Of a DNA stretch of 64,000 nucleotides, positions 1 to 64,000 are shown piece after piece. Below the pieces are notes generated by a model. It was given only the letters and a program-made list of their open reading frames with translations. It searched no databases and had not been told where the DNA came from. Both the position numbers and the translations under genes were made by a program. Source of the stretch: Micromonospora sp. RP3T (GTDB lineage Bacteria > Actinomycetota > Actinomycetes > Mycobacteriales > Micromonosporaceae); the NCBI RefSeq assembly GCF_003027925.1, contig NZ_PYPS01000040.1:1-64000 (forward strand), in the 5' to 3' direction. Position 1 is the stretch's first letter; every line of letters begins with the position of its first letter.

Positions 1-127
1 CCGGTGTTCGGGTTCTGCTTGGTCGCTGAACCAGATACCGGAGACCTCGCTACATCTCGAACACCGACACGCCAAGATCCTCACCCAACAGCTCAAGCCC
101 TCGCACGGACTTCGACACAGGCCCTAG

Positions 128-757
128 GCCGAGGCGTTGCTCGCCGCCGCCGCCAACATCGGCCCCCAGGCCGCCCGCACCGCCGCGATCGTCGCCCTGC
201 TGCTCCACACCGGGCTGCGCGTGGGAGAACTCGTCGGCGCCGACGTCGAGCAGTTCGGCCACTACCGCAACCACCGCGTCCTGCGGTTCACCGTCAAGGG
301 CGGCGGCCCGCACCTGGTCGCGTTGCCCGCTCCAGTCACCCGCCGCCTGGACGCCTACCTCGCCGGCCGGCCCGACGTGACCGAGTCCCGGGTGCCGGTG
401 CCGGCCGGGCAGGCCGGGGCTCGTCCGCGCCGGCCCCTGATGGCCACGGCCAGCGGCGCCCGTGTCGACCGGGGCGCGGTGTGGCGGCTGCTGCGGCGCC
501 TCGCCACCACCGCGAAGATCCCGGTCAAGATGAGCCCTCACGTGCTGCGCCACACCTGCGCCACCCTCGCCCGCGACGCCGGCGCCCGCCTCAAAGACGT
601 CCAGGAGCGGCTCGGGCACGCCGACGCCCGCACCACCCGCCGCTACGACCACGGCGGTAAGCGCCTTGACCGGGCCCCGGCCCGCACCCTCGCCGCGTAC
701 CTCACCGCCGCAGGCGACGAGCATTCCCCGGAATCAGCAGAGGCAGAGGCGCCATGA
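128..757 (+). pseudogene. Tyrosine recombinase (integrase), catalytic domain only
   Basis: C-terminal catalytic domain of a phage-integrase/Xer-type site-specific recombinase, which would cut and rejoin DNA through a tyrosine nucleophile. The visible catalytic set is complete: Arg in GLRVGEL, Lys in FTVKGGG, the H-x-x-R box in HVLRHTCA, the following His in LGHADA and the Tyr in RRYDH. The N-terminal core-binding domain is missing: a TAG stop at 125-127 lies in frame just before the typical domain start AEALLAAA, and nothing upstream in any frame resembles the missing half. A TTG at 137 could start a short catalytic-domain protein of about 206 residues, but I judge it a 5'-truncated relic. 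Its stop overlaps an ATG (ATGA) opening only a 17-codon frame. It fits a former mobile element at this edge. Confidence 0.75.
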
Positions 758-870
758 CCGCCAAGGCACGCACCCGGCACCGGCGGTGGTGTCGCCCGCG
801 GGGATGAGGCCGCGCCGTAGCGCCGGCTGTGCCCGGCGCGGCGGGACCGGGTAGTCCGACCGATGCGGCT

Positions 871-1722
871 ATGGTCCGCAGCATGGACGACGTGAGCAGC
901 TTGCATTCCTCGGTGACCACGTTCGCCGAGGAGCACGCCATCACCATGGTGCCTGCCGTGCCAGTGCAGGGCCAAGGCGGACCGGAGGTTCTGCTCGACG
1001 CAGAGTGCATCGACCTGCCGAGCTTCCTGAATCTCGCGCGTCAGATGGGTGCGCAGGCCCTGTACCTGGATGCCGACCCGTTCGACGTGGAACTGGACCT
1101 GGCGGACGTCGAGCTGCCGCAGCATGTGCTTGCCCGCCGGGGGCAGCTCTACTCCGTCCAAGTGGCGTTTGTCGCGGGCGGCGTCGTGCACTACTGGGAG
1201 CACACCGCCGCCTGGTACACCGAGTGGGAAGACCTCATCGACGCCAACAGAGCCGCTGCCCGCGATAAGCTGGACGCCGACGACGATCGGCCGCGCTGGC
1301 TGAGCGAGGGCGAGAGCGAAGCGCTCGCGGCACCCGCCGTGGAGGCCCTGCTCGCGACGCCGGAGTTCCGCGCTGAGAAGCCCGGCGGCGGACGGTACCG
1401 GTTCGCGCAGCGCCACATCCCCGACGGCACGGACGAGCGGGTCACCAGCACGGTTGTGCGGCTGGCCTGCGACCGCGCCGACGACCTAACCCGGCAGCGG
1501 TACGCCGACATCGATGACCACTACGACCAGCTCGCCGCGAGCCTCCTCACCGACCCGGCCTTCAAACGAGCCGGATCGGCCGCAGCCCGTAAACAGGCCG
1601 CCGAGCGCTTCCTCGCCGCCTGGGCCGATGGCTGGGTGCCGCCCACCGTCCCCCGTGACGAGCTCTACGCCCGCGCCCAACGGCTGGCCAAGAACCGCAC
1701 TCCCGCCCCAGCCCTGTACTAA
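871..1722 (+). CDS. Hypothetical protein of unknown function
   Basis: Acidic soluble-looking protein of about 283 residues with no family I recognise. No signal peptide or membrane segment is visible. The N-terminal half is rich in hydrophobic/acidic beta-type stretches (ALYLDADPFDVELDLADVEL), and the C-terminal half is helical and Ala/Arg rich. Codon use is typical of the window, which supports a real gene. The start is uncertain: ATG 871 and ATG 883 are both possible, as is GTG 829, and none has a convincing Shine-Dalgarno, so a leaderless transcript is possible. It lies between a truncated integrase and an IS relic, so it may be cargo of an old mobile element. Function cannot be assigned. 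Confidence 0.6.
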   Translation: MVRSMDDVSSLHSSVTTFAEEHAITMVPAVPVQGQGGPEVLLDAECIDLPSFLNLARQMGAQALYLDADPFDVELDLADVELPQHVLARRGQLYSVQVAFVAGGVVHYWEHTAAWYTEWEDLIDANRAAARDKLDADDDRPRWLSEGESEALAAPAVEALLATPEFRAEKPGGGRYRFAQRHIPDGTDERVTSTVVRLACDRADDLTRQRYADIDDHYDQLAASLLTDPAFKRAGSAAARKQAAERFLAAWADGWVPPTVPRDELYARAQRLAKNRTPAPALY

Positions 1723-1728
1723 GAACTC

Positions 1729-1920
1729 CTAACTCTGGGGGCGTTGGAGTTGGCGCCAGCAGATGAGGGAGCAGGCGAGGCTGAGGAAGGCTTCGTGGAT
1801 GTCGTCGCGGAATTTCCAGCGGATGCGTAGGCGGCGGAACCAGTGCAGCCAGGCGATGGTGCGTTCCACGACCCAGCGTGTGGTGCCCAGACCGGAGCCG
1901 TGGAGTGTGGCGGTCGTCGC
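1729..1920 (-). pseudogene. IS5-family transposase, C-terminal fragment
   Basis: Read on the minus strand the segment gives GSGLGTTRWVVERTIAWLHW followed by FRRLRIRWKFRDDIHEAFL, then a CALICWR-like end and a TAG stop at 1729-1731. This is the typical C-terminus of IS5-type (IS1647/IS112-like) DDE transposases, with the catalytic Glu in VVER. Upstream of about 1920 the reading frame loses similarity and no DDE N-terminal part follows, so the element is truncated and inactive. No terminal inverted repeats were found. Confidence 0.8.
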
Positions 1921-1935
1921 GGGGGGCGGGCTTGC

Positions 1936-2684
1936 GGTCGGGGCGGGGCGTCACCGTCGGCACGCGGGTGCCGTAGCGGCTCAACGGAGTCGCGGCACCG
2001 TTGGATGTGGTCATCTGGGTTCCTCCTTTGGTTGAGGCGCGCGGAGATGGCCGGCCCATCGGGTACATGGGTCGACGCACGGACGAACAGGGGGATGGGT
2101 GCAGTAGGGGGCGTTGCTGGTGAAGCGAGATGGTGCGGGTGGTGCGGTACGACCTCGGGGTCGCCGCGCGGCGCAGGGCGCCCACCAGCCGAAGGCGGGT
2201 GGACGCAGCGCACCGTGAGGTGGGGCAATCGGTCCTCGAGGCGGGACCGGACTGGTGGAGCGATATGGGGGTGTAGGTGGTACCGGTGAAAGGAGCGGCC
2301 GGACCTGTCAGCGCCGAGCGCCACCATGATCGTCAGCAGTGCAGTTGACCTTCCCTGTCAGGCGACCGTGAGGTTTCGGGTCGGCGTACAGCGGGACTGT
2401 GAGGGCGCTGACGGGGCGCCCTGACGCCTCCCGCGTTGGCCGGTAGTCAGCATGGTGTCCCCCGGTGGGAGCGATGGAACGATGATCACCGGCAACGCGA
2501 GATGCGCGCTTGCTGCCCACTGCTGGGCCAGCACGCCCGCAACCACATGCTGTTCAATCGCCGCCGGTCACTGCGCTCGATCACTACTTGTTAGGCTGGT
2601 GTTGCTGATAGTCAGTCATCCGAGTGGATCGCGGACGGTCAGTCCGGCGTCAGCTACCCGCAGGACGACAGGAAGTGGAGTGAA
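1936..2684. other. Intergenic stretch, nothing recognised
   Basis: About 750 bases between the IS5 relic and the Trypco1 gene. Short open frames occur on both strands, but none has a convincing start, ribosome site or recognisable product. The promoter for the Trypco1/trypsin-STAND pair probably lies in the last 100 bases; no consensus could be called with confidence. Confidence 0.4.
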
Positions 2685-3017
2685 ATGGTCGAATTCCTGG
2701 CGGTTCCGCTGAAAGAAGGCGGAACGGTGCTCGTGGAGATCGACGAGGTGGAAGGCCGCTCCGGCGTGGTGAAAGCGGGGCGTCCCGGCGAGATGCTGAC
2801 GCGAGCCGCGCAAAGCATGGAGGCCGCCTTGCAGCCGGTGACAGCTGCAGCCCGCGCCGCGCTCGAGGAGCTGCGCACCGTCGAGCCTGACGAGGTCACT
2901 GTGGAGTTCGGCGTGCAGTTCCGCGCCGAGCTCGGCGCGGTGATAGCGCGGTCGAGCGGAGAGTGCAACTTCAAGGTGACCATGCGCTGGAGTGCCCCTA
3001 CCGATCGGACCGACTGA
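2685..3017 (+). CDS. Trypsin-co-occurring domain 1 (Trypco1/CU044_2847 family) protein
   Basis: A 110-residue soluble protein with the pattern of the CU044_2847/Trypco1 family: an N-terminal beta-rich part (FLAVPLKEGGTVLVEIDE), a central helix, and the conserved C-terminal block ELRTVEPDEVTVEFGVQF followed by beta strands ending NFKVTMRW. The family takes its name from its association with trypsin-like proteases in NTP-dependent bacterial conflict systems, and here it sits 5 bases upstream of exactly such a protein. ATG 2685 follows a purine-rich GGAAGTGGAG ribosome site. It is probably a small adaptor or regulatory partner of the protease-NTPase; its biochemical role is not known to me. Confidence 0.85.
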   Translation: MVEFLAVPLKEGGTVLVEIDEVEGRSGVVKAGRPGEMLTRAAQSMEAALQPVTAAARAALEELRTVEPDEVTVEFGVQFRAELGAVIARSSGECNFKVTMRWSAPTDRTD

Positions 3018-3022
3018 CTCCG

Positions 3023-6000
3023 ATGGAGAATCCGGAGGGCGCCGACGCCGGCGGGCGACCGGAAAGAGTCACCGCGTCGGTGGAGTTCGTCCACGGAGTC
3101 GTCCAGATCCTGGATGACGACGGCCGAACGGCCGGCGCCGGGTTCCTGATCGCCGACAGGCTGCTCGTCACCTGTGCCCACGTGCTCGCCGGCGGCGCGA
3201 GCACGGCACCGAACACACCGGTGCTGGTCCGCTTCCCCCAACTGAACGACGAGCCACGGCGGGCTTGGGTATCGGTGCCGCACTGGCGGAGGCCCGGCGC
3301 GGGTGATGTCGCGTTCTTGCAGATGGCCGACCCGGCGCCGGTCACGGCCCAACCGCTGCCACTGGGCGCCGCCGGCTCGGGCCGGCGTCCGGTGAAGACC
3401 TATGGCTTCCCCACCACCGCACCAGACCAGGGACAGTTCGGGTACGCGGTGACCGGTGACCGGATCCGCGGCGACAACGACGTCGAGCTGCTGCAATTGA
3501 CCGACTGCACGGAGGTGACCGAGGGGTTCAGCGGAGCGCCGGTGGTCGATGAGCGAACCGGCCTGGTGATCGGGATGGTGGACTCCATCGCCAGCCCGGA
3601 CCGGCACGGTCGTGGACGTTCCACCTGCTACGTCACCCCCACAGAGACCCTGCGGGCGATCCACCCGGACCTACGGCTGTCGCAGATCTGCCCCTACCCG
3701 GGATTGCGGGCCTTCACCACCGAGGACGCGGCGTGGTTCCACGGCCGGGAACACGCGGTCGCCGCAGTGCTGGCCAGCATCGACCGGCATCCCCCGTTCG
3801 TCGCCCTGCTCGGGCCGTCGGGCAGCGGCAAATCCTCACTGGTGCGCGCCGGTGTGCGACCGGCATTGGGCCGGGCGGAGCTGCCCGGCAGCGACCGCTG
3901 GTACTGGGTGATCGCCCGACCCGGCCAGGACCCATACGTGAACCTGACTCAGGCCGGACTGCCGAACGCCGAGGCCGGGCTGGCGTCGGCGGTACGCCAG
4001 TGGCGGGACCGCAATCCGGACGCGGGGCGACTGGTACTAGTCCTTGATCAGTTCGAGGAACTGTTGCTCGCCACCGCCGAGGAGCCCCACGACCGACTGC
4101 TGCGGGAGCTCGTGGAGCTACCCGACCGGGAACCGGCCGTGACCGTGTTGTTGACCCTCCGCGACGACTTCTACAGCCGGCTCGCCGCCGCCGCTCCCGA
4201 GATGATGACCCTGGTGGAGCGAGGGCTGGTAAACGTGCCAGCCCGAGTGGAGGCGGTCGATCTCGCCGCCATCGTCGAACAGCCGGCCCAGGCCGTCGGA
4301 CTGACACTGGAGCCCGGCCTGACCGAGCGGATCGCCCGCGACGCCGCGCGGGTCACCGAGCCGTCGACCGCGGTCGGGAGCGCACCGACCACGGTCCTGC
4401 CGCTGCTGTCCTCGTCGTTGGCCGAACTGTGGCGCCGCCGGGAAAACGGCAGGCTCACCCACGCCGCGTACGACCGGATCGGCGGTGTGACCGGCTGGTT
4501 GGACCGATGGTGCGACCAGGCGTACGCGGACGCCTGCGCGACCCTACCCGCACACCGGACGCCGATGGCCCGCCAGATCATCACCGCCCTCGTCCGCCCC
4601 GGTGACGAGGCCACCGGAGTGCCCGCCACCCGGCAACGGCGCACCCTCGACGAGCTGCGCGCCGCCACCCAGGGACCCAACAGTCCGGAAGCCACCGCGG
4701 TGGTGGCCGTACTCGCCGATCGTCGCCTGGTCACCACCGGCCGGGATCCCGTCACCGGCGCACCGGTCGTGGAACTCGCCCACGAGGCCCTGATCCACCA
4801 GTGGGCCGCGCTGCGCCACTGGCTCGCCGACGACCACGAATTCCTCACCTGGCGACGAGGTGCGGAGGCTGCCCATGCGCAGTGGCAGGCCAGCACGAAG
4901 GGCCGTCCCGGTCCGGACCCGGAGTTGCTGCTGCACGGCACCGCATTGGCCGCCGCCGTGGACTGGGTCGATCGCCGGGCGGAGGCCACCCCACCGGACC
5001 TGGCCGAGTACGTCCGGCTCAGCGCCACGGCCCAGCAGGACCGACTGCGGCGAGAGCGCCGCCGCGTCGCCGCACTGGCCGGTCTGCTCGTCCTCGCGGT
5101 GCTGCTCGGCGCGTTCGCCTTCGTGCAGCGACAGGAAGCGCGGCACCAGGCGGCGCAGGCCGTAGCGCAGGCGCGTCGGGCGGACGCCCGTCGCCTGGCC
5201 GTCGAGGCGGGCGCGCTGGCCGACCGGCAGCCCGACCTGGCGATGCTGCTCGCGTTGGAAGGGCTGGGTATGGACCCCGGCCCGGACGCTTGGTCGGGCC
5301 TTGCGTCCCTGCTGTCCCGCCCGGTTGCGCCGTCCCGGGTGCTGTACGGCCACCGGGCCACCGTCGCGGGCGTCGCTGTCAGTCCGGACGGAACCCTGCT
5401 GGCCAGCGTGGAAGAGACCACTCTTTTCCGGTCCGGTGACGTGCGGCTGTGGGACCTGCGCACCGGGCAACAGGTGAAGGTCCTCTCCGATGGGCCGACC
5501 AGCCAAGCAGTAACCTTCAGCCCGAACGGCCGATTCCTCGCCACCAGCGGTTCGGACGGCATCGCGCTGTGGGACCTGAGCCTCGACTCACCGACGGCGC
5601 ATCGGCTGACCTCCCGCAAGCTGTTCCTCGGCGCGGTGGCATTCAGCCCCGACGGCCGACTGCTCGCCGGTTTTGACGACAAGGGTGGGATTCAACTCTG
5701 GGACGTGGCCAGCCGCCAGCCGTCCGGGGGACGACTCCACGCGAGATCGGGCAACCTCGTCGACCTGACCTTCAGCCCGGACGGCCGGTGGCTTGTCAGC
5801 AGCAGCGAGATGGGCATTGTGGACTACTACGACGTGTCCACCCGCCGGATCATCGACCGGCTGCGCATCGTGCAGGGTGCGCTCGCGGTGGCGTTCAGCC
5901 CCGATGGGAAGCTCCTCGCCGTCGGTGGCGAGGAGGGTGTGGTGCATCTGTTCTCCTCCGATCGGCGGCAGACCGGTGCAATTCGGCTCGCCGCCCCGAT

Positions 6001-7330
6001 CCGTGACCTGGTGTTCCGGCCCGGACGGCCGGGCCTGGTGACCGCTGACTCTCGGGGCGTGGTGCAGGAGTGGGATCCGACGACCCGGCAGCAGTCCGGA
6101 CCAGACCTGGTCGGGCATGTCGGCAGCGTCGAGACGTTGGCGGTCAGCCGGGACGGCTCACTGTTGGTCTCGGCCGGAGAGGATCAGCAGGTCCGGCTCT
6201 GGAGCCTCACGGTCCGGCAGGCCTTGGGGGCCGCCATCAAGGTGGACGCCCGTCGAGTGAACGAGGTCGCATTCAGCCCCGACGGTACGCGGCTGGCCAC
6301 AGCTGGATTCGACGGCAGCATCCGGCTTTGGGTGGTGGCCAACCGGCGGCAGGTCGCCGGCCCCTGGAGCCCCGACGGAAAAGTCTTGGATCCGAACGAC
6401 GTGATCAGCGGAAATGCACCTCGCCAGGTGGTGTTCGATCCGGATGGACGATCGCTGACGAGCCGAACCAGCAGTGCGATTTACCGGTGGGAGATCCCTT
6501 CCGGGAGACTCCTCGACACCCGTCCGGTGCCCGGCTCCATCGACACGCTTGTGCAGCTCGCCCCGGACGGCGAGCGGTACGCACTCAGGCCCGAAGACGG
6601 TGAGATCACGGTGCGGGAAATGACCACCGGCCAACCCGTCGGACCGGCGCAATCCGGCAAGCGCGTGTCCTCGATGGTGTTCCGATCCGACGGGCGTCAA
6701 GTCGCCACCGATGGTGAAAACCTCGGCCAGGTGAGGGTTTGGGACGTGACCAGCGGCGAAGAGATCGCCCAGGGACAGATCGCCGGCGATGACCCGGGCG
6801 GTTTCAACACCGAAGGTGCTCGAGCCTTGGCGATCAGCTCGACCGGCGACACGCTGCTGACCGTGGCCGATCCCTGGGGCACTGGGGCTCGGGTCTGGCG
6901 CCGCTCCGGCACCAAACTGCGCGATCACCGGCTACCTGACGAGGCTTCGGTCACTGCGGCGGCGTTCAGCCCGAACGGCCGGCTCTTCGCCACCGGCGGG
7001 CAAGACCGGTCGGTCATCTTTTGGGACGTCGACACCGCCGAGCCGGTTTCCGACCCGCTCACCCCACACCTGAGTGGAGTGACCGCCGTCGCCTTCAGCC
7101 CGGACGGCGAGCTGCTGGCCAGCGCCTCTGACGACGGCACCGTCCGACTCTGGGCCACCCCGGGCACCTGGATACGCCACGCTTGCGAGCTGGCCGGTCG
7201 GAACCTCAGCCGCGACGAGTGGAACCGCTACCTCGCCGGCCGACCGTATGTGCGCACGTGCGCGAAGCAAGCGGCCGGCTACGGAGCCGACGCGAAGGCC
7301 CCTGTCGCCACGTACCCGCCACCGTCATAG
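3023..7330 (+). CDS. Trypsin-like protease - STAND NTPase - WD40 protein
   Basis: A 1,435-residue multidomain protein. Residues ~20-215 are a trypsin-fold serine protease with the triad visible: His53 in TCAHVL, Asp95 in GAGDVAF and Ser170 in EGFSGAPVV (SGAP instead of the commoner SGGP). Residues ~225-660 are an nSTAND1-type NTPase with P-loop GPSGSGKSS (264-272) and Walker B LVLVLDQFEEL (~336-346). One membrane helix follows (~684-706, AALAGLLVLAVLLGAFAFV), then from ~770 a WD40 propeller with repeated SPDG...L(W)D motifs to the C-terminus. The family logic is that the propeller or NTPase senses a trigger and oligomerisation activates the protease; that is inference here. ATG 3023, five bases after the Trypco1 stop, is preferred over an upstream GTG because it fits the operon. 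Confidence 0.9.
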   Translation: MENPEGADAGGRPERVTASVEFVHGVVQILDDDGRTAGAGFLIADRLLVTCAHVLAGGASTAPNTPVLVRFPQLNDEPRRAWVSVPHWRRPGAGDVAFLQMADPAPVTAQPLPLGAAGSGRRPVKTYGFPTTAPDQGQFGYAVTGDRIRGDNDVELLQLTDCTEVTEGFSGAPVVDERTGLVIGMVDSIASPDRHGRGRSTCYVTPTETLRAIHPDLRLSQICPYPGLRAFTTEDAAWFHGREHAVAAVLASIDRHPPFVALLGPSGSGKSSLVRAGVRPALGRAELPGSDRWYWVIARPGQDPYVNLTQAGLPNAEAGLASAVRQWRDRNPDAGRLVLVLDQFEELLLATAEEPHDRLLRELVELPDREPAVTVLLTLRDDFYSRLAAAAPEMMTLVERGLVNVPARVEAVDLAAIVEQPAQAVGLTLEPGLTERIARDAARVTEPSTAVGSAPTTVLPLLSSSLAELWRRRENGRLTHAAYDRIGGVTGWLDRWCDQAYADACATLPAHRTPMARQIITALVRPGDEATGVPATRQRRTLDELRAATQGPNSPEATAVVAVLADRRLVTTGRDPVTGAPVVELAHEALIHQWAALRHWLADDHEFLTWRRGAEAAHAQWQASTKGRPGPDPELLLHGTALAAAVDWVDRRAEATPPDLAEYVRLSATAQQDRLRRERRRVAALAGLLVLAVLLGAFAFVQRQEARHQAAQAVAQARRADARRLAVEAGALADRQPDLAMLLALEGLGMDPGPDAWSGLASLLSRPVAPSRVLYGHRATVAGVAVSPDGTLLASVEETTLFRSGDVRLWDLRTGQQVKVLSDGPTSQAVTFSPNGRFLATSGSDGIALWDLSLDSPTAHRLTSRKLFLGAVAFSPDGRLLAGFDDKGGIQLWDVASRQPSGGRLHARSGNLVDLTFSPDGRWLVSSSEMGIVDYYDVSTRRIIDRLRIVQGALAVAFSPDGKLLAVGGEEGVVHLFSSDRRQTGAIRLAAPIRDLVFRPGRPGLVTADSRGVVQEWDPTTRQQSGPDLVGHVGSVETLAVSRDGSLLVSAGEDQQVRLWSLTVRQALGAAIKVDARRVNEVAFSPDGTRLATAGFDGSIRLWVVANRRQVAGPWSPDGKVLDPNDVISGNAPRQVVFDPDGRSLTSRTSSAIYRWEIPSGRLLDTRPVPGSIDTLVQLAPDGERYALRPEDGEITVREMTTGQPVGPAQSGKRVSSMVFRSDGRQVATDGENLGQVRVWDVTSGEEIAQGQIAGDDPGGFNTEGARALAISSTGDTLLTVADPWGTGARVWRRSGTKLRDHRLPDEASVTAAAFSPNGRLFATGGQDRSVIFWDVDTAEPVSDPLTPHLSGVTAVAFSPDGELLASASDDGTVRLWATPGTWIRHACELAGRNLSRDEWNRYLAGRPYVRTCAKQAAGYGADAKAPVATYPPPS

Positions 7331-7602
7331 ACGGGTCGCCAACGCCCACGAGAAACACCATGCTCCGCAGTACGCCCTGATGGCTCGCTGATCCCCGCGT
7401 GGGCTCCGCGGGACATGGCTGTACGCGCCGCCGTCACCCCGGCCATGACCGGCAGACGGCTGCCTCGCCACGACGGACGGGGACGTTAGAGCTGAAGGCC
7501 CGGGCCGCTGGGATCGGTGTCGGGGAAGCGGTGCGGGTTAAGTTGCCGCGAGGCGCGTGGTGCAGGGCGCTGTGGCCGCCCAGGATGTGCTTACCTTCTG
7601 GT

Positions 7603-8001
7603 GTGCCGCACCCGATCATGTTTGACGAGGCGGACCCGCTCCTGGGCCGGCTGCGGACGCTCGCCCTGGCCTTCCCCGACGCGGCCGAGAAGGTCTCCCA
7701 TGGGCGTCCCGCCTTCTACACCACCAAAGTCTTCGCCTACTACGGGGGATCGGTGAAGGTCGACGGCGTCTATCAACAGCACGGACAGTCGGTGATCGTG
7801 CTGGTCGACCCCGAAGAGCGCACGGCGCTGCTGGCAGAAGACAGTTGCTTCGTGCCGGCCTACCTAGGGGCCTATGGGTGGGTCGGTGTGGACCTCACCG
7901 AGGACATCGGCTGGGATGAGGTCGGCGAGCTACTCGACGCCAGCTACCGACGTACGGCCGGGGCACGCAGGATCGCGCTGCTTGACTCCCGACGGCCCTG
8001 A
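7603..8001 (+). CDS. MmcQ/YjbR-family protein
   Basis: A 132-residue protein of the MmcQ/YjbR-like fold (double-wing motif, CyaY-like), with the typical order RTLALAFPDAAEKVSHGRPAF, then the GVYQQHGQSVIVLVDPEER strand pair, a FVPAYLGAYGWVGVDL block and a C-terminal helix WDEVGELLDASYRRTA. These proteins are small cytoplasmic proteins of unclear function, sometimes annotated as DNA-binding. GTG 7603 or ATG 7618 may be the start; neither has a strong ribosome site. It stands alone between a STAND operon and a gene-poor stretch. Confidence 0.8.
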   Translation: MPHPIMFDEADPLLGRLRTLALAFPDAAEKVSHGRPAFYTTKVFAYYGGSVKVDGVYQQHGQSVIVLVDPEERTALLAEDSCFVPAYLGAYGWVGVDLTEDIGWDEVGELLDASYRRTAGARRIALLDSRRP

Positions 8002-8748
8002 GCACCCCGCAGTTGCTCGGCAACCAGTCTCAGTCGAGGATGCCGACGACAGCGTCAGCCCGCACCAGGCCTCTCATAGGCTGGGTCCGGTCCCGTCGCC
8101 CTGATCGCCCCTGATCCGGTGCACGCTCATGCCGCTGATAAGACGCGGCATTCCAGAGCACGTCCGGTAGACGAGCGGGCCGCGGAATCGGGTCGGGAGC
8201 GACTGAGCCACACGGCCCTGACCGGCGCTGACGCCAGCCAGGGCCGCTCGGGTAAACGGCCGTGATCTATGACGGACGACCAGCGGGACGGCGCATTCAG
8301 CCCGGCTGCAGCAACCCGGTCACGGGCCCGGATCGGGGGAGCAGGTTGGGAGCAGCAGGGTGCACTGAACGACCGTTCCTACCCCCGTCCGGTCCTGCAG
8401 GGTGATCGGCATGCCCGGCAGCAGGTGACGCCAGCGGGCTGGAGACAGTGGACCCAGGCGGACTGCGGTGCGGGTGACGGGCGAGAACCCGAGCGTCCCG
8501 CCGGACGTGGTCGAAACGCTGCTGCGCCACCCCGACCCGTCGGTCCGGCAGGGATTCGCGGTTTCAGGGGTTGGGCCGCTGCTGTTCTGTGGTGGATGGG
8601 CTGCGGTTGCGGCACGGTCGAGCGATGGACGTCCGGGTCCGATCGGTTGATCGGCCTGGAGGGCGGTGCTGGCGTTGCCGCTGGTCCCGTTCTCCAGGTC
8701 GCTCGCCGAACCAGTCGTGCGCGTCTCCGCACAACGGGTTCTCCTTCT
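8002..8748. other. Gene-poor stretch with a possible LRV-repeat scrap
   Basis: About 750 bases without a convincing gene. On the plus strand around 8480-8555 the frame reads ENPSVPPDVVETLLRHPDPS followed by VRQGFAVSG, which matches one unit of leucine-rich-variant (LRV) repeat proteins, but nothing before or after continues it. It is probably a scrap of a deleted gene or chance similarity. Confidence 0.3.
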
Positions 8749-9618
8749 CTAGCCGGAGCCGCGCCTGAGGACGGCCCTGGCGGTGATGGCGGCGGCCGCG
8801 CGGAGTTCGCGGAGTTGCAGCGCGCGGTCCTGCACTGGTGCTGCGGTGGCTGCCTGCACGGCACTGGCCGCTCTCGCGATTGCCGCCCCCAGCCCGGCAA
8901 CCTGCTGGCATCTGGCGTCGGTCGTGGCGATCTCCCGCTCCTGCGGGGCTGGCAGACCCACGGCTGTCGCGCGGGCGTCGGTGAGCTGCACGGCCGGGTG
9001 ACCGCGGTCGCGCATGCATGCTGACCATCTGCTCTGGGCCGCGCCGACGGCCGGATCGCCCTGCACCGTCCGCACCAGCGCTGTGGTATCTGCGTTTACC
9101 TGCATGTACGTCCGGTCCCAGCGGTTGCCGACCACCTGTATGTGCGCCTGGTAGGCGCAGGCATCGGATCGGTAGGTGAAGACACCGCCGTCATCCAGCA
9201 CGATGTCGAGCCGGTTGCGGTCGGTGCCGAGCAGCGCCTGATACCAGCGATCGCGTTCGCTCGGTGGCATTCGGTTCACGAAGTCGGCGTTCGGATCAGG
9301 GTTCTTGCGGCGCGCCGCGGCGTCGGCGATTCCGTATCCGAATGCGCGAGCGTCGGCAACCGCGAGTAGGCCGTAGGGGTTATCAGGGACCGGGCCGATG
9401 ACCACCAACCGGCTCAGGTACGCCAGCCCGCGGCCCGCCATGCAGTCCGCCACGAGCCGGTCCTCGGCGCTTGCCAGGAGTGCCTGCTCGTCGGCGGTGA
9501 CATGTCCGGCACCGCCGAACGGGTACCCGATGGGAGGGGGTGTGGGGTGGGGAGACGCGACGCATCCCCCCACCAGCAGCAGCCCCAGCAAGGATGTGAG
9601 CGTTCCTCGCCGGAACAT
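8749..9618 (-). CDS. Putative lipoprotein, function unknown
   Basis: A 289-residue exported protein with a lipoprotein signal (residues 1-19, LLGLLLVGGC, lipidated Cys19), so it should be anchored to the outer face of the cytoplasmic membrane. A Pro-rich linker follows, then a helical body with Cys-containing motifs (VADCMAGRGL, RSDACAYQAH, WSACMRDRG) seen in many actinobacterial lipoproteins that tend to sit near peptide exporters; no enzymatic motif is visible. Its ATG lies 2 bases after the stop of the I36-like gene (TGA-AC-ATG), so the two are translationally coupled. The shared secretion and tight coupling suggest a joint extracellular role. Confidence 0.75.
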   Translation of the reverse strand: MFRRGTLTSLLGLLLVGGCVASPHPTPPPIGYPFGGAGHVTADEQALLASAEDRLVADCMAGRGLAYLSRLVVIGPVPDNPYGLLAVADARAFGYGIADAAARRKNPDPNADFVNRMPPSERDRWYQALLGTDRNRLDIVLDDGGVFTYRSDACAYQAHIQVVGNRWDRTYMQVNADTTALVRTVQGDPAVGAAQSRWSACMRDRGHPAVQLTDARATAVGLPAPQEREIATTDARCQQVAGLGAAIARAASAVQAATAAPVQDRALQLRELRAAAAITARAVLRRGSG

Positions 9619-9620
9619 GT

Positions 9621-9995
9621 TCAGCACCAGATGTTGGAGGCGACGTTCAGGTAGAACGGCGGGTTCTGAGAGGCGAGGTTCGAGTATCCGGTGCCGCGCG
9701 GCAGGTATACGCTGGTGCCGCTGTAGCCGGTGCCGTTCCAGATCGTCACACCGCATGACGTGCCGTTGTTGAAGACCGAGGCGGCGTTGTCGAACTTGGA
9801 GTACTGCAGCAGGTTGGTGTTGTTGCCGGCGACAGTGCCCGGCACTCCGCCGTAGTTCGTCGACAGGTACGCGCAGAGTTTGGTCGACGGGCAAGCGTCG
9901 GCGCTGGCCGGTGCTGCGGTGGCGGTGAGGGTCGCGGCGGTCGTCGCGGCGAGGGCCCCGGCGACGGCGACGACTCGTTTGAGCTGAATGTTCAT
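9621..9995 (-). CDS. Secreted peptidase-inhibitor I36-like protein
   Basis: A 124-residue secreted protein. Residues 1-32 form a Sec signal peptide ending APASA. The mature part starts DACPSTKLCAYLSTNYGG and contains four Cys and beta-rich Gly/Asn stretches with the C-terminal SNIWC, the pattern of the I36 (SMI, Streptomyces metalloprotease inhibitor-like, crystallin-fold) family. The type member inhibits metalloproteases; many family members are untested. ATG 9995 is chosen over an upstream start because it follows GGAAAGA and begins the signal peptide directly. The gene is followed by a coupled lipoprotein and preceded by the glycosyltransferase-STAND gene on the same strand, 111 bases away. 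Confidence 0.8.
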   Translation of the reverse strand: MNIQLKRVVAVAGALAATTAATLTATAAPASADACPSTKLCAYLSTNYGGVPGTVAGNNTNLLQYSKFDNAASVFNNGTSCGVTIWNGTGYSGTSVYLPRGTGYSNLASQNPPFYLNVASNIWC

Positions 9996-10106
9996 GGGTC
10001 TGCTCTTTCCGTCGGTCATCATGACAACGATCGATCGCAGTCCCAGCATGGTTGTTCGCGTGGGTGTCCTGAAGGTGTTTCCTGTCGCCTGTACGAGGAG
10101 GAAACG

Positions 10107-13100
10107 TCACGGTTCCCGAAGTTCGAGGGTGGCGACGCCCTGCGGCGTGCTGATGGCGAGCCGGCCGTCGGCGAGGATCGCCAGATCGGTCACGGGTGCG
10201 CCGATGTCGATGGCGGCCGCGGGAACGCCGCCGGCAGTCCAGACGAAGACTTTCCCGTCGTCGCCGCCGCTGACCATCTGGCCGCGGATGTGAAGGAGCC
10301 GGCGCACGGGCTGCTGGTGGGCCGCAACAGTTGGCTGTGTTGCTCCCGCGCCGAGGAGCATGGCGCCAGAGAGTGTCCCGGCGATCACCTGATGGGACAT
10401 GAGTGCGACGCTCGTCAGCGGTTCCCTGGCGAGTGCCTGCACCGGAACTGCTGGGAGGAGATCGGGTAGTCGCCACACGCCCGCTCTGCCGTTTCGGTCC
10501 CCCAATACCAGCAGCGCACCGCCGGAAGCCCCGGTCGTCACGGTCATCGCTGTTACCGGTCCGAACGGTTCGGGTAGCGCGAGTAGTCGCGGCGCGGCGT
10601 GAGTGGCGGGATCGAGTAGCAGGACTTTGCCTTCGGTGGTCACACATACCAGGGTCAGCGAGCCGGAGATCGTCGTGTACGCCATTCCCTGCACCCAGCC
10701 GGGAACGCCGGTGGGTACCCAGGTCGGTGGGGCGTCGCCGCAGGCCAGCCCGATGAGCTCTTCGTGCGTCGCCGCCGCGTACCAGACCTGCGCACCGTCG
10801 GTATTGATCGCGGTGGTGCAGATGTCGTTGCCGCCAGGCACGCCGTGTGGTCCGTGGACCACGTCGCCGGTCGCGGCGTTCAGGACCGCGACGTCGCGCG
10901 CTTCGTTGATCGCGACGGTGAGCAGCCGGGACCCGGCGTAGGTGAGCCGCGACGGGTACCAGTGCGGCGTCGCTGTGCCGGGCCGCCCGCCGGTGAGCCC
11001 GCCAAGTGACCACAGGTGCACTTGGTCGTCGCCGCCGGCGCCGAGCACGACCGGCCGCCCGTCGACGTGGCCGACCGCGAGGCTCCACAGCGGTTCGTGG
11101 TGGCCGGTGAGTCCGGCCGGCAGCACGATGCCGCGGGCAACGTCTACGACATGCACCTCGTCGGCGGTCTCGGTAGCAGCGATGACCAGGTCCACCTCGC
11201 CGATTCTGGTGGCGACGACGGCGGTGACCGTATCCGCGTCGGGCAGTTGTGTCATGTGCGGAGCGTGGTCCGGGTCGGCGGTCCAAAGCCTGATGGTTCC
11301 ATCGGTGTGCCCGGTGATCACTTCCGCGTCGGCGCTGAGGCCGATGGCGGAGGCGAGGGCCGACACGGCGGGACAACCGTCGTGCATCGCTCGGGTTCCG
11401 CGTCGCGTATCCCGGTACCAGAGTTCGCCGCCGCCGGTGGCGGCGAAGTATGCGCCCGAGGGTGCGGCTGCGATGGCGAAGATCTCGGTGTCGGTGATTT
11501 GCTCATCAGCGAGCAACTCGGTCGGCAGCACACTCCACGTGCGCACGACGCCGTCCTCATGCCCGGCCAGCACCTTCGGTGCCTCCGGATCCGGCACTGT
11601 GGCCAGGGCCATGACCGGTGAGTCCGACGGCGGTGTCCGCTCGCTCAGGCGCCCGCCGGGTAGGTCAACGAGGTTCAGGCTGCCATCGTCGGTGCCCGCG
11701 ACGACGAGCGGCATGCTGTCAAGGTGAACGACTGTGAGGGCGAGCACGGGCGCCGGCAACCGGACACTGACGTCGACGGGTGCAAGGTCCACCCCGGCGA
11801 CGGTGGGAGCGCCGATCGACGTCAAGCCGACCGTCTGGTCGTCGCTGCCGCTGATCGCCACCGTCTCGTTGATCGTCGTGGCGATGCCGATGTGATTGAC
11901 GGTGCGGGCGTGTTCACGTACCACTCGATGCGACGTCGGTGAGCGCCACCACGCCGTCCGAGGCCACCAGCCGGCGTCTGCGGCGTACCCGCTCCTGCGG
12001 CACCAGAATTCGACGAGGTCGGGGTCTGCCGCGCGAAGGGCCGCAAGCGCAAGGTAAGCGGCCCGAAGGGGTGGTGGGGTGGCAGCCGCCTGCTGCTGTG
12101 ACACCGACTCGTACGCTCGGACCACGACCTGCATCGGCTCCGGTATCCGGGTCAGCACCCGTCGGACCGCCCGTCCTCCGGCCGTCGCCAGCAGTACCGG
12201 ATCATGCAGGAGTTCGGGCAGCGCGGCCGTATTGAGGGCGTGCTCGAGGATGTAATCGAGGAGATACGGATCGGCCTGCTCCCAGTCGCGGATGCCATCG
12301 CCGTTGGTGGGCACCGTCACCAGCAGCGTCTCCATGATCTTCTCCCGGGTTTCCGCAGCATCCTGAGGTGCTTCAGGGAAGGGCGCGGCGACGCTTGCCA
12401 GGTGCTCGGCCAGCGCGTCGTGAAAGAGTCGGTACGACGACCGGCCGATCGCTCTGCCGGTGCTGCCCGGGCGGCGGGAGACCGACAGCAGCGACGCCAG
12501 CGGTGTCCGGAACAGAGCGGCCAGGTCCGTGTCCTTGTATTCGCCTGGTGTACCGGCGAGTGCGCCGGCCAGCCGGGCCCATAGACCGGCCGGGAGGCCC
12601 TGCCCGCAGGCGAATGCGAGTGGTCGTAGTAACTCTTCGGCACGTGCGCGGTCGTCGGTCACGGCATCGAGGTAGTCGGCCATCGCCTGTCCGACTTCGT
12701 GCGGGAACCGGTGCTCCCGGGACGGTAGTTCGCCACGGGCGACGATGGCCACGGAGGCGAGCTGCGCCACGAGGAATGAGCGGCGGGCCGCCTGCGCCAC
12801 AGTCAGGGCCACCCGCCGGATCCGCTCGGAGGATGCCTGGAATGACCGTTCCATGCTGAGTCGCTGCGTCAGTAGGCCGTAGGCGTACTCCGCGATACCG
12901 TCCTGATCGGCGTAGGCGTCGCTGTCGAGGTCGAAGGTGTCAGCCATCTGGTCGAGTCGGTGGGCGATGTGGCGGCGCCCGCCGATCAGGACCCGGGCCC
13001 CGCCCTGCCGGCGACACAGCGGTTGGATGAGGTCGCCGATCAGCGCCTCGACCTCGCTCGCCTCGTCGGCGGCGTCGATCACGACGCAGGTTCGGCCGGG

Positions 13101-14717
13101 TAGCTCGGTCAGCCGCTCGACGAGCGCTGGCGCGCCGGTGGCGGGCACGCCGGCCTGCTCGGCGATCGCCGCGACGATCTCGGCGAGCTCGCGGCCACGC
13201 GCGTGCACGGGGATGAATCGAACGCCGGTCGGGACCGGCACGGTCGACCTGGCATGCAGCCAGGACCGAGTCTCCCGATCGTCGGATAACGCGAACCAGG
13301 CGAGGACCGCGGACTTGCCGGATCCGGGATCGCCGGTGACGATCGCGCCCGTGGTCCCGGTCGTGTCCGCGAGCCACTCCGAGATGGCCCCAAGCACTGC
13401 GGTCCGACCGCTGAACAGCCGGCCAACTGTGCCGTTCGGGAGCGTGACCTGGACGCTGTCGATCCAGTGGCGGTCGCTGACGGCGGCGTCGCTGTGCGGC
13501 GCGGTGCAGACCGACAGGACGTCAGCGGCGGCTTTCGCCCAGCTGATCCGGGTGGCGAGCAGACGGCGAACCCGGTCGACACGTGCGAAAGCGGTGTCGA
13601 GGTCGTTGAGCACCCCGGCTAGGGCTTCCCCCCACCGCTGTGCGTCGAGCTCCGGCTGGTCGGTGACGGGCACGACCAGCTTGGCCGCGTCGCCTGGTTC
13701 CAGCACCTCTGTCAGGAGCATGCCAAGCCCGCTGCGTCCGCTCACCAGGACCGGCGTGCCGGCCATGATGGCCTCGGCGCCGACGAGCCCGAACGCTTCG
13801 GCCCGCGATGGCATGAGCATCACGCTTGCGCGGCGCATGTCGTGGCCGAGGTCGTCGCTGTTGGTGGTGTACCGGCGCGGCGTGACCCGCAAGGCCAGCT
13901 GGCCGGCGGCGCTGCGAAAGTCATCCCGCACCTGCGACTGCGTGGCTGATGGGGCGCCCCGCAACAGCACCTCGATGTCGTCGACATGGATGCGGCCATT
14001 TTTGACGGCGTGTCCGATTGCGGCGGCGGCGATCTTCAAGCCCTTGATGCCGGCGTCTTCAAGCCGACCGAGGATGAGGATCTGCGCGGGTCGGCCCGGT
14101 GGTGGCTGGCGTGGCCGTGCGTCGGTACCGTCGAAGCCGGGATCGAGTCGCAGCGGCGTTGGCACCCCGTGATAAGTGGAGAGGTTGCGGATCGCTTCCT
14201 CGTGCAGCCGTGGTCCGACCGCGGCCACGCGGGTCGCCGTCGTTGCCAGCGCCATCTCGGCCTCATACCTTGGCTGCGCGCGCTCACCGGCATCTGGAAT
14301 CTGTTCGATCCGTGCCCACTCGGTCTCGTCCGGGGAGGTGTGAATGACATGCAGGCGGGCTGCGGCCGGGTAGTGATCCTCGACGAGAGCACTCGCTGCC
14401 GGCCCGGTGATCCGCCCGTGCCCAATGATGAGGTCGGGCTTGATGTCACCGGGCAGTCTGGGCCGGCGCAGCATCTGATTATGACCCTCAACGCCGGGTG
14501 TCGGTGGTACCGCCACCAACTCGACGCCGACCGCCGCAGCCGCCTCTGCCTCCTCGACGGTCATGCCAGGCACAGCGCAAAAGACCTGCGCGCCGGCTGC
14601 GGCAAGCGCGATGCACAGGTGGCGGTTGATCGTGGTGATCCCGCCGTGCGCCGAAAACCAGTCGGTATCCAAGGCCAGGACGGACAGCTGGCGCGGCGCG
14701 ATGCCAGCAGTATTCAC
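10107..14717 (-). CDS. Glycosyltransferase (GT4) - STAND NTPase - WD40 fusion
   Basis: A 1,536-residue protein with three parts. Residues ~10-400 are a complete GT-B glycosyltransferase of the GT4 type: N-terminal AHGGITTINRHLCIALAAAG, a Rossmann-like C-lobe beginning ILILGRLED, and the donor-site EX7E motif EAFGLVGAE (307-315). Residues ~430-800 are a NACHT/STAND-like NTPase with P-loop GDPGSGKS (462-469) and Walker B CVVIDAADE (544-552). From ~900 to the end there is a long WD40-like propeller (repeats such as GHTDGTIRLW and SGGDDGKVFVW). No signal peptide or membrane helix is seen, so it is probably cytoplasmic. By analogy with STAND proteins, the propeller would sense and the glycosyltransferase would act as effector. 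ATG 14717 lies 61 bases after the XRE gene, probably in one operon. Confidence 0.85.
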   Translation of the reverse strand: MNTAGIAPRQLSVLALDTDWFSAHGGITTINRHLCIALAAAGAQVFCAVPGMTVEEAEAAAAVGVELVAVPPTPGVEGHNQMLRRPRLPGDIKPDLIIGHGRITGPAASALVEDHYPAAARLHVIHTSPDETEWARIEQIPDAGERAQPRYEAEMALATTATRVAAVGPRLHEEAIRNLSTYHGVPTPLRLDPGFDGTDARPRQPPPGRPAQILILGRLEDAGIKGLKIAAAAIGHAVKNGRIHVDDIEVLLRGAPSATQSQVRDDFRSAAGQLALRVTPRRYTTNSDDLGHDMRRASVMLMPSRAEAFGLVGAEAIMAGTPVLVSGRSGLGMLLTEVLEPGDAAKLVVPVTDQPELDAQRWGEALAGVLNDLDTAFARVDRVRRLLATRISWAKAAADVLSVCTAPHSDAAVSDRHWIDSVQVTLPNGTVGRLFSGRTAVLGAISEWLADTTGTTGAIVTGDPGSGKSAVLAWFALSDDRETRSWLHARSTVPVPTGVRFIPVHARGRELAEIVAAIAEQAGVPATGAPALVERLTELPGRTCVVIDAADEASEVEALIGDLIQPLCRRQGGARVLIGGRRHIAHRLDQMADTFDLDSDAYADQDGIAEYAYGLLTQRLSMERSFQASSERIRRVALTVAQAARRSFLVAQLASVAIVARGELPSREHRFPHEVGQAMADYLDAVTDDRARAEELLRPLAFACGQGLPAGLWARLAGALAGTPGEYKDTDLAALFRTPLASLLSVSRRPGSTGRAIGRSSYRLFHDALAEHLASVAAPFPEAPQDAAETREKIMETLLVTVPTNGDGIRDWEQADPYLLDYILEHALNTAALPELLHDPVLLATAGGRAVRRVLTRIPEPMQVVVRAYESVSQQQAAATPPPLRAAYLALAALRAADPDLVEFWCRRSGYAADAGWWPRTAWWRSPTSHRVVREHARTVNHIGIATTINETVAISGSDDQTVGLTSIGAPTVAGVDLAPVDVSVRLPAPVLALTVVHLDSMPLVVAGTDDGSLNLVDLPGGRLSERTPPSDSPVMALATVPDPEAPKVLAGHEDGVVRTWSVLPTELLADEQITDTEIFAIAAAPSGAYFAATGGGELWYRDTRRGTRAMHDGCPAVSALASAIGLSADAEVITGHTDGTIRLWTADPDHAPHMTQLPDADTVTAVVATRIGEVDLVIAATETADEVHVVDVARGIVLPAGLTGHHEPLWSLAVGHVDGRPVVLGAGGDDQVHLWSLGGLTGGRPGTATPHWYPSRLTYAGSRLLTVAINEARDVAVLNAATGDVVHGPHGVPGGNDICTTAINTDGAQVWYAAATHEELIGLACGDAPPTWVPTGVPGWVQGMAYTTISGSLTLVCVTTEGKVLLLDPATHAAPRLLALPEPFGPVTAMTVTTGASGGALLVLGDRNGRAGVWRLPDLLPAVPVQALAREPLTSVALMSHQVIAGTLSGAMLLGAGATQPTVAAHQQPVRRLLHIRGQMVSGGDDGKVFVWTAGGVPAAAIDIGAPVTDLAILADGRLAISTPQGVATLELREP

Positions 14718-14778
14718 GGCATCCGATGCTACTGGCGGCGCGCCGGCCCCGGTCGTTCAAACTGCCCGCCATGACGGC

Positions 14779-15468
14779 TCAACGGCACGCCGGACAGCTG
14801 TCCCGGTCCGACCAGTCGATGAGATCGAGCTGCGCCGGGGTGATTGCTGGCTGGCCCAGTTCGGCCCGTATCGTCATCCGATAGGCCCACAAGGCGGCAG
14901 CGAAAGCGTGATAAACGCGGTGGTACTCGGTCGAATCCAGATCGGCGCCGTTGCGCACCTCGTTGCGGATGTGGACGAGTCTGCGGAACACGAACTCACC
15001 GGCCGTGACTAGCGCTGCAGAGCCGGATACGAGCAGGCGCTCACGTGCGCTGTAGAGCCCTGAGTCCTGCATGCTCCGCAGCGATTCCGCGCCCCGGTGC
15101 TCGGCGTCGGCGTCGGCGCGAGCGAGGTGTCGAAGCCTGTTGTGCGCCAGGTCCATCGCGATCAGCAGGTCGATGCCGCACTGGATCATGAGGCTGGACG
15201 GGTCGGCACGTGCCCGCGGTCCCGGCCCATCGGCTGGCCGGTCGTCCCATTCCATGCAGGCGGCAAGCTCGCCGCCAGTGTCGAGGACGACGTCACACAG
15301 TACGGCCAGCTGCAACGTGCCGCGCGCCTGGCCAGTCTCGACCTTGCTGAGATACCCCTTGCTGTAATGCACCTGACGCGCCAGCGCGGCCAGAGACAGC
15401 TGTGCGGCTTGTCGTCGCCGTCGCAGCGCTGGCCCAATCGGCTCGGGGCCGTACGGATCAGCAGTCAT
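14779..15468 (-). CDS. XRE-family helix-turn-helix regulator
   Basis: A 229-residue transcriptional regulator. Residues ~10-65 form a Cro/CI-type HTH (IGPALRRRRQAAQLSLAALA followed by the recognition-helix region YSKGYLSKVETGQ). The rest is a helical C-terminal domain of unknown ligand with no visible enzymatic motif, related to ones common in Actinobacteria. The gene directly precedes the glycosyltransferase-STAND gene on the same strand (61 bases). It probably controls that gene and itself; a short inverted repeat lies a few bases upstream of its ATG. The ATG at 15468 lacks a clear ribosome site, consistent with a short or absent leader. Confidence 0.85.
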   Translation of the reverse strand: MTADPYGPEPIGPALRRRRQAAQLSLAALARQVHYSKGYLSKVETGQARGTLQLAVLCDVVLDTGGELAACMEWDDRPADGPGPRARADPSSLMIQCGIDLLIAMDLAHNRLRHLARADADAEHRGAESLRSMQDSGLYSARERLLVSGSAALVTAGEFVFRRLVHIRNEVRNGADLDSTEYHRVYHAFAAALWAYRMTIRAELGQPAITPAQLDLIDWSDRDSCPACR

Positions 15469-15471
15469 CTA

Positions 15472-15485
15472 TCCATAACTATGGA
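15472..15485 (-). promoter_or_regulatory. Inverted repeat upstream of the XRE gene
   Basis: TCCATA-AC-TATGGA, a 6-bp inverted repeat with a 2-base centre, ends 4 bases upstream of the XRE start codon. An operator for XRE autoregulation, overlapping a leaderless promoter, is a plausible reading; AT-rich sequence here contrasts with the surrounding high GC. Confidence 0.45.
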
Positions 15486-15629
15486 AAGGAAGGGTAGCCC
15501 GTCCACCGATGCCGTCCCAATGTGCGCCGGTCGTCAAGACCGTCGAACCGGCCGCGCCGTTTTGCGGGGTGAACGCTGGTGTCGGCCTGCCCGCCCTGTT
15601 CGCGGTGGTCCGGCTGCGGCCCGTCGACT

Positions 15630-16320
15630 CGGACCAGTCGAGGCGTCAATGACCTCGCCGTCAGTCATGCTGCGGTCGAGCACCTCGGCGACCTGGCTGG
15701 TGTGTTGATCGTTGATGACATCTGCTTCCTGAAGAAGGGCACTCGGTCGGCGGGGGTGCAGCGGCAGTATTCCGGCACCGCCGGGCGGATGGAGGACTGC
15801 CAGGTCGGGACGTTCCTGGCTTACCGCTCGTCGAAGGGTCACGCGCTGATCGACCGGCAGCTCCATCTCCCGGCGTCGTGCACCCACGACCGGGACCGGT
15901 GCCGAGCGCCGGGATCCCGGACGACGTCGAGTTCGCCACGAAGGTGCAGATGGCCGGGACGATGCTGGCCCCAGCCTTCGACGCCGGAGTGCCGGTGGGG
16001 TGGGTGACCATGGACGAGGCCTACGGCCAGTCGAAGGCGCTGCGGCTGTGGCTCGAACACCGGGATGTGGGTTCTGTGCGCCCACGCCTACCTCGCCGTC
16101 ACCGCCGCGCAGGCCAAAATGGGGATGTCGAATCCGATGACGGCCTCATTCCCCTTACCCTCGGCGAAGTCCGCGTCTCCTGACACGCCTGATCACTACC
16201 ATCCGACTCTTCGACCACATCCATCGATGGTCAGGGTGGCGACGTCGACACCAGTACCGCGCCAAAACAGCCAACTACCAGCGAAGACTCCGACTCCATC
16301 AGGTGCGGCTGGAGTACTGA
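15630..16320 (+). pseudogene. IS701-family transposase relic
   Basis: Fragments of one IS701-type DDE transposase in order. GVLIVDDICFLKKGTRSAGV, QRQYSGTAG and FLAYRSSKGHALIDRQLHLP lie in one frame to ~15898. IPDDVEFATKVQMAGTML and GWVTMDEAYGQSKALRLWLE follow in the next frame. AHAYLAVTAAQAK, NGDVESDDGLIPLTLGEVR and a C-terminal WRRRHQYRAKTANYQRRLRL, ending VRLEY and TGA at 16318-16320, complete the series. At least two frameshifts and a large deletion between LEHRDVG and AHAYLAV (well over 100 codons absent) make it inactive. The N-terminal part is also lost. Confidence 0.85.
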
Positions 16321-16405
16321 ATCGGGCAAGTGTTGGGCGCGCTGGCGGCGGTGGCAAGGCTGCTCCGCCCTTGCATTTCACTGGGCAGGGCCGAACAATT
16401 TTGCC

Positions 16406-16735
16406 GTGCCCGATGGCCTTGGTCCGTTCCTATGCATCCTGATTCTGCTGGGCGTATTGTCCAGTGTGATCAGTGCACTGCTCGGTCGCCTGAACTCGTG
16501 GGAGGCGGTACCGGGGGCGTCGCCGTGGCGGGTCTGGGGACCGGGCATCCTGGCGTGGTCATGGACGGTTGCCGTGGCCGCGTGCTTCCTCCTGTGGATC
16601 ATCACGCCCTGGGCCTTCTACCTTCTGGTCCTGGCTCCACTGACGCTCTTGGCCGCAACCGCACTGCTCTGGTGGAGCTCCGACGCCGACATGCTGAGGA
16701 TCTTTTGGCGGAGACGCCTCGGCGCGTTAAGGAAT
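16406..16735 (+). pseudogene. Small membrane protein, truncated at its 3' end
   Basis: About 110 codons of a membrane protein with three hydrophobic segments: FLCILILLGVLSSVISALL, GILAWSWTVAVAACFLLWI and YLLVLAPLTLLAATALLWW. It then becomes RIFWRRRLGALRNDTN, and just beyond the frame enters the antisense of the ISL3 relic, so residues after about 110 in the open frame (which runs to 17014) are foreign. The original C-terminus was probably lost when the IS inserted. Family not recognised. The start at ATG/GTG 16406 follows an IS701 tail by 86 bases. Confidence 0.5.
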
Positions 16736-17074
16736 GACACCAACTCGGCAAGCTGGCGCAGTTCCGCCTACAGCGGATCGGCGACGGTGTCGAGGTCCGG
16801 GGCAGCGGATGCGGGCGTCGACGAAATCAGCGCGCTCATCGTCGGTGAGTTTGTGGCCGGAACGCATGATCCAGGCGGTGATCCGCCGAGCCGACGGCAC
16901 CCGGACTTCGGTCACAAGCGTGGACCGCGTGCGGATCGTGGCGAGCCGGTCCCGCAGCACCCGCAAGCACCCTTGATAACCGTGGGCCACGATCTCGCCG
17001 TGCAACGACGTTGAGTGGCCCATCCTCCTCGACCATTTGTACCGGATTGAGCGGCGCCACAGGGCTCTAGCCAA
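16730..17074 (-). pseudogene. ISL3-family transposase, C-terminal fragment
   Basis: The minus strand reads HGEIVAHGYQGCLRVLRDRL, ATIRTRSTLVTEVRVPSARR, ITAWIMRSGHKLTDDERADF and VDARIRCP, matching the C-terminal half of ISL3-type transposases of Actinobacteria. After RCP the frame breaks: the expected DLDTVADPL continues one frame over and meets a TAG. Truncated and frameshifted, therefore inactive. Confidence 0.75.
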
Positions 17075-17352
17075 CCAGGTTCTAGGTGATCATGATGACA
17101 CCCATTCGGGCGCGGCATGCTGGTGTGACGTCGAGAGCTGCCGGCTGGCAGCCGCCGACATCCGTCGATGACCCTCAAGCGGGAGTGGTGCAATTCAAAG
17201 TACCGGCCGGTCAGCCGCTGGCGGTGTAGTGCCGAGAATGGGGGGAGCGGGATGGGAGCGGACGGGTGCACTGAATGGCGTTGAACAGCGTTTATCGGCC
17301 CTGAACGGCATCCAGCTGCACCCAGTATCGCCCACCATGGATGTATAGGTCA

Positions 17353-17387
17353 GAGACCCGTTACCGGAAATATCGGTAACGGGTCTC
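17353..17387. terminator. Perfect 14-bp stem hairpin
   Basis: GAGACCCGTTACCG (17353-17366) and its exact complement CGGTAACGGGTCTC (17374-17387) flank a 7-base loop. No T-run follows, as is common in Actinobacteria. It may be an intrinsic terminator or a surviving end repeat of one of the decayed insertion elements around it. Confidence 0.5.
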
Positions 17388-17399
17388 GCTGCTGTTCGC

Positions 17400-17570
17400 A
17401 CCGCAGCCCGACCAAGACTGCCCCGCCCCTGGTACGCAAGATCGTGCACCTGCGCTGGAAACAGCGTCTCGGACCGGTGCGGATCGCCGGCCGGCGATAC
17501 CAGCCTCGACCGAGCACGCCGTACTCACCCGCTGCCGAATCAACCGCCTCTCGCACGTCGTCCAGCGACG
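17400..17570 (+). pseudogene. IS481-family transposase, N-terminal fragment
   Basis: The frame reads SPTKTAPPLVRKIVHLRWKQ then RLGPVRIAGR; after a frameshift near 17490 it continues PASTEHAVLTRCRINRLSHV. Together these match the N-terminal helix-turn-helix region of IS481-type transposases (RKIVxLRxRxxxGPxRIAGRLGLPASTVHxVLxRxGxNRLS). The DDE core is absent. Decayed relic. Confidence 0.75.
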
Positions 17571-17639
17571 TAGCGCCGTAGCCCCGGCGCCAGAACAGCT
17601 CCTCGGCGGCGCGGACCGCCTCGCTCTCGTCGAACCCTC

Positions 17640-17970
17640 GCGGTCATCGGCGCGCTGCCCGGCGTGGCGCTCACCGAGATGCCGCGACACCGCAACCGCT
17701 CGTTCTGCTGCGGCACCGGCGGTGCCCGCATGTAGATGGAGGAGAAGCTCGGCACGCGGATCAACACCCCCATGGACGAGTCCCTCGCCACAGGTGCCGA
17801 GCAGGCCGCCGTGGCCTGCCCGTTCTGCCGCGTCATGCTCGGCGACAGTCTCACGTCCAAGCAGGCGGAAGGGTCCGTGGGCAAGGCGTCGAGGTCGTCA
17901 ACGTCGTGCAAATGCTGCTCGCCGCCGTCCGGCGCGGCGACCGGACCCCCGAACCGGCGAACGCCTGAGA
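17640..17970 (+). pseudogene. Fe-S oxidoreductase (CCG domain) C-terminal relic
   Basis: Reads LPGVALTEMPRHRNRSFCCG then TGGARM, a TAG stop, MEEKLGTRINTPMDESLATG and AEQAAVACPFCRVMLGDSL; after another frameshift it reads VEVVNVVQMLLAAVRRGD. This is the C-terminus of a heterodisulfide-reductase-like iron-sulfur protein (the FadF-type electron-transfer reductase with FCCGxGGARMWMEEKxGxRIN and CPFCxxMLxDGL). The normal Trp codon between RM and MEEK has become TAG (17731 region), and a frameshift follows near 17880. The N-terminal several hundred residues are gone. The intact copy presumably lies elsewhere in the genome. Confidence 0.8.
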
Positions 17971-18065
17971 AATCCTCGCGCCGGTTGTCGATCCGGGGCC
18001 AGGCTGTGCGACGGAAGGGTGCGGGGCCGGAGGGACCGGCCCACGACGCCCGACAGGAGCCCGAC

Positions 18066-18422
18066 ATGACGCAGTACATGATCTCGATCTACGAGCGCGA
18101 GGCCGACTACGCGACCCTCACGCCCGAGGCGTGGGGCTCGGTGGTCGACGCGCACGGCGCGTTCGCCAAGGCCATCGCCGACCTCGGCGGCACGGTCACC
18201 GGCGGCGGCGTCCTGCAGCCCACGACCACGGCCACGTCGATCCGCGGCGGCGAGGTCACCGACGGCCCCTTCGTCGAGACCAAGGAGGCGTTCGGCGGCT
18301 TCTATCTCGTCGAGGCCCGCGACCTCGACCACGCCCTCGAGATCGCCAAGCTCACGCCCGCCCCGTTCGGCGGCGTCGAGGTCCGGCCGCTCATGGACGT
18401 GAACGCCGGCCCGGCCCGGTGA
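18066..18422 (+). CDS. YCII-related DGPF-domain protein
   Basis: A 118-residue protein of the YCII-related/DGPF family: N-terminal strand QYMISIYEREADY, central helix, and the signature TDGPFVETKEAFGGFYLVEA, followed by DLDHALEIAKLTPAPFGGVE and VRPLM. DGPF proteins are small cytoplasmic ferredoxin-fold proteins of unknown activity. They are encoded next to ECF42 sigma factors, as here: its TGA overlaps the sigma factor GTG. The ATG follows AGGAG. A role in the ECF42 stress response is the family expectation. Confidence 0.9.
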   Translation: MTQYMISIYEREADYATLTPEAWGSVVDAHGAFAKAIADLGGTVTGGGVLQPTTTATSIRGGEVTDGPFVETKEAFGGFYLVEARDLDHALEIAKLTPAPFGGVEVRPLMDVNAGPAR

Positions 18423-19723
18423 CCTCTGCCGCGAGCCCTCCCTCGGGTGGGGTTGCGGACGCACTGGCGGACGCGCACCGTCGCGAGTGGGCCTTCGTGC
18501 TCGCCGCGACGGTGCGCGTCGCCGGCGACCTCGACGTGGCTGAGGAGTGCGCCCAGGAGGCCTACGTCGACGCGATGACCGCGTGGACGCGCTCGGGCGT
18601 GCCCGAGCGGCCCGGTGCCTGGCTCACGACGACGGCCCGGCGTCGCGCCGTCGACCGGCTGCGGCGCGAGGTCGCCCTGCGCCGCAAGTTGCCCCTGCTC
18701 GTCGAACCCGTCGAGGCGGACGCCTCGGGGTCGCCGTCCGGCAGTGACGCGGACGACGACGAGGCGGTGCCCGACGACCGGCTGCGGCTGATCTTCACGT
18801 GTTGCCACCGGGCGCTCGACCCGGCCGCGCGGGTCGCCCTCACCCTGCGGCTCGTTTGCGGTGTGGCCACGCCCGACGTCGCCCGGGCGTTCCTCGTGCC
18901 GGAGCCGACGATGGCGGCGCGGATCACCCGGGCGAAGAAGAAGATCACCCAGGCGCGGATCCCCTACCGCACCCCGACGGCCGCGGAGCTGCCCGAGCGT
19001 CTGGACAGCGTGCTGGCCGCCGTCCACCTGCTTTTCAGCACCGGCCACACCGCACCCACCGGCGAGCAACTTGTGCGCGACGACCTCTGCGAGCGCGCCA
19101 TCGACCTGGCCCGGACGCTCGTGCAGCTGCTGCCCGTCGAGCGCGAGACCCGCGGGCTGCTCGGGCTGCTGCTACTCACGCACGCGCGCCGGGCCGCGCG
19201 GCTCGACGCGCAGGGCCGGCTCGTGCTGCTCGAGCACCAGGACCGGCAGCAGTGGGACCACGTCATGATCGTCGAGGGCCTGCGCTGGACCGTCGAGTCC
19301 CTGCAGGCCCCGCGACCCGGACGGTTCGCCCTGCAGGCCGCGATCGCCGGGGCCCACGCCGTCGCGCCGACGTTCGCGGCCACCGACTGGGCCCGCGTCG
19401 TACACCTCTACGACCTGCTGCTGGCGGTCGAGCCGTCACCGGTCGTCGAGCTCAACCGCGCCGCCGCGCTGGCGTTCGCCGAGGGGCCGGCGGCGGCGCT
19501 GGGGATCGTCGAGCGGCTCGCCGACGATGCCCGGTTACGCTCGTACCCGTACGTGCACGCCGTCCGGGCCGACCTGCTGCGGCGCCTGGGCCGGGGCGGT
19601 GAGGCGTCCGCCGCCTACCGCGCGGCGCTCGACCTGACCGCCAACGGGGCCGAGCGCGACTTCCTCCGGCGCCGGATCAGCGACCTCGACCCGGGCGCGG
19701 CGACCCGGGAGCCGAACCGGTGA
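18419..19723 (+). CDS. ECF42-type RNA polymerase sigma factor with TPR-like extension
   Basis: A 434-residue sigma-70 family protein. Region 2 is near residues 15-85 (FVLAATVRVAGDLDVAEECA, PGAWLTTTARRRAVDRLRRE) and region 4 near 130-190 (RLIFTCCHRALDPAARVALT followed by a helix-turn-helix at VATPDVARAFLVPEPTMAAR). The long C-terminal extension contains the conserved block GLLGLLLLTHARRAARLDAQ and WARVVHLYDLLLAVEPSPVV, ending in TPR-like helices. This extension, the size and the adjoining DGPF gene identify ECF group 42, which works without a classical anti-sigma factor. GTG 18419 overlaps the DGPF stop (GTGA), so the two are translationally coupled. Confidence 0.9.
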   Translation: MTSAASPPSGGVADALADAHRREWAFVLAATVRVAGDLDVAEECAQEAYVDAMTAWTRSGVPERPGAWLTTTARRRAVDRLRREVALRRKLPLLVEPVEADASGSPSGSDADDDEAVPDDRLRLIFTCCHRALDPAARVALTLRLVCGVATPDVARAFLVPEPTMAARITRAKKKITQARIPYRTPTAAELPERLDSVLAAVHLLFSTGHTAPTGEQLVRDDLCERAIDLARTLVQLLPVERETRGLLGLLLLTHARRAARLDAQGRLVLLEHQDRQQWDHVMIVEGLRWTVESLQAPRPGRFALQAAIAGAHAVAPTFAATDWARVVHLYDLLLAVEPSPVVELNRAAALAFAEGPAAALGIVERLADDARLRSYPYVHAVRADLLRRLGRGGEASAAYRAALDLTANGAERDFLRRRISDLDPGAATREPNR

Positions 19724-19785
19724 CCGTCCACCGCCGAACGCAATCCGGGTGCAACGCGGACCTCTGCCCGCCCCATTGAGGCTCC

Positions 19786-19950
19786 GTGAAGTTCGAGGAG
19801 TACGTCGCAGCACCGGGGTGGAGCCCTGGAGCGGTACGCCTACCTGCTGACCGGTGATCTGCATTGGTCAGCAGGACTTGGTGCAAACTGCCCTGGTGCG
19901 TTGGCGACGGATCAGCCGGGTCGACCACCCCCAATGCCTGGCGGCAGCGC
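19786..19950 (+). pseudogene. SigE-type ECF sigma factor relic
   Basis: GTG 19786 begins VKFEEYVAAPG; after a frameshift the text continues ERYAYLLTGD, then DLVQTALVRW and RISRVDHP in other frames. These are the first ~50 residues of a SigE-family ECF sigma factor (KFEEYVxxRxxxLxRxAYLLTGDxHxAEDLVQTALxRxW). Several frameshifts and absence of the rest make it a relic. An intact relative lies at 21144. From about 19950 to 20184 nothing is recognised. Confidence 0.65.
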
Positions 19951-20184
19951 CACCTCTACTCGCCGTGCAAGCTGCAGTGCCGTCGATTGCCTTAGCCATC
20001 GACGGACCGCCGTTTCTCAAATCACTTAACGCTGGTTAGGCCGCAAGGTTAGGGACGCACCCGTAGGTTCGTCAGCAAGCACCAACGCTGGCATCTTTAC
20101 TGGGAGACGCGCTAGGTGTACTGCCCAGACAGGTTAGTTGAGGTCGTGTGACGACACGGCGTAGCTGGACGTGTCAACGCCGCC

Positions 20185-21000
20185 TCAGTTTCTAGGCGGA
20201 GCCGACATCTGGCCTCGATCGCGGGGCGGGACAGGGTCGTCATAGGCACCCGACGGTCCCGTGTGGCGCTCACCGTCCAGGTACGGCGAGGCGTTGGCGG
20301 TGCAGCCGTGCAAGCCCAGCGTCTGCTGCTGCATCACGGGGGCAGGTCGCCCCCGGCCCGGGCACAGCTCGTGACCGTGACCAAGGCGGTGCCCCACTTC
20401 GTGGTTGACCATGTACCGGCGGTACGTGGCGAGGCTTGCCCCGTAGGTGGGAACCCCCTTCACCCAGCGGGCCACGTTCAGTACGACCCGGTTGCCGTTG
20501 CGGCAGGAGGTGTAGCCGTCCGGCGCGTCCTGGCACAACACGTCACGAGTGCCGGGCGTGGCCAGGTAGATGGTGAAGTCGCTCGGTTGGTCCCAGCCAA
20601 CCCGGTGCAGTCGTAGCCTCCCGTCCGCGGTCCATCCCTGGGGGTGGTTCAACGTGCCGGTGACCTCCGCCGCGAACTCGGCCACGGGCAGGCCCTGGAT
20701 GTCGCGCTCCACCGCCACCCGGTAGCGCAGCAGCCTCCCGGCACCACGCGGGGTTCCCACCTCCGCGGCAGCGCCTTGCCACCGGTTTTCGCCGTCAGCG
20801 GGATAGGTCACGGGGGTAGACGTCCGGGACGGCTCGGGCGGTGACGTCACGCGCGCCGGAGCATCTGCGCTGTCGGCCGGATCCGCCGGGATCGTCGGCC
20901 TGCCGGACGCCGGTGCCACACACCCCGACAGCAGCGTTGTTGTCAGCACCAGCCCCGACAACGCGCCGAGACGAACCGCGCTCGTAGTCTTACCTGCCAT
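20185..21000 (-). CDS. DUF3152 lipoprotein, putative zinc metalloprotease
   Basis: A 271-residue exported protein with lipobox LLSGC (Cys27), a Pro/Thr/Ala-rich linker (~30-75) and a DUF3152 domain. The domain shows VAVERDIQGLPVAEFAAEV, the basic GWDQPSDFTIYLATPGTRD, and a HEXXH zinc motif in MVNHEVGHRLGHGHELCPGR with a further His as candidate third ligand, then PAPVMQQQTLGLHGC. The family is membrane-anchored and predicted to be a metallopeptidase; no substrate is known to me. The start at 21000 follows GAGGAGAGACAC, a good ribosome site. It is divergent from the SigE-type sigma gene, with 143 bases between them. Confidence 0.85.
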   Translation of the reverse strand: MAGKTTSAVRLGALSGLVLTTTLLSGCVAPASGRPTIPADPADSADAPARVTSPPEPSRTSTPVTYPADGENRWQGAAAEVGTPRGAGRLLRYRVAVERDIQGLPVAEFAAEVTGTLNHPQGWTADGRLRLHRVGWDQPSDFTIYLATPGTRDVLCQDAPDGYTSCRNGNRVVLNVARWVKGVPTYGASLATYRRYMVNHEVGHRLGHGHELCPGRGRPAPVMQQQTLGLHGCTANASPYLDGERHTGPSGAYDDPVPPRDRGQMSAPPRN

Positions 21001-21143
21001 GTGTCTCTCCTCGTCACCCAGCGCCAGTCGGTGCTGCGTAGCGAGGAGGACGGGTGATCCCGCCGCAAAGTTGGTGTCGTACGGACTCAACCTCTCCGCC
21101 GTTCCAACCGTCCTGTCCGGCGTGGGATGTGAAAGAGGCCGGC

Positions 21144-21644
21144 ATGGCCCGGGGTGACGCGGAGTTCGTCGAGTTCGCCTCGGCGGCGTCCGGGCGGCTG
21201 GTGCATGCCGCCTTCCTGATGACCGGCAACCACCACCAGGCCGAGGACGCGGCGCAGACAGCCCTGGTCCGCACATACGCGTCGTGGTCCCGGGTCCGCG
21301 GCAGCGACGCCTATGGGTATGCGCGCTCGGTGCTGGTCAACCACCTCATCGACACCTGGCGACGGCCGATTCGCGAATACCCCAGCGAGGATCTTCCGGA
21401 GCAGCACCGGGGCGACGTCGCCGACGAGGTTGTCACCCGTCGCTGGTTGCTCGCCATTCTTGGCACGCTCAGCGCTCGCGAGCGCGCCATCGTCGTACTG
21501 CGCTACTACTTCGATCTTCCGGAGGCGCAGGTGGCCCGCGAGCTCGACGTCTCCGTCGGGACGGTCAAGAGCACCAGTGCCCGCGCCTTGGCGAAACTGC
21601 GCACCCGCAACTGTGTGCCGGAGACGCAGGAGACCTGCACATGA
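21144..21644 (+). CDS. SigE-family ECF RNA polymerase sigma factor
   Basis: A 166-residue ECF sigma factor of the actinobacterial SigE family. Region 2 includes FVEFASAASGRLVHAAFLMT, the -10 recognition helix AEDAAQTALVRTYASW and AYGYARSVLVNHLIDTWRR. Region 4 contains TLSARERAIVVLRYYFDLPE then AQVARELDVSVGTVKSTSAR. It directs transcription of an extracytoplasmic-stress regulon. ATG 21144 is the most natural start (AGAGG upstream). Its TGA overlaps the ATG of the next gene (ATGA), which encodes a single-pass membrane protein likely to act as its anti-sigma partner. Confidence 0.9.
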   Translation: MARGDAEFVEFASAASGRLVHAAFLMTGNHHQAEDAAQTALVRTYASWSRVRGSDAYGYARSVLVNHLIDTWRRPIREYPSEDLPEQHRGDVADEVVTRRWLLAILGTLSARERAIVVLRYYFDLPEAQVARELDVSVGTVKSTSARALAKLRTRNCVPETQETCT

Positions 21645-22372
21645 ACGAGGCACAGCAGCTCCGCCAGGCGATGAGGGCGACGGAACCTGCCCACCGCCGT
21701 GTCCTCGACCTGGACACGATCATGCGGGACGGCCGCCGGCTGCGCCGGCGCCGCCGGCTCGCCGGGTCAGGGGCGGCGGCGCTGTCGGTAGCGGTCGTTC
21801 TCAGCGTGGCGATCGGCGTGCAGGCGGCCCGCCCGCCCGAGCCGGAGCCCACGGCCCCTCCGGCCGCCACCGCGACGGCGACCCGGCCCACGGCGACTCC
21901 CACCCGGAGCGAGAGCACCCAGGAGCCGCGACCGGTCGGCGACGTGGTGGCCAGCGGGATCTGGTACGGCAGTGAGGAGCGGGTCTTCTACTTCGTCCCG
22001 ATCGACGTGCCCGGGCAGTCCCGCGTGACGATCGGGCTGGTCGCCGGCCGCCGCGCCGCCGACGGGAGACTGACCTCGGACTACGTCGTCAACGACGTCG
22101 AGGGCAGCGACCGCAGGCCGGGCTTTCACCAGATCGGCTATGACCAGACCGGGCCCATCCCGACGGGCCCTCCAGTGCCCACCTTCGGATACTTCGTCGG
22201 CCCGGCGGAGCGGATCGTCGGTACCGCCGAGAGCCGGCACGTCGACGCTCGACTGGCCACGTGGAGCCGGGATCCGAAGGTGAAGATCTTCTGGTTCCAG
22301 CCGGCGCAGCTGAGGCCGGGCGTACCACTGGACGGCATTGTCGCCTTGGACGCACGCGGCCGGAAACTGTAG
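21641..22372 (+). CDS. Single-pass membrane protein, putative anti-sigma partner
   Basis: A 243-residue protein with an Arg-rich cytoplasmic N-terminus (MRDGRRLRRRRRLAG), one membrane helix (~46-64, AAALSVAVVLSVAIGVQAA), a Pro/Thr/Ala linker and an extracytoplasmic beta-rich domain (SGIWYGSEERVFYFVPIDVP ... GYFVGPAERIVGTAE). No zinc anti-sigma motif is seen. Its position and overlap with the SigE-type sigma gene make an anti-sigma or signal-sensing role plausible, as in many SigE-family pairs; this is inference. From 22373 to 22626 nothing is recognised. Confidence 0.75.
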   Translation: MNEAQQLRQAMRATEPAHRRVLDLDTIMRDGRRLRRRRRLAGSGAAALSVAVVLSVAIGVQAARPPEPEPTAPPAATATATRPTATPTRSESTQEPRPVGDVVASGIWYGSEERVFYFVPIDVPGQSRVTIGLVAGRRAADGRLTSDYVVNDVEGSDRRPGFHQIGYDQTGPIPTGPPVPTFGYFVGPAERIVGTAESRHVDARLATWSRDPKVKIFWFQPAQLRPGVPLDGIVALDARGRKL

Positions 22373-22626
22373 CCCTCGAAACAGCGACCACCGCGACACC
22401 AACGGCTGGTGGGGGATCGGTGAGCAGGGTGGATGATCTGCTCACCGGCTGTCGTGCGCGGTGCGGAGGCTGGCCAGGCTGCCTCGAAGGTGTCCCGACG
22501 ACTGTCGCCGATGGTGCGGACGCCCCCGGCATGGGGAGCTGCTCGATCTGGCGTGAACTCGGTTGGGGTGGTGTGGAAATACAGATCTGAGGGCGGCGGG
22601 TAGGCGGATGAGATGGCTGGGCGGAC

Positions 22627-23217
22627 ATGGTGATTGCGGCGATCGGCGCTGAGGGCGGTGTGCCGAAGACGTCGGACGACGACGTCGGGGACTTCGCGCG
22701 CCTCTACGACCGATACGCCGGCGCTCTGTATCGCTATGCCTGTCAGCGGGTGGGAGAACACGTGGCGGAAGACGTGGTTGCGGATACGTTCCTGGCGGCG
22801 TTCCAGCAGCGTGACTCGTACGACCCGGGCCGCGCGGAGATCCGACCGTGGCTGTTCGGGATCCTGACCCGCAAGTTGGCCCGCCATCACCGCACGGAGC
22901 GTACGCGTTACCGCGCGTTGGCACGTTCGGCTGTCGAGGTCGCGGTGGGTGATCTGGCGGATGACGTCACCACGCGGGTGGCGGCGGCGGCGTCACACGC
23001 GTCGCTGGCCCGGGCGTTGGGGCGGCTGTCGGCCGGTGACCGTGACGTGCTGCTGCTCATCGCATGGTGCGACTTCACCTACGAGGAGGTCGCCGCTGCG
23101 GTGGGCATTCCGTTGGGCACGGTCCGGTCCCGACTCAACCGGGCGCGCCGCAGGGTACGCGAGGCGCTCGGCGGTACCGATCCGTCTGTCGTTGCGGGGA
23201 GTGGAGATGAAGTCTGA
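22627..23217 (+). CDS. ECF RNA polymerase sigma factor
   Basis: A 196-residue sigma-70 family protein. Region 2 contains FARLYDRYAGALYRYACQRV, then AEDVVADTFLAAFQQRDSYD and RPWLFGILTRKLARHHR. Region 4 contains GRLSAGDRDVLLLIAWCDFT and YEEVAAAVGIPLGTVRSRLN. ATG 22627 is taken; an internal GTG (22663, following GAGGG) is a possible alternative that would remove 12 residues. The downstream CU044_5270-type gene overlaps it by 11 bases, a common actinobacterial pair, and the exporter genes further on run in the same direction, so a sigma factor governing the transport cluster is possible. Confidence 0.88.
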   Translation: MVIAAIGAEGGVPKTSDDDVGDFARLYDRYAGALYRYACQRVGEHVAEDVVADTFLAAFQQRDSYDPGRAEIRPWLFGILTRKLARHHRTERTRYRALARSAVEVAVGDLADDVTTRVAAAASHASLARALGRLSAGDRDVLLLIAWCDFTYEEVAAAVGIPLGTVRSRLNRARRRVREALGGTDPSVVAGSGDEV

Positions 23218-24259
23218 CCTGGATCTGTTGCGTGGGTTGGGTGAAGGGCTGAAGCCCTCGGTCGAACAGCCCCCCGTGGATCTCCGCCACCGCGTCCTCA
23301 CCAGGTTGCGCCACGCCGAGGTGTCCCACTCCCGCCGCCTGTGGGCGGGTGTGCGGTCGCTGCGCTGGCGCGTACTGGCCCCGGCCGCAACGGCGGTTGC
23401 CGCCGCAGCGGCGATCACGGCGCTGACGCTACCCGGGGTCGAGCCGGGCAGCCGCAAGCCCGACGTCTCGCAGGTCGTCGCGCGCACGCCCGCGCAGGTG
23501 TTGCAGCTGGCGGCTGCGCAGGCGACGACCAGGGCTGCGCAGAAGCCACGAGCCGATCAGTTTGTGTTCACCGAATGGATCGAGGTGGTCCAGAAGTTCC
23601 GGTTGCGCGAGTCGCGGCTCGTGTTCGAGGTCGGCGAGCCCGTGGTGGTCAGGCAGTGGCGCTCGGCCGACGGAAGCCGTGGCGGCCTGATCCAGCGTCG
23701 CACGAGCGGCGGCAACTGGCAGGAAACGCCGGTGGCGCCCTGCCGAAAGGCCCCCAGCGGCAAAGTCCGGCAGGACGCCTCCATCGCCGGCTGCAGCCTC
23801 GTCGCCGGCCATGACGCCGGATTGCCCACCGACGGTGACGCGATGTACGACTACCTGTATCGCGCGAAGGGTTCCACTGACGATCTGCTGACCCTCGCGG
23901 GGGCTGACGTTCCCGCTCTGGCGAATGCCGCCGAAGTCCTTCGTCTGGGCAGGCTGTCACCGCAGGTCCAGGCAGCCGTGTTCGATGCCATCGGCCGGAT
24001 TCCCGGCGTCCGGCTGAAGGCCGGTGTGGTGGACGTGTCCGGTCGCTCGGGTGTCGCGTTGGTCTTCGACGGGCCAGGGGGAGAAACTGAGCTGATCTTC
24101 GATTCGCACACCTATGAATACCTTGGCATGAATCAAAGAATCGTTGGCTCCGGTTGGCGGCCGGTACCGGGTCGCAACGCACTTGTCGTCGCTGACACTC
24201 CCGTACGTCAGGCGATCCTGCGTGTTGCTGTTGTCGACCGGGCCGGTGTCCTGCCCTGA
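23207..24259 (+). CDS. CU044_5270-family membrane protein (sigma-factor partner)
   Basis: A 350-residue protein with a ~60-residue cytoplasmic N-terminus, one membrane helix (~58-76, LAPAATAVAAAAAITALTL) and an extracytoplasmic domain typical of the CU044_5270 family (QVLQLAAAQATTRAAQKPRA, DQFVFTEWIEVVQ, then the C-terminal GVVDVSGRSGVALVFDGPGG and ELIFDSHTYEYLG). ATG 23207 follows GGGGAGTGGAG and overlaps the sigma gene. The family is regularly encoded after ECF sigma factors and is presumed to be a membrane sensor or anti-sigma protein, without direct proof known to me. Confidence 0.85.
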   Translation: MKSDLDLLRGLGEGLKPSVEQPPVDLRHRVLTRLRHAEVSHSRRLWAGVRSLRWRVLAPAATAVAAAAAITALTLPGVEPGSRKPDVSQVVARTPAQVLQLAAAQATTRAAQKPRADQFVFTEWIEVVQKFRLRESRLVFEVGEPVVVRQWRSADGSRGGLIQRRTSGGNWQETPVAPCRKAPSGKVRQDASIAGCSLVAGHDAGLPTDGDAMYDYLYRAKGSTDDLLTLAGADVPALANAAEVLRLGRLSPQVQAAVFDAIGRIPGVRLKAGVVDVSGRSGVALVFDGPGGETELIFDSHTYEYLGMNQRIVGSGWRPVPGRNALVVADTPVRQAILRVAVVDRAGVLP

Positions 24260-24370
24260 GTCAGTGCCTGCACGCCGCAGGCGGCGGGCGTCGAAAAGAT
24301 CTGGTAGGCCAACTCGAACCGGCTGCGTGACTGCCGGGGATGAGAGCTGCCCGAAAAAGGAGAACAGAAA

Positions 24371-25003
24371 ATGACGACCACTCGACCCTTCCCGGTATTC
24401 GGGCTGTTCGTAGCTGCCGTCTCGGCAATCAGCCTGAGCGGGTGCGGCGGCTCGGCAGACACCGGGGATGCCCGCGTGGCAACTGCTCAGAAGCCGGCCC
24501 AGACCGCCACCGCCACGCCCCGACAGCCCACGGAGACCGCTGCCGGGGCCACGAAGGGCGCATCCTCCGCACCGGGCAGGGCCAGCGCTTACGACAAGGC
24601 GCTCAGCTATACGCGGTGCATGAACGAGAACGGTGTGAGGCTGCCTGACCCGGTCGAAGGAAAGCCGTTGCCCGTCGGCAGCACCAAGGGCGCGTCGGCC
24701 ATCTTGTCGACGGATGGGACGCGTGGCTGGATCAAGATATCGCCCGAGGCGTTCGCAGCGTGCAAGAGTTTCCTCCCCGAGGCCTGGCCGGTGAAATTCG
24801 ATGCCGCCGACCTCACCCGGGAACGCCCGTTCCGGGAATGCATGCGTCGTCAGGGGATCGACATGCCCGAACCGGTGCTGGACGCCCGTGGAATGGTGAA
24901 CGACAACCCCGACCGCTCCGACCAGGACGCCCCTGAGTACCGCGCTGCCGAAGAGGCGTGTCGCGGGACGCTCGATGACCCTGCCGTCAAGGCGGGAAAG
25001 TGA
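24371..25003 (+). CDS. Lipoprotein of the MacAB-type exporter operon
   Basis: A 210-residue lipoprotein: signal with lipobox SLSGC (Cys25), a Thr/Ala/Pro linker, then the characteristic SYTRCMNENGVRLPDP block, FAACKSFLPE, and RPFRECMRRQGIDMPEPVLD, ending EEACRGTL. The paired Cys motifs recur in actinobacterial lipoproteins encoded just upstream of MacA/MacB-like genes, as here. AAGGAG precedes the ATG. Its TGA overlaps the adaptor GTG (GTGA), so these genes form one translational unit. It probably works outside the membrane with the exporter; function unproven. Confidence 0.8.
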   Translation: MTTTRPFPVFGLFVAAVSAISLSGCGGSADTGDARVATAQKPAQTATATPRQPTETAAGATKGASSAPGRASAYDKALSYTRCMNENGVRLPDPVEGKPLPVGSTKGASAILSTDGTRGWIKISPEAFAACKSFLPEAWPVKFDAADLTRERPFRECMRRQGIDMPEPVLDARGMVNDNPDRSDQDAPEYRAAEEACRGTLDDPAVKAGK

Positions 25004-26292
25004 GCATCGGGGTGACTCACGACCGGCAGCAGGATGACCGTGCGCGACGCGATGCGCTTGTTGCCCGCGGCGGTGGCGAGGCGGCGAACGATGTTACTTC
25101 TGCCGTACCGGGGCCGGCGGCCGGCGTCCGTGTGGCCGAGTCGGCGGACGGGAGAACTCGGACACGTGCGTCGCGGCGGAGCCGGTGGGCGGTGATCGCC
25201 ATCATCGTTCTCGCCGGGACGGCAACGGGAAGTGTGCTGGTCCGGCAGAACTCGCGGGCCGGGTCGGTCCGGCCGGCGGCCGTTCCGAGCACGACAACCG
25301 TCGTCAGGGACACCCTGGTCGATGTGGTCACGGCCCGAGGTGAGTTGGCCTACGGCCCGGAACTGCTGATGGAGAGCAGGTTGTCCGGGACGGTGACCAG
25401 GCTCGCTGGCGTCGGCGCGACGGTGAAGCGGGGGGAGGCACTGTTCTGGGTCGATGATAAGCCGGTGGTGTTGTTGTACGGCAAGCTCCCGGCGTACCGG
25501 GAGTTGACCGTCGGCCGGTCCGGCTCGCAGCAGAACGGCGGCGACGGCGGCACCCCGCCGACCGGTACCGGCGCGACTCCGCCCGCCGTGCCGGCCACCC
25601 GGGGTGCGGACGTGCGGCAGTTCGAGCAGAACCTGCAGGCTCTGGGCTACACCGGGTTCGTCGTCGATGACCAGTTCACGGCGCAGACGGCCGGAGCCGT
25701 ACGTCGGTGGCAGAAGGACCTCGGTGTTGAGCCCACCGGCGTGGTCGAACTCGGCCGGGTGCTCTACTCTCCCGCTTCGGTCCGGGTCGCCGCGCACAAG
25801 CTCGTCGCCGGCCAGGTCGCCAGTGGGCCGGTGTTGTCGTTCACCGGCACCGAGCGCCTCGTGACGGCGAAGCTACCCGCGCACCACCAGGCGTTGGCGA
25901 AGCCGAAGGCGAAGGTGACCGTCGCCTTGGGCAACGGGGCGCAGGCGCCGGGAGTGGTGCGCTCGGTGCGGACCCCGGCCGAAGATCAGGATCGCGGCGG
26001 CGGCCAGGGGCCGGTCGTCGAGGTCGTGGTGGCGTTGGCCGATCCCAAGGCTTTCGGCGGTTCCGACGAGGGCCCCGCGACCGTTCGCTTCGTGGCCGAG
26101 CAACGGAAGGGCGTGCTGGTGGTCCCGGTCGGTGCGTTGCTGGCCCTGACCGAGGGCGGGCACGGACTGGAGGTGATCGAGGGCGGTGCGTCCAGGATCA
26201 TCCCGGTAGAGACAGGATTGTACGCCGACGGCAGGGTCGAAGTCAGCGGACCTGAGGTCCAGGAGGGCATGACCGTGGGGATGGCGCAATGA
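25000..26292 (+). CDS. MacA-like periplasmic adaptor subunit with peptidoglycan-binding domain
   Basis: A 430-residue membrane-fusion/adaptor protein. After a ~60-residue N-terminus there is one membrane anchor (~64-84, [18 protein letters not shown]), then a lipoyl/barrel segment ([40 protein letters not shown]), an inserted PG_binding_1 domain (~200-255, [16 protein letters not shown] ... [20 protein letters not shown]) and a C-terminal beta-barrel ([20 protein letters not shown]). It links the ABC transporter to the wall. GTG 25000 overlaps the preceding stop and its own stop overlaps the ATPase gene (ATGA). Confidence 0.9.
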
Positions 26293-27020
26293 CCACGGCC
26301 CCCGGCCAGCGCCCGGTGGTGGAACTGTCCAGGGTGTCGAAGACGTACCCGGGTGGGGTCAACGCTCTGGTCGACGCGGACCTGGACATCCGGACCGGAG
26401 AGCTGGCCGCGATTGTCGGCCCGTCCGGATCCGGCAAATCCACACTGCTCAACCTGGTCGGGACGTTGGACCGGCCCACGTCCGGCGTGGTGCGGATCGC
26501 CGGCCACGACGTGACAACGCTGTCCGACCGGCAGTTGTCCGCGCTCCGGGCGAGCACGATCGGATTCGTGTTCCAGCAGTTCCATCTGGCCGCCGGGGTG
26601 AGCGCGCTGGACAACGTGGCCGACGGGTTGCTGTACGCCGGGGTGTCCAGGACGCGACGGCGCCGGCTGGCCGGCGAAGCCCTGGACCGGGTGGGACTCG
26701 GCCACCGGCTGTGGCACCGTCCGCACGAGATGTCCGGCGGCGAACGCCAACGCGTTGCCATCGCCCGAGCTGTCGTCGGTGCTCCCGCCCTGCTGCTGGC
26801 CGACGAACCCACCGGCAATCTGGACACCGCGGCGGGCGAGGGAATCGCCTTTCTGCTGCGGGAACTGAACACCGCCGGGACCACCGTCGTGATCATCACG
26901 CATGACGTGGAACTCGCCGCCGGCCTCCCCAGACAGATCAGGGTCCGTGACGGACGCGTTCACGCCGGCACGTCGAATCGGCTGCCATGCGGAACGCAGG
27001 AGGAGGCGGTGACCCCGTGA
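26289..27020 (+). CDS. MacB-type ABC transporter ATP-binding protein
   Basis: A 243-residue ABC ATPase of the lipoprotein/macrolide exporter (MacB/LolD) class. Walker [10 protein letters not shown] starts at residue 44, the Q-loop lies in [10 protein letters not shown], the signature is [14 protein letters not shown] (~148-161), Walker B is [12 protein letters not shown] (~168-179) and the switch His is in [10 protein letters not shown]. It powers the adjoining FtsX-like permease by ATP hydrolysis at the inner face of the membrane. Start and stop overlap both neighbours, giving strict co-translation. Confidence 0.93.
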
Positions 27021-28258
27021 CAGGTTCCGACACCCGTGCACGCGCTCACCCGGACAGCTCAGCGTTGTCGGTCAGCCGGCTGACCGTTGGTGACGTGCTG
27101 CGGGTCGGGGCGACCGGGCTGCGTACGCGGCCGCTGCGCGCGGTGTTGTCCGCGCTGGGCGTCGCGATCGGGATCGCCGCGATGCTGTGCGTCGTCGGGA
27201 TCTCCGCCTCGGGTCGGGCCGACCTGGAGCGCACTCTCGACGCCCTCGGCACCAATCTGCTGGTGGTTCAGGGCGGCAAGAATGCCGACGGAGACACCAG
27301 CCGGCTGCCCGACGCGGCCGTCGCGATGATCGAGCGGGTGGGGCCGGTCCGCGCCGCCGTCTCGCTGAGCAGGCTGCCCGACGACATCCACGTCTATCGC
27401 AACGACCACATCCCCGCCGAACGCACCAGTGGCGTCATCGTCTACGCCAGCGACCTCGACCTACCCACCACGACGGGGGCGGCGATCGCCCACGGCGCCT
27501 GGCTCAACCCCGCCACTGCTGAGCACCCCGCAGTCGTCCTCGGCGCCGAAGCCGCCCGACGGCTGGGCATCACCACAGCCGGGCCGGACGTCCTGGTCCA
27601 GATCGCTGACGAGCGTTTCGCCGTCATCGGCATCCTGCGACCAGTGCCGTTGGTGCCCGAACTCGACAGCGCCGCCCTCATCGGTGCCCGCGCAGCCGCC
27701 GACTATCTCGCGGCCGACACCGACCCGAGCATCGTCTACCTGCGTGCCGCCGAGCATCAGGTCACCGCGGTCCGCGATGTGCTCGCCGCGACCGCCAACC
27801 CGGCCGCACCGTACGAGGTCGTCGTTTCCCGACCGTCCGATGCCCTCACCGCGAAACGTGCCGCCGAACGAGCCTTCAACGGGCTCCTGCTCGGCCTCGG
27901 CGCGGTGGCACTGCTCGTCGGCGGCGTCGGCATCGCGAACATCATGTTCATCTCTGTGCTCGAACGACGAACCGAGATCGGCCTACGCCGCGCGCTGGGT
28001 GCCACCCGCGGCCAGATTCGCCTCCAGTTCCTGACGGAGTCTCTGTTGCTGTCCACCCTCGGTGGCATCGCCGGCGCCATGCTCGGAGCCACCATCACCA
28101 TCACCTACGCCTCTTTCCAGCAGTGGCCTTCCGTCACACCCGCGTGGGCGATCGTCGCGGGCATCGGCTCGACGATCACCATCGGTGCGGTCGCCGGCAT
28201 CTACCCAGCGGTCCGGGCAGCCCGCATGCCTCCCACCGAGGCACTCGGCAGCGTGTGA
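27017..28258 (+). CDS. MacB/FtsX-like ABC transporter permease
   Basis: A 413-residue permease of the MacB mechanotransmission type: one N-terminal membrane helix (~42-64, [20 protein letters not shown]), a large extracytoplasmic MacB_PCD domain (~70-285), and three C-terminal helices including [39 protein letters not shown] and [20 protein letters not shown], with the conserved [22 protein letters not shown] 27017 follows AGGAGG and overlaps the ATPase stop (GTGA). Together with the adaptor and ATPase it makes a tripartite-like exporter of peptides, proteins or drugs. Two paralogous secreted proteins lie directly downstream. Confidence 0.92.
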
Positions 28259-28349
28259 GGAGACCTCCCGGCCGGAGGACCACGGGGCGCGTCACGGAAC
28301 GGCCTGGAACGTCCTCGGAGCAAGGTGACAAAACCTTGAAAGGATTCTT

Positions 28350-28925
28350 ATGAGAAGGATGCGATCGGGCTTGGCCGCGGCTGTGGCAGTGGCCCTGCTC
28401 GCGGTGATGCAGCCGGCAGCGACGGCAGCCGAAGCGCCAGTGGTCGGGCCGGCCTGGACGGCCTCGGACCTGGACTACCACTGGCGCGGCCTTCCTACCT
28501 GGAGCCAAGGCTACGGGCCGATGAGAAACCTTGCCCGACAGGCATACAAGAACGACGACTCTCTGCACTATGAGACCCGTAGATATGGGATCAACATCGG
28601 TTGGACCGACTGGCCGAGGTCGCAGATCTATGTGTACGGTGAGGGGCTTCCCCGTGATGCGCCAATCACTCCGACGACCAGGGTCGCCCTGTACTTTCCC
28701 GGCGGCGGATATCTGAAGCACGGCGCCCGGGAGTGGGGCATCGGGCTGGTCTGGTCGAGCACCCCCGTGTACGAGTGGCTGATCGAGCCGGCCGGATCGT
28801 CCGGCGATCAACTGGTTCACAACATCGGCACGCCTGATGCGTCTATTGATGCGTATCTGGCGATGGGTCCGGACACCGGCGCGGGGCCGATGCTGCGGTG
28901 GGGGCCCGGGCCCGTCCGGTACTAG
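28350..28925 (+). CDS. Secreted protein of unknown family, paralogue 1
   Basis: A 191-residue protein with a Sec signal peptide (1-27, LAAAVAVALLAVMQPAATAA). The mature part has no family I recognise but shares a core with the next gene: RGLPTWSQGYGPMRN, YGINIGWTDWP, GEGLPRD, and PGGGYLKHGAREWGIGLVW followed by STPVYEWLIEP. Trp, Gly and Tyr are abundant and there are no Cys, suggesting a beta-rich extracellular fold. ATG follows GAAAGGA. It is placed 91 bases after the permease gene on the same strand; being a substrate or partner of that exporter is a guess, since the signal peptide alone could suffice for export. Confidence 0.75.
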   Translation: MRRMRSGLAAAVAVALLAVMQPAATAAEAPVVGPAWTASDLDYHWRGLPTWSQGYGPMRNLARQAYKNDDSLHYETRRYGINIGWTDWPRSQIYVYGEGLPRDAPITPTTRVALYFPGGGYLKHGAREWGIGLVWSSTPVYEWLIEPAGSSGDQLVHNIGTPDASIDAYLAMGPDTGAGPMLRWGPGPVRY

Positions 28926-28986
28926 GAGCGGCGTGTTTGTCCACCGGCACCTCGTCGGGTGTTGACGGAACTATAGGAGCAAAAGC

Positions 28987-29526
28987 GTGATGATGGCGCT
29001 GAAGCGGTTGGGTGCCGTAGCGGTGGTTGCCGTGACTGCCGCACTGCCCGCCGTGCCCGCGAAGGCGGCCGGCAGCTACGGCCCCGGTTATTGCGAAGCG
29101 GCAGATGGCAAGTACTGGCACGGCCTTCCCACCTGGAGTGGGGGCTACGGGCCCATGAGAATAAGCGAGGGGCCAGGCGACAACGCCTACAAGTACGGCA
29201 GCCAGCCCAAGGGAATCAACATCATCCCGACCGAGTGGCCGCAGTCGCGGGTAACCGTGCTCGGTCAGGGCCTGCCTGATGACGGCTGGGTCAACCCGGA
29301 GACGAATGCTGCGATCTACATGCCGGGGGGAGGTTACCTGAAGTACGGCGTGCGCGAGTGGGGCATCAATCTGGTGTGGTCGGCGACGCCTGTGTACGAG
29401 TGGCGGATCGTGCCCCACGAGTGTGGTCAGCGGATCTTCAACCTGACGAGGGGTGCCTACCTGGTCGGTCAGATGCAGTACGGCGTCGACTGGGGCTGGG
29501 GACAATTCGAGGAGTGGGAGGGCTGA
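28987..29526 (+). CDS. Secreted protein of unknown family, paralogue 2
   Basis: A 179-residue secreted protein, tandem paralogue of the preceding gene. Signal peptide residues 1-27 end PAVPAKAA. The shared core is HGLPTWSGGYGPMR, KGINIIPTEWPQSRV, GQGLPDD and PGGGYLKYGVREWGINLVW followed by ATPVYEWRIVP. Unlike its neighbour it has two Cys in the mature part (near YCEAADGK and PHECGQR) that could form a disulfide. AGGAG precedes GTG 28987; ATG 28990 is equally possible. The duplication followed by divergence of loops is what one expects of surface or secreted recognition proteins; no function can be assigned. Confidence 0.75.
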   Translation: MMMALKRLGAVAVVAVTAALPAVPAKAAGSYGPGYCEAADGKYWHGLPTWSGGYGPMRISEGPGDNAYKYGSQPKGINIIPTEWPQSRVTVLGQGLPDDGWVNPETNAAIYMPGGGYLKYGVREWGINLVWSATPVYEWRIVPHECGQRIFNLTRGAYLVGQMQYGVDWGWGQFEEWEG

Positions 29527-29606
29527 CCACGGCCGCCTGTGCCGTGCGGCTCCATGTACTGCCTGGCCGGATCGTCATTCGGCTGGTGCGCTGGCTGCCC
29601 ACTGGA

Positions 29607-29641
29607 TCACCCGTCGGGGGAACCGCTTCCCCGGCGGGTGA
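29607..29641 (+). terminator. Intrinsic-type terminator hairpin
   Basis: TCACCCGTCGGGG (29607-29619) pairs with CCCCGGCGGGTGA (29629-29641) with one G-T wobble and a 9-base loop, 80 bases after the stop of the second secreted paralogue. It probably ends the exporter/secreted-protein transcript. Confidence 0.6.
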
Positions 29642-29839
29642 CGGCCGTGCTCGCTCGGCCGGCGGGAACACCGTGCCGGCTGCCGCCCGTCTCGTTCGAG
29701 CCGATGAGGACACGATTCGGCAGTTTCATCCACCGGATAACGAGATGGGGATGAGTCACCGGTCGGAGTGCTGCGCTTCGCGGCGCCGTGTCCGGCACGG
29801 GCACGGGCACGGGCGGACGCTCAACCGGAACCCGCGTGC

Positions 29840-30409
29840 TCACGCCCCGGTCGGTGGCGGTGCCGTGATGAGCTCGGCGAAAAGTTCGGCGGCGGCGTCC
29901 AGGACGTCTCGGTCGCCGGTGATCAGCAGATCCAACAACAGGCCTCGTGTCGCGGCGAGACTCAACCGGGCCCGCCGCCTGGCCTCCGGGCCGGCCCAGC
30001 CGAAGTGGGTGAACAACTCCTCGACGGGGCCCGCCCAGGCGGCGATGACCGAGGCGCGGAATGAGTCGGTCCAGGACTTGTCGAACAGCGCGTGCGCATA
30101 GATCTCGAAGAACAGCCGCTCCGCCGGCGCCAGGGCCGGGTCGGCCAGGCGCCGCCAAAAACGGCGGCTCACCTCGACCGGGTCGTCAAGCTCTGCGGCG
30201 AGGTCCGCGAGCGCGGCGCGCTGCTCCGCCTCGACCCGCCGGACGACCTCGGTGAGCAGGCCCTCCCGGCTGCCGAAGTGATAGAGCAGCATGCGATGGC
30301 TCGTGCCCGCGCCGGAAGCGATCTCGCGGAGGCTGAGCTGGCTGAACCCGCCCTCCTTCAGGAGATTGACGCAGCGGTCGAGCAGCGCCTCCCGGGCATC
30401 ACCGGCCAC
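29840..30409 (-). CDS. TetR-family transcriptional regulator
   Basis: A 189-residue TetR-type repressor. The N-terminal HTH is clear: REALLDRCVNLLKEGGFSQL, SLREIASGAGTSHRMLLYHF and GSREGLLTEVV. The C-terminal ligand domain (RLFFEIYAHALFDKSWTDSF ... GLLLDLLITGDRDVLDAAAE) is of the common helical type. GTG 30409 overlaps the 3' end of the SRPBCC gene by 11 bases, so both are co-transcribed from the promoter upstream of that gene, where a 20-bp palindrome lies over the start codon. It is probably an autorepressor of this two-gene operon. Confidence 0.9.
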   Translation of the reverse strand: MAGDAREALLDRCVNLLKEGGFSQLSLREIASGAGTSHRMLLYHFGSREGLLTEVVRRVEAEQRAALADLAAELDDPVEVSRRFWRRLADPALAPAERLFFEIYAHALFDKSWTDSFRASVIAAWAGPVEELFTHFGWAGPEARRRARLSLAATRGLLLDLLITGDRDVLDAAAELFAELITAPPPTGA

Positions 30410-30890
30410 CGGTGCGGCGTACCCCTTCGTCCATGGTGTCCCCGGCGGCCTCGGCCGGCGACGGGATGGTTCCTGACTCCGCGGCCGCCTTCAGCGCGGC
30501 CGCCTCCATCCGCAGGTACCGTCGCGTCCGCGACGCGGTCAGCAGTGCGACCAGCCAGGCGAGCGCCCCGCTCTGCTCGATGCCGATGCTGATCCGGGTC
30601 GTCCCGTCGGGCTGGGCCTCCACCCGGTGATAGGCGAAGGTGTGCACCCCCGGCGCGTGCGTCTCCCAGGCGAACGACACACCCGGTTGCAGGTCGTAGA
30701 CCCGCCACACGGTCGTGGGGAAGCCGGGTTGGCGGATGCGGAACCGGCTGCCCACGCCCAGTGTCGGCCGGTCGAGCGGCGCCACCTCCGCCATGGAGGC
30801 CGTCCATTCGGGCCAGCCCGTCACGTCCGCCACCGCCGCCCAGGCGGCCGCGGTCCTCGCCGTGGTGATGATCGTCTCTCCATAATTCAT
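30399..30890 (-). CDS. SRPBCC-family (polyketide cyclase/START-like) protein
   Basis: A 163-residue SRPBCC/START-fold protein: NYGETIITTARTAAAWAAVA, DVTGWPEWTASMAEVAPLD, RFRIRQPGFPTTVWRVYDLQ, FAWETHAPGVHTFAYHRVEA and a long C-terminal helix. Proteins of this fold bind hydrophobic ligands in a deep cavity; some are cyclases or aromatases. ATG 30890 is embedded in the TetR operator. It is the first gene of the operon with the TetR repressor, so its ligand could be the inducer or a related compound. Confidence 0.85.
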   Translation of the reverse strand: MNYGETIITTARTAAAWAAVADVTGWPEWTASMAEVAPLDRPTLGVGSRFRIRQPGFPTTVWRVYDLQPGVSFAWETHAPGVHTFAYHRVEAQPDGTTRISIGIEQSGALAWLVALLTASRTRRYLRMEAAALKAAAESGTIPSPAEAAGDTMDEGVRRTGGR

Positions 30891-30907
30891 GTACCAGATG
30901 GTACATG
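30888..30907 (-). promoter_or_regulatory. TetR operator overlapping the SRPBCC start codon
   Basis: CATGTACC-AGAT-GGTACATG is a perfect 8-bp inverted repeat with a 4-base spacer. One arm contains the start codon of the SRPBCC gene. Repressor bound here would block initiation of the SRPBCC-TetR transcript, which must be leaderless or nearly so, or be initiated upstream and roadblocked. From 30908 to 31151 nothing else is recognised. Confidence 0.75.
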
Positions 30908-31151
30908 CGATTCCGCGAATGGGAAGACCGGGAGCTGGGCAATTTCGCATATCGCGGGACCGACCGCAGCCCACGGATTGCCGTCGGGCACCCGTCCACC
31001 ACGAGAACCGACTTGTCATCCCGATCGCAATGATCGACACGCGCCCTGTCCTTGCCGCGTTCCATCCTGTTCCACGCTGTTCCGCCCGGTGGGTTCGGCC
31101 ATCGCTGATCGATGCTTCCGTTCGCTGCGAGCTGAGAAGGCATAATCGCAT

Positions 31152-31179
31152 TTGTCGGCAAGGGTCCGTCAAATATATC
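31152..31179 (+). promoter_or_regulatory. Candidate promoter of the MBL-fold gene
   Basis: TTGTCG (31152-31157) and TATATC (31174-31179) are separated by 16 bases and resemble -35 and -10 boxes in otherwise GC-rich DNA. Transcription would begin near 31186, only a few bases before GTG 31190, implying a leaderless mRNA. Confidence 0.4.
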
Positions 31180-31189
31180 GTCGCCGGTT

Positions 31190-31912
31190 GTGGACGTCAT
31201 GCAGCTGCTACCGAATCTCTACATGTTCCGCTTTCCCGTGGGCCACGCGTACCTGTGGCGTGGCGCGGACGGGCTGACGCTGATCGATTCCGGTGTTCCG
31301 GGATCGGCACCCGCCATCGCGGCGGGGATCGAGAGCCTCGGTCATCGACCGGCCGACGTGCGGCGCCTGCTACTGACGCATCATCACGTCGACCACGCCG
31401 GCTCGGCGGCGGAGATCACGACGTGGGCGGACGTGACGGTGTACGCACATCAGGCGGACACCCCGGTGCTCGAGGGTCATGAGCAAGGCCGGCCGCCGCT
31501 GCTGACCGACTGGGAACAGCGCCTCTGGGACGAGGTCCACGGCGGGAAGCCCCCGCAACCCGCCGCCCCGGTGGTGGTCGACCACCGGCTTCACGACGGT
31601 GACGTCATCGATCTCGGTGGGGAGCCGGCCGTCGCGGTGGCGGTGCCGGGGCACACCGCGGGCAGCGTCTCCTTCCACCTGCCCCGGTCAAGGGTCCTCT
31701 TCACCGGCGACACGATCGCGCGACTGCCCGACGGGACGGTGATCCTCGGGGTGTTCAACGTCGATCCGGAGCAGGCGGCCGGGTCCATGGAGCGGCAGGC
31801 CGACCTGGATGTCGAGATCGCCTGCTTCGGGCACGGGGAGCCGCTGACCCACGGGGCGTCCGTTCTGCTGCGCGCTGCGGTGACGCAGCTCGGCGATCGG
31901 CGCTCGGAATGA
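31190..31912 (+). CDS. Metallo-beta-lactamase-fold hydrolase
   Basis: A 240-residue MBL-fold protein. The metal motif HxHxDH is visible at residues 64-69 (LTHHHVDHAG); the following ligands are in VAVPGHTAGSVSFH, LFTGDTIAR and CFGHGEPLT. This glyoxalase II-like subfamily hydrolyses thioesters, lactones or related substrates with two metal ions; the substrate is not predictable here. No signal peptide, hence cytoplasmic. GTG 31190 lies just after a possible promoter, suggesting leaderless translation; ATG 31199 is the alternative. It is divergent from the TetR/SRPBCC operon, with 300 bases between, and might be under the same regulator. Confidence 0.85.
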   Translation: MDVMQLLPNLYMFRFPVGHAYLWRGADGLTLIDSGVPGSAPAIAAGIESLGHRPADVRRLLLTHHHVDHAGSAAEITTWADVTVYAHQADTPVLEGHEQGRPPLLTDWEQRLWDEVHGGKPPQPAAPVVVDHRLHDGDVIDLGGEPAVAVAVPGHTAGSVSFHLPRSRVLFTGDTIARLPDGTVILGVFNVDPEQAAGSMERQADLDVEIACFGHGEPLTHGASVLLRAAVTQLGDRRSE

Positions 31913-32037
31913 CCGAGGGCGGGCCGTAGGGCGGTCACGCGTCCGCGCACCGGCGGACCGGGCACTGGTGCGGAACCAACTGGAACGGACCGGCACGGCA
32001 TATCCGAGAGACGCAACGTGCCTGGAAGGAGCCGTTA

Positions 32038-32235
32038 GTGAAGATGCCATCGCACTCCGCCGAAGACAGGGTGAGGCGGTTCCCCCGCCTCCTGATTCTC
32101 GCGGCGCTGCTCGGGGCGGGTGCAGTCGCGGCCTCCGTGGGCGACGCCTCTCCCATCGAGGCGGGGACGCAGGCCCTCCGTGACTCGTGCCCGGACTGGG
32201 CGTGCGGTCAGAACCACAACCAGGTCCTCCTGTGA
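32038..32235 (+). CDS. Small exported peptide with conserved-looking Cys/Trp tail
   Basis: A 65-residue peptide. A basic N-terminus precedes a hydrophobic segment (LLILAALLGAGAVAASVG), followed by a short extracytoplasmic part ending in DSCPDWACGQNHNQVLL, with two Cys five residues apart that could form a small loop. The ribosome site GGAAGGAG lies 6 bases before GTG 32038, which supports a real gene despite its size. It may be a secreted signal, a small membrane protein or a precursor peptide; no modification enzyme lies nearby. It is followed 32 bases later by a second tiny secreted peptide and then a TPR protein. Confidence 0.6.
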   Translation: MKMPSHSAEDRVRRFPRLLILAALLGAGAVAASVGDASPIEAGTQALRDSCPDWACGQNHNQVLL

Positions 32236-32267
32236 CCGATCCCGACAGCACACCGACAGGGGGAGTC

Positions 32268-32435
32268 ATGACGAGGATGTCCATGGCGATGCTGACCGGC
32301 CTCGCCGCGCTGGCCCTGGTGGCCGGCGCGGTAGTCGTCCACGCCGGCGGCCCGGCCGGCACCGCGCCGACGCCGACCGCCGCCGGAGGGCTCTACATCG
32401 GCCCGCACCCGGCCGGTCCACCCGGACAGGCCTAG
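32268..32435 (+). CDS. Small secreted peptide, Gly/Pro-rich
   Basis: A 55-residue peptide: signal sequence (1-26, MLTGLAALALVAGAVVVHA) and a 29-residue mature tail GGPAGTAPTPTAAGGLYIGP then HPAGPPGQA. The start ATG 32268 follows GGGGGAG. No family recognised. The low-complexity tail, export signal and position between another tiny exported peptide and a TPR protein suggest a signalling or structural peptide; this is only inference. Two hairpins follow the stop. Confidence 0.55.
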   Translation: MTRMSMAMLTGLAALALVAGAVVVHAGGPAGTAPTPTAAGGLYIGPHPAGPPGQA

Positions 32436-32488
32436 CGGCGCAAGCGCCGCGGAGATTGTCGTGCCGGCGGACCGGGTCCGCCGGCACG
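32435..32488 (+). terminator. Two consecutive hairpins after the small-peptide genes
   Basis: GCGGCGC-AA-GCGCCGC (32435-32450) begins at the last base of the stop codon. It is followed by CGTGCCGGCGGA (32460-32471) and its perfect complement (32477-32488) around a 5-base loop. Together they probably terminate or attenuate transcription between the peptide genes and the TPR gene. Confidence 0.55.
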
Positions 32489-32519
32489 TCGTCATGCGCG
32501 GCCCGGCAGGGAGACAGCC

Positions 32520-33404
32520 GTGGATCAGAAGGCAGACAACGCGCTGCACGCCGTCCGCCGCCATGCGGCCGAGGGCGACTACGCCTCGGCCGTCTCGACG
32601 GCGGCCGCCGCGATCGAAGCCCTCGACGCCGGGCCCGGTGACCGCGACCTGCTGGTAGTGATGCTGAACGAGCTGGGCATGCTCTTCAAGTATCTCGGTC
32701 GCCTGGACGAGGCGGAGCACCTGTACGAGCGGTCGCTCTCGCTGCTGTCCACGCCCCCGACGAGGGCGGGCGATCTCGCCGCCGTGTTGCACAACCAGGC
32801 GGGATTGGCACACGTGAAACGGGACCTGGGTCGCGCTGAGCGGCTGGCCCGGGTGGGCATCGCCGTGCGGACCGCCCAGCCGCGGTTCGACGGTCGGGCG
32901 CTGGTCGCGGACGAGGCGGCGCTGGCGGCGATCCTCATCGACAGCGGTTCGTGGGCCGAGGCGGAACGGCTGCTCGAAAGCTGCCTCGACCACCAGCGCC
33001 GCGAGTACGGTTCGGTGCACCACGAGGTGGCCGTCACACTGCACAACCTGGGGTCCCTCCTGTTCCGTCAGGGCGATGCCGCAGCGGCCAGCATCCCTCT
33101 GCAGGAGTCGCTGAGCATCAAGGTGACCTGTCTGGGCGAAGACCATCTCGACCTCACTCCGACCCTCTACAACCTCGCTTCCTGCTGCGAGGCGGTGGGC
33201 GACCTCGCCAGCGTGCGACACCTGCTCACCTGGGCCGTGTCGATCCTGCGGCCCCAGGTGCCGTCGTCGCAGGCGACCTACGCCGCGTGCCTGCGGAAAC
33301 TGGCGCGGCTGCCGGCGGAGATCCCGGCCGGAGGGAACGGTGTGGAACGCGTCGGACATGACCGGACAGGCGTGACGAACGCCAGCACCCGGCGTGACCT
33401 ATGA
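32520..33404 (+). CDS. Tetratricopeptide-repeat protein
   Basis: A 294-residue all-helical protein made of TPR units, for example NELGMLFKYLGRLDEAEHLY, VLHNQAGLAHVKRDLGRAER, LHNLGSLLFRQGDAAAASIP and LYNLASCCEAVGDLASVRHL. It is related to the Kinesin-light-chain-type TPR_12 arrays. No DNA-binding or enzymatic domain, signal or membrane segment is present, so it should be a cytoplasmic protein- or peptide-binding scaffold. GGGAG precedes GTG 32520. It lies between two tiny exported peptides and the first PLL-repeat protein (21 bases upstream of the latter), so a regulatory or receptor role for the cluster is conceivable. Confidence 0.8.
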   Translation: MDQKADNALHAVRRHAAEGDYASAVSTAAAAIEALDAGPGDRDLLVVMLNELGMLFKYLGRLDEAEHLYERSLSLLSTPPTRAGDLAAVLHNQAGLAHVKRDLGRAERLARVGIAVRTAQPRFDGRALVADEAALAAILIDSGSWAEAERLLESCLDHQRREYGSVHHEVAVTLHNLGSLLFRQGDAAAASIPLQESLSIKVTCLGEDHLDLTPTLYNLASCCEAVGDLASVRHLLTWAVSILRPQVPSSQATYAACLRKLARLPAEIPAGGNGVERVGHDRTGVTNASTRRDL

Positions 33405-33425
33405 AGCATCCAGAGAAGGGCTCAC

Positions 33426-35087
33426 GTGAAATCGTCGGAAGTGCGAAGAGGCGCACGTCGTGTCACCACGGCGGCGGTTGCCACGATGATGGCGCTCACG
33501 ATGGCGTCGCCCGCCCGGGCGGACACCCTCGACAAGCTTGAGGAGTACGCCAAGTACGCCGGCTACGCGAAGACCGCATACGACGTCTACAAGACCCTGC
33601 TGGGCAACGAGATGACGCTCGAGCAGGCGGTCAACGAGCTGCAGGCATCGATCGCCCAGGTCGGCGAGCAGGTGGCCGAGGTGCTCGACGAGATCGGTGA
33701 GATCGCGGCGGCCGACGTGGAGACCTGCACCCGCAACGCGGTGATCACGTTCGCCGACATCGAGGCGCTCAGCCCCGACAACGCCCAGGCGTTCGCTGTT
33801 CAGGCGACCGACTGTGTGGCCAAGGCCAGGGCGTACATCAACGTCGTGGACAACCGGGCCGCTGTCGATGTCATGGGATTCGCGGTGAACACGGTCGGAC
33901 CGATCGCCCTCTTCGCCCGGGCGAACGCCGGCTTCAGCACCACCCTGCTCAAGGACGAACTCATCGCGGCGAACCAGCGCAACATGGAGAGGCTGGAACC
34001 GACGTGCGGGGCGACGCCGCTGTGGGGTGACCGGCCCGTCGACCCGAATCCGCAGCCGGTGGAGGTGCAGCTGCGCTGCACCGCCTTCAACCACGACGGC
34101 TACGACTTCGTCACCACGGAGTTGCGACGCGGCGATCCGCTTCCGGCGTTCGACTACAGCAAGGCGCGGGACCGCGCCGTCGAGGTGAGCAGCTACCCGA
34201 CCTCGCGTGCGGCGTTGGCCTCGCTGCGGGGCCCCGGCCCGGCCAACGGATCCTCGATCGCGGCGGCGGTCGGCGGCGACGGCCTCGTCCGGCTGTGCGG
34301 CGCCTCGATCCACGACTCGGTGCACTGCCGCGCGCAGCAGCAGCCCGGATCGGCGACCTGGAATGCCTGGTCTCAGCTCGACGGGCAGCTCAGGTCCATG
34401 GCCATGGAGAAGAACGACGACGGGCGGCTCGAACTGTTCGGCGTGAACAAGGAGGGCACCCTCTGGCATCGCTGGCAGACCACGAGCGGATGGTCGGCCT
34501 GGGCGTCGCTGGGTGGTCCGTTCACGTCTGTCGCCGTGGCGCGCAACGGCGCGGGTCGCCTCGAGTTGTTCGCCACGAACCAGGACAGCCAGGTCAGCCA
34601 CCGCTGGCAGAATACCAGGAACACGACCAGCGACTGGTCCAACTGGTCGACCCTGGGGATGACCGCTCGCTTCGTGGCCGCCGAGGCGAACGGCGACGGA
34701 CGCGTGGAGGTCTTCGCGCTCAACGCGTCGGGCGATGTCTGGCACCGCTGGCAGATGCTTCCCAGCGGCTGGTCGAACTGGGACCGGCTCGAGGGCACCC
34801 TGAAGACCGTCGCGGTGGCTCGCAACGCGCAGCAGCGGTTGGAGATCTTCGGCACCAACGCGCAGGGGATGCTGTGGACCAGGGCGCAGCGCGCCGATGG
34901 CAACGGCTGGTCGTCCTGGAGCCAGCTGAACGGGACCTACTACGGCGTCGCGGCCGGGTCCGACGCCGACGGCCGGGTGGAGCTGTTCGCGGTGGACGCT
35001 GCGGGCAAGGTGTCCGGTAGCCACCAGACCGCCTCCGGTTGGAGTGGCTGGACTGCTCTGGACAACGGTCTCAAGATCAGGCCATAG
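33426..35087 (+). CDS. Secreted helical protein with six PLL/tectonin-like lectin repeats
   Basis: A 553-residue secreted protein. The signal peptide spans 1-32 (TTAAVATMMALTMASPARA). Residues ~33-190 are helical and mostly coiled-coil-like (TLDKLEEYAKYAGYAKTAYD, EQVAEVLDEIGEIAAADVE), followed by a Cys-containing middle. Residues ~265-550 hold six ~47-residue repeats with the core [20 protein letters not shown] followed by GWSAWASL, typical of PLL-like (Photorhabdus fucose-binding lectin family) beta-propellers. By family, the propeller binds glycans. AGAAGGG precedes GTG 33426. It is the first of five proteins in this region with the same propeller, and it may be co-transcribed with the TPR gene 21 bases upstream. 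The helical N-terminal domain might be an effector or oligomerisation part; unknown. Confidence 0.85.
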   Translation: MKSSEVRRGARRVTTAAVATMMALTMASPARADTLDKLEEYAKYAGYAKTAYDVYKTLLGNEMTLEQAVNELQASIAQVGEQVAEVLDEIGEIAAADVETCTRNAVITFADIEALSPDNAQAFAVQATDCVAKARAYINVVDNRAAVDVMGFAVNTVGPIALFARANAGFSTTLLKDELIAANQRNMERLEPTCGATPLWGDRPVDPNPQPVEVQLRCTAFNHDGYDFVTTELRRGDPLPAFDYSKARDRAVEVSSYPTSRAALASLRGPGPANGSSIAAAVGGDGLVRLCGASIHDSVHCRAQQQPGSATWNAWSQLDGQLRSMAMEKNDDGRLELFGVNKEGTLWHRWQTTSGWSAWASLGGPFTSVAVARNGAGRLELFATNQDSQVSHRWQNTRNTTSDWSNWSTLGMTARFVAAEANGDGRVEVFALNASGDVWHRWQMLPSGWSNWDRLEGTLKTVAVARNAQQRLEIFGTNAQGMLWTRAQRADGNGWSSWSQLNGTYYGVAAGSDADGRVELFAVDAAGKVSGSHQTASGWSGWTALDNGLKIRP

Positions 35088-35188
35088 GTCGGGCCCGACC
35101 GCCCGACCGTCCTCGACGTGCGGCGCCCGTCCGGGCACCCGCCGCCACGGAACGCGATGGAACGTCGGTTGGGTGAGCGAGGACAACC

Positions 35189-35229
35189 GTGACAAGGCCC
35201 TCGGAACACTGTTCCGAGGGCCTTGTCAC
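35189..35229 (+). terminator. Perfect 19-bp stem terminator hairpin
   Basis: GTGACAAGGCCCTCGGAAC (35189-35207) and its exact complement (35211-35229) enclose a 3-base loop, 100 bases after the stop of the first PLL-repeat gene and 66 bases before the next gene. A very stable intrinsic-type terminator without a U-run. Confidence 0.75.
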
Positions 35230-35295
35230 GCCGTCCCTGAGACAGGCACGACAGCCGGCGGCGTGCGGACGCCCGCCGGGCTCAAGGAGGCAACG

Positions 35296-37476
35296 ATGAC
35301 ACATCTGCGGGCAAGGGTCCGTGGCTCGGCACGTTCAGCAAGACGGTGTACGGGCTGGGCCGCGGCTGCGGTGATGATGGTGGCGACCGCGGTGCCGGTG
35401 ATCGCCGCGCCCGCCTCGCCGGCCTTCGCCGAGCCGATCAGCTTTGACCTCGGTACGCCAGCGCTCACCAGGAACGCGTTGGGCGCCATGGAGTTGTTCG
35501 CCACGGACGGTGCCGACCGGGTGTGGCACCGCTGGCAGTCCGGGCCTGGTTCGGCCTGGAGCGGCTGGAGCCAGCTCGACGGGTCACTGCGCTCGGTCGC
35601 TGCCCAGAGCAACGGCACCAACGACGTCGAGTTGTTCGGCATCAACGACCAGGGCCTGATCTGGCACCGATGGCAGCTTCCCGGGGGCGGCTGGTCGTCC
35701 TGGACCTCGATCGAGGGCGAGCTGACGTCCCTGGCCGTGGCCCGCAACCAGGACAACCGGATGGAGCTCTTCGGCACCAACAACCTGGGCCAGGTCTGGC
35801 ATCGGGCCGAGACGACCGCCGGCTCGCACACCTTCGGCCCGTGGGCGCTGTTCAACGACGGCCTGATGCGGACCGTCGCGGCGGAGACCAACGAGGACGG
35901 CCGGGTCGAGTTGTTCGCCCTGAACGACGCGGGTGAGATCTTCCATCGCGCGCAGACCCGCCCCGCCGGCTGGTCGGCGTGGGCCAAGCTCGACGGCACG
36001 CTGAAGTCGCTGGCCGTGGCGAAGGCGGCGGACGGCCGCCTGGAGCTGTTCGGGGCCAACGCGGCCGAGCAGATGTGGCACCGCCGGCAGATCGACAAGG
36101 GCGGCGCCGGATGGACGGGCTGGGATCCGGTGCCCGGCCAGGCGCGCACCATGGCGGCGGAGGCGGACGCGAACGGGCGGATCGCGCACGTCGTCATGAA
36201 CGGCGCCGGCGAGAGCCTGGTGCGTGCGCAGCAGCAGGACGGTTGGTCGGACTTCACCAAGCTCGCGGGTGACCTCGCCCCGCTGTACTGGATCACCCAC
36301 AACACCCAGGCCGAGCTGTTCGCGAACGCGGTGACCGTGCCCAACGCGATCATCAAGATCGTCGGCGACGTGAACCTGGACCTCAGCGGCCGCGAGTTCA
36401 TCCGTATCGCGGCCGGCGTGCAGATCCTCGGCGACACCTCGGTGCACCCGCGCGGTCCCCGCCTGTTCACCACGTCCTTCCCCCGGGTGCTGTTCCAGTT
36501 GGGGCACGACCCGGCCCAGGTGACCTCCGACAACGTCCGCATCAGCGGCATCCGCCTCGACGGCGGGCAGGGTGAGGAGCCCGCGGAGACCGAGGAGGAG
36601 GACAGCGACGCCATCCGGATCTTCTCCAGCCGCAACGTGCAGATCGACCACAGCGAGCTGTACGGCTGGCGCGGCTCGACCGTCCTGGTCGACGACGGCC
36701 AGGGGCGGCTCGGCAAGGACGACGACCCCGCCAGCATGGTCCGTGTGGTGGACAACTACATGCACCACAACCAGCACCAGACCGGCGACATCTTCGGTGG
36801 CGGTCACGGGGGCGGGTACGGCGTCGCGGTGCGCAATGGCGGCTTCGTCCTCATCGAACGCAACGTGTTCGACTGGAACCGCCACGCGGTGGCCGGCGAC
36901 GGCCGTGAGGGCAGCGGCTACCGCATGTACAACAACCTCGTCCTGCCCAACGGTGGCTGGAACACCGACGTCTACCACACCCACATGATCGACATGCACG
37001 CCCGGGACTCGTGCGGCCTGAGTAGCTACAACTGCGGGCTCGCCGGTGAGTTCATGGACATCAAGTTCAACACGATCCTCTACAGCGCGGGCACCGGCAT
37101 CAAGCTGCGCGGTACGCCGAGCATCGGCATGTACGTGTCGAACAACGTCTTCACCCACCGGCAGGAGTTCGGCAGCGCGCTCGACGACGCGGCGATGGTG
37201 CAGAACGAGACCGGGCTACACGCCTCTGCCAACACCTTCGGGTTCAACGCGACGACCGGCACCAGGTCCACCGTCTGCGACTTCGACGGCGACGGCACCA
37301 ACGACACCTTCCTGGCGTCCGGCGCGAACTGGTGGTACCAGTCCGCGACCCTCGGCTGGCACCACCTGCGCCAGTCCACCATCACGGCCGACAAGGTGAC
37401 GGCATTCGGTGACCGCAACGGTGACGGCCGTTGCGACGTGACGGCGAACGGAACCGTGCACCCCACCGCGGGGTGA
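35296..37476 (+). CDS. Secreted PLL-like propeller plus right-handed beta-helix protein
   Basis: A 726-residue secreted protein. The N-terminus is Arg-rich followed by a long hydrophobic signal (AAAVMMVATAVPVIAAPASP, cleavage near FAEP). Residues ~50-335 carry six PLL-like repeats (RVWHRWQSG, LIWHRWQLP, QVWHRAETT, EIFHRAQTR, QMWHRRQID). Residues ~340-690 resemble a pectate-lyase-type right-handed beta-helix, with repeated short strands (NVRISGIRLDGGQG, NVQIDHSELYGWRGSTVLVD, RVVDNYMHHN, IERNVFDWNRHAVAG, YVSNNVFTH). An EF-hand-like DFDGDGTND lies near the end and could bind calcium. Polysaccharide cleavage or binding is the family expectation; the catalytic residues were not identified. CAAGGAGG precedes ATG 35296. 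Confidence 0.85.
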   Translation: MTHLRARVRGSARSARRCTGWAAAAVMMVATAVPVIAAPASPAFAEPISFDLGTPALTRNALGAMELFATDGADRVWHRWQSGPGSAWSGWSQLDGSLRSVAAQSNGTNDVELFGINDQGLIWHRWQLPGGGWSSWTSIEGELTSLAVARNQDNRMELFGTNNLGQVWHRAETTAGSHTFGPWALFNDGLMRTVAAETNEDGRVELFALNDAGEIFHRAQTRPAGWSAWAKLDGTLKSLAVAKAADGRLELFGANAAEQMWHRRQIDKGGAGWTGWDPVPGQARTMAAEADANGRIAHVVMNGAGESLVRAQQQDGWSDFTKLAGDLAPLYWITHNTQAELFANAVTVPNAIIKIVGDVNLDLSGREFIRIAAGVQILGDTSVHPRGPRLFTTSFPRVLFQLGHDPAQVTSDNVRISGIRLDGGQGEEPAETEEEDSDAIRIFSSRNVQIDHSELYGWRGSTVLVDDGQGRLGKDDDPASMVRVVDNYMHHNQHQTGDIFGGGHGGGYGVAVRNGGFVLIERNVFDWNRHAVAGDGREGSGYRMYNNLVLPNGGWNTDVYHTHMIDMHARDSCGLSSYNCGLAGEFMDIKFNTILYSAGTGIKLRGTPSIGMYVSNNVFTHRQEFGSALDDAAMVQNETGLHASANTFGFNATTGTRSTVCDFDGDGTNDTFLASGANWWYQSATLGWHHLRQSTITADKVTAFGDRNGDGRCDVTANGTVHPTAG

Positions 37477-37487
37477 CCGCTTTCCGG

Positions 37488-37534
37488 GCTGGCCCGGAGC
37501 CGCACCGGGACCGCCGGGGTGACTCCGGGCCAGC
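37488..37534 (+). terminator. Terminator hairpin, 12-bp perfect stem
   Basis: GCTGGCCCGGAG (37488-37499) and its exact complement CTCCGGGCCAGC (37523-37534) begin 12 bases after the stop of the beta-helix gene, with a GC-rich loop that can pair further. It separates that transcript from the next PLL-repeat gene. Confidence 0.6.
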
Positions 37535-37562
37535 TCTCCATGCTTTTCTGAAGGGAGACAGG

Positions 37563-39344
37563 GTGAGGAAGTCCATCCGAGGGTCGCGTCGCCTCGGGTC
37601 GCTGGTCCTGGGCGCGGTAACCGTCCTGGCCGCTGCGGTGACCATGGTGCCGGCTGCCACGCACGCCGCTACCGACCGGGTTCTCGGGCACGGCACGCTG
37701 GCCGTGGCACGGGACGCGAGCGGCCGGCTGACGTTGTTCGGCAGGGATGGCACCGACCGCCTCAGCGTGCGCACGCAGTCCGCCTCGGACGCGCAGACGT
37801 GGACCGAGTGGTCGTCGCTGGACGGCGCACTCCGTTCGATGGCGGCGGAGGCGAACCAGGACGGCAGCGTCGAGCTTTTCGGCGTCAACGCCGAGGGCAA
37901 GGTCTGGCACCGGCGGCAGGCGGGCAACGGCTGGTCGGGATGGTCCGGGCTCGACGGCACGTACCGCTCGCTGGCCCTGGGTCGCAACGCCGACGGCCGC
38001 CTGGAGTTGTTCGGCACCGATACCAACGACCAGGTATGGCACCGCTGGCAGACCGCAGCCGGGTCGACGACGTGGTCGCCCTGGGCCCGGTTGGACGGTG
38101 GGCTGCGGTCCGTGGCGGTGGAGGCCAACGCGGACGGCCGCCTGGAGCTGTTCGGCCTGAACGCCGAGGGCCGGATCTGGCACCGCTGGCAGCAGACCGG
38201 CGGTTGGTCGGCCTGGGCCGCACTCGACGGCACGTTGACGTCACTGGCCGTCGCGCGCGACCGCACCGGCTCCCTGGTGCTGATCGGCACCAACACCCGC
38301 GACGAGCTGTGGCAGCGCAGGCAGACGACCGCCGGGGCGAACAACTGGTCGTCGTGGGCGGCGCTCGACGGGAGCCTGCAGTCGGTGGCTGCCGATCGCC
38401 GCGGCGACGGTCGCATCGAGCTGGTCGGGGTCAACGCTCAGGGCAACGTCTGGCACCGATGGCAGAGCGATGCCGGTGGATGGTCGGCGTGGGCTGCCCT
38501 GGGGGGCGACCTGCCGCCGGCGCCGCCGGCACCGCCGATGTCCAACCCCTCGAACTGGCGCGCGACGACGACCGCCGACTTCAGCAACGAGGACTGGACC
38601 GAGGAGGCGCAGGGCCTGACCACGGACGGTGTGAACTGGTACGTCGGCAGCAACGACTCCGATCACCGCCGGCTCTACAAGTTCGGGCCGCGCTTCCCCC
38701 AGGGTGACGATCGCGTTCTCGGCTACCTGGCCCTCCCGGCTGACGCCGGTAACCACCTGGGTCCGCCGGTCTGGGATCCCGTGCGACGCCGGATCGTGGT
38801 GGCCGTGGAACCGGCAAACGTGTGGGTGGTCGATCCGGAGACGATGCGCACGGACTTCATCGGCCCGCTCGGCGGGGACGGAAACCGGCCGCAGGGCACC
38901 TCGATTCCCTGGGTCGCGATCAATCCGCGGGACGGTCTGCTCTACAGCTCGGCGTTCGGGCGGAGCGACCAGCCCATCAAGTCCGTCGACCGGGTCAACG
39001 TCTACGACCCGGCCAACGCATATCGCTGGCTGCGGTCGATCCCGCTGTCTCGGGAGATCAAGGAGGTGCAGGGCGGCCACATCTCCGCCGGCGGCCATCT
39101 GTACCTGACGTCGAACGCGACCTTCGACATCAGCGCCTACGACCTGGCCAACGGCGCGTACGGCGGACGACGCGTGGTCGACTTCGACCCGTCCGACGAC
39201 GACGAGATCGAAGGTCTGACGCTGGGCCGCTACGAGTGGGACAGCGGAGCCGAGTCGGACGTCGCCGTGCTGGTGCTCGATAACGACATCGTGAGCGACG
39301 ACGATGTCGAGGTGAGGTTCTACAACTCCGGCAGCGGCCTGTAG
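37563..39344 (+). CDS. Secreted PLL-like propeller plus second propeller-like domain
   Basis: A 593-residue secreted protein. The signal peptide spans ~1-36 (LGSLVLGAVTVLAAAVTMVP, ending THAA). Residues ~42-325 form six PLL-like repeats, the most regular of the cluster ([20 protein letters not shown] then GWSAWAALDG). After a Pro-rich linker (PPAPPAPPMSNP) comes a ~260-residue beta domain (GLTTDGVNWYVGSNDSDHRR, PPVWDPVRRRIVVAVEPANV, ISAGGHLYLTSNATFDISAY) whose four-stranded rhythm suggests a second propeller; no enzyme motif is seen. AGGGAG precedes GTG 37563. The first half probably binds glycans; the second could bind protein or act as an uncharacterised enzyme. Confidence 0.82.
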   Translation: MRKSIRGSRRLGSLVLGAVTVLAAAVTMVPAATHAATDRVLGHGTLAVARDASGRLTLFGRDGTDRLSVRTQSASDAQTWTEWSSLDGALRSMAAEANQDGSVELFGVNAEGKVWHRRQAGNGWSGWSGLDGTYRSLALGRNADGRLELFGTDTNDQVWHRWQTAAGSTTWSPWARLDGGLRSVAVEANADGRLELFGLNAEGRIWHRWQQTGGWSAWAALDGTLTSLAVARDRTGSLVLIGTNTRDELWQRRQTTAGANNWSSWAALDGSLQSVAADRRGDGRIELVGVNAQGNVWHRWQSDAGGWSAWAALGGDLPPAPPAPPMSNPSNWRATTTADFSNEDWTEEAQGLTTDGVNWYVGSNDSDHRRLYKFGPRFPQGDDRVLGYLALPADAGNHLGPPVWDPVRRRIVVAVEPANVWVVDPETMRTDFIGPLGGDGNRPQGTSIPWVAINPRDGLLYSSAFGRSDQPIKSVDRVNVYDPANAYRWLRSIPLSREIKEVQGGHISAGGHLYLTSNATFDISAYDLANGAYGGRRVVDFDPSDDDEIEGLTLGRYEWDSGAESDVAVLVLDNDIVSDDDVEVRFYNSGSGL

Positions 39345-39359
39345 CGGCCGAGGATCCGA

Positions 39360-39388
39360 GGGCGGTGGGGTCGACGGCCCCACCGCCC
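39360..39388 (+). terminator. Terminator hairpin after the third PLL gene
   Basis: GGGCGGTGGGG (39360-39370) and its exact complement CCCCACCGCCC (39378-39388) flank a 7-base loop, followed by a C/T-rich stretch. It ends the plus-strand series in front of the convergent phosphoesterase gene. Confidence 0.7.
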
Positions 39389-39453
39389 GTCCCTTTCCGT
39401 GTGCCCCGGCGCCGGGGGCGTCATCCCCGTCTGTCATCTCGGTCGCACGCACC

Positions 39454-39483
39454 GCGGGCCGCTCCCCGAAGGGAACGGCCCGC
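39454..39483 (-). terminator. Terminator hairpin of the phosphoesterase gene
   Basis: GCGGGCCGCTCCC (39454-39466) and GGGAACGGCCCGC (39471-39483) pair with one mismatch, 21 bases beyond the stop of the minus-strand gene. It completes a convergent double terminator with the hairpin at 39360. Confidence 0.6.
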
Positions 39484-39503
39484 AGTGAACTCGTGCCTCG
39501 GAC

Positions 39504-42428
39504 CTACCGGCTTCCGCCCGAGTACTCGCCGTAGGTGACGCTCACCGCCGTGCCGCCCGGGACCTGCTCGCCGGCCCTCGGGTTCTGGGACAGCACCCGG
39601 CCGCTGTCGTACCGGTCCGGCACCGACGACGGCGCCTGCGTGCCCAACAGCAGGCCCGCGCTCAACAGGGCGTTCTTCCCGTCGATGAGCATCTTCCCGA
39701 CGATGTTCGGCACCGCGACCGACTGCCCCACCGGCTCGGCCATCCGGGCCCAGGCGGACCACCCCGAGCTGGTCTGGTAGCGCCGCCACACCGCCCCGAG
39801 TTCGCTGGTGCCCTCCACCCGGGTGCGCTCCGTCGCGTACACCTCCATCACCCCGGCCGTCGTGGTCGCCGCGGCCAGGTGACTCATGGCGCCGATCGTC
39901 CCGCCGAAGTGCTCCCAGCTCGTCCAGGTGGGGTTGGTGGCGCTGGTGTGGTAGCGGTGCAGGATGGCACCCGTCCGGTCGACGCCGAACAGTTCGAGAC
40001 GTCCGTCGCCGTTGGCGGCGGCGGCGACCGAGGCCACCGGGGTGCCCAGACTCAGATCCATCCAGCTCGACCACCCCCCGGTCGGCTGCTGCCAGCGGTG
40101 CCACACCTTGCCCGCGGCGTTGACGCCGAACAGTGCCAGCCGCTTGTCCTTGAGCCGGGTCATGGCCACCTGACGCAGTTCGCCGTCGAACCGGGCCCAC
40201 GGCTTCCAGGTGGTGTCGGTGGGACTCGTGTGGGTGGTCTGCCAGATCTGGCCGTCGGCGTCGGTGGCGATGAGTTCGAGCCGACCGTCGCCGTTGCAGC
40301 CCGCGGCGACCGAGGTCAGCGGCACGCTGTCGATCTTCACCCAGCCGTTCCAGCCGCCGGTCGTGCGCTGGGCGCGGCTGAACAGCTCACCGCCCCGGTT
40401 GATGCCGAAGATCTGGGTGGTGAGCGCGGCGGTCTGCACGGCGGTGACCGAGCGGAGCGCCCCGTCGAACTGGGCCCAGGTGGACCACCCGCCGGCGGTC
40501 CGGGTTGCGTGCATTACCTCGTCCCGCCGGTTGACCGCGACCAGTTCCAGCACGCCGGACGTGTTGGGCGCGGCCGCCAGCGGAGATCCGTAGGTGGCCG
40601 TCATCGGGAACGGCGCCTTCACCAGCAGCTCGGCGTTGCGGTCCTCGGGCGTGCCCTCCCGCGCCAGCTTGCCGTCCTCCAGCTTGGCCTGCGGGTCGTT
40701 GGCGGCCAGCTCCCGACCCAGCGAGGCCAGACCGGCGGGGCTGCTGAGGTCGCCACCGTTTTGCAGCGGTGCGTCGATGTCGATCATGGTGGTGAAGATC
40801 GAGATGTTGCCGGCCTGTTCGGCGACCTCGATGAGGCGGCTCTGGATGGGCCAGTCGATGTGGGAGGCGGTGGTCACCTCCCAGAAGCCACCTCGCCAAC
40901 TGCTGTCCGGGCGAGCTGCCTGCGGCCGGGAGTGGGCGAGGATGCGGTTCGTGTGCGTGTGCCCGTCCACCATCAGGATGACGTTCGGGTAACACAGGAG
41001 CAGGCTTCGCAGCTGGTCGCCGTTCATGAACGGCGTCCCGGTCGGATAGTCGAAGTCGTTGGAGATGGTGTCCAGCGTGTGGTGGCAGTAGACGACGATC
41101 AGCTTGTCGTCCACGTTCGGGCGCGTCTGCACCGTGATCCGCTGGCCGGGACCGTCGATGGGCTGGAAGGGGAGCCACAACTTCAGATTGCGCGAGCTGT
41201 AGGACTCCAGCTTCGAGACGAGCCACTGCCACTGGTCGCCGTCGATGGCGCCGTCCGGGCCGGGCCACTGCGTCCGGCTGGTGTCCAGGCACAGGAATCG
41301 CAGTCGGTCGTCGGCGAGGGCTGGAATCTCGTAGTACGTCAGGTCGCTGCCCTGCGTGAAGCCGTGTCCGACCGGTAGGCCGGTGGTGTGGAAGTGCTCC
41401 TGCACGAACTGTGCCCGCTCCAGGAGACGCCGGTCGGGATCAGGCGTCACCCCCTCGGTCTCGAGGCCGTCCCACAGGAGCTGGACGCCGAACCCGATAC
41501 TGGGTTCGCTCGGCAGCGGTGCACGGGGCTTGGTCGGCTTCCGGTCACCGACCGCCATGGCGCTCAGGAAGCCGAGACCTGGGGCGTCCTTCGGCGCGTT
41601 GCCCTGGACCAGGGCGTCGTGGTTGCCGTAGGCGGCGTACCACGGCATGCGGATGCCGTGCGCCTGGAACTCCCGCCGCGCGTTGGCGAAGAGCGTGGGC
41701 AGGCTGGGAAAGACGCGCGTGTAGCCGGGGGCGTGACCCATGTAGTAGCGGTCGAGCGTGCCGTGGGCCTCCTCGTACGAGCGCATGGTGGGGTGCCAGT
41801 AGTCGAGCAGCGGCGGCCACTGGTCGCCGGAGACGCCCTCCTCCTTGGTGGGGGAGCCCGAGTTCGGGCGGACGGGTTTGCCGTCCATCAGGTCGATGTA
41901 CCAGCGGAGCTCGTTGTACTGGGAGTTGTCCACCGAGTCGCCCGTGACGACCGTGAACGCCAAGGGCAGGTTCGTCGCCGGACCCGTGCCGAACTTCTGC
42001 ACCGCACGGATCGCGGCGTCGCTCATGTGTGCCGAGAGCATCTCCTGCGGCCGGTACGCGCTGGCGGTGCCCCACTGGTGGCCGTCGTCGGGGGCGTCCA
42101 GGAACTCGACCCGCACCGGCGACTTGTCGTCGATGATGTGCATGTCGCTCATCTGCGCGAAGGCGATGAGCGGTCGTTTGTAGCCGGGCTGCGGGTAGAG
42201 GGCGAGATCGTCGCGGACGACGTGAGGTTCTCCGGGACCTTCGGCGACAGGGTGGTAATCCTCGGTGACGAGGTACGAGACGGTCCGGGTGAGGGTCGTG
42301 ACGACCTCGTGGGTGTTCGCGGCGGTAGCCGGGGCGCCATTGTTGCGCAGGATTCCCAGGGGGTCCAGCGCGGCCGCGATCACCCCCAGGCCGCCAGCGG
42401 CGAGCAGATTCCGACGGGACAGGGACAC
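39504..42428 (-). CDS. Secreted metallophosphoesterase with PLL-like propeller and PASTA domain
   Basis: A 974-residue protein. A twin-arginine signal [19 protein letters not shown] lies at the start. Residues ~40-600 are a calcineurin-like metallophosphoesterase of the TIGR03767 type with metal motifs [29 protein letters not shown] and [10 protein letters not shown]. Residues ~630-905 hold six PLL-like repeats ([16 protein letters not shown] is the most typical). The C-terminal ~70 residues form a PASTA domain ([20 protein letters not shown] ... [20 protein letters not shown]), which by family binds peptidoglycan or beta-lactams. GTG 42428 is chosen because GGAGG precedes it and the Tat signal begins at once. 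It is likely an exported phosphatase or nuclease tethered to wall or glycans. Confidence 0.88.
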
Positions 42429-42505
42429 TTTGTTCCTCCGAGTGTTGCCGACGTGTCGGCTCGGAGTGCGTTCCAACCTGTTCCGCTGACCGGGGCGGCG
42501 GGTGA

Positions 42506-42931
42506 TCAGCCGGTGCGCAGCGCCTCGAGGATGGGCTCGGTCTCGACGTACATGTCCAGGCTGATCACGAGGCCGTCGCGGATCCGCCAGACGTGCACCT
42601 CACGCGCCTCGAACGGCTTGCCGGTCGCCCGCACCACACCGCGGGCCAGACCGCTCTGCACGACGCGGTCGCCCGCCTGGTAGAGCTGTTCGATCTCCAC
42701 GCGGCTGTCGAGCGCGCTGCCCAGGGCCTGCGCGAAGCGCTGGAAGCCCTCACGGCCGGTGTAGCGGCCGCCCCACGGCAGCTGCTCAGACTGGTAGACG
42801 CTGATGTCCGGGTGGGCTGTCGCCGCGCCCGCCGCCGCGGCCCCCGCCGAGCCCAGCATGGCGTAGATCCGACGGACGAGATCGAGGTCGGTCGACCCGG
42901 ACGGGTCGGGCCGCGGTACATCCGATGTCAT
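42506..42931 (-). CDS. SnoaL/NTF2-like protein
   Basis: A 141-residue protein of the NTF2/SnoaL-like superfamily: an N-terminal helix ([20 protein letters not shown]), then the cone-shaped beta sheet with [40 protein letters not shown] and [20 protein letters not shown]. These small proteins bind or isomerise hydrophobic compounds, and many are of unknown role. No signal peptide; cytoplasmic. ATG 42931 follows AGGGGACC. It lies upstream of the phosphoesterase gene on the same strand, 77 bases apart, which might place both on one transcript. Confidence 0.85.
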
Positions 42932-43007
42932 GTCGGTCCCCTGGGTGCGACGGGCAACTGGCGGCATTGTAGGGCGGCGGCGTGGGGTCCCCGGGGCGGA
43001 ACACATC

Positions 43008-43525
43008 GGAACGTCCCAGGCGCATCAGGGCCAGATCCGCCCTCCGTACCGCTGACCGGCACAGTGCGCCGCCCTGACTTCGGGACACCCGGAGACGAAG
43101 CGCGCATCAGGGCCGAATTTGCCTCAGCGGTACGTCAGCGCGACTTCAGCGGGCTGAGCAAGGGTGCATGGAAATGACGATCGTGGGCCGGCCCTGAAAG
43201 CCCCTTGTCAGGGACTTCGTACGGACGGCCGCGAGTCCACCGCTGGAGAAGATCCTTCATGGCGCCACCGCAGACGTACCATCACCACGGCCTCAGTCCG
43301 ACGCGCGCAGGCGTCACGGCTGCCGCCGGCCCACGACCGTGAGCGTAGGAGCCGCTGACGTTCGTCTGCCTGGCCCACGGCTGTCGCCTCATCGCCCGCC
43401 CCGGTTTCCGGGCGGCGGACCCCCGTGGCGGTCCCACCGAGCGATCGTCCGCAGCTTCCTCCCTGGCCCCCGATAGGGCTCGCCTCGCGTCTGCCAATCG
43501 CCCGCACCATCCGAACGGACTGATC
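43008..43525. other. Intergenic stretch, nothing recognised
   Basis: About 520 bases between the divergent SnoaL-like gene and the large TPR regulator. No convincing coding frame, repeat or RNA gene was seen; short frames here have no ribosome site and no recognisable product. Confidence 0.4.
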
Positions 43526-43675
43526 ATGTATCGCCCTCATGTAATGCACCGAATCGCCGAGGTCGCCCTCCGGCCCGAGGAACGGGCAGGCCCAGATGTG
43601 GACCAACTGACAGGTCTCGTCGCCTTCATCGAGCAGCATCCCCGCGTTCACCGGGAGCAGGAGGACGTCCGGTGA
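43526..43675 (+). CDS. Possible 49-residue leader-like protein
   Basis: A short frame MYRPHVMHRIAEVALRPEER ... AFIEQHPRVHREQEDVR with typical high-GC third positions; its TGA overlaps the GTG of the large TPR regulator (GTGA). Translational coupling of this kind favours a real gene, but no ribosome site is evident and no homologue is recognised. It may only be a translated leader. Confidence 0.35.
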   Translation: MYRPHVMHRIAEVALRPEERAGPDVDQLTGLVAFIEQHPRVHREQEDVR

Positions 43676-45687
43676 TCGCCCGTCCACCGTCGCCCCGGTT
43701 GGCCGACCGCAGCCGTCTGGCCCTCGCGGCGGCGCCCGTTCATGTCTCGGCACAGCGTCGTCCCGCCGCTGGTGAGCTGCACTCGGCGCTGATCAACGGC
43801 ACGCGTGCCCTTCATCACGACGGCAATCTCGTGGCCAGCCGGGAATGGTTCGACCGGGCCTTCGAGGCGGCCGAGCGCGAGCACGACGGCCCGGGCCAGG
43901 CGCTGGCCGCTGTGGGCTACGGGGGCCTGTGGGTGCACGAGCACCGCGGTGTGGCCACGAGGGCGCTGACCGAATCGCGCCTGCGCCGCGCACTGACCCT
44001 GGTGGACGACGACTCGCCGCTGGCGGCTCGGCTGCGTGCCCGGCTGGCCGCCGAGGCCGACTACCGCGAAGGAGCACACAGCCGGGTCTTCGCCGCGGTG
44101 GAGCACGCGCGCCGGCTGCAGGACCCGGTGGCGCTGGCGGAAGCGCTGAGCCTTGCTCATCACTGCGTGATGGGTCCCCACCAGGCCCACCTCCGCACGC
44201 GGCTCGTCGAGGAACTGATCGAGACGAGTCTGCGCACCGGACGTCGCGGCGATCTGCTGGTCGGCCTGCTGTGGCGTACGTCGGACCTGCTGCTCGTGGC
44301 CGACAGCCATGCCGATCGCTCGTTGCGGGAGCTGCAGGCCATGCTGCAGGACCAGCCGCATGCGGCGGTCGGATTCATCGCGCAGGCCATGGAGGTGATG
44401 CGCGTGATCCGCTCCGGCGACCTCGCGGCCGCGGAGGAACACGCCAATGCCTGTGCGAAGGCCGGGCAGGCGGTGGGCGACGTCGACTCGATCGGCTGGT
44501 TCGGGGCCCACATGATCGCAATCAACTGGTATCGGGGCAACCTGGCGGAACTAATCCCCACTCTCCGCGAACTGGTCAACTCGCCGCTGCTGAGCACAGT
44601 CGACAGTTCACACCTGGCGGCGCTCGCCGTAGCGGCCGCCAGCGCCGGCGACGAGCGGCTCGCCCGTGGCTCGCTGGCCCGGCTCGAGGGCGCCTCGTGG
44701 CACCAGCTACCGATGACCAGCAGCTGGCTCGCCACCATGCACGGCGTGATCGAAGCGGCGAACCTGCTCGGCGACACGAGGACGGCCGCCGCCGCCTACG
44801 ACCAGCTGCGACCGTTCGCGCATCTGCCCATCATGGCGAGCATGGGAATCGCGTGCTTCGGCTCGGCGGAACACGCGCTCGGCGTCGCGGCACTGACGAT
44901 GGGGCGCGACGATCAGGCCGTCGCACACCTGGAGGTCGCTGTGCACGCCAACCACGCGCTTCAGCACTGGCCGGCAGCGCTCCTGTCGCGCACCCGGCTG
45001 GCCGAGGTGCTGTGGCGACAGGGCGAGCACACCCGGGCCCACGAGCTGCTCACCCTGGCCCGTGAGGAGGCTGAGCGGCTGGCGGTGGCGCTGCCTCGAT
45101 CGGTGGAGCACATAGCGCAGCGACCGGTGACAGCCGTCGGGAGAGCAGCCGGAGTGCTCAGCTGTGAGCGGCGCGGACTGCGCTGGCATCTGCGGCTCGG
45201 CGACCACCTTGCCGTGCTGGACGGCAGCAAGGGGATGAGCTACCTCGCCAGCCTGATCGCCAACCCGGGGTTCGAGATCTCGGCGGTGGAGTTGGCCGCC
45301 GGCCCGGGCACCGCAGCAGAGTCGGTCAATGGCAGCCTGACGGCCGGCTCGTCGCAGCCTGTCCTGGATGAGGCCGCGAAGCGCGCCTACAAGGCCAGGT
45401 TGTCCCAACTCGACGATGACATCGAGGAACACGAGGCGAACAACGACCTCGTCAGGGCCGAGCGGGCCAGGGCGGAGCGCGGCTGGCTCATCGAGGAACT
45501 GGCGGCCGTGACCGGGTTGGGCGGGCGTACCCGCACCTTCGCCGATGCCGCCGAGCGTGCGCGCATCTCGGTCGGCAAGGCGATCAGGCGTGCCATCGCG
45601 CAGGTAACCGCCGTGGATCCGGTGATCGGTGACCATCTTCGTTCCTATGTGCGGACCGGCATGCGCTGTTGCTACATGCCGAGGTGA
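43672..45687 (+). CDS. Large TPR regulatory protein (no ATPase)
   Basis: A 671-residue soluble protein. Residues ~30-470 form a TPR/MalT-like helical superhelix (WFDRAFEAAEREHDGPGQAL, ALTESRLRRALTLVDDDSPL, LAEVLWRQGEHTRAHELLTL). Residues ~490-640 hold the C-terminal module seen at the end of actinobacterial SARP/ATPase regulators: RRGLRWHLRLGDHLAVLDGS, KGMSYLASLIANPGFEISAV, then a long helix pair YKARLSQLDDDIEEHEANND and a winged-helix-like end SVGKAIRRAIAQVTAVDP. No P-loop is present. A role as transcription regulator or regulator-associated scaffold is inferred. GTG 43672 overlaps the small upstream frame. Situated among PLL-repeat genes, it may control them. Confidence 0.75.
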   Translation: MIARPPSPRLADRSRLALAAAPVHVSAQRRPAAGELHSALINGTRALHHDGNLVASREWFDRAFEAAEREHDGPGQALAAVGYGGLWVHEHRGVATRALTESRLRRALTLVDDDSPLAARLRARLAAEADYREGAHSRVFAAVEHARRLQDPVALAEALSLAHHCVMGPHQAHLRTRLVEELIETSLRTGRRGDLLVGLLWRTSDLLLVADSHADRSLRELQAMLQDQPHAAVGFIAQAMEVMRVIRSGDLAAAEEHANACAKAGQAVGDVDSIGWFGAHMIAINWYRGNLAELIPTLRELVNSPLLSTVDSSHLAALAVAAASAGDERLARGSLARLEGASWHQLPMTSSWLATMHGVIEAANLLGDTRTAAAAYDQLRPFAHLPIMASMGIACFGSAEHALGVAALTMGRDDQAVAHLEVAVHANHALQHWPAALLSRTRLAEVLWRQGEHTRAHELLTLAREEAERLAVALPRSVEHIAQRPVTAVGRAAGVLSCERRGLRWHLRLGDHLAVLDGSKGMSYLASLIANPGFEISAVELAAGPGTAAESVNGSLTAGSSQPVLDEAAKRAYKARLSQLDDDIEEHEANNDLVRAERARAERGWLIEELAAVTGLGGRTRTFADAAERARISVGKAIRRAIAQVTAVDPVIGDHLRSYVRTGMRCCYMPR

Positions 45688-45975
45688 CAGGTCGCCAGGA
45701 GCGTGCGGGCCGCATATGCCGTAGTTCGGCGTCACACGCTCCTGGCGGAAACGGCGAGAGCCCGGGGGGAGTTGCTCGCCGTTCGACATCTCCCCGGTCG
45801 GGACGCCGTCGCGCAACCGTCATCGACCGCTGCGCCGCGTTCTTTCGGGTTGCGAGAACGGTCCCAGAGCCCGCTGAGGTTCAGCTGACGGGTCGCTGAG
45901 GCCCACGTACCCCTACGACGACCCGTGCGCGCAGATGACCGTCGTCCGTCCCGGTCTTCTTTGTGAGGAGCGACA

Positions 45976-46135
45976 ATGCAGACGTACGAGACTGGGCGCG
46001 GCTGCTGCGCGACCTGGACGGGGCGGCGCGGTTCGTCGGCAGGACGGTGCGGCCCCCTGCGCCTACCTCGTCGCGACCGGTGTTGTCGCCGCGACTCTCA
46101 TCCTCGGGCTCCTCTACCGGATCCAGGCCGACTGA
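45976..46135 (+). pseudogene. Possible broken small membrane-protein gene
   Basis: ATG 45976 follows a strong GAGGAG site, but its frame soon makes no sense. The adjacent frame reads DVRDWARLLRDLDGAARFVG and the third reads AYLVATGVVAATLILGLLYR before a TGA at 46133-46135. Two successive single-base deletions would join the three into one ~50-residue single-pass membrane protein. I regard it as a decayed small gene. The surrounding 45690-46241 holds nothing else recognisable. Confidence 0.35.
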
Positions 46136-46241
46136 TGGTGCCCGACATCGTGCCTCCACCCTGGAACGTGAGGGAACGCATCCTCCGAGGTGACCCGCGA
46201 ACGGCAGAGCGCCGACGGATCTTATGAGAGGAAGTGTCCGT

Positions 46242-47369
46242 ATGAGCACCATCGAATGGCTCTCCGCGAGGGCGATCCGGGTCGTGGTGCCCTGCTCCGA
46301 TGCCGAAACGATCCGCGCTCACCTGAGCGACCTGCTCGGCACCCATCGCCTCACGTTGTGCCGTCCGCCCGACATCCACGTGAACGAGGCCGGGCAGGGC
46401 GCCGTGACGGCCGAGGTGCGGATGGCCGTCCCACTGCCTGACCTGACGGGGCTCGAGGTCACCGTCGATGCGATGCCCGATGACAGGACCGTCGAGGGAT
46501 ATCTGGCTCACCTACGCGAGCACGCGGCGATCCTGACGCCGCTGCGGAGACCGGCCCGCAGCGGGGACTTCGTGACCGTCGACCTCAGAGCCACCGTGGA
46601 TGGGCGGGACGTCGAGCGCGGCGAGTGGCATGGTGTGGTGCACGAGGTCGGCGCGGGGCACGCCCTCGATGGGCTGGACGAGACATTGCTCGGGATGAGC
46701 GCCGGTGAGTCCGCCACCTTCGGCACGACGCTTGTCGGTGGCCGGCACCGCGGTCAGGTTGCCGAGCTGGCCGTCACCGTCACGCAGGTGTCCAGCCGGA
46801 CCCTGCCGGAGCTGGACGACTCCTTCGCCGGCTTGATGGGCGACTTTCAGACCCTGGACGAGCTGCGCTCGGCGCTGGCCTGGCGGCTGGCGGCTCGGGC
46901 CGCCGCCCGCCATCGGGCGGCGGCCTACGAGAAGGCGGTGGCCCTGGCGGCCGCGAGGGCTGGCATCACGGCGCCGGACGGCCTCGTACAGCGGCTACTG
47001 AACGAACAGAAGCGGCACATCTCGCAGTCGTTGGGCACCGTCGGGGTGGCCCTCGAGGACTACCTGGCAGCCGAGGACACCCCGGAGGACGACCTGGACG
47101 CGGTGCTGCGCGCGGCGATCGCCAGACGGATCGAGGCGGAGATGCTGCTCGATGTCATCGCCGGAGAACCGGGCTTCGACGGGCCGATCGACGAGCCTGC
47201 GCAGCCCGGTCCGGAGGTGCCGTCGGTGGCCCCCGCCGAGGCGGGTACGGCGCGGCGGGGCAGGGCGCTGGCCCACCTCATGAACACGATCGTGCTCAAG
47301 GACGGCAACGGTGACCTGCTGTCGGCCGAACAGTTGGCCGACCCCCGAAGGTATGCGGCCGCCGGCTGA
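46242..47369 (+). CDS. Trigger-factor-like chaperone (accessory copy)
   Basis: A 375-residue protein with trigger factor layout: a short, degenerate N-terminal ribosome-docking domain (~1-95; the GFRxGKxP docking loop is not recognisable), an FKBP-type PPIase domain (~103-185, RSGDFVTVDLRATVDGRDVE, GAGHALDGLDETLLGMSAGE) and the C-terminal helical arms (TLPELDDSFAGLMGDFQTLD, LVQRLLNEQKRHISQSLG). Normal trigger factors have about 450 residues and reside with clp genes; this is a shorter paralogue in an accessory setting. It may help fold the many large secreted proteins encoded around it, but without the docking loop it might not bind ribosomes. GAGAGGAAG precedes ATG 46242, favoured over ATG 46224. 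Confidence 0.85.
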   Translation: MSTIEWLSARAIRVVVPCSDAETIRAHLSDLLGTHRLTLCRPPDIHVNEAGQGAVTAEVRMAVPLPDLTGLEVTVDAMPDDRTVEGYLAHLREHAAILTPLRRPARSGDFVTVDLRATVDGRDVERGEWHGVVHEVGAGHALDGLDETLLGMSAGESATFGTTLVGGRHRGQVAELAVTVTQVSSRTLPELDDSFAGLMGDFQTLDELRSALAWRLAARAAARHRAAAYEKAVALAAARAGITAPDGLVQRLLNEQKRHISQSLGTVGVALEDYLAAEDTPEDDLDAVLRAAIARRIEAEMLLDVIAGEPGFDGPIDEPAQPGPEVPSVAPAEAGTARRGRALAHLMNTIVLKDGNGDLLSAEQLADPRRYAAAG

Positions 47370-47513
47370 CGAGAGCACTTGTCGACACCTTCGGGACCGG
47401 CCGGTGGTCGAACACCATCTGATGCCTGTTCGAAGCTGTCAATGACCAGCGGAAACGGTCTGCGCCGAAGGGGAGGAGGCGCAGACTGGGCGTAGCATTC
47501 CCACGGTGTCAAC

Positions 47514-47527
47514 ACCGGAACGGCGGG
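47514..47527. promoter_or_regulatory. Inverted repeat upstream of the SARP gene
   Basis: CGGTGT-CA-ACACCG, a perfect 6-bp inverted repeat with 2-base centre, lies about 215 bases upstream of the SARP-LuxR gene in a 370-base gap (47370-47739) that holds no other feature. It is a candidate operator for that regulator or another one. Confidence 0.35.
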
Positions 47528-47739
47528 GCCGAGTGGTATGGAATTCCTCCAGACGCGAGCGGGTTCGGCGGTTTGACTGATGAGTGCGAGCCGGATGATG
47601 TCGCCCCTCGAAAGGGTCGATCTGTCGGGGCGGCGGGGTTGTCGCGCCGTCGTCGCCGGCACCGGGTCAGTGGGGCGGGCAGAGGTCGAACCCACCGCGT
47701 GGCCGTGCCCCCGGTTGGCGGCCAAGGCCGAGGGTGGAC

Positions 47740-50700
47740 ATGAGCGCTGACGTCAGGGTCCGGCTGTTGGGCCCGATCGAGGTGGTGGCCGACGGGCTGC
47801 GCCGGCCTGTCGCCGGCCTGCGCAAACGTGCCGTGTTGGCGGCATTGGGACTCCAGGTCCGGCAGGTCGTCTCCGCGGACGACCTCATCGATGTCGTCTG
47901 GAACGGCGCGGGCCCCGTCACCGCCCTGAACGCACTGCAGAGTCACGTCTCGTCGTTGCGTCGAGCGCCGGGGTTACGGGAGGCGATCCTGGCCCGTGCT
48001 CCGGGTTACGTGTTGGACCTGGGCGGCGGGTGTACGGACGTGGAGGTGATGGAGGGTCTGCTTCGGCGCGCCGCGGAGGAGGCGGATCCGGCTCGCAGAG
48101 CCGGGTTGCTGAGGTCGGCGCTCGGCCGGTGGCGTGGTCCGGCCCTGGCCGGGCTGGCGGATCTGACGTGGTTCGCGGATCAGGCGACGCGGTTGGAAGG
48201 GGTGCGCCGAGGGGCGTTGTCGTCGTTGACGGAGGCACGCCTGGCGCTGGGCGAGCACGGCGCACTGGTGGGGGAACTGGAGCACCTGGCGGAGCGCTAT
48301 CCCTTCGACGAGGAGTTGCACCGCCAGTTGATGTTGGCGTTGTACCGGTGCGGTCGGCCCAGTGACGCGCTCGCGGCCTTCGGCAGGCTGCGACGTCGGT
48401 TGGCCGACGAGTTGGGCGTGGATCCCGGGCCGGTGTTACGCGGGCTGCAGTCGTCGATCCTGCGTCATGACGAGGCGTTGACTCTCACGGGGACGACCGA
48501 GCCCGGTGGCGCGGGGCGCGTGGTGCTGCCGGCGGCACGGGAGGGGGCGTTGGTGGAGCGCGCGGCGGAGATGGGCCTGGTGGAGCAGGCGCTGGCGGAG
48601 GCACGCGCGGGAATCGGGTCGGTGGTCCTGTTCGAGGGCCCTGCCGGTATCGGCAAGTCGGCGCTGCTGGGACACGCGCGGGCTCGGGCCCGGGAGTTGG
48701 GGTTCAACCTCGCCGCCGCCGTCGGTCGGCAGTTGGAGACGACATATGACTGGGGCTGCGCGCGCCAACTTTTCGAAGGCTCGCTGGCTGCTCCGTTGAG
48801 CTTCTCCGGTCCTGCGGAAACCCCTGCTCCCGGTTCGCGCAGCGCGTTGCCGACACCGCCCGGCAGTCAGCCCGGGCCGGACCTCGAACGCTCGGAGATC
48901 CACGCCTTCTATCGGCTGGTGGTCAGGTCGTGTGAGCGGGGGCCGTTGTTGGTGACCCTTGACGACCTGCAGTGGTGCGATCTCCCGTCGGCGCGGATGA
49001 TGGCCTACCTCGCCGTGCGGGCCCACGACCTGCCGGTGGTCCTGCTGGGGGCATCGCGCCCGGGCGTGGCGGAGATCGATCAGGTCCTGGCGGGGCTTGC
49101 TCGGTTCACCCGGGTCTTGGCGCCGCTGTCGGTGAATGGTTGTGCTGCTCTGTTGGGTCATGTGGGGGAGGAGTTGGCGCAGCAGTGTCACGAGTTGACC
49201 GGCGGTAGTCCGCTTCTGATCCGGGAGATCGGCCGTCACCTGGGCGGGGAGAGTGGGCTGGAGCGGGGCGCGACGGGCGTACGACGGCTGGTTCAGGCGC
49301 AGGTGCGCCAGTTGCCGCCGGGAGCAGCCGGGGTGGCACAGGCCCTGGCGGTGTGGCCCGGTCCGGCCGGGGCAGAGGCGGTGGCGTCGACGGTCCGGAT
49401 CGATGTGGCCGAGGCGCTGCACCACCTGGCCGCGCTGCGCGCGAACCAACTGGTGGTCGCCAGCGACGGTGGTCGGCGATTCGCGCCGGCGCGTCCGTTG
49501 ATTCGTGAGGCGGTGTATGAGGGGGTGGGTCCGGGGGTGCGGGCGGGGTTGCATGTGCGGGCGGCGGGGGTGGCGTTGCGGGTTGGTGATGTGGTGGGTG
49601 CGGGTTCGCAGTTGTTGCGGGTGCCGGCGGGGTGGGGGGGTGGGGTGGATGCGGTGGGGGTGTTGGGTGAGGCGGCGCGGGTGTGTCTGGCGCGGGGTGC
49701 GGTGGATTCTGCGGTGGCGTTTTTGCGGCGGTTGTTGGAGGAGGATCTGGGTGGGGGTCGGGGGGGTGTGCTGACGCGGTTGGGGATGGCGGAGTATCTG
49801 GTGGATACGGGTGCGGCGGTGGGGCATTTGACTGCCGGGTTGGCGTTGGAGACCGATCCCGAGACGCGAGCGCGAACCGCCCTGGCACTGGCCGGAGCCC
49901 AGTTCTTCGCGGGCCACGCCGCGCAGGCGGTCGCCGTCTGCCGGGAGGCGCTGGCAGACGGCAGCATCTCGATGTCCGCCCGGCAGGGGCTGGAGTCCTG
50001 CATGATCGATGCCGCCTACCCCGCCCACGATGCTCTCGGCCTGACGCAGATGATCGAAGCACAACGCGAGGTACCCGGCGACGACAGCGACGGTGGGCTG
50101 ATGCGCGACGCCGCGCTGTCGCTCTGGGACGCCTGCCGCAACGACCGTCGATCCGCTCAGCAACGCGCCGCGCGTGCCGTCGCCGGCGACGTGCTCATCC
50201 GCCATCCCCTGGCGGAGAGCACCCTGGCCTGCGCGTGGCAGGTGCTGGACGTCTGTGACGCACCGCAGGCGCTGCCCAGTGTCGATGCCGCCATCGCGCA
50301 CGCCCGGCGCTCCGGTTCACTGCGTGCCCTCGCGCCGGCCATGTGTTTCCGCTCGGCCCTGATGCTCAGCCGGGGCCACCTCGCCGAGGCCGTCTCCGAT
50401 GGCCGGGCCGGTTGGGAAGCCGTGACGACCTCGTCGATTCACGTCGGTCTTCCGTACATCGGGAACTATCTCGCCCTTGCCCTGCTGCACCGCGGTGACG
50501 TCACCGGCGCGCGGAAGGTCCTCGCCGACGTCCGGGCCGGCTGCCCCGCGGACATCAGCACCCGGCTGTTCGGCGAGGCACTCATCGCCCTGGCGCTGGC
50601 CGAGGACGACATCCCCGAGGCGTACCGCCTCGTCGGCGCCCTGCGGGACGAGTGCGACAACCTCGCCATCGAGAACCCGATCCTCGCCGACTGGCGCTCA

Positions 50701-51288
50701 CCGATGATCATCATCCTGGATGCCCTCGGCAGGCGGCGTGCGGCGGAGGACGTCTCAGCGCAGTTCGTCGACGTGGCGCGGACGTGGGGCACACCCCGGG
50801 CCGTCGCACGCAGCCTGCGCCTGAGCGCCACCGTGGCGCCCGCCCGGAAGCGACCAGAACTCCTGTCGGAAGCAGCGGAGCTGCTCGACGGTACGGAGGC
50901 CCGCCTCGAACACGCCCAGACGCTGCACGCACTCGGCGGCGCGCTGCTGCGTCTGGGGTACGCGGACGACGCCCACGATCGACTGCAGCAGGGTCACCAG
51001 CTCGCTTCCGAGTGCGGGGCGGTCCCACTACGTGACGCCCTCGCGGACCGGTTGCACGAGGGGGGCGCCCGGCCCCGCCGGGGCGACGTGACGGGCAGAC
51101 GCGGTCTCACTCCGAGCGAGGCGAGAGTGGCCGACCTGGCGGCGCACGGTCTCACCGACAAGGAGATCGCGCAGCAGTTGTACCTGACGACGAGGAAGGT
51201 CGAACTTCACCTCACTTCGGCCCTTCGCAAGCTGGGCGTCACCACGCGGACCGAGCTGCCCAGGGTGCTGACGCCGCAACGTCCCTGA
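47740..51288 (+). CDS. SARP-STAND-LuxR transcriptional regulator
   Basis: An 1,182-residue regulator. Residues ~1-90 are the OmpR-type winged helix of SARP proteins (VRVRLLGPIEVVADGLRRPV, LRKRAVLAALGLQV). Residues ~95-245 are the bacterial transcriptional activation domain (LHRQLMLALYRCGRPSDALA). An AAA/STAND ATPase follows, with P-loop EGPAGIGKSA (~299-308) and Walker B LLVTLDDLQW. A TPR-like helical region comes next and the C-terminus is a LuxR HTH (~1118-1180, GLTPSEARVADLAAHGLTDK then EIAQQLYLTTRKVELHL). Two DNA-binding domains in one protein characterise the large SARP regulators of secondary metabolism. ATG 47740 follows GAGGG; GTG 47734 is the alternative. It lies just before the fifth PLL-repeat gene, its likely target. 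Codons in 49497-49840 are unusually G-rich. Confidence 0.9.
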   Translation: MSADVRVRLLGPIEVVADGLRRPVAGLRKRAVLAALGLQVRQVVSADDLIDVVWNGAGPVTALNALQSHVSSLRRAPGLREAILARAPGYVLDLGGGCTDVEVMEGLLRRAAEEADPARRAGLLRSALGRWRGPALAGLADLTWFADQATRLEGVRRGALSSLTEARLALGEHGALVGELEHLAERYPFDEELHRQLMLALYRCGRPSDALAAFGRLRRRLADELGVDPGPVLRGLQSSILRHDEALTLTGTTEPGGAGRVVLPAAREGALVERAAEMGLVEQALAEARAGIGSVVLFEGPAGIGKSALLGHARARARELGFNLAAAVGRQLETTYDWGCARQLFEGSLAAPLSFSGPAETPAPGSRSALPTPPGSQPGPDLERSEIHAFYRLVVRSCERGPLLVTLDDLQWCDLPSARMMAYLAVRAHDLPVVLLGASRPGVAEIDQVLAGLARFTRVLAPLSVNGCAALLGHVGEELAQQCHELTGGSPLLIREIGRHLGGESGLERGATGVRRLVQAQVRQLPPGAAGVAQALAVWPGPAGAEAVASTVRIDVAEALHHLAALRANQLVVASDGGRRFAPARPLIREAVYEGVGPGVRAGLHVRAAGVALRVGDVVGAGSQLLRVPAGWGGGVDAVGVLGEAARVCLARGAVDSAVAFLRRLLEEDLGGGRGGVLTRLGMAEYLVDTGAAVGHLTAGLALETDPETRARTALALAGAQFFAGHAAQAVAVCREALADGSISMSARQGLESCMIDAAYPAHDALGLTQMIEAQREVPGDDSDGGLMRDAALSLWDACRNDRRSAQQRAARAVAGDVLIRHPLAESTLACAWQVLDVCDAPQALPSVDAAIAHARRSGSLRALAPAMCFRSALMLSRGHLAEAVSDGRAGWEAVTTSSIHVGLPYIGNYLALALLHRGDVTGARKVLADVRAGCPADISTRLFGEALIALALAEDDIPEAYRLVGALRDECDNLAIENPILADWRSPMIIILDALGRRRAAEDVSAQFVDVARTWGTPRAVARSLRLSATVAPARKRPELLSEAAELLDGTEARLEHAQTLHALGGALLRLGYADDAHDRLQQGHQLASECGAVPLRDALADRLHEGGARPRRGDVTGRRGLTPSEARVADLAAHGLTDKEIAQQLYLTTRKVELHLTSALRKLGVTTRTELPRVLTPQRP

Positions 51289-51438
51289 GGGCGGTTCTGC
51301 GCGACGTGAAGCGGCTCCCGGTGCGAGCGCGTCACCGCGCCACCGCTGACCGCGACCCGTCCCGGCCTCGTGGTGGAACGCCACCGGAACCAGGCGGAAC
51401 GCGAGAGCGCATGACAGACCCTGAGAGATTGGGAAAGC

Positions 51439-53913
51439 ATGAAAAGAGGACACGTCAGCGGGCACCGCTGGCGAATGCCCAAGTGGCGCAGCGTTCTCGC
51501 CGCCACCGTCGGCATTATGGCGGCGGTTCCGGCACTGTCGCTGCTCCCGCAGTCGCAGGCCGCCGCGGTAAGCGGCGACTTGTCGACCAGTTTCTCGTCG
51601 AGGACACCTGCACTGGCGGCCAACTCCGACGGCCGGATGGAGTTCGTCCTCACCGACGCGTACGACACCGCGCTGAACCGTTGGCAGTCCACGCCGGGTG
51701 GTAGCCAGTGGACCGGCTGGAACGCCTTCAACGGCCAAATCCGATCCCTGGCCATGGAGGCACGTCAGGACAAGGCGCTGGACCTGTTCGGCCTGAACAA
51801 GGACGGTGACATCTGGCACCGTTGGCAGCAAGCCGGCGGATGGACCAACTGGGCCCAGATCGATGGGAACCTGAAGTCGATCGCGGTGGCTCGCGCCGGC
51901 AACGGGCTCCTCGAGATCTTCGGCACGAACGCGTCGGGCACGGTGTTCCACCGGTCGCAGGCGAGAGTGAACGCCAACGAGTGGGGCTCGTGGCAGGCAT
52001 TCGACGGCCAACTCGTCTCGGTCGCTGCCGAGACCAACGCCGACGGACGCCTCGAGGTGTTCGGCGTCAACAAGCAGGGCATGGTGTATCACCGTTGGAC
52101 GCAGACTGACGGCACCTGGTCGGGCTGGGCGTTGTTCGACGGGAACATGAGTTCCGTCGCGGTGGCCCGCAACGGCTTGGGACGGCTGGAGCTGTTCGGG
52201 ACCTCGGTGCAGGGCGACGTCTTCCACCGCTACCAGACTGACAGCGGCTGGTCACGCTGGGCCAACATCAGTCACTCCACCCGGTTGCGATCCGTCGCCG
52301 CGGACGCCAGTATCGACGGTCGGGTGATGGTCGTCGGTGTGAGCACGAACGGCGACGCGTTCTACCGGGAGCAGTTGACCGGTGGGGGGTGGTCGACGTG
52401 GACTCAGCTGCCCGCCGGCGTGACCCCGCCGTTCCGCGCCGGGGGCAGCGTCCGCACCCTCGACTCGCCGCAGACCGTGTCGAGGGTCGCCAGCACCGTC
52501 GGTTTCGACGGCCTGCCACTGACCGTGCAGAACGCCAGTAGCGTCCTCCGTGTCACGCATTGCAACGATGCCGCCTGCACCACGAGCACCAGCACCGCTG
52601 TCGCGGGTGCGACCGGTCTGCGGAGGGTGGCGGTGAAGACCGGCTGGGACGGGCTGCCCGTCATCGCCTTCACGCGGTACGTCAGCAGCACGCAGCCAAT
52701 GGTGCTCATGGTCGCCAAGTGCCACAACGTGGCGTGCACCGCCAGCACGATCTCGGTGATCGACGACAGTGAACCGTTGAGGGAGGAGATCGGCCTCACC
52801 ATCAGCGGCGACGGCTTGCCGGTGGTGGTGTACACCAACAACCCCGGCAGCGGTGACAAGCTGGTCAAGGTCGCGCGGTGCCACAACGCTTCCTGCATCG
52901 GCGCGACGGTCACCAACACCGGGTACGTCAGCGGTTACATTCCGGCGCTGAAGGTCGAGAACGGTGTCGACGGGCTTCCGAACTTCTTCTACAAGGGCAA
53001 GGCCGACCTCGTACTCGCGCGATGCAAGACTGTCGCGTGCAACACCTTCGAGCAGCGAACGGCGGAAGCGGGCTCGTCCGCCGGTGTGGACCATGTCGCC
53101 ATTGCCCGGGACAACGTGAGTGACCTCACCTATGTCGCGTGGGCGCGGCGCGACAGCGCCGGTCACGCGGAGCTCGTCATCCGCCGCTGCAACTTCGGAT
53201 CCTGCGTCAGCGGTGATCGCAAGGTACTCGTGCCCAGCGGCGAGGTCACCGGGGGGATCGGCCTTGCGTTCGGCGACGACCGGACGGTCATCGCCTCGTT
53301 CAAGGGTTCCGGGAACGACCTGAAGGTCGTCAAGTGCGCCGACCAGGGATGCACCTCGGCCAACACCTACTCGGTGGAGAACGGCGGAGACCAGGGCAGC
53401 CTCAACTCGATCCTCATCGGGGCGGACGGACTGCCGGTCATCACTTACCAGGACGGCGACACCGATCGCGTGAAGCTCGCCCACTGCGAGAACCTGAGCT
53501 GCTCCGGCTTCCCGAGCACCGGTGAGCCGACGCCGACGCCGACGCCGACCCCGACGCCGACCCCGACGCCCGGCGCCGGCTACAAGTCGGTGGTGCTCTA
53601 CAACTGCACGCCGTCGGAGTGGACCGTCAGCATCTGGACCCGCGACCTCACCACTGGTGGCGCGTGGCAGAGGAAGACGAGCCTCGACCCGCAGTGGACC
53701 TCCGGCGGGACGTGCGGCCCCAACGGCTACACGGGCACGCCCTACACGTTCACCATGGAGACCAACCACTACTACGACATCAAGGCGGTGACGATCGAGG
53801 CCGCCGGCTGCCCGGACATCCCGGACGGCAACTCCTCGTGCTCGGCACTGGACCTGAGGTACGTGCTCGGCAACACCAGCGGTCCCGTAGGCCACCAGAT
53901 CATCGGAGGCTGA
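51439..53913 (+). CDS. Secreted double-propeller protein with PLL-like and Cys-pair repeats
   Basis: An 824-residue secreted protein. Residues 1-42 form an extended signal (SVLAATVGIMAAVPALSLLP). Residues ~50-335 carry six PLL-like repeats (DIWHRWQQAGGWTNW, TVFHRSQAR, MVYHRWTQTDGTWSGW). Residues ~350-690 form a second repeat series with the rhythm DGLP(L/V)...C(x4)C, for example GWDGLPVIAF with CHNVAC, GVDGLPNFFY with CKTVAC, and GADGLPVITY with CENLSC; each Cys pair may be a small disulfide at the propeller edge. A (Pro-Thr) linker leads to a ~100-residue beta-rich C-terminal domain with four Cys (LYNCTPSEWTVSIWTRDLTT). GGGAAAG precedes ATG 51439. Glycan recognition is likely; the C-terminal domain is unknown. 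Confidence 0.85.
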   Translation: MKRGHVSGHRWRMPKWRSVLAATVGIMAAVPALSLLPQSQAAAVSGDLSTSFSSRTPALAANSDGRMEFVLTDAYDTALNRWQSTPGGSQWTGWNAFNGQIRSLAMEARQDKALDLFGLNKDGDIWHRWQQAGGWTNWAQIDGNLKSIAVARAGNGLLEIFGTNASGTVFHRSQARVNANEWGSWQAFDGQLVSVAAETNADGRLEVFGVNKQGMVYHRWTQTDGTWSGWALFDGNMSSVAVARNGLGRLELFGTSVQGDVFHRYQTDSGWSRWANISHSTRLRSVAADASIDGRVMVVGVSTNGDAFYREQLTGGGWSTWTQLPAGVTPPFRAGGSVRTLDSPQTVSRVASTVGFDGLPLTVQNASSVLRVTHCNDAACTTSTSTAVAGATGLRRVAVKTGWDGLPVIAFTRYVSSTQPMVLMVAKCHNVACTASTISVIDDSEPLREEIGLTISGDGLPVVVYTNNPGSGDKLVKVARCHNASCIGATVTNTGYVSGYIPALKVENGVDGLPNFFYKGKADLVLARCKTVACNTFEQRTAEAGSSAGVDHVAIARDNVSDLTYVAWARRDSAGHAELVIRRCNFGSCVSGDRKVLVPSGEVTGGIGLAFGDDRTVIASFKGSGNDLKVVKCADQGCTSANTYSVENGGDQGSLNSILIGADGLPVITYQDGDTDRVKLAHCENLSCSGFPSTGEPTPTPTPTPTPTPTPGAGYKSVVLYNCTPSEWTVSIWTRDLTTGGAWQRKTSLDPQWTSGGTCGPNGYTGTPYTFTMETNHYYDIKAVTIEAAGCPDIPDGNSSCSALDLRYVLGNTSGPVGHQIIGG
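53527..53571 (+). repeat. CCGACG/CCGACC tandem repeat encoding a Pro-Thr linker
   Basis: Fifteen codons alternate Pro (CCG, last CCC) and Thr (ACG or ACC), giving an extended linker between the second propeller and the C-terminal domain of the secreted protein at 51439. Such repeats slip during replication and could vary in length between strains. Confidence 0.9.
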
Positions 53914-53928
53914 GGCTCACCTCTGCCG

Positions 53929-53969
53929 GGCGCCGCGGTACCTGACGACGTGTCGGGTGCCGCGGCGCC
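53929..53969 (+). terminator. Terminator hairpin after the fifth PLL gene
   Basis: GGCGCCGCGGTACC (53929-53942) pairs with GGTGCCGCGGCGCC (53956-53969) with one G-T wobble and a 13-base loop, 15 bases beyond the stop codon. Confidence 0.65.
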
Positions 53970-54143
53970 TGTCGCCTTCACTGACACGACCACGTGTCGA
54001 GGAAGGAAGCTTCGCCAACGGCAACGCGGCGCGGACTGCATCACGCCCGGACGTCAACTCGGCGGGTAGAAGCGGAGAGGCGTGGCCAGCCCGCGACGAA
54101 CGGCTGGGGTCATTGTGGCGCCGAGCGAGACCGCTGCTGGTTC

Positions 54144-54791
54144 TCAGGGCAAGAGACCGGCCTGGATCGCCAGGATGGCGGCTCGTACGCGGTCGCGGCT
54201 GCCGGTTTTGGCCAGCACGTTGGTGACGTGGGTCTTGACGGTGCTCATGGAAAGGTGGAGGCGTTCGGCGATCTCGGTGTTGTTGAGTCCGGCGCCGATC
54301 AGGGCGAGCACGTCGGTCTCTCGGGCGGTCAGGTGGTAGGCCGCCAGTTCCAAGCGGGTGGCCGGCCCGGTCGTGCGCACCCGGTCGAGGACCGCGCCGG
54401 TGACCTCGGCGGAGAGGATCGCCTCCCCGGCCGCGACGGTGCGCACCGCGGCGATCAGGTCGCGGGCGCTGCCCCGCTTGAGCAGGAATCCGCGCGCGCC
54501 GGCGGCGATGGCGTCCAGGACATAGGCGTCGTCGTCGAAGGTGGTGACGACGATCACGGCCGGGGCGTGCGGGATCGTGGCCAGTTCGCGGGTGGCTTGC
54601 AGACCGTCGAGCACGGGCATGCGGATGTCGACCAGGGCGACGTCGATGCGGGGGTCGCGGCGTACGGCGTCGAGGAACTGCCGGCCGTCGGCGGCCTCGG
54701 CGGCGACCTGGATGTCGGGTTGGGAACGCAGGATCAGGCTGAAGCCGTCCCGGATGAGCTGCTGGTCGTCGGCGATCGCCACCCGGATCAC
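54144..54791 (-). CDS. NarL/FixJ-type response regulator
   Basis: A 215-residue response regulator. The receiver domain (~1-120) has the acidic pair in IADDQQ, phospho-acceptor Asp55 in ALVDIRMP, Thr in VVTTFDDD and Lys in FLLKRGSA. The LuxR-type HTH (~150-200) reads LTARETDVLALIGAGLNNTE then IAERLHLSMSTVKTHVTNVL. It is phosphorylated by the histidine kinase encoded just before it; the kinase stop and regulator start overlap (ATGA). The regulon is unknown; the divergent phosphatidyltransferase genes are the nearest candidates. Confidence 0.93.
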   Translation of the reverse strand: MIRVAIADDQQLIRDGFSLILRSQPDIQVAAEAADGRQFLDAVRRDPRIDVALVDIRMPVLDGLQATRELATIPHAPAVIVVTTFDDDAYVLDAIAAGARGFLLKRGSARDLIAAVRTVAAGEAILSAEVTGAVLDRVRTTGPATRLELAAYHLTARETDVLALIGAGLNNTEIAERLHLSMSTVKTHVTNVLAKTGSRDRVRAAILAIQAGLLP

Positions 54792-55900
54792 GGTTTCGCC
54801 ACCGGCAGGGTGGCCTGAACGATGGTGCCGCCACCCGGTCGTCGGCCCAGCTCCCAGCTCCCACCGCGAGCCCGTACGCGTTCCTCCATGCCGAGTAGGC
54901 CCGAGCCGCGCGTGGGCGCAGGGGGTGGCCCTATGCCGTCGTCGCTGACCCGCAGACGGGCGCGGTCGCCGATGCGGACCAGCTCGACGCAGGCGGTCGT
55001 GGCCTTCGCGTGGCGGGCGATATTGGTGAGGGCCTCCTGGGCGATGCGGTAGATGGTCAGCACGCCGATCTCGTCCAGTCCTGGCTCAGGGTCCAGACGG
55101 ACCCGCACCGTCACGCCCTGCTGACGCAGCGGCTGCGCGAGCAGCTCGTCGACGTCGGACAGGCGCGGCGGCGCGCTCACCGCGATCGCCGCGTCCGGAT
55201 CGCGCAGGTGCACGACGAGCGTGTCGAGCTCGCTCAGTGCGGTACGACCGCTGTCCGCGATCGCCCGCAGCGCCGCCCCCGGGTCGGCACCGAACTGGCC
55301 CGCCTCGGCTTGCACCACCATCGCGGTGACGTGGTGGCCGACCACGTCATGCAACTCGCGGGCCAGGTTCGTCCGCTGCTCGAGCCAGGCTGCCTGGCCG
55401 CGCAGCTCGCCTGCCTCCCGGGTCAGGGCGTAGCCGCGAGACCACGACCGGAACAGAATCGCCAGGAGGTACCCGACCGTCACGAAGCCGATCGGCTGCT
55501 CGTACAGCCCACGCTGGTCAAGCAGCGCGACAGCGAGGGCGCCGAAGGCGCCGGCCAGGCCCCCCGCCCACCCCAACCACGGACGCCGGGCCGGGTCTTC
55601 ACAGGTCGAGACGAACACGAGGCCGGCGGCCGCGAGGCCCAACTGCACCGACTCCCCGGTGCTCACCACCGTCACGAACGCGGCGCAGACCGCGAACGCC
55701 AGGGCCCGGTACCGGGGCCGCAGCGCCATGGCCACAAGGCCGATGGGCAGCACCAGCTGCGCCCAACCCGCCGGCACGGCCAGGCCCCCCTCGACGGTGG
55801 TGACCACGACGGCGATGATCAAGCCCGCCGCGCCGTAAGCGAGCCGGCGTACTCGCCCGGGGTCGCGCCACCCTTCCCGATTCCTGGTCCTCACCTGCAT
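54788..55900 (-). CDS. Membrane sensor histidine kinase (HisKA_3 type)
   Basis: A 370-residue kinase. The N-terminal half has five to six membrane helices (AAGLIIAVVVTTVEGGLAVP, LVLPIGLVAMALRPRYRALA, VTVGYLLAILFRSW). The dimerisation/phosphoacceptor segment has His184 in LARELHDVVGHHVTAMVVQA. The HATPase_c domain follows, with AQEALTNIARHAKAT and SDDGIGPPPAPTRGSGLLGM. It senses an unknown membrane or intramembrane signal. ATG 55900 begins the first helix region sensibly; no ribosome site precedes it, so the mRNA is probably leaderless. Pairs with the response regulator by ATGA overlap. Confidence 0.92.
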   Translation of the reverse strand: MQVRTRNREGWRDPGRVRRLAYGAAGLIIAVVVTTVEGGLAVPAGWAQLVLPIGLVAMALRPRYRALAFAVCAAFVTVVSTGESVQLGLAAAGLVFVSTCEDPARRPWLGWAGGLAGAFGALAVALLDQRGLYEQPIGFVTVGYLLAILFRSWSRGYALTREAGELRGQAAWLEQRTNLARELHDVVGHHVTAMVVQAEAGQFGADPGAALRAIADSGRTALSELDTLVVHLRDPDAAIAVSAPPRLSDVDELLAQPLRQQGVTVRVRLDPEPGLDEIGVLTIYRIAQEALTNIARHAKATTACVELVRIGDRARLRVSDDGIGPPPAPTRGSGLLGMEERVRARGGSWELGRRPGGGTIVQATLPVAKP

Positions 55901-55930
55901 AGTTTCGACGATCCGGCCCGAATCCGACCA

Positions 55931-55967
55931 GGTACCCCGGTACCAGACCGGCCGGCACCCCGGTGCC
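55931..55967. promoter_or_regulatory. Two related inverted repeats between divergent operons
   Basis: GGTACCCCGGTACC (55931-55944) and GGCACCCCGGTGCC (55954-55967) share the pattern GGyACC-CC-GGTrCC, with centres 23 bp apart, roughly two helical turns. They sit in the 134-base gap between the kinase operon and the phosphatidyltransferase operon and look like a tandem operator, perhaps for the response regulator encoded here. Confidence 0.5.
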
Positions 55968-56034
55968 GCTCCCGCGACCAGATCGGCACTGCGGCACGTT
56001 CCGTCCGCAACGCTCACCGTACGAGGCTGCGGAG

Positions 56035-56628
56035 GTGACTCTTGTTGAGCCCCGCACCGCTGTCACTGTCGGCCCTCTCCGTACGGTTCCCAACCACATC
56101 ACGGCCATCCGCACGGTCATTTCTGTCACTGTCGGTGTCGCCGCCGTCGTCGCCGGCTCCGCCGTCCTGCTGTCGGTGGCGTACGGCATCTACTGGTTCG
56201 GCGACGTGCTCGACGGCTGGGCCGCACGCAGGCTCGGACAGGAGACCCGGGCGGGGGCCGTCCTCGACATCGTGAGCGACCGCGCCTGCACCGCCGTGCT
56301 CGGCGCGGGCTTGGTCTCACTCCTGCCCGATGTCGCGGTCGTGGCCGTGGTGTTCCTGCTCTCGTTCCTGGTGCTGGACACCATGCTGTCGCTGGCGTTC
56401 CTGTGCTGGCCCGTGCTCAGCCCCAACTACTTCTACCTGATCGACCGGCGGGTATGGGCGGTGAACTGGTCGCCCGTGGCGAAGGTCGCCAACACCGCCG
56501 GGGTTGTCGGCGCCGTCGCGTTCGGGCAGTACCGACTCGCGCTGGCCGTCGCCGTCGCCCTCGTCGCGGTCAAGCTGTGGTCGGCCGGGGTGATGGTCCG
56601 GCTGCTCGACCGCGACGACCGGTCATGA
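56035..56628 (+). CDS. CDP-alcohol phosphatidyltransferase
   Basis: A 197-residue integral membrane enzyme. The complete CDP-alcohol signature is visible as D57, then D60-G61-x2-A64-R65-x8-G74-x3-D78-x3-D82 (FGDVLDGWAARRLGQETRAG ... LDIVSD). Such enzymes transfer a phosphatidyl group from CDP-diacylglycerol to an alcohol (glycerol phosphate, inositol phosphate or similar) using divalent metal. The fold of about six helices fits the hydrophobic segments (VISVTVGVAAVVAGSAVLLS, VAVVAVVFLLSFLVLDTMLS). GTG 56035 is the best start, with a weak ribosome site. It overlaps the next gene by ATGA; the alcohol acceptor is unknown. Confidence 0.88.
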   Translation: MTLVEPRTAVTVGPLRTVPNHITAIRTVISVTVGVAAVVAGSAVLLSVAYGIYWFGDVLDGWAARRLGQETRAGAVLDIVSDRACTAVLGAGLVSLLPDVAVVAVVFLLSFLVLDTMLSLAFLCWPVLSPNYFYLIDRRVWAVNWSPVAKVANTAGVVGAVAFGQYRLALAVAVALVAVKLWSAGVMVRLLDRDDRS

Positions 56629-57095
56629 GCGTCCTCGTCGAGGCGGTGCTGGCGCTCGGGTACGGTCTCGCCTCGGCCCTCGTCCCGATCGTCAACGCTG
56701 AGGCCTACGCCGTCGTCGCCGGAAGCCGTGGCAGCCACGCCCTGGTCGCCGTCCTCGCACTGGCGCTCGGGCAGACCGCCGGCAAGCTGCTCCTGTTCGA
56801 AGCCGCGCGTCGCGGAACGGGACGGCTCGCCCAGAAATTCGCACACCGGAGCCGATCAGGTCGCGCGGCGGCCGGGAGCGCCCGTTGGGCCGGGCGGATC
56901 CAGCGCTGGCTCTCCCGCCGGCGCACCGCCCTACCGACGGTGCTCGCCTCCGCCGCGGTCGGGGTCCCACCGCTGGCCGTCGTCAGTCTTGCCGCCGGCA
57001 CCGCGGGCCTCCGGCACCGCGAGTTCGCCGCCGCATGCCTGGCCGGGCGAGTGATCCGCTTCGCCCTCCTCGTCCTACCAGCGGCGTTGACCTAA
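56625..57095 (+). CDS. Small VTT/DedA-like membrane protein
   Basis: A 156-residue membrane protein with about four hydrophobic segments: ALGYGLASALVPIVNAEAYA, LVAVLALALGQTAGKLLLFE, TVLASAAVGVPPLAVVSLAA and a C-terminal FALLVLPAALT. Two amphipathic, Arg-rich stretches lie between. The GQTAGKLLLFEAARRG and VGVPPLAVVSLAAG motifs recall VTT/SNARE-associated (DedA-like) proteins, which handle lipid scrambling or membrane homeostasis. ATGA overlap with the phosphatidyltransferase gene implies a joint role in phospholipid metabolism. It converges on an MFS relic, sharing the last 4 bases. Confidence 0.75.
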   Translation: MSVLVEAVLALGYGLASALVPIVNAEAYAVVAGSRGSHALVAVLALALGQTAGKLLLFEAARRGTGRLAQKFAHRSRSGRAAAGSARWAGRIQRWLSRRRTALPTVLASAAVGVPPLAVVSLAAGTAGLRHREFAAACLAGRVIRFALLVLPAALT

Positions 57096-57405
57096 CCTCG
57101 GTCGTCGTCGAGCACCGCGACGGGCTGTCGCCGAGGTGCCGGGCTGCGGAGACCTGTTGAGCGTCCGGGAGAGGTGTGGATCGCGACAGCGCAGGCGAGC
57201 CCTGCGAGTACGGCCGCCAGCACGAACCCACGGGCGAAGCCCGACATCACAGCATCATCGACCACTGCCGTAGACGGAAGACCCAGAGCTGTGGCATCAG
57301 CGACCTGGTCCTCGGTGACCCTGGCCGCCACCGACGCCAGCACCGCGACTCCGACCGTGCCGCCCACTGCCTGGAACGTGCGGATCTGCCGGTCAGCGTG
57401 CTTGT
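57092..57405 (-). pseudogene. DHA2-type MFS efflux transporter, C-terminal relic
   Basis: The minus strand reads QIRTFQAVGGTVGVAVLASV and AARVTEDQVADATALGLPST, then a final helix FARGFVLAAVLAGLACAVAI and a basic tail. This is the last two helices of an EmrB/QacA-like 14-helix transporter (usual text FRQVGGTVGVAVLASV). The preceding 12 helices are absent; upstream of about 57405 the sequence enters the cytidine deaminase gene. A remnant without function. Confidence 0.7.
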
Positions 57406-57407
57406 CA

Positions 57408-57845
57408 TCAGCTGGTCCAGCCAGCGTCGATCTCGTCGGGGAAGGCAGTCATCCAGTAGTCGGGTAGAACGTCCCTGAGAGGCTTCCACACGACGACGGT
57501 CGGGTCGCGGGGCTCAGCCACGGCCACGAGGACCTTTGGGCCGTGGACAGCCAGTCGTTCCCGGCATACCCCGCAGGGGCTCAGCACGACGGTGCGGCCG
57601 CTCGGCTCTCGATGGATGCAGACGGACGCGACGACGCGCTGGTTCAGGCGGTAGGCGCCGCAGTAGGGCTCGATCTCGTGGCAGACTTCGACAGAAGGAT
57701 TGACGGCGGCTGGCGCGGTGCCGGTGAGAATGGTCCCGTCTCCGAGCAGCATCGCGGCGGCACCGTGGTCCCCGCCGTCGGGAAAGCGCGAGTCGATCAA
57801 GGCCTTGCACGCGGCCACGGTCGCAGCCAGGGCGGTCTCATCCAC
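57408..57845 (-). CDS. Cytidine deaminase-like protein
   Basis: A 145-residue zinc deaminase. The catalytic box is C55-H56-E57 (VEVCHEIEPYCGAYRLN), where Glu57 is the proton shuttle and Cys55 a zinc ligand; the usual text is CAE. The second ligand pair is C91 and C94 in LSPCGVCRERL. It deaminates cytidine, deoxycytidine or a related base; related proteins include blasticidin S deaminases, so a nucleoside-antibiotic substrate cannot be excluded. Small soluble enzyme, probably a tetramer by family. It starts from its own promoter in the 310-base gap upstream. Confidence 0.85.
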   Translation of the reverse strand: MDETALAATVAACKALIDSRFPDGGDHGAAAMLLGDGTILTGTAPAAVNPSVEVCHEIEPYCGAYRLNQRVVASVCIHREPSGRTVVLSPCGVCRERLAVHGPKVLVAVAEPRDPTVVVWKPLRDVLPDYWMTAFPDEIDAGWTS

Positions 57846-58155
57846 GCGGCTACAGTAGCCGTGCGCGGGCTTGCCGCGATCCGGGCTCGTCGTGACGCGT
57901 CGCCCTCACGGCGTAGACCGCCTGGGGCCTGCCCCGCTTCGAGGCCGTGGATGGAACGCCATGGGTGTGCCGGGGCGCCCACCTCGGGTGAAGCGGGCGG
58001 GAGGGCTTCACACGTGTCGCGACCAGAAGCCCTGCGCGAGGCGGGCCTCTACCCATCTGCTGAGGCTCCTGGTGGCTCAGCGACGGTATTCCCGGATCGA
58101 GGGCGTCGCTGGCGTCCGGCGCGGCCATCTGAGTGGCGGCGCGCTCGGTTGAGGC
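57846..58155. other. Intergenic stretch, nothing recognised
   Basis: 310 bases between the cytidine deaminase start and the end of the NACHT gene. No gene, repeat or clear hairpin was identified. Confidence 0.4.
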
Positions 58156-61155
58156 TCAGGTGGTGGTGTCGGATCCGACTTGAGGTAGCTCGTGCGGTCG
58201 GTGGGGGGCGCGGTCCGGCGGAAGCAGGTGACATATCAGCTCGTAGGCGCGGGGCACGTCTCGCAGGCCCGTCAGGTGGGCGATCACTGTTCCCTCGGCG
58301 GTTGCCTCCACGGTGTGCCAGCCGACCCGCTCACGCTTCGTGCGCCGGCTGGTGGTGCCGCCTTGAGCGACGTCGACGGTGGTGACGTCCAGTTGGCCGT
58401 ATCCGAGCACTCTGCCGGGCAGGGACTGCTCGTATCGCAGGTCGGTGATGTGCCGCAACGGCACCTCGACACGTCGTGACATCGTCACCACTCGTATGCG
58501 GCGGTCCGTGACGGTCACCTGCTCGCTGGAGGCGATGGAGAACGGCACGGCGGCGATAATGATCAGTCCGATCGCAAGGCACAGCAGGCTCGGGAACAGG
58601 AGGAGACACGAGGCGATACCCGCGGCGAGGACCGTCACGGCGGGCAACACCGCTACGGGATGCATCGTCAGTTGCACACGCACGCGCTCGCCGGGCAGTA
58701 ACGTGCCCTGCTCGGCCAGCTGCCGCCACGGACCCAACCGCCATGTGTGGGCTGCCCTCCAATCGGTGCTCCCATCGTCGTCCGGATCGGTCACATGCTC
58801 GGCGGCGGGCGCACGGGCAGCGAGTTTCGTGGCCAGGGTGGGATCGCGCCAGCGTTGACGGGACCACGGCAGCCGCTGCAGGACCATCGCGTCACGTCCC
58901 GGCGCATTGCGGTGCCGCTCGATCCAGGTGACGAGCTGTTCCAAGCGCTGTTGCACACGTCCGTTGACGTCGGCGTCGGCGAGGTGGTTCTGCAGTCGAA
59001 GATGGCGGAACTGGTAGGCAGCGCCGATCTGGCGTAACACGCCGCGTCGGTGGGCGTCGATCAGAAACGGCATGATCCGCCATGGCAGGCGGCGCCGAAG
59101 CGCGTAGGACAATCGCGTGGCCGCGAAGCGACTGGACGCCGGACCGAAGTCACCGGTCAGCGCGGTCACGGCGGCGCGAGCCACCGCGTAGGCGAGGTAG
59201 CCGACGAGCGTGGCGGGGCCGGCGAACAGCCAGATGAGCAGTGCGAAGGTGCCGCGTCGGCCGAGCATGGAGATCAGCCCGGCACGTCTGTCCAGACGCA
59301 CCAGCTGCGCCGGCCCGACGGCGCGGGAAACATCGACCGGCTGCACCAGCCAGCCCGGTGCGTCGGCCATGACCACGCCAAGCACCGCTGCTGCCAGCAG
59401 GAAGCCGTTGATCTTCGGCAACGCCAGATGCGGGTACCAGGTTCGCACGACGCCCAAGGTGGTCAGCCCGGTCAGCGAGACGCCGACCCAGAGCCGCACG
59501 AGCGTCCACCGCCAGGTGCCGGGGCGCCGCCCAAGGGCCGATGGCAGCGGCGGCACTTCGACGGAGCGCCCCAGGGCGACGAGACCGGTGCCCACGATCG
59601 CCCAGGCCACCACCCACGAGGCGAAGGCCCGCGGGTCGGTCATCACGTCGACGGCGATCTCCGGTGGCAGGTCGAGGCTTTGTAGGGCGTCTGTCGCTTC
59701 CATGACCGACGGCGGGAGGTGGACACCGATCGGGCCTGACGAGGCCAGTCGACCCCACTCGGCGAAGAGGTTTCGTCCCGGGTCGGGCGCGTCAAGTGCG
59801 ATGGCGAGGGCGACGGCACCCCAGAGCAGCGCCGCGCCGACGGCGCAGCGCACCGCCACGACAAGCGACGCCCAGAACCGGCTGGGGTCGCTCATCCGCC
59901 ACCAGGCGAGGTCTCGGCTGTCCGCGCGGGCCAGGTCGGCGGCCAGAGCGGCCAGCCACCGCCGTGCCTGCTTCGGGCGGCAGCGGAACGGCGTCGGAGC
60001 GGGCTGGTCACCGTAGACCGCGGGTATCAGGGCTTCCAGCAGGTGCTGTTCCATGGTGTGCGCATCGGAGAAGGAAAGAAGCTCCGCCGGATCGTTGGAT
60101 TGGTGCTCGTACACGGTGCGGGCCAACCACAGCATCAGCGGGTTCGTCAGCACCTGCGCCGCCGCGCCGGTCGGCGCGGCGGTGACGTTGTCGAAGACGG
60201 CCTGCCAGCGGCCCGTTCGCGCGCCCGCGGTGGCGGCGAGGAGGTAGTCGCGCACCTCGTCGGTGGACAGCGGACGCAGGTGCACCGCTGTGGCGAGTGC
60301 TATCGGGCGTCCCACCTGATGCTCGGCGTCTCGGTATTCGTCCGGGCGGCTGGTCATCACCAGCGGCCGGTCCGAGCCGTAGGCGTTGATCTGCTCGATC
60401 ACCCACGCGCGCTCTGGCGCGGGCAGCTCATCCAATCCGTCCAGGACGGGTAGGATTCTCGCGGCGTCGACCAGCGCTTGAGCAAGGGTGACCGGTATGT
60501 GGTCGCCGGCGCGCACCGGCGCGGCGAGCGCGGGGCTGAGGTTCACCAGTTCGTCTGCCAGCCACCGGCTCAGGGTGGCTCCGGTGTGCCAGTTGCCCAG
60601 CGGCACGAGAACGGGCAGGGGATCGCCGGCCGATCGTGCGGCCAGGAGGTCGCGGACCAGGCGGGCTACCAGCACGCTCTTTCCCGACCCGGCCGTGCCG
60701 AGGATGACCAGCCGTGGTGTGGCCAAGGCCGTGAAGAACGCCCCTACGTCGGTGAACACGCCGGCGCCGGCGCCTGGCGCGTCGCTCGGTTCACCCGTGT
60801 CGCTGCCGGGGCTGTTGACGGTCGCCCATCGCACGGGCAGCGGCCATGGGTCGTTGATCCGCCGTAGCCGCTCCTCGTTGGCCCAGATGCGGGTGAGGGC
60901 TACGGCAAGGTCCTCGGCAGCCTGCTCGAGATCCGCGTTGGACAGGGGCTTCGCGTCGCGGGTCCACCCCAGTAGCCGGCGCAGGACCGCCGTAAGGGTG
61001 CCGGCGGCCAGGAGCACGAATCCGGCGATGCTGGCGGCCTTGTCACCCCAGTCGAGGTCGTGTTCCCGCACTGACCAGCCGGCTCGTGCGAGCAGGGCCA
61101 CCGCTACGCCGACCACGACGACCGCGAACAGTCGGCGTACCCGCACGCTGCGCAC
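58156..61155 (-). CDS. Membrane NACHT NTPase with C-terminal bacterial PH domain
   Basis: A 999-residue protein. Two N-terminal membrane helices (~9-25, 42-58) are followed by a NACHT NTPase: P-loop ILGTAGSGKS (151-160), Walker B ILPVLDGLDEL (234-244), sensor-like PLVMTSRPDEY and the NACHT-associated helical region to ~410. Then come several membrane helices (~415-660, e.g. FWASLVVAVRCAVGAALLWG, INGFLLAAAVLGVVMADAPG, ALLIWLFAGPATLVGYLAYA), a soluble segment, and a final helix hairpin (VAVLPAVTVLAAGIASCLLL) leading into a bPH2/YdbS-like domain (QVTVTDRRIRVVTMSRRVEV, LRHITDLRYEQSLPGRVLGY). It is probably an immunity/stress NTPase anchored in the membrane. GTG 61155 or GTG 61146 may be the start. 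Confidence 0.85.
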   Translation of the reverse strand: MRSVRVRRLFAVVVVGVAVALLARAGWSVREHDLDWGDKAASIAGFVLLAAGTLTAVLRRLLGWTRDAKPLSNADLEQAAEDLAVALTRIWANEERLRRINDPWPLPVRWATVNSPGSDTGEPSDAPGAGAGVFTDVGAFFTALATPRLVILGTAGSGKSVLVARLVRDLLAARSAGDPLPVLVPLGNWHTGATLSRWLADELVNLSPALAAPVRAGDHIPVTLAQALVDAARILPVLDGLDELPAPERAWVIEQINAYGSDRPLVMTSRPDEYRDAEHQVGRPIALATAVHLRPLSTDEVRDYLLAATAGARTGRWQAVFDNVTAAPTGAAAQVLTNPLMLWLARTVYEHQSNDPAELLSFSDAHTMEQHLLEALIPAVYGDQPAPTPFRCRPKQARRWLAALAADLARADSRDLAWWRMSDPSRFWASLVVAVRCAVGAALLWGAVALAIALDAPDPGRNLFAEWGRLASSGPIGVHLPPSVMEATDALQSLDLPPEIAVDVMTDPRAFASWVVAWAIVGTGLVALGRSVEVPPLPSALGRRPGTWRWTLVRLWVGVSLTGLTTLGVVRTWYPHLALPKINGFLLAAAVLGVVMADAPGWLVQPVDVSRAVGPAQLVRLDRRAGLISMLGRRGTFALLIWLFAGPATLVGYLAYAVARAAVTALTGDFGPASSRFAATRLSYALRRRLPWRIMPFLIDAHRRGVLRQIGAAYQFRHLRLQNHLADADVNGRVQQRLEQLVTWIERHRNAPGRDAMVLQRLPWSRQRWRDPTLATKLAARAPAAEHVTDPDDDGSTDWRAAHTWRLGPWRQLAEQGTLLPGERVRVQLTMHPVAVLPAVTVLAAGIASCLLLFPSLLCLAIGLIIIAAVPFSIASSEQVTVTDRRIRVVTMSRRVEVPLRHITDLRYEQSLPGRVLGYGQLDVTTVDVAQGGTTSRRTKRERVGWHTVEATAEGTVIAHLTGLRDVPRAYELICHLLPPDRAPHRPHELPQVGSDTTT

Positions 61156-61388
61156 ACCTCATCATCGCTGACGGGTCGAGCATGCTCAACGCAGGTCCCT
61201 CGATGACGTATGTCGACACCCCTGTTGGGCGCCGGACGGTCTGACCGTTTCCGACCCGTGCTCGGGCAGCCGCCGTCGCCGATTCCGGCCGGCGAGCGAG
61301 TGGATGAGCTGGTGTGACTGCCGCGACCGATGGCAGGATGGGAGCGGCAGTCAGCGAATCTGGGTCGCCGTCGCACGGGTGGGGACAG

Positions 61389-61694
61389 ATGAACCAAAGA
61401 CTCATTGCCGCCATTTCGGTGGTGTTGGGAATCGTCGCCAGTGTCCTGACCAATCTGGTCACCGCAGGTCCCACGCCGCCGCTCGTCGTGGGGCTCGTCG
61501 CGGTCGCCTTGCTCTGGGTGGGGCTGACCGCGCTTCAGCGCCCCGGATCACCGCCGGTCGTGGCCCCGACCTCCGAGACGCACGGGGACCACAGCCCCAT
61601 CGTCAACGCGGACAACAACAGCGGACACATCACCTTCCACGCGCCGCCGAGATCTGAAAGGCCGTCCGGCGCCAACGGCGATCCGACTTCATGA
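61389..61694 (+). CDS. Small two-TM protein carrying a beta-strand tag
   Basis: A 101-residue protein with two membrane helices (~6-24 LIAAISVVLGIVASVLTNL, ~31-48 PLVVGLVAVALLWVGLTA) and a polar C-terminal tail containing THGDHSPIVNADNNSG (residues 64-79) followed by HITFHAPP. The same sequence recurs at the N-terminus of the next protein. GGGGAC precedes ATG 61389. Its stop overlaps the ATG of the STAND NTPase gene (ATGA). Small membrane proteins next to STAND NTPases often act as effectors that permeabilise the membrane or as anchors; here the shared tag suggests that the two proteins meet through it. This is inference. Confidence 0.75.
   Translation: MNQRLIAAISVVLGIVASVLTNLVTAGPTPPLVVGLVAVALLWVGLTALQRPGSPPVVAPTSETHGDHSPIVNADNNSGHITFHAPPRSERPSGANGDPTS
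61572..61634 (+). repeat. 63-bp repeat, copy 1 (coding)
   Basis: Encodes the 21-residue tag S-ETHGDHSPIVNADNNSG-HIT in the small membrane protein. Copy 2 lies at 61730-61792. The two copies agree at 57 of 63 positions and are in frame in two different genes. Confidence 0.9.
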
Positions 61695-64000
61695 GGAGAT
61701 GGCGGCCGTTCCCGCAGCGGCGCGGTCCGTCGGAAACACACGGGGACCACAGCCCCATCATCAACGCGGACAACAACAGCGGCAACATCACCATCACGGT
61801 CATGACCGCCGCCGGGGCCCATCCGCTCCGGGACGCTCCCCAGGCGTACGGGGCGTACGTCGATTCGCTGACCCGGGCCTACTATCCGAACAATCCGCTG
61901 GTAGCGGATTTCCGTCGGTTCACGGCGGAACAGGATCGTGGATACTTCGCGGTGGAGGCCGAGCCCGGCATGGGGAAGTCGGCCTTCGCGGCGTGGGTCG
62001 AGGCGCGACCGGAGACGGACGCCGCGCACTTCGTGCAGAACGGCGCCGGGGCGGGACTGACGGCGACAGTCGTGCGCAGCCTGGGCGCTCAACTCATCAC
62101 CGCGTGGACGTTGGACGATCTCGCCCCCGGTGGTTGGCTCTCCGACTCCAGCGGAGAGGCCGGCTGGCTGGCCGACGTCATCGAGCAGGCGGCGCGACGG
62201 CGGAACGAGCAGGGGCCGGCACGGCCCATCGTCGTGGTCGTCGACGCGCTGGACGCCGCCCACGAGTACCCCGCCACCGAGTTGCCGTTCGGACTGCCGC
62301 AGTGGCTTCCGGAGGGCGTGTACGTCGTCGTGACCGCGCGGACCGGGCGCTTGAGGAACCTTCCGTGGGACCAGACACGTCGGGTGGCGTTGGTGCCGGA
62401 ATCGCCGGGGAACGGTGCGGCTCTGGAGGGTTTCCTCCGTGACCGTGCGCGGAACGACCCCCGTGTCGCCCGGGCGCTCGACGGACACGGCGTCACCGAG
62501 GAGGCCTTCGCCCGACGGATCCTGGAGCGCAGTCGAGGGTCGTGGGTCTACACCCACTACGTGATCGAGTCCATCGGTCAGGATCCGCGGAGGATCCGGG
62601 ATCTTCCCGGGTTACCGGAAGGCTTGGAGGCCTACTACCAGCACCGCGTCCTGTCGCTCTGCCTCGGCGGGGACAGGCGGTACGACGAGCGACGCGTCCG
62701 ACTGCTCGCGGCGCTCGGCGTGGCCGGCGAGCCGGTGGACGCCGACACTCTCTGTTCGCTCGCCGGGCTGGACGAGCCGTCACTCGTGGACGCGCTCATG
62801 CGCGACGGGCTGCGGCCCTTCTGCACGGTCGTCGGCCCCGGTGAGGAGGTGGACGAGCCGGTCCGCTTCACGCCCCACCACCCGAGTCTCCGGGAGTACC
62901 TGTCGGGCGCGTCCGACGGGACCCTCCGGCAGGCGGCCCGGGCCGCTCACGCCCGTGTCTGCGACCGCTACCTGGCGGCGTGGGGTGGCCTGGAGTCCGG
63001 GCTCGGGACCCTGGTGGCCCAGCCGGAGCTGGCCGGCGCGGACGGTGGGTATCCCGTCCGGCATCTGGCGTCGCACCTGTTGGCGACCGGCCGGGAAGCG
63101 GATCTGCACCGCCTGCTCGCGCTGAGCCGGGGTCGGGAGAATCTGTGGTACGCGGTGCACGCGCAGGCCGGTGGTGTCGGCAGTTATCTGCGTGACGTCG
63201 AGTTGGCGGAGGCGGCGACCGGGCGGCTCACGCTCCGGATGCGTTACCGCCTCATCCGGGCGAGCGTGACCTCGGCGGTGACGGCCGTCCCGCCCGGGCT
63301 GGTGCGGGAGATGGTCACTCGGGGGCACTGGACCGTCGAGCAGGGCTTCCAGCGTGTCGCGATCATGAGCAATCCGGATCATCAGGCGGTGGGGGTTCGA
63401 CTTCTCGTACCGGACCTGCCGGAGCGGATGCATCCGGACGTGCTCAGCCTCGCCGCCTCGTACGGCGGCCAGGAACGCTCCGCCGTGCTGGAGGCGATCC
63501 TGCCGCTCCTGGCCGACGACCTGGTTCCGGTCGTGGTCGACCTGGCCCTCGACACCGACAACGGTCGACTGCTGCCCGGGCCACTGGCCACCGCGGCCGC
63601 CCGGCTGCCGCACGACGCGCTGACGGACCTGCTTCACCATCATCTGTTGCAGGACCGGTACGGCAACCGGAAGTTCGTCCGGGCTGTCGTCGCCCTGTTT
63701 CTGAACCCGGACCGGGAGGCCGGGGCGCGCAAGGCGTTACGGATCCTCGGCTCGGGGAAGTACGAGCCGGGCCGGGATCAGCTGTTCGCCCTGCTCCAGC
63801 ACCTGCCCGTCACCGAGGCGGTCTTCGACGACGTGCTGACCCTGATCGGGAACCGGCCCGACGGACGGGGCGACCGGCCTTCCGCGCCTGGTCCCCGGCC
63901 CACCGGCGGCATCGAGCGACTGCGGTGGGTGCTGGAGAAGGGCGTGGACATGGAGGTCGCCGCCCGCATGCTCCAGGTGGCCGCGCACCTCGACCGGGGC
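61691..64000 (+). CDS. STAND-type NTPase with N-terminal tag (partial, runs off window)
   Basis: At least 770 residues, open to the window end. Residues 14-34 repeat the tag of the preceding small membrane protein (THGDHSPIINADNNSG then NIT). An NTPase follows: P-loop AEPGMGKS (90-97), Walker B PIVVVVDALDAAHE (179-192), a sensor-like VVVTARTGRL, and a winged-helix-like segment (RVRLLAALGVAGEPVDADTL) that leads into a long helical, HEAT/TPR-like C-terminal region (ALTDLLHHHLLQD, FVRAVVALFLNPDREAGARK). No protease, nuclease or TIR domain is seen in the visible part, so the effector may be the coupled membrane protein or lie beyond the window. ATG 61691 overlaps the upstream stop. Confidence 0.8.
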   Translation, partial: MRRWRPFPQRRGPSETHGDHSPIINADNNSGNITITVMTAAGAHPLRDAPQAYGAYVDSLTRAYYPNNPLVADFRRFTAEQDRGYFAVEAEPGMGKSAFAAWVEARPETDAAHFVQNGAGAGLTATVVRSLGAQLITAWTLDDLAPGGWLSDSSGEAGWLADVIEQAARRRNEQGPARPIVVVVDALDAAHEYPATELPFGLPQWLPEGVYVVVTARTGRLRNLPWDQTRRVALVPESPGNGAALEGFLRDRARNDPRVARALDGHGVTEEAFARRILERSRGSWVYTHYVIESIGQDPRRIRDLPGLPEGLEAYYQHRVLSLCLGGDRRYDERRVRLLAALGVAGEPVDADTLCSLAGLDEPSLVDALMRDGLRPFCTVVGPGEEVDEPVRFTPHHPSLREYLSGASDGTLRQAARAAHARVCDRYLAAWGGLESGLGTLVAQPELAGADGGYPVRHLASHLLATGREADLHRLLALSRGRENLWYAVHAQAGGVGSYLRDVELAEAATGRLTLRMRYRLIRASVTSAVTAVPPGLVREMVTRGHWTVEQGFQRVAIMSNPDHQAVGVRLLVPDLPERMHPDVLSLAASYGGQERSAVLEAILPLLADDLVPVVVDLALDTDNGRLLPGPLATAAARLPHDALTDLLHHHLLQDRYGNRKFVRAVVALFLNPDREAGARKALRILGSGKYEPGRDQLFALLQHLPVTEAVFDDVLTLIGNRPDGRGDRPSAPGPRPTGGIERLRWVLEKGVDMEVAARMLQVAAHLDRG
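61730..61792 (+). repeat. 63-bp repeat, copy 2 (coding)
   Basis: Encodes S-ETHGDHSPIINADNNSG-NIT near the N-terminus of the STAND NTPase. It is the partner of the copy at 61572-61634; most differences are in third positions, so the peptide is kept more strictly than the DNA. Confidence 0.9.

Follow-up and report, generated by a model that had tools for sequence, protein, structure and literature searches.

A NACHT protein of Micromonospora sp. RP3T with membrane helices between HD1 and WHD and a C-terminal bPH2 domain: a candidate membrane-built NLR-like switch

NLR receptors are regarded as cytosolic proteins. The bNACHT proteins have been described with either an N-terminal nuclease with NCH1 or SNaCT domains lacking a clear effector, in the sections of the account drawn on here (PMC12169576). 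For the PHb domains solved by Xu et al. 2010, the excerpted text argued for protein contacts, and one of these domains forms an oligomeric ring (PMC2817789). The B. subtilis ydbST genes belong to the sigma-W regulon, according to an extract of PMC3498285.

The gene examined here lies in the window, by which we mean the whole 64,000-nucleotide stretch of DNA that was analysed. A preliminary description had proposed that one protein combines a NACHT module, several membrane helices, a helix hairpin and a bPH2 domain, and this was borne out by Pfam, by hydropathy and by the presence of a single open reading frame at exactly 58156-61155 of the minus strand (999 amino acids from a GTG start, the exact start codon being uncertain). 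From its N terminus, the protein runs through a two-helix TM hairpin, the NACHT NTPase and the multi-TM block to a TM hairpin with bPH2 of the YdbS type. The protein had one match only in its own genome. The features are as follows.

58156..61155, minus strand: whole gene, NACHT-TM-WHD-bPH2 protein, 999 aa
60973..61152, minus strand: N-terminal TM hairpin, residues 2-61 (hydropathy and AlphaFold2 helices)
60238..60711, minus strand: NACHT nucleotide-binding domain, residues 149-306 (Pfam; NLRP3/NOD2 fold)
60676..60699, minus strand: Walker A motif, residues 153-160 (G153, G156, G158 and K159 in 90/90 members)
59881..60237, minus strand: HD1 helical domain, approximately residues 307-425 (fold; PL motif at 339-340)
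59155..59880, minus strand: TM block between HD1 and WHD, residues 426-667, probably six helices
58936..59154, minus strand: winged-helix domain (WHD), approximately residues 668-740 (predicted fold and conserved residues)
59002..59010, minus strand: invariant FRH motif, residues 716-718 (88/88 members, window included)
58711..58935, minus strand: linker, residues 741-815 (741-805 being 62% identical to the orthologue)
58222..58710, minus strand: YdbS-like module, approximately residues 816-978 (alignment with the orthologue and 26 YdbS-like proteins)
58525..58659, minus strand: TM hairpin of the YdbS-like module, residues 833-877 (model helices, hydropathy)
58225..58521, minus strand: bPH2 domain, residues 879-977 (Pfam PF03703; predicted strands and a C-terminal helix)
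57093..57101, no strand: edge of the gene-containing stretch absent from relatives (6/6 relatives compared)

The NACHT domain was detected by Pfam at residues 149-306 (E=6.5e-13; 49.3 bits against a cut-off of 26.7), and NOD2 and NLRP3 were the top Foldseek matches of the predicted model. Alignment with NLRP3 (9gu4) gave a Z of 17.0 and an rmsd of 3.7 over 321 aligned residues, with residues 77-733 of the model placed on residues 134-537 of the chain and the TM block spanned. In the predicted model, the region from the NTPase through the WHD matches NLRP3/NOD2 and has the NBD-HD1-WHD fold of NACHT-type STAND proteins, with the TM block sitting between HD1 and WHD. Conservation was examined in a survey of 90 members, a non-random sample for which long open frames were preferentially fetched and in which C-terminal modules are accordingly over-represented; L064, a duplicate locus, was left out. 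Walker A, Walker B (D-x-x-D) and the sensor Arg were all present in 90/90 members, and G153, G156, G158, K159, D239, D242 and R270 were kept in each of them, window included. The PL motif of HD1 was found in 89/90. The WHD residues P691, R708, F716, R717 and H718 were kept in 88/88 members (window included; L019 and L074 had no WHD match), H718 corresponding to the conserved WHD histidine of NACHT-type STAND proteins. FRH 716-718 presumably takes the place of the ADP-contacting His of NLRs, and by this analogy H718 may touch ADP. Three isolated WHD segments had no Pfam match at E up to 10, and a PDB sequence search with the core profile returned only six membrane proteins (E 0.013-0.08), which were taken as chance. 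The starts of GC-rich ORFs are uncertain, and N-terminal extensions were over-called in some members.

Hydropathy of the window protein detected two N-terminal TM regions, about five in mid-protein and a strongly hydrophobic stretch before bPH2. Averaged hydropathy of 69 members, which had six peaks and mostly positive-inside loops, and the AlphaFold2 helices favoured six middle helices; the count in the block is probably six rather than five. The HD1-WHD stretch ranged from 32 to 609 aa across the family, with 1 to 16 hydropathy peaks in the insert, and the TM block looks like an insertion because in L105 HD1 and WHD are separated by just 32 residues. No TM peak was found by hydropathy between Walker A (153) and Walker B (243). 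The topology predicted from sequence and model would consist of two TM helices, a cytosolic NACHT and HD1, about six TM helices, a cytosolic WHD, two TM helices and a cytosolic PH domain. This arrangement needs an even number of helices in the insert, and the odd counts that simple hydropathy gave in 42/88 members, with a count of five in the window protein, speak against a model with NACHT and WHD both cytosolic. Furthermore, the short loop 571-582 is positive, yet it lies outside in the model topology.

The core proteins form a large, little-studied actinomycete family, with the NACHT-TM-WHD core present in 151/354 genomes of the taxonomic family, and both ends vary like plug-in parts. The region before NACHT may be a TM hairpin, TIR, Xre-HTH, SARP or an amyloid-like tag. 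An N-terminal TM peak was missing in 22 members; a scan of 18 of these (all but L026, L027, L039 and L106, whose hydropathy was near the threshold) gave HTH_31 in 5/18, probably one lineage, SARP in 2/18 and TIR_2 in 1/18. A pairwise tag search, whose queries did not include the window protein, gave matches below 1e-4 in the own locus for 8/89 members and in the control for 18/89, the control being 160 kb and the loci ~4-20 kb. Low-complexity N-termini gave rise to false matches both at the own loci and in the controls, and hence only L016/L020/L021 (near-identical and counted once) and L086 were counted as tag pairs. In these, an amyloid-like tag common to the protein and the adjacent gene beat its own control, the own-locus match being 50- to 800-fold better. 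The tag of L085 did not beat its control (1.4e-4 versus 1.0e-4), and tag sharing there is suggestive. By inspection, a BASS-type tag was not visible at the N terminus of the window protein, which has no room for one as a hydrophobic helix starts within its first ten residues.

The tails after the WHD were equally varied, comprising none, TPR, WD40, SBP/VWA and bPH2. The core was kept in 42/88 members without a C-terminal module (tails under 80 aa), so the TM block may itself sense. In a tree, the window protein fell within a clade of five members (support 0.96) with four tail states, and the nearest cores were without bPH2. TPR-like and propeller-like tails were scattered across the tree, and the ~310-aa tail is inherited, not swapped, since its 12 bearers form a single clade. 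The tails of L063, L075, L080, L086, L098 and L007 had no Pfam match at E up to 10. The L086 tail appeared PH-like by eye; hhalign of the bPH2 profile against it detected no similarity.

The bPH_2 match was barely above the Pfam cut-off (residues 880-930, E=7.5e-5, 23.3 bits against 22; E 1.4e-5 with the C-terminal part alone), and a YdbS-like alignment supports the assignment at the level of sequence. This alignment contained the orthologue and 26 proteins (L056 left out; seven rows starting in the second TM helix) and revealed the YdbS-shared motifs Lx(P/E)xE before the hairpin, TxxR, and GYG or NYG. The YdbS order of two TM helices followed by bPH2 was also present. The bPH2 model had a weak fold match to solved PH domains (best PH-like E 0.012) and is placed with low confidence within the full-length model; a PDB sequence search with the bPH2 profile gave no match up to E=1. 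Of the two roles first suggested for the PH domain, mediating assembly fits the literature, as far as the consulted part of PMC2817789 goes, better than binding lipid.

A second genome of the genus encodes an orthologue that aligned over residues 1-990 with 68% identity, in one open frame and with the same layout. Omega between the window protein and the orthologue was 0.16-0.58 per domain, all values being below 1, with 0.58 for the TM block (the highest among the large domains), 0.48 for the YdbS-like module and 0.33 for the PH core. The bPH2 version was found twice. A C-terminal profile detected the NACHT-bPH2 fusion in 2/160 genomes of the genus, and among 397 genomes sampled from the order it was present only in the window's own (G018 lies outside that list), so the impression of an unusual architecture held. 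As the wide scans scored few candidates per genome (15 in the genus C-terminal scan, 6 in the order scan, 5 in the orthologue search and 2 in two further wide scans), rarer fusions may have been missed. A contig scan with the window protein confirmed no relatives, and no match to it was found in phage records. The preliminary description had held that a chance fusion would be indicated if close relatives had NACHT and bPH2 as separate genes. Taken literally, such separation was observed, as the nearest cores lack bPH2 and YdbS-like genes were widespread in the genus and order scans; the two parts were otherwise apart in the genomes searched. A chance joining of a NACHT gene to a housekeeping YdbS-like gene, with no function of its own, is nevertheless scarcely credible, because two diverged genomes, whose proteins are 68% identical, have both kept the fusion, and dN/dS is 0.33 for the bPH2 core and ranges from 0.16 to 0.58 across the other domains. 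It was rejected on dN/dS values below 1 in each domain. The conserved orthologue points, at sequence level, to a retained module gain.

The stretch holding the gene and a second STAND gene beside it was absent from six relatives (of nine other matching genomes, six were compared and three at ~50% identity were left out). A tagged membrane protein/STAND pair (61314-66253) is divergent from the gene at a distance of 158 bp, and the suggestion that all three form one locus drew on this proximity within a stretch that the six relatives lack. The suggestion found no support, and we consider such a locus very improbable: the pair was not found beside the orthologue, whose genome was not among the 7/160 with matches to the tagged STAND protein, and a full-length version occurred only in the window's own genome (this co-occurrence scan covered the tagged STAND protein and not the small tagged membrane protein). 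Furthermore, the pair shares a tag of its own that is missing from the NACHT-bPH2 protein. A single locus was rejected on the orthologue neighbourhood and the STAND distribution. The orthologue has no syntenic neighbour in common with the window gene, which agrees with the expectation of no constant link to lipid genes. No ydbT-like bPH2-repeat neighbour was detected, with 0 bPH_2 matches in the seven other neighbourhood proteins scanned (small ORFs 56625-57095 and 57092-57367 left out). A consensus scan found no promoter-like site.

We propose, with confidence and doubt about equally balanced, that the protein is an NLR-like STAND NTPase built into the membrane, with bPH2 in a sensor slot, the TM hairpin in an effector slot and an output at the level of the membrane. 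By comparison with NLR structures, ADP would lock NACHT against the WHD through the FRH histidine in the resting state. The bPH2 domain, in the variable C-terminal slot, would bind a protein or membrane state present under attack or envelope damage, and release would lead to ATP binding and oligomerisation in the membrane plane. The TM helices might then permeabilise or depolarise the membrane, resulting in growth stop or cell death. Output is most likely by TM helices because the hairpin occupies the slot of TIR, HTH, SARP and amyloid-like tags; pore formation or envelope sensing by the membrane block is possible. A minority reading, to which we give appreciable weight, is that bPH2 is an assembly or anchoring part and the inserted TM block does the sensing. 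The 42/88 members that keep the core with short tails, the omega of 0.58 and 1 to 16 peaks of the TM block, and the oligomeric ring of a solved PHb domain (PMC2817789, in part) would agree with this. However, TPR, WD40 and SBP/VWA tails in the same position suit sensing, and the module keeps its own TM hairpin with an omega of 0.48 (PH core 0.33), although in dN the module (0.37) is no lower than the TM block (0.33).

The proposal of a membrane-built NTPase with bPH2 as sensor could extend to a transmembrane NLR class, in which an ATP switch threaded through the membrane would be opened directly by an outside ligand or membrane state; this we hold tentatively, and we are equally guarded about the joint claim that the opened NACHT-WHD would fire an interchangeable N-terminal effector. 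On such a reading, an outside ligand would act through the WD40 or SBP/VWA tails, which follow one TM helix, and the window protein would represent the type that senses the membrane itself or a partner bound to it.

A role of the window protein in defence against phages or competitors is a plausible conjecture. PADLOC gave nothing for it at E<=0.001 (five matches of E 0.016-0.056 only), in NCBIfam antiphage_EruA alone was matched, partially and at 21.1 bits where the cut-off is 1000, and neither set yielded an accepted match to a curated defence model. Neighbours of the family were represented by 140 proteins under 600 aa, drawn randomly from 168 genes called at 58 loci with a home-made codon score, and controls by 98 proteins from 20 arbitrarily placed stretches. 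At E<=1e-8, PADLOC detected 8 families in at most 14/140 neighbours and 8 families in at most 13/98 random proteins, indicating no enrichment, and a defence-island gene was rejected on these counts. The commonest Pfam families among the neighbours were mainly metabolic and regulatory; Mrr_cat nucleases occurred in 3/140, a Pfam count without a control set. These neighbourhoods suit a rather unlikely alternative, a membrane receptor that signals to gene expression or development (envelope stress, secondary metabolism) and not to killing or defence, in which NACHT switching would alter the TM/PH parts and hand the signal to a partner. Relatives with Xre-HTH (5/18) or SARP (2/18) in the N-terminal slot point to transcriptional signalling and against a killing output, and the sigma-W membership of B. 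subtilis ydbST (PMC3498285, in extract) is in keeping with it. Against it, one relative has TIR in that slot and tag-sharing gene pairs occur, no DNA-binding domain was recognised by Pfam in the window protein, and six relatives lack the stretch that holds this rare fusion.

If the membrane-built switch is correct, TM helices inside an NLR switch would link membrane sensing directly to NLR activation. The widespread actinomycete family appears to vary both slots, including predicted extracytoplasmic C-terminal domains, and is a natural module set for probing the coupling of NACHT switch and sensor; the bPH2 member would supply a readable output for the poorly understood YdbS module.

Some family members resemble BASS-Bell NLR signalosomes, as portrayed in the sections used of PMC7889193 and PMC8086366, in sharing an N-terminal tag with an adjacent gene, whereas the window protein has a TM hairpin in the tag position and no visible tag. 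KAP P-loop NTPases likewise have TM helices inserted in an NTPase protein, within the NTPase domain by a cited title alone (PMC8195603, PMC10853773, both in part). In the window protein, in contrast, no insertion breaks up Walker A and B, and the TM block lies between HD1 and WHD; a KAP NTPase was ruled out by this different place of insertion. The C-terminal module resembles YdbS (PF03703) in hairpin, bPH2 and motifs, but YdbS is a separate protein, the module is fused behind a NACHT core and its PH domain holds an extra ~25 alignment columns. With the anti-phage proteins bNACHT25 and bNACHT12 the window protein shares a NACHT STAND NTPase as the central switch; the descriptions in the consulted part of PMC12169576 mention neither a TM insertion nor bPH2, both of which the window protein has. 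Unlike eukaryotic NLRs, it carries a block of TM helices ~240 residues long between HD1 and WHD, an N-terminal TM hairpin and a C-terminal bPH2 with no LRR match in Pfam, and like NOD2, NLRP3 and NLRC4 it has a predicted NACHT-HD1-WHD fold, the FxH of the WHD and the order effector-NTPase-sensor.

The preliminary description had placed NACHT and bPH2 domains in one protein; its open reading frame was confirmed, and Pfam matches to both domains bore out their union. The features concerned were as follows, with residue numbers referring to this protein.

51439-53913: protein of 824 aa; Tectonin domains, proline-threonine repeat linker
58156-61155, minus strand: NACHT-bPH2 gene, 999 aa, GTG start
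residues 149-306: NACHT (Pfam, E=6.5e-13)
residues 880-930: bPH_2 (Pfam, E=7.5e-5)
61314-61694: 126-aa TM protein, divergent from the NACHT-bPH2 gene
61691-66253: 1520-aa STAND protein (contig end, 66752)

The full-length AlphaFold2 model, for which 88 aligned sequences served as input, had a mean confidence of 73.8 and a pTM of 0.70. Block means were 87-97 for NACHT-HD1 (residues 131-420) and 86-96 for the WHD (671-740), with 51-87 in the TM block and values of <50 for most of the region past residue 760. The best solved-structure matches of this model in Foldseek were NOD2 and NLRP3. Structural alignment to NLRP3 (9gu4; Z 17.0, rmsd 3.7, 321 aligned residues) superposed model residues 77-733 on NLRP3 residues 134-537. 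Because these ranges span the TM block, the most natural interpretation of residues 426-667 is a segment inserted between HD1 and the WHD. The Walker A residues, D239, D242 and R270 were invariant across the 90 surveyed members of the TM-inserted NACHT family, and P691, R708, F716, R717 and H718 across the 88 WHD-bearing members, the window protein being included in both sets. The FRH at residues 716-718 falls where the WHD of NLRs has its FxH signature, the His of which contacts ADP.

The stretch separating the two conserved core parts ranged from 32 to 609 residues (median, 232) and was nearly missing in one member, L105. Hydropathy averaged over 69 members peaked near residues 431, 510, 556, 581, 626 and 651, the last within a broad shoulder, and the AlphaFold2 model had a helix break at residue 646. 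Six inserted helices would be predicted to hold NACHT and WHD on one side of the membrane. Loop charges were mostly in line with this topology, the exception being the short loop 571-582, but a simple count of hydropathy peaks, which gave five in the window protein and an odd number in 42/88 members, spoke against it. With the N-terminal and bPH2 hairpins included, some ten TM helices are predicted in all.

The C-terminal module is, by sequence, YdbS-like and could be aligned with the orthologue in G018, a same-genus genome, and with 26 YdbS-like proteins, 19 of which covered the start motif, the TM hairpin and the GYG/NYG motif and 7 of which started only at the second TM helix; its PH domain had ~25 extra alignment columns. 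Modelled alone (mean pLDDT, 70.7), the module formed two hairpin helices, eight additional strands and a helix at the C terminus. Foldseek searches with this model returned a mitochondrial complex IV subunit first (E 0.009) and weak matches to the PH-like folds of Pob3, Rtt106 and MTMR2 (best PH-like E, 0.012). Xu et al. 2010 (PMC2817789) inferred an intracellular location for bacterial PH domains that have TM helices and, for the domains whose structures they solved, preferred protein contacts to lipid binding. Excerpts of two further papers place B. subtilis ydbST in the sigma-W regulon (PMC3498285) and YdbS/YdbT-like DdE/DdF in bacteriocin transport (PMC8657885).

The NACHT-bPH2 fusion is kept, and it is rare. 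The protein was the sole match in its own genome. Core homologues (E<=1e-3) were present in 86/151 genomes scanned in the genus, and among the matches listed one other protein, that of G018 (68% identity), spanned residues 1-990. A profile of the C-terminal part detected strong matches in 160 genus genomes only in the window genome and G018 (E 3e-163 and 3e-173); the third-best among the matches listed was 3.9e-8, and the weak ones sat in frames of 196-554 aa. In a sample of 397 genomes from the order, matches at 1e-6 occurred in 126, in frames of 171-443 aa besides the window's own, G018 being absent from that listing. Between the window protein and its orthologue, dN/dS was 0.21 for NACHT-HD1, 0.16 for the WHD, 0.58 for the TM block, where omega peaked, and 0.48 for the whole YdbS-like part, with 0.33 for the bPH2 core; among the large parts, identity was lowest (54%) in the YdbS-like one.

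The core itself was widespread, being detected at E<=1e-30 in 151/354 genomes and 23/44 genera of the family and at 1e-20 in 47/394 genomes and 19/137 genera sampled from the class. Fifty plasmid records carried it (33 from Streptomyces, some from cyanobacteria), none with 80% query coverage; 16/25 of the plasmid matches listed were annotated "NACHT domain-containing protein". The phage records searched yielded no match to the core.

All six relatives compared could be matched to the window at ~85-87% as far back as the fetched stretch reaches (54.15-54.4 kb), and in all six synteny stopped sharply at 57093-57101, with nothing aligned in the fetched stretches from there to the contig end. The gene therefore sits in a stretch missing from these six. 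Within about 6-11 kb on each side, the G018 orthologue had no syntenic gene in common with the window, and only generic regulator-to-regulator similarity was detected. The suggestion that the gene may form one locus with the divergent pair was not supported: the STAND gene was full length in the window genome only, and G018 was not among the 7/160 genomes with a match to it at 1e-20. A defence-island setting of the family loci was likewise unsupported, because 140 neighbour proteins from 58 loci matched 8 PADLOC families at 1e-8 (one or two members each) and 98 control proteins from arbitrary places also matched 8 (one to three members each).

Among the 88 WHD-bearing members, the tail after the WHD was <80 aa in 42 and longer in 46.

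Tail groups of the family
~310 aa, one shared type: 12 members
TPR-like: 11 members
WD40: 4 members
L036 group, 4 members, and L107 group, 2 members (both weakly indicated to be propeller-like)
Multi-TM: 2 members
bPH2: 2 members (window and G018)
L080 group, without Pfam match: 2 members
Singles: seven, one being SBP_bac_11 plus VWA

Hydropathy placed a TM peak soon after the WHD in the WD40, L036, L080, L107 and SBP/VWA tails and none in all twelve 310-aa tails and 10/11 TPR-like tails. The former tails would be outward-facing if the WHD is cytosolic. In L023:4214-5821 (+), the SBP_bac_11 and VWA domains follow a single post-WHD TM peak, and an extracellular tail on an NLR-like protein is predicted. 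The tail of L086:3781-4371 (+) has, by eye, a TM hairpin and a PH-like strand pattern; it showed one TM peak by hydropathy and no Pfam match, and may represent a separate acquisition of a PH-like module.

The core tree (88 sequences, 343 columns) joined the two bPH2 proteins as sisters (support 1.0) inside a five-member clade (0.96). Of the other three members, one is tailless (17 aa) and two have tails of 108 aa and, lacking any Pfam match, 287 aa; bPH2 was therefore probably acquired in the window/G018 lineage. The 310-aa tails formed one clade, and TPR-like and propeller-like tails were scattered.

The part before NACHT was also variable. A TM-like peak was present there in 68/90 members by hydropathy, and a domain scan of 18 of the 22 members lacking one detected HTH_31 in 5, SARP (BTAD plus Trans_reg_C) in 2 and TIR_2 in 1 (E 4.5e-32). 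The TIR_2 bearer, a family member assigned by eye, is L098 (genome G210; about residues 15-150). In L081 and L090, SARP-type regulators (Trans_reg_C plus BTAD) are joined to the membrane-embedded NACHT core, and these proteins are possible membrane-tethered transcription factors. We read this N-terminal position as an effector or output slot, occupied in the window protein by the TM hairpin.

Overall, sequence and model together lend good support to the proposed architecture and NLR-type switch. The reading we favour, an ATP-operated membrane switch with its output at the membrane level, has in our estimate about even odds. From position and family, bPH2 is somewhat likely to be the sensor, the TM hairpin has about an even chance of being the effector, and a defence role is conceivable at slightly below even chance. 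Among the literature matches listed, neither a NACHT protein whose HD1 and WHD are separated by TM helices nor a NACHT-bPH2 fusion was found, and either may have been mentioned earlier; the comparison covered portions of the bNACHT25 paper (PMC12169576), Kaur 2020 (PMC7159879), Kaur 2021 (PMC8195603) and DefensePredictor (PMC13092281).

Tags common to adjacent genes were observed at several loci. The TM and STAND proteins divergent from the NACHT-bPH2 gene (contig C108, locus L002) carry tags that are nearly the same (89% identity over 66 nt; SETHGDHSPI..NADNNSG), the same layout as in amyloid-type NLR/effector pairs. In L016, L020, L021 and L086, the N terminus of the NACHT protein and the C terminus of the directly upstream gene carry a common tag, with matches that beat each one's own control. 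The upstream protein of L016, L020 and L021, with the tag at its C terminus, resembles by eye a putative nucleotide-cyclase domain. A tag common to adjacent genes is the layout described, in the sections seen of PMC7889193 and PMC8086366, for bacterial amyloid signalosomes, and the arrangement in these four loci matches it.
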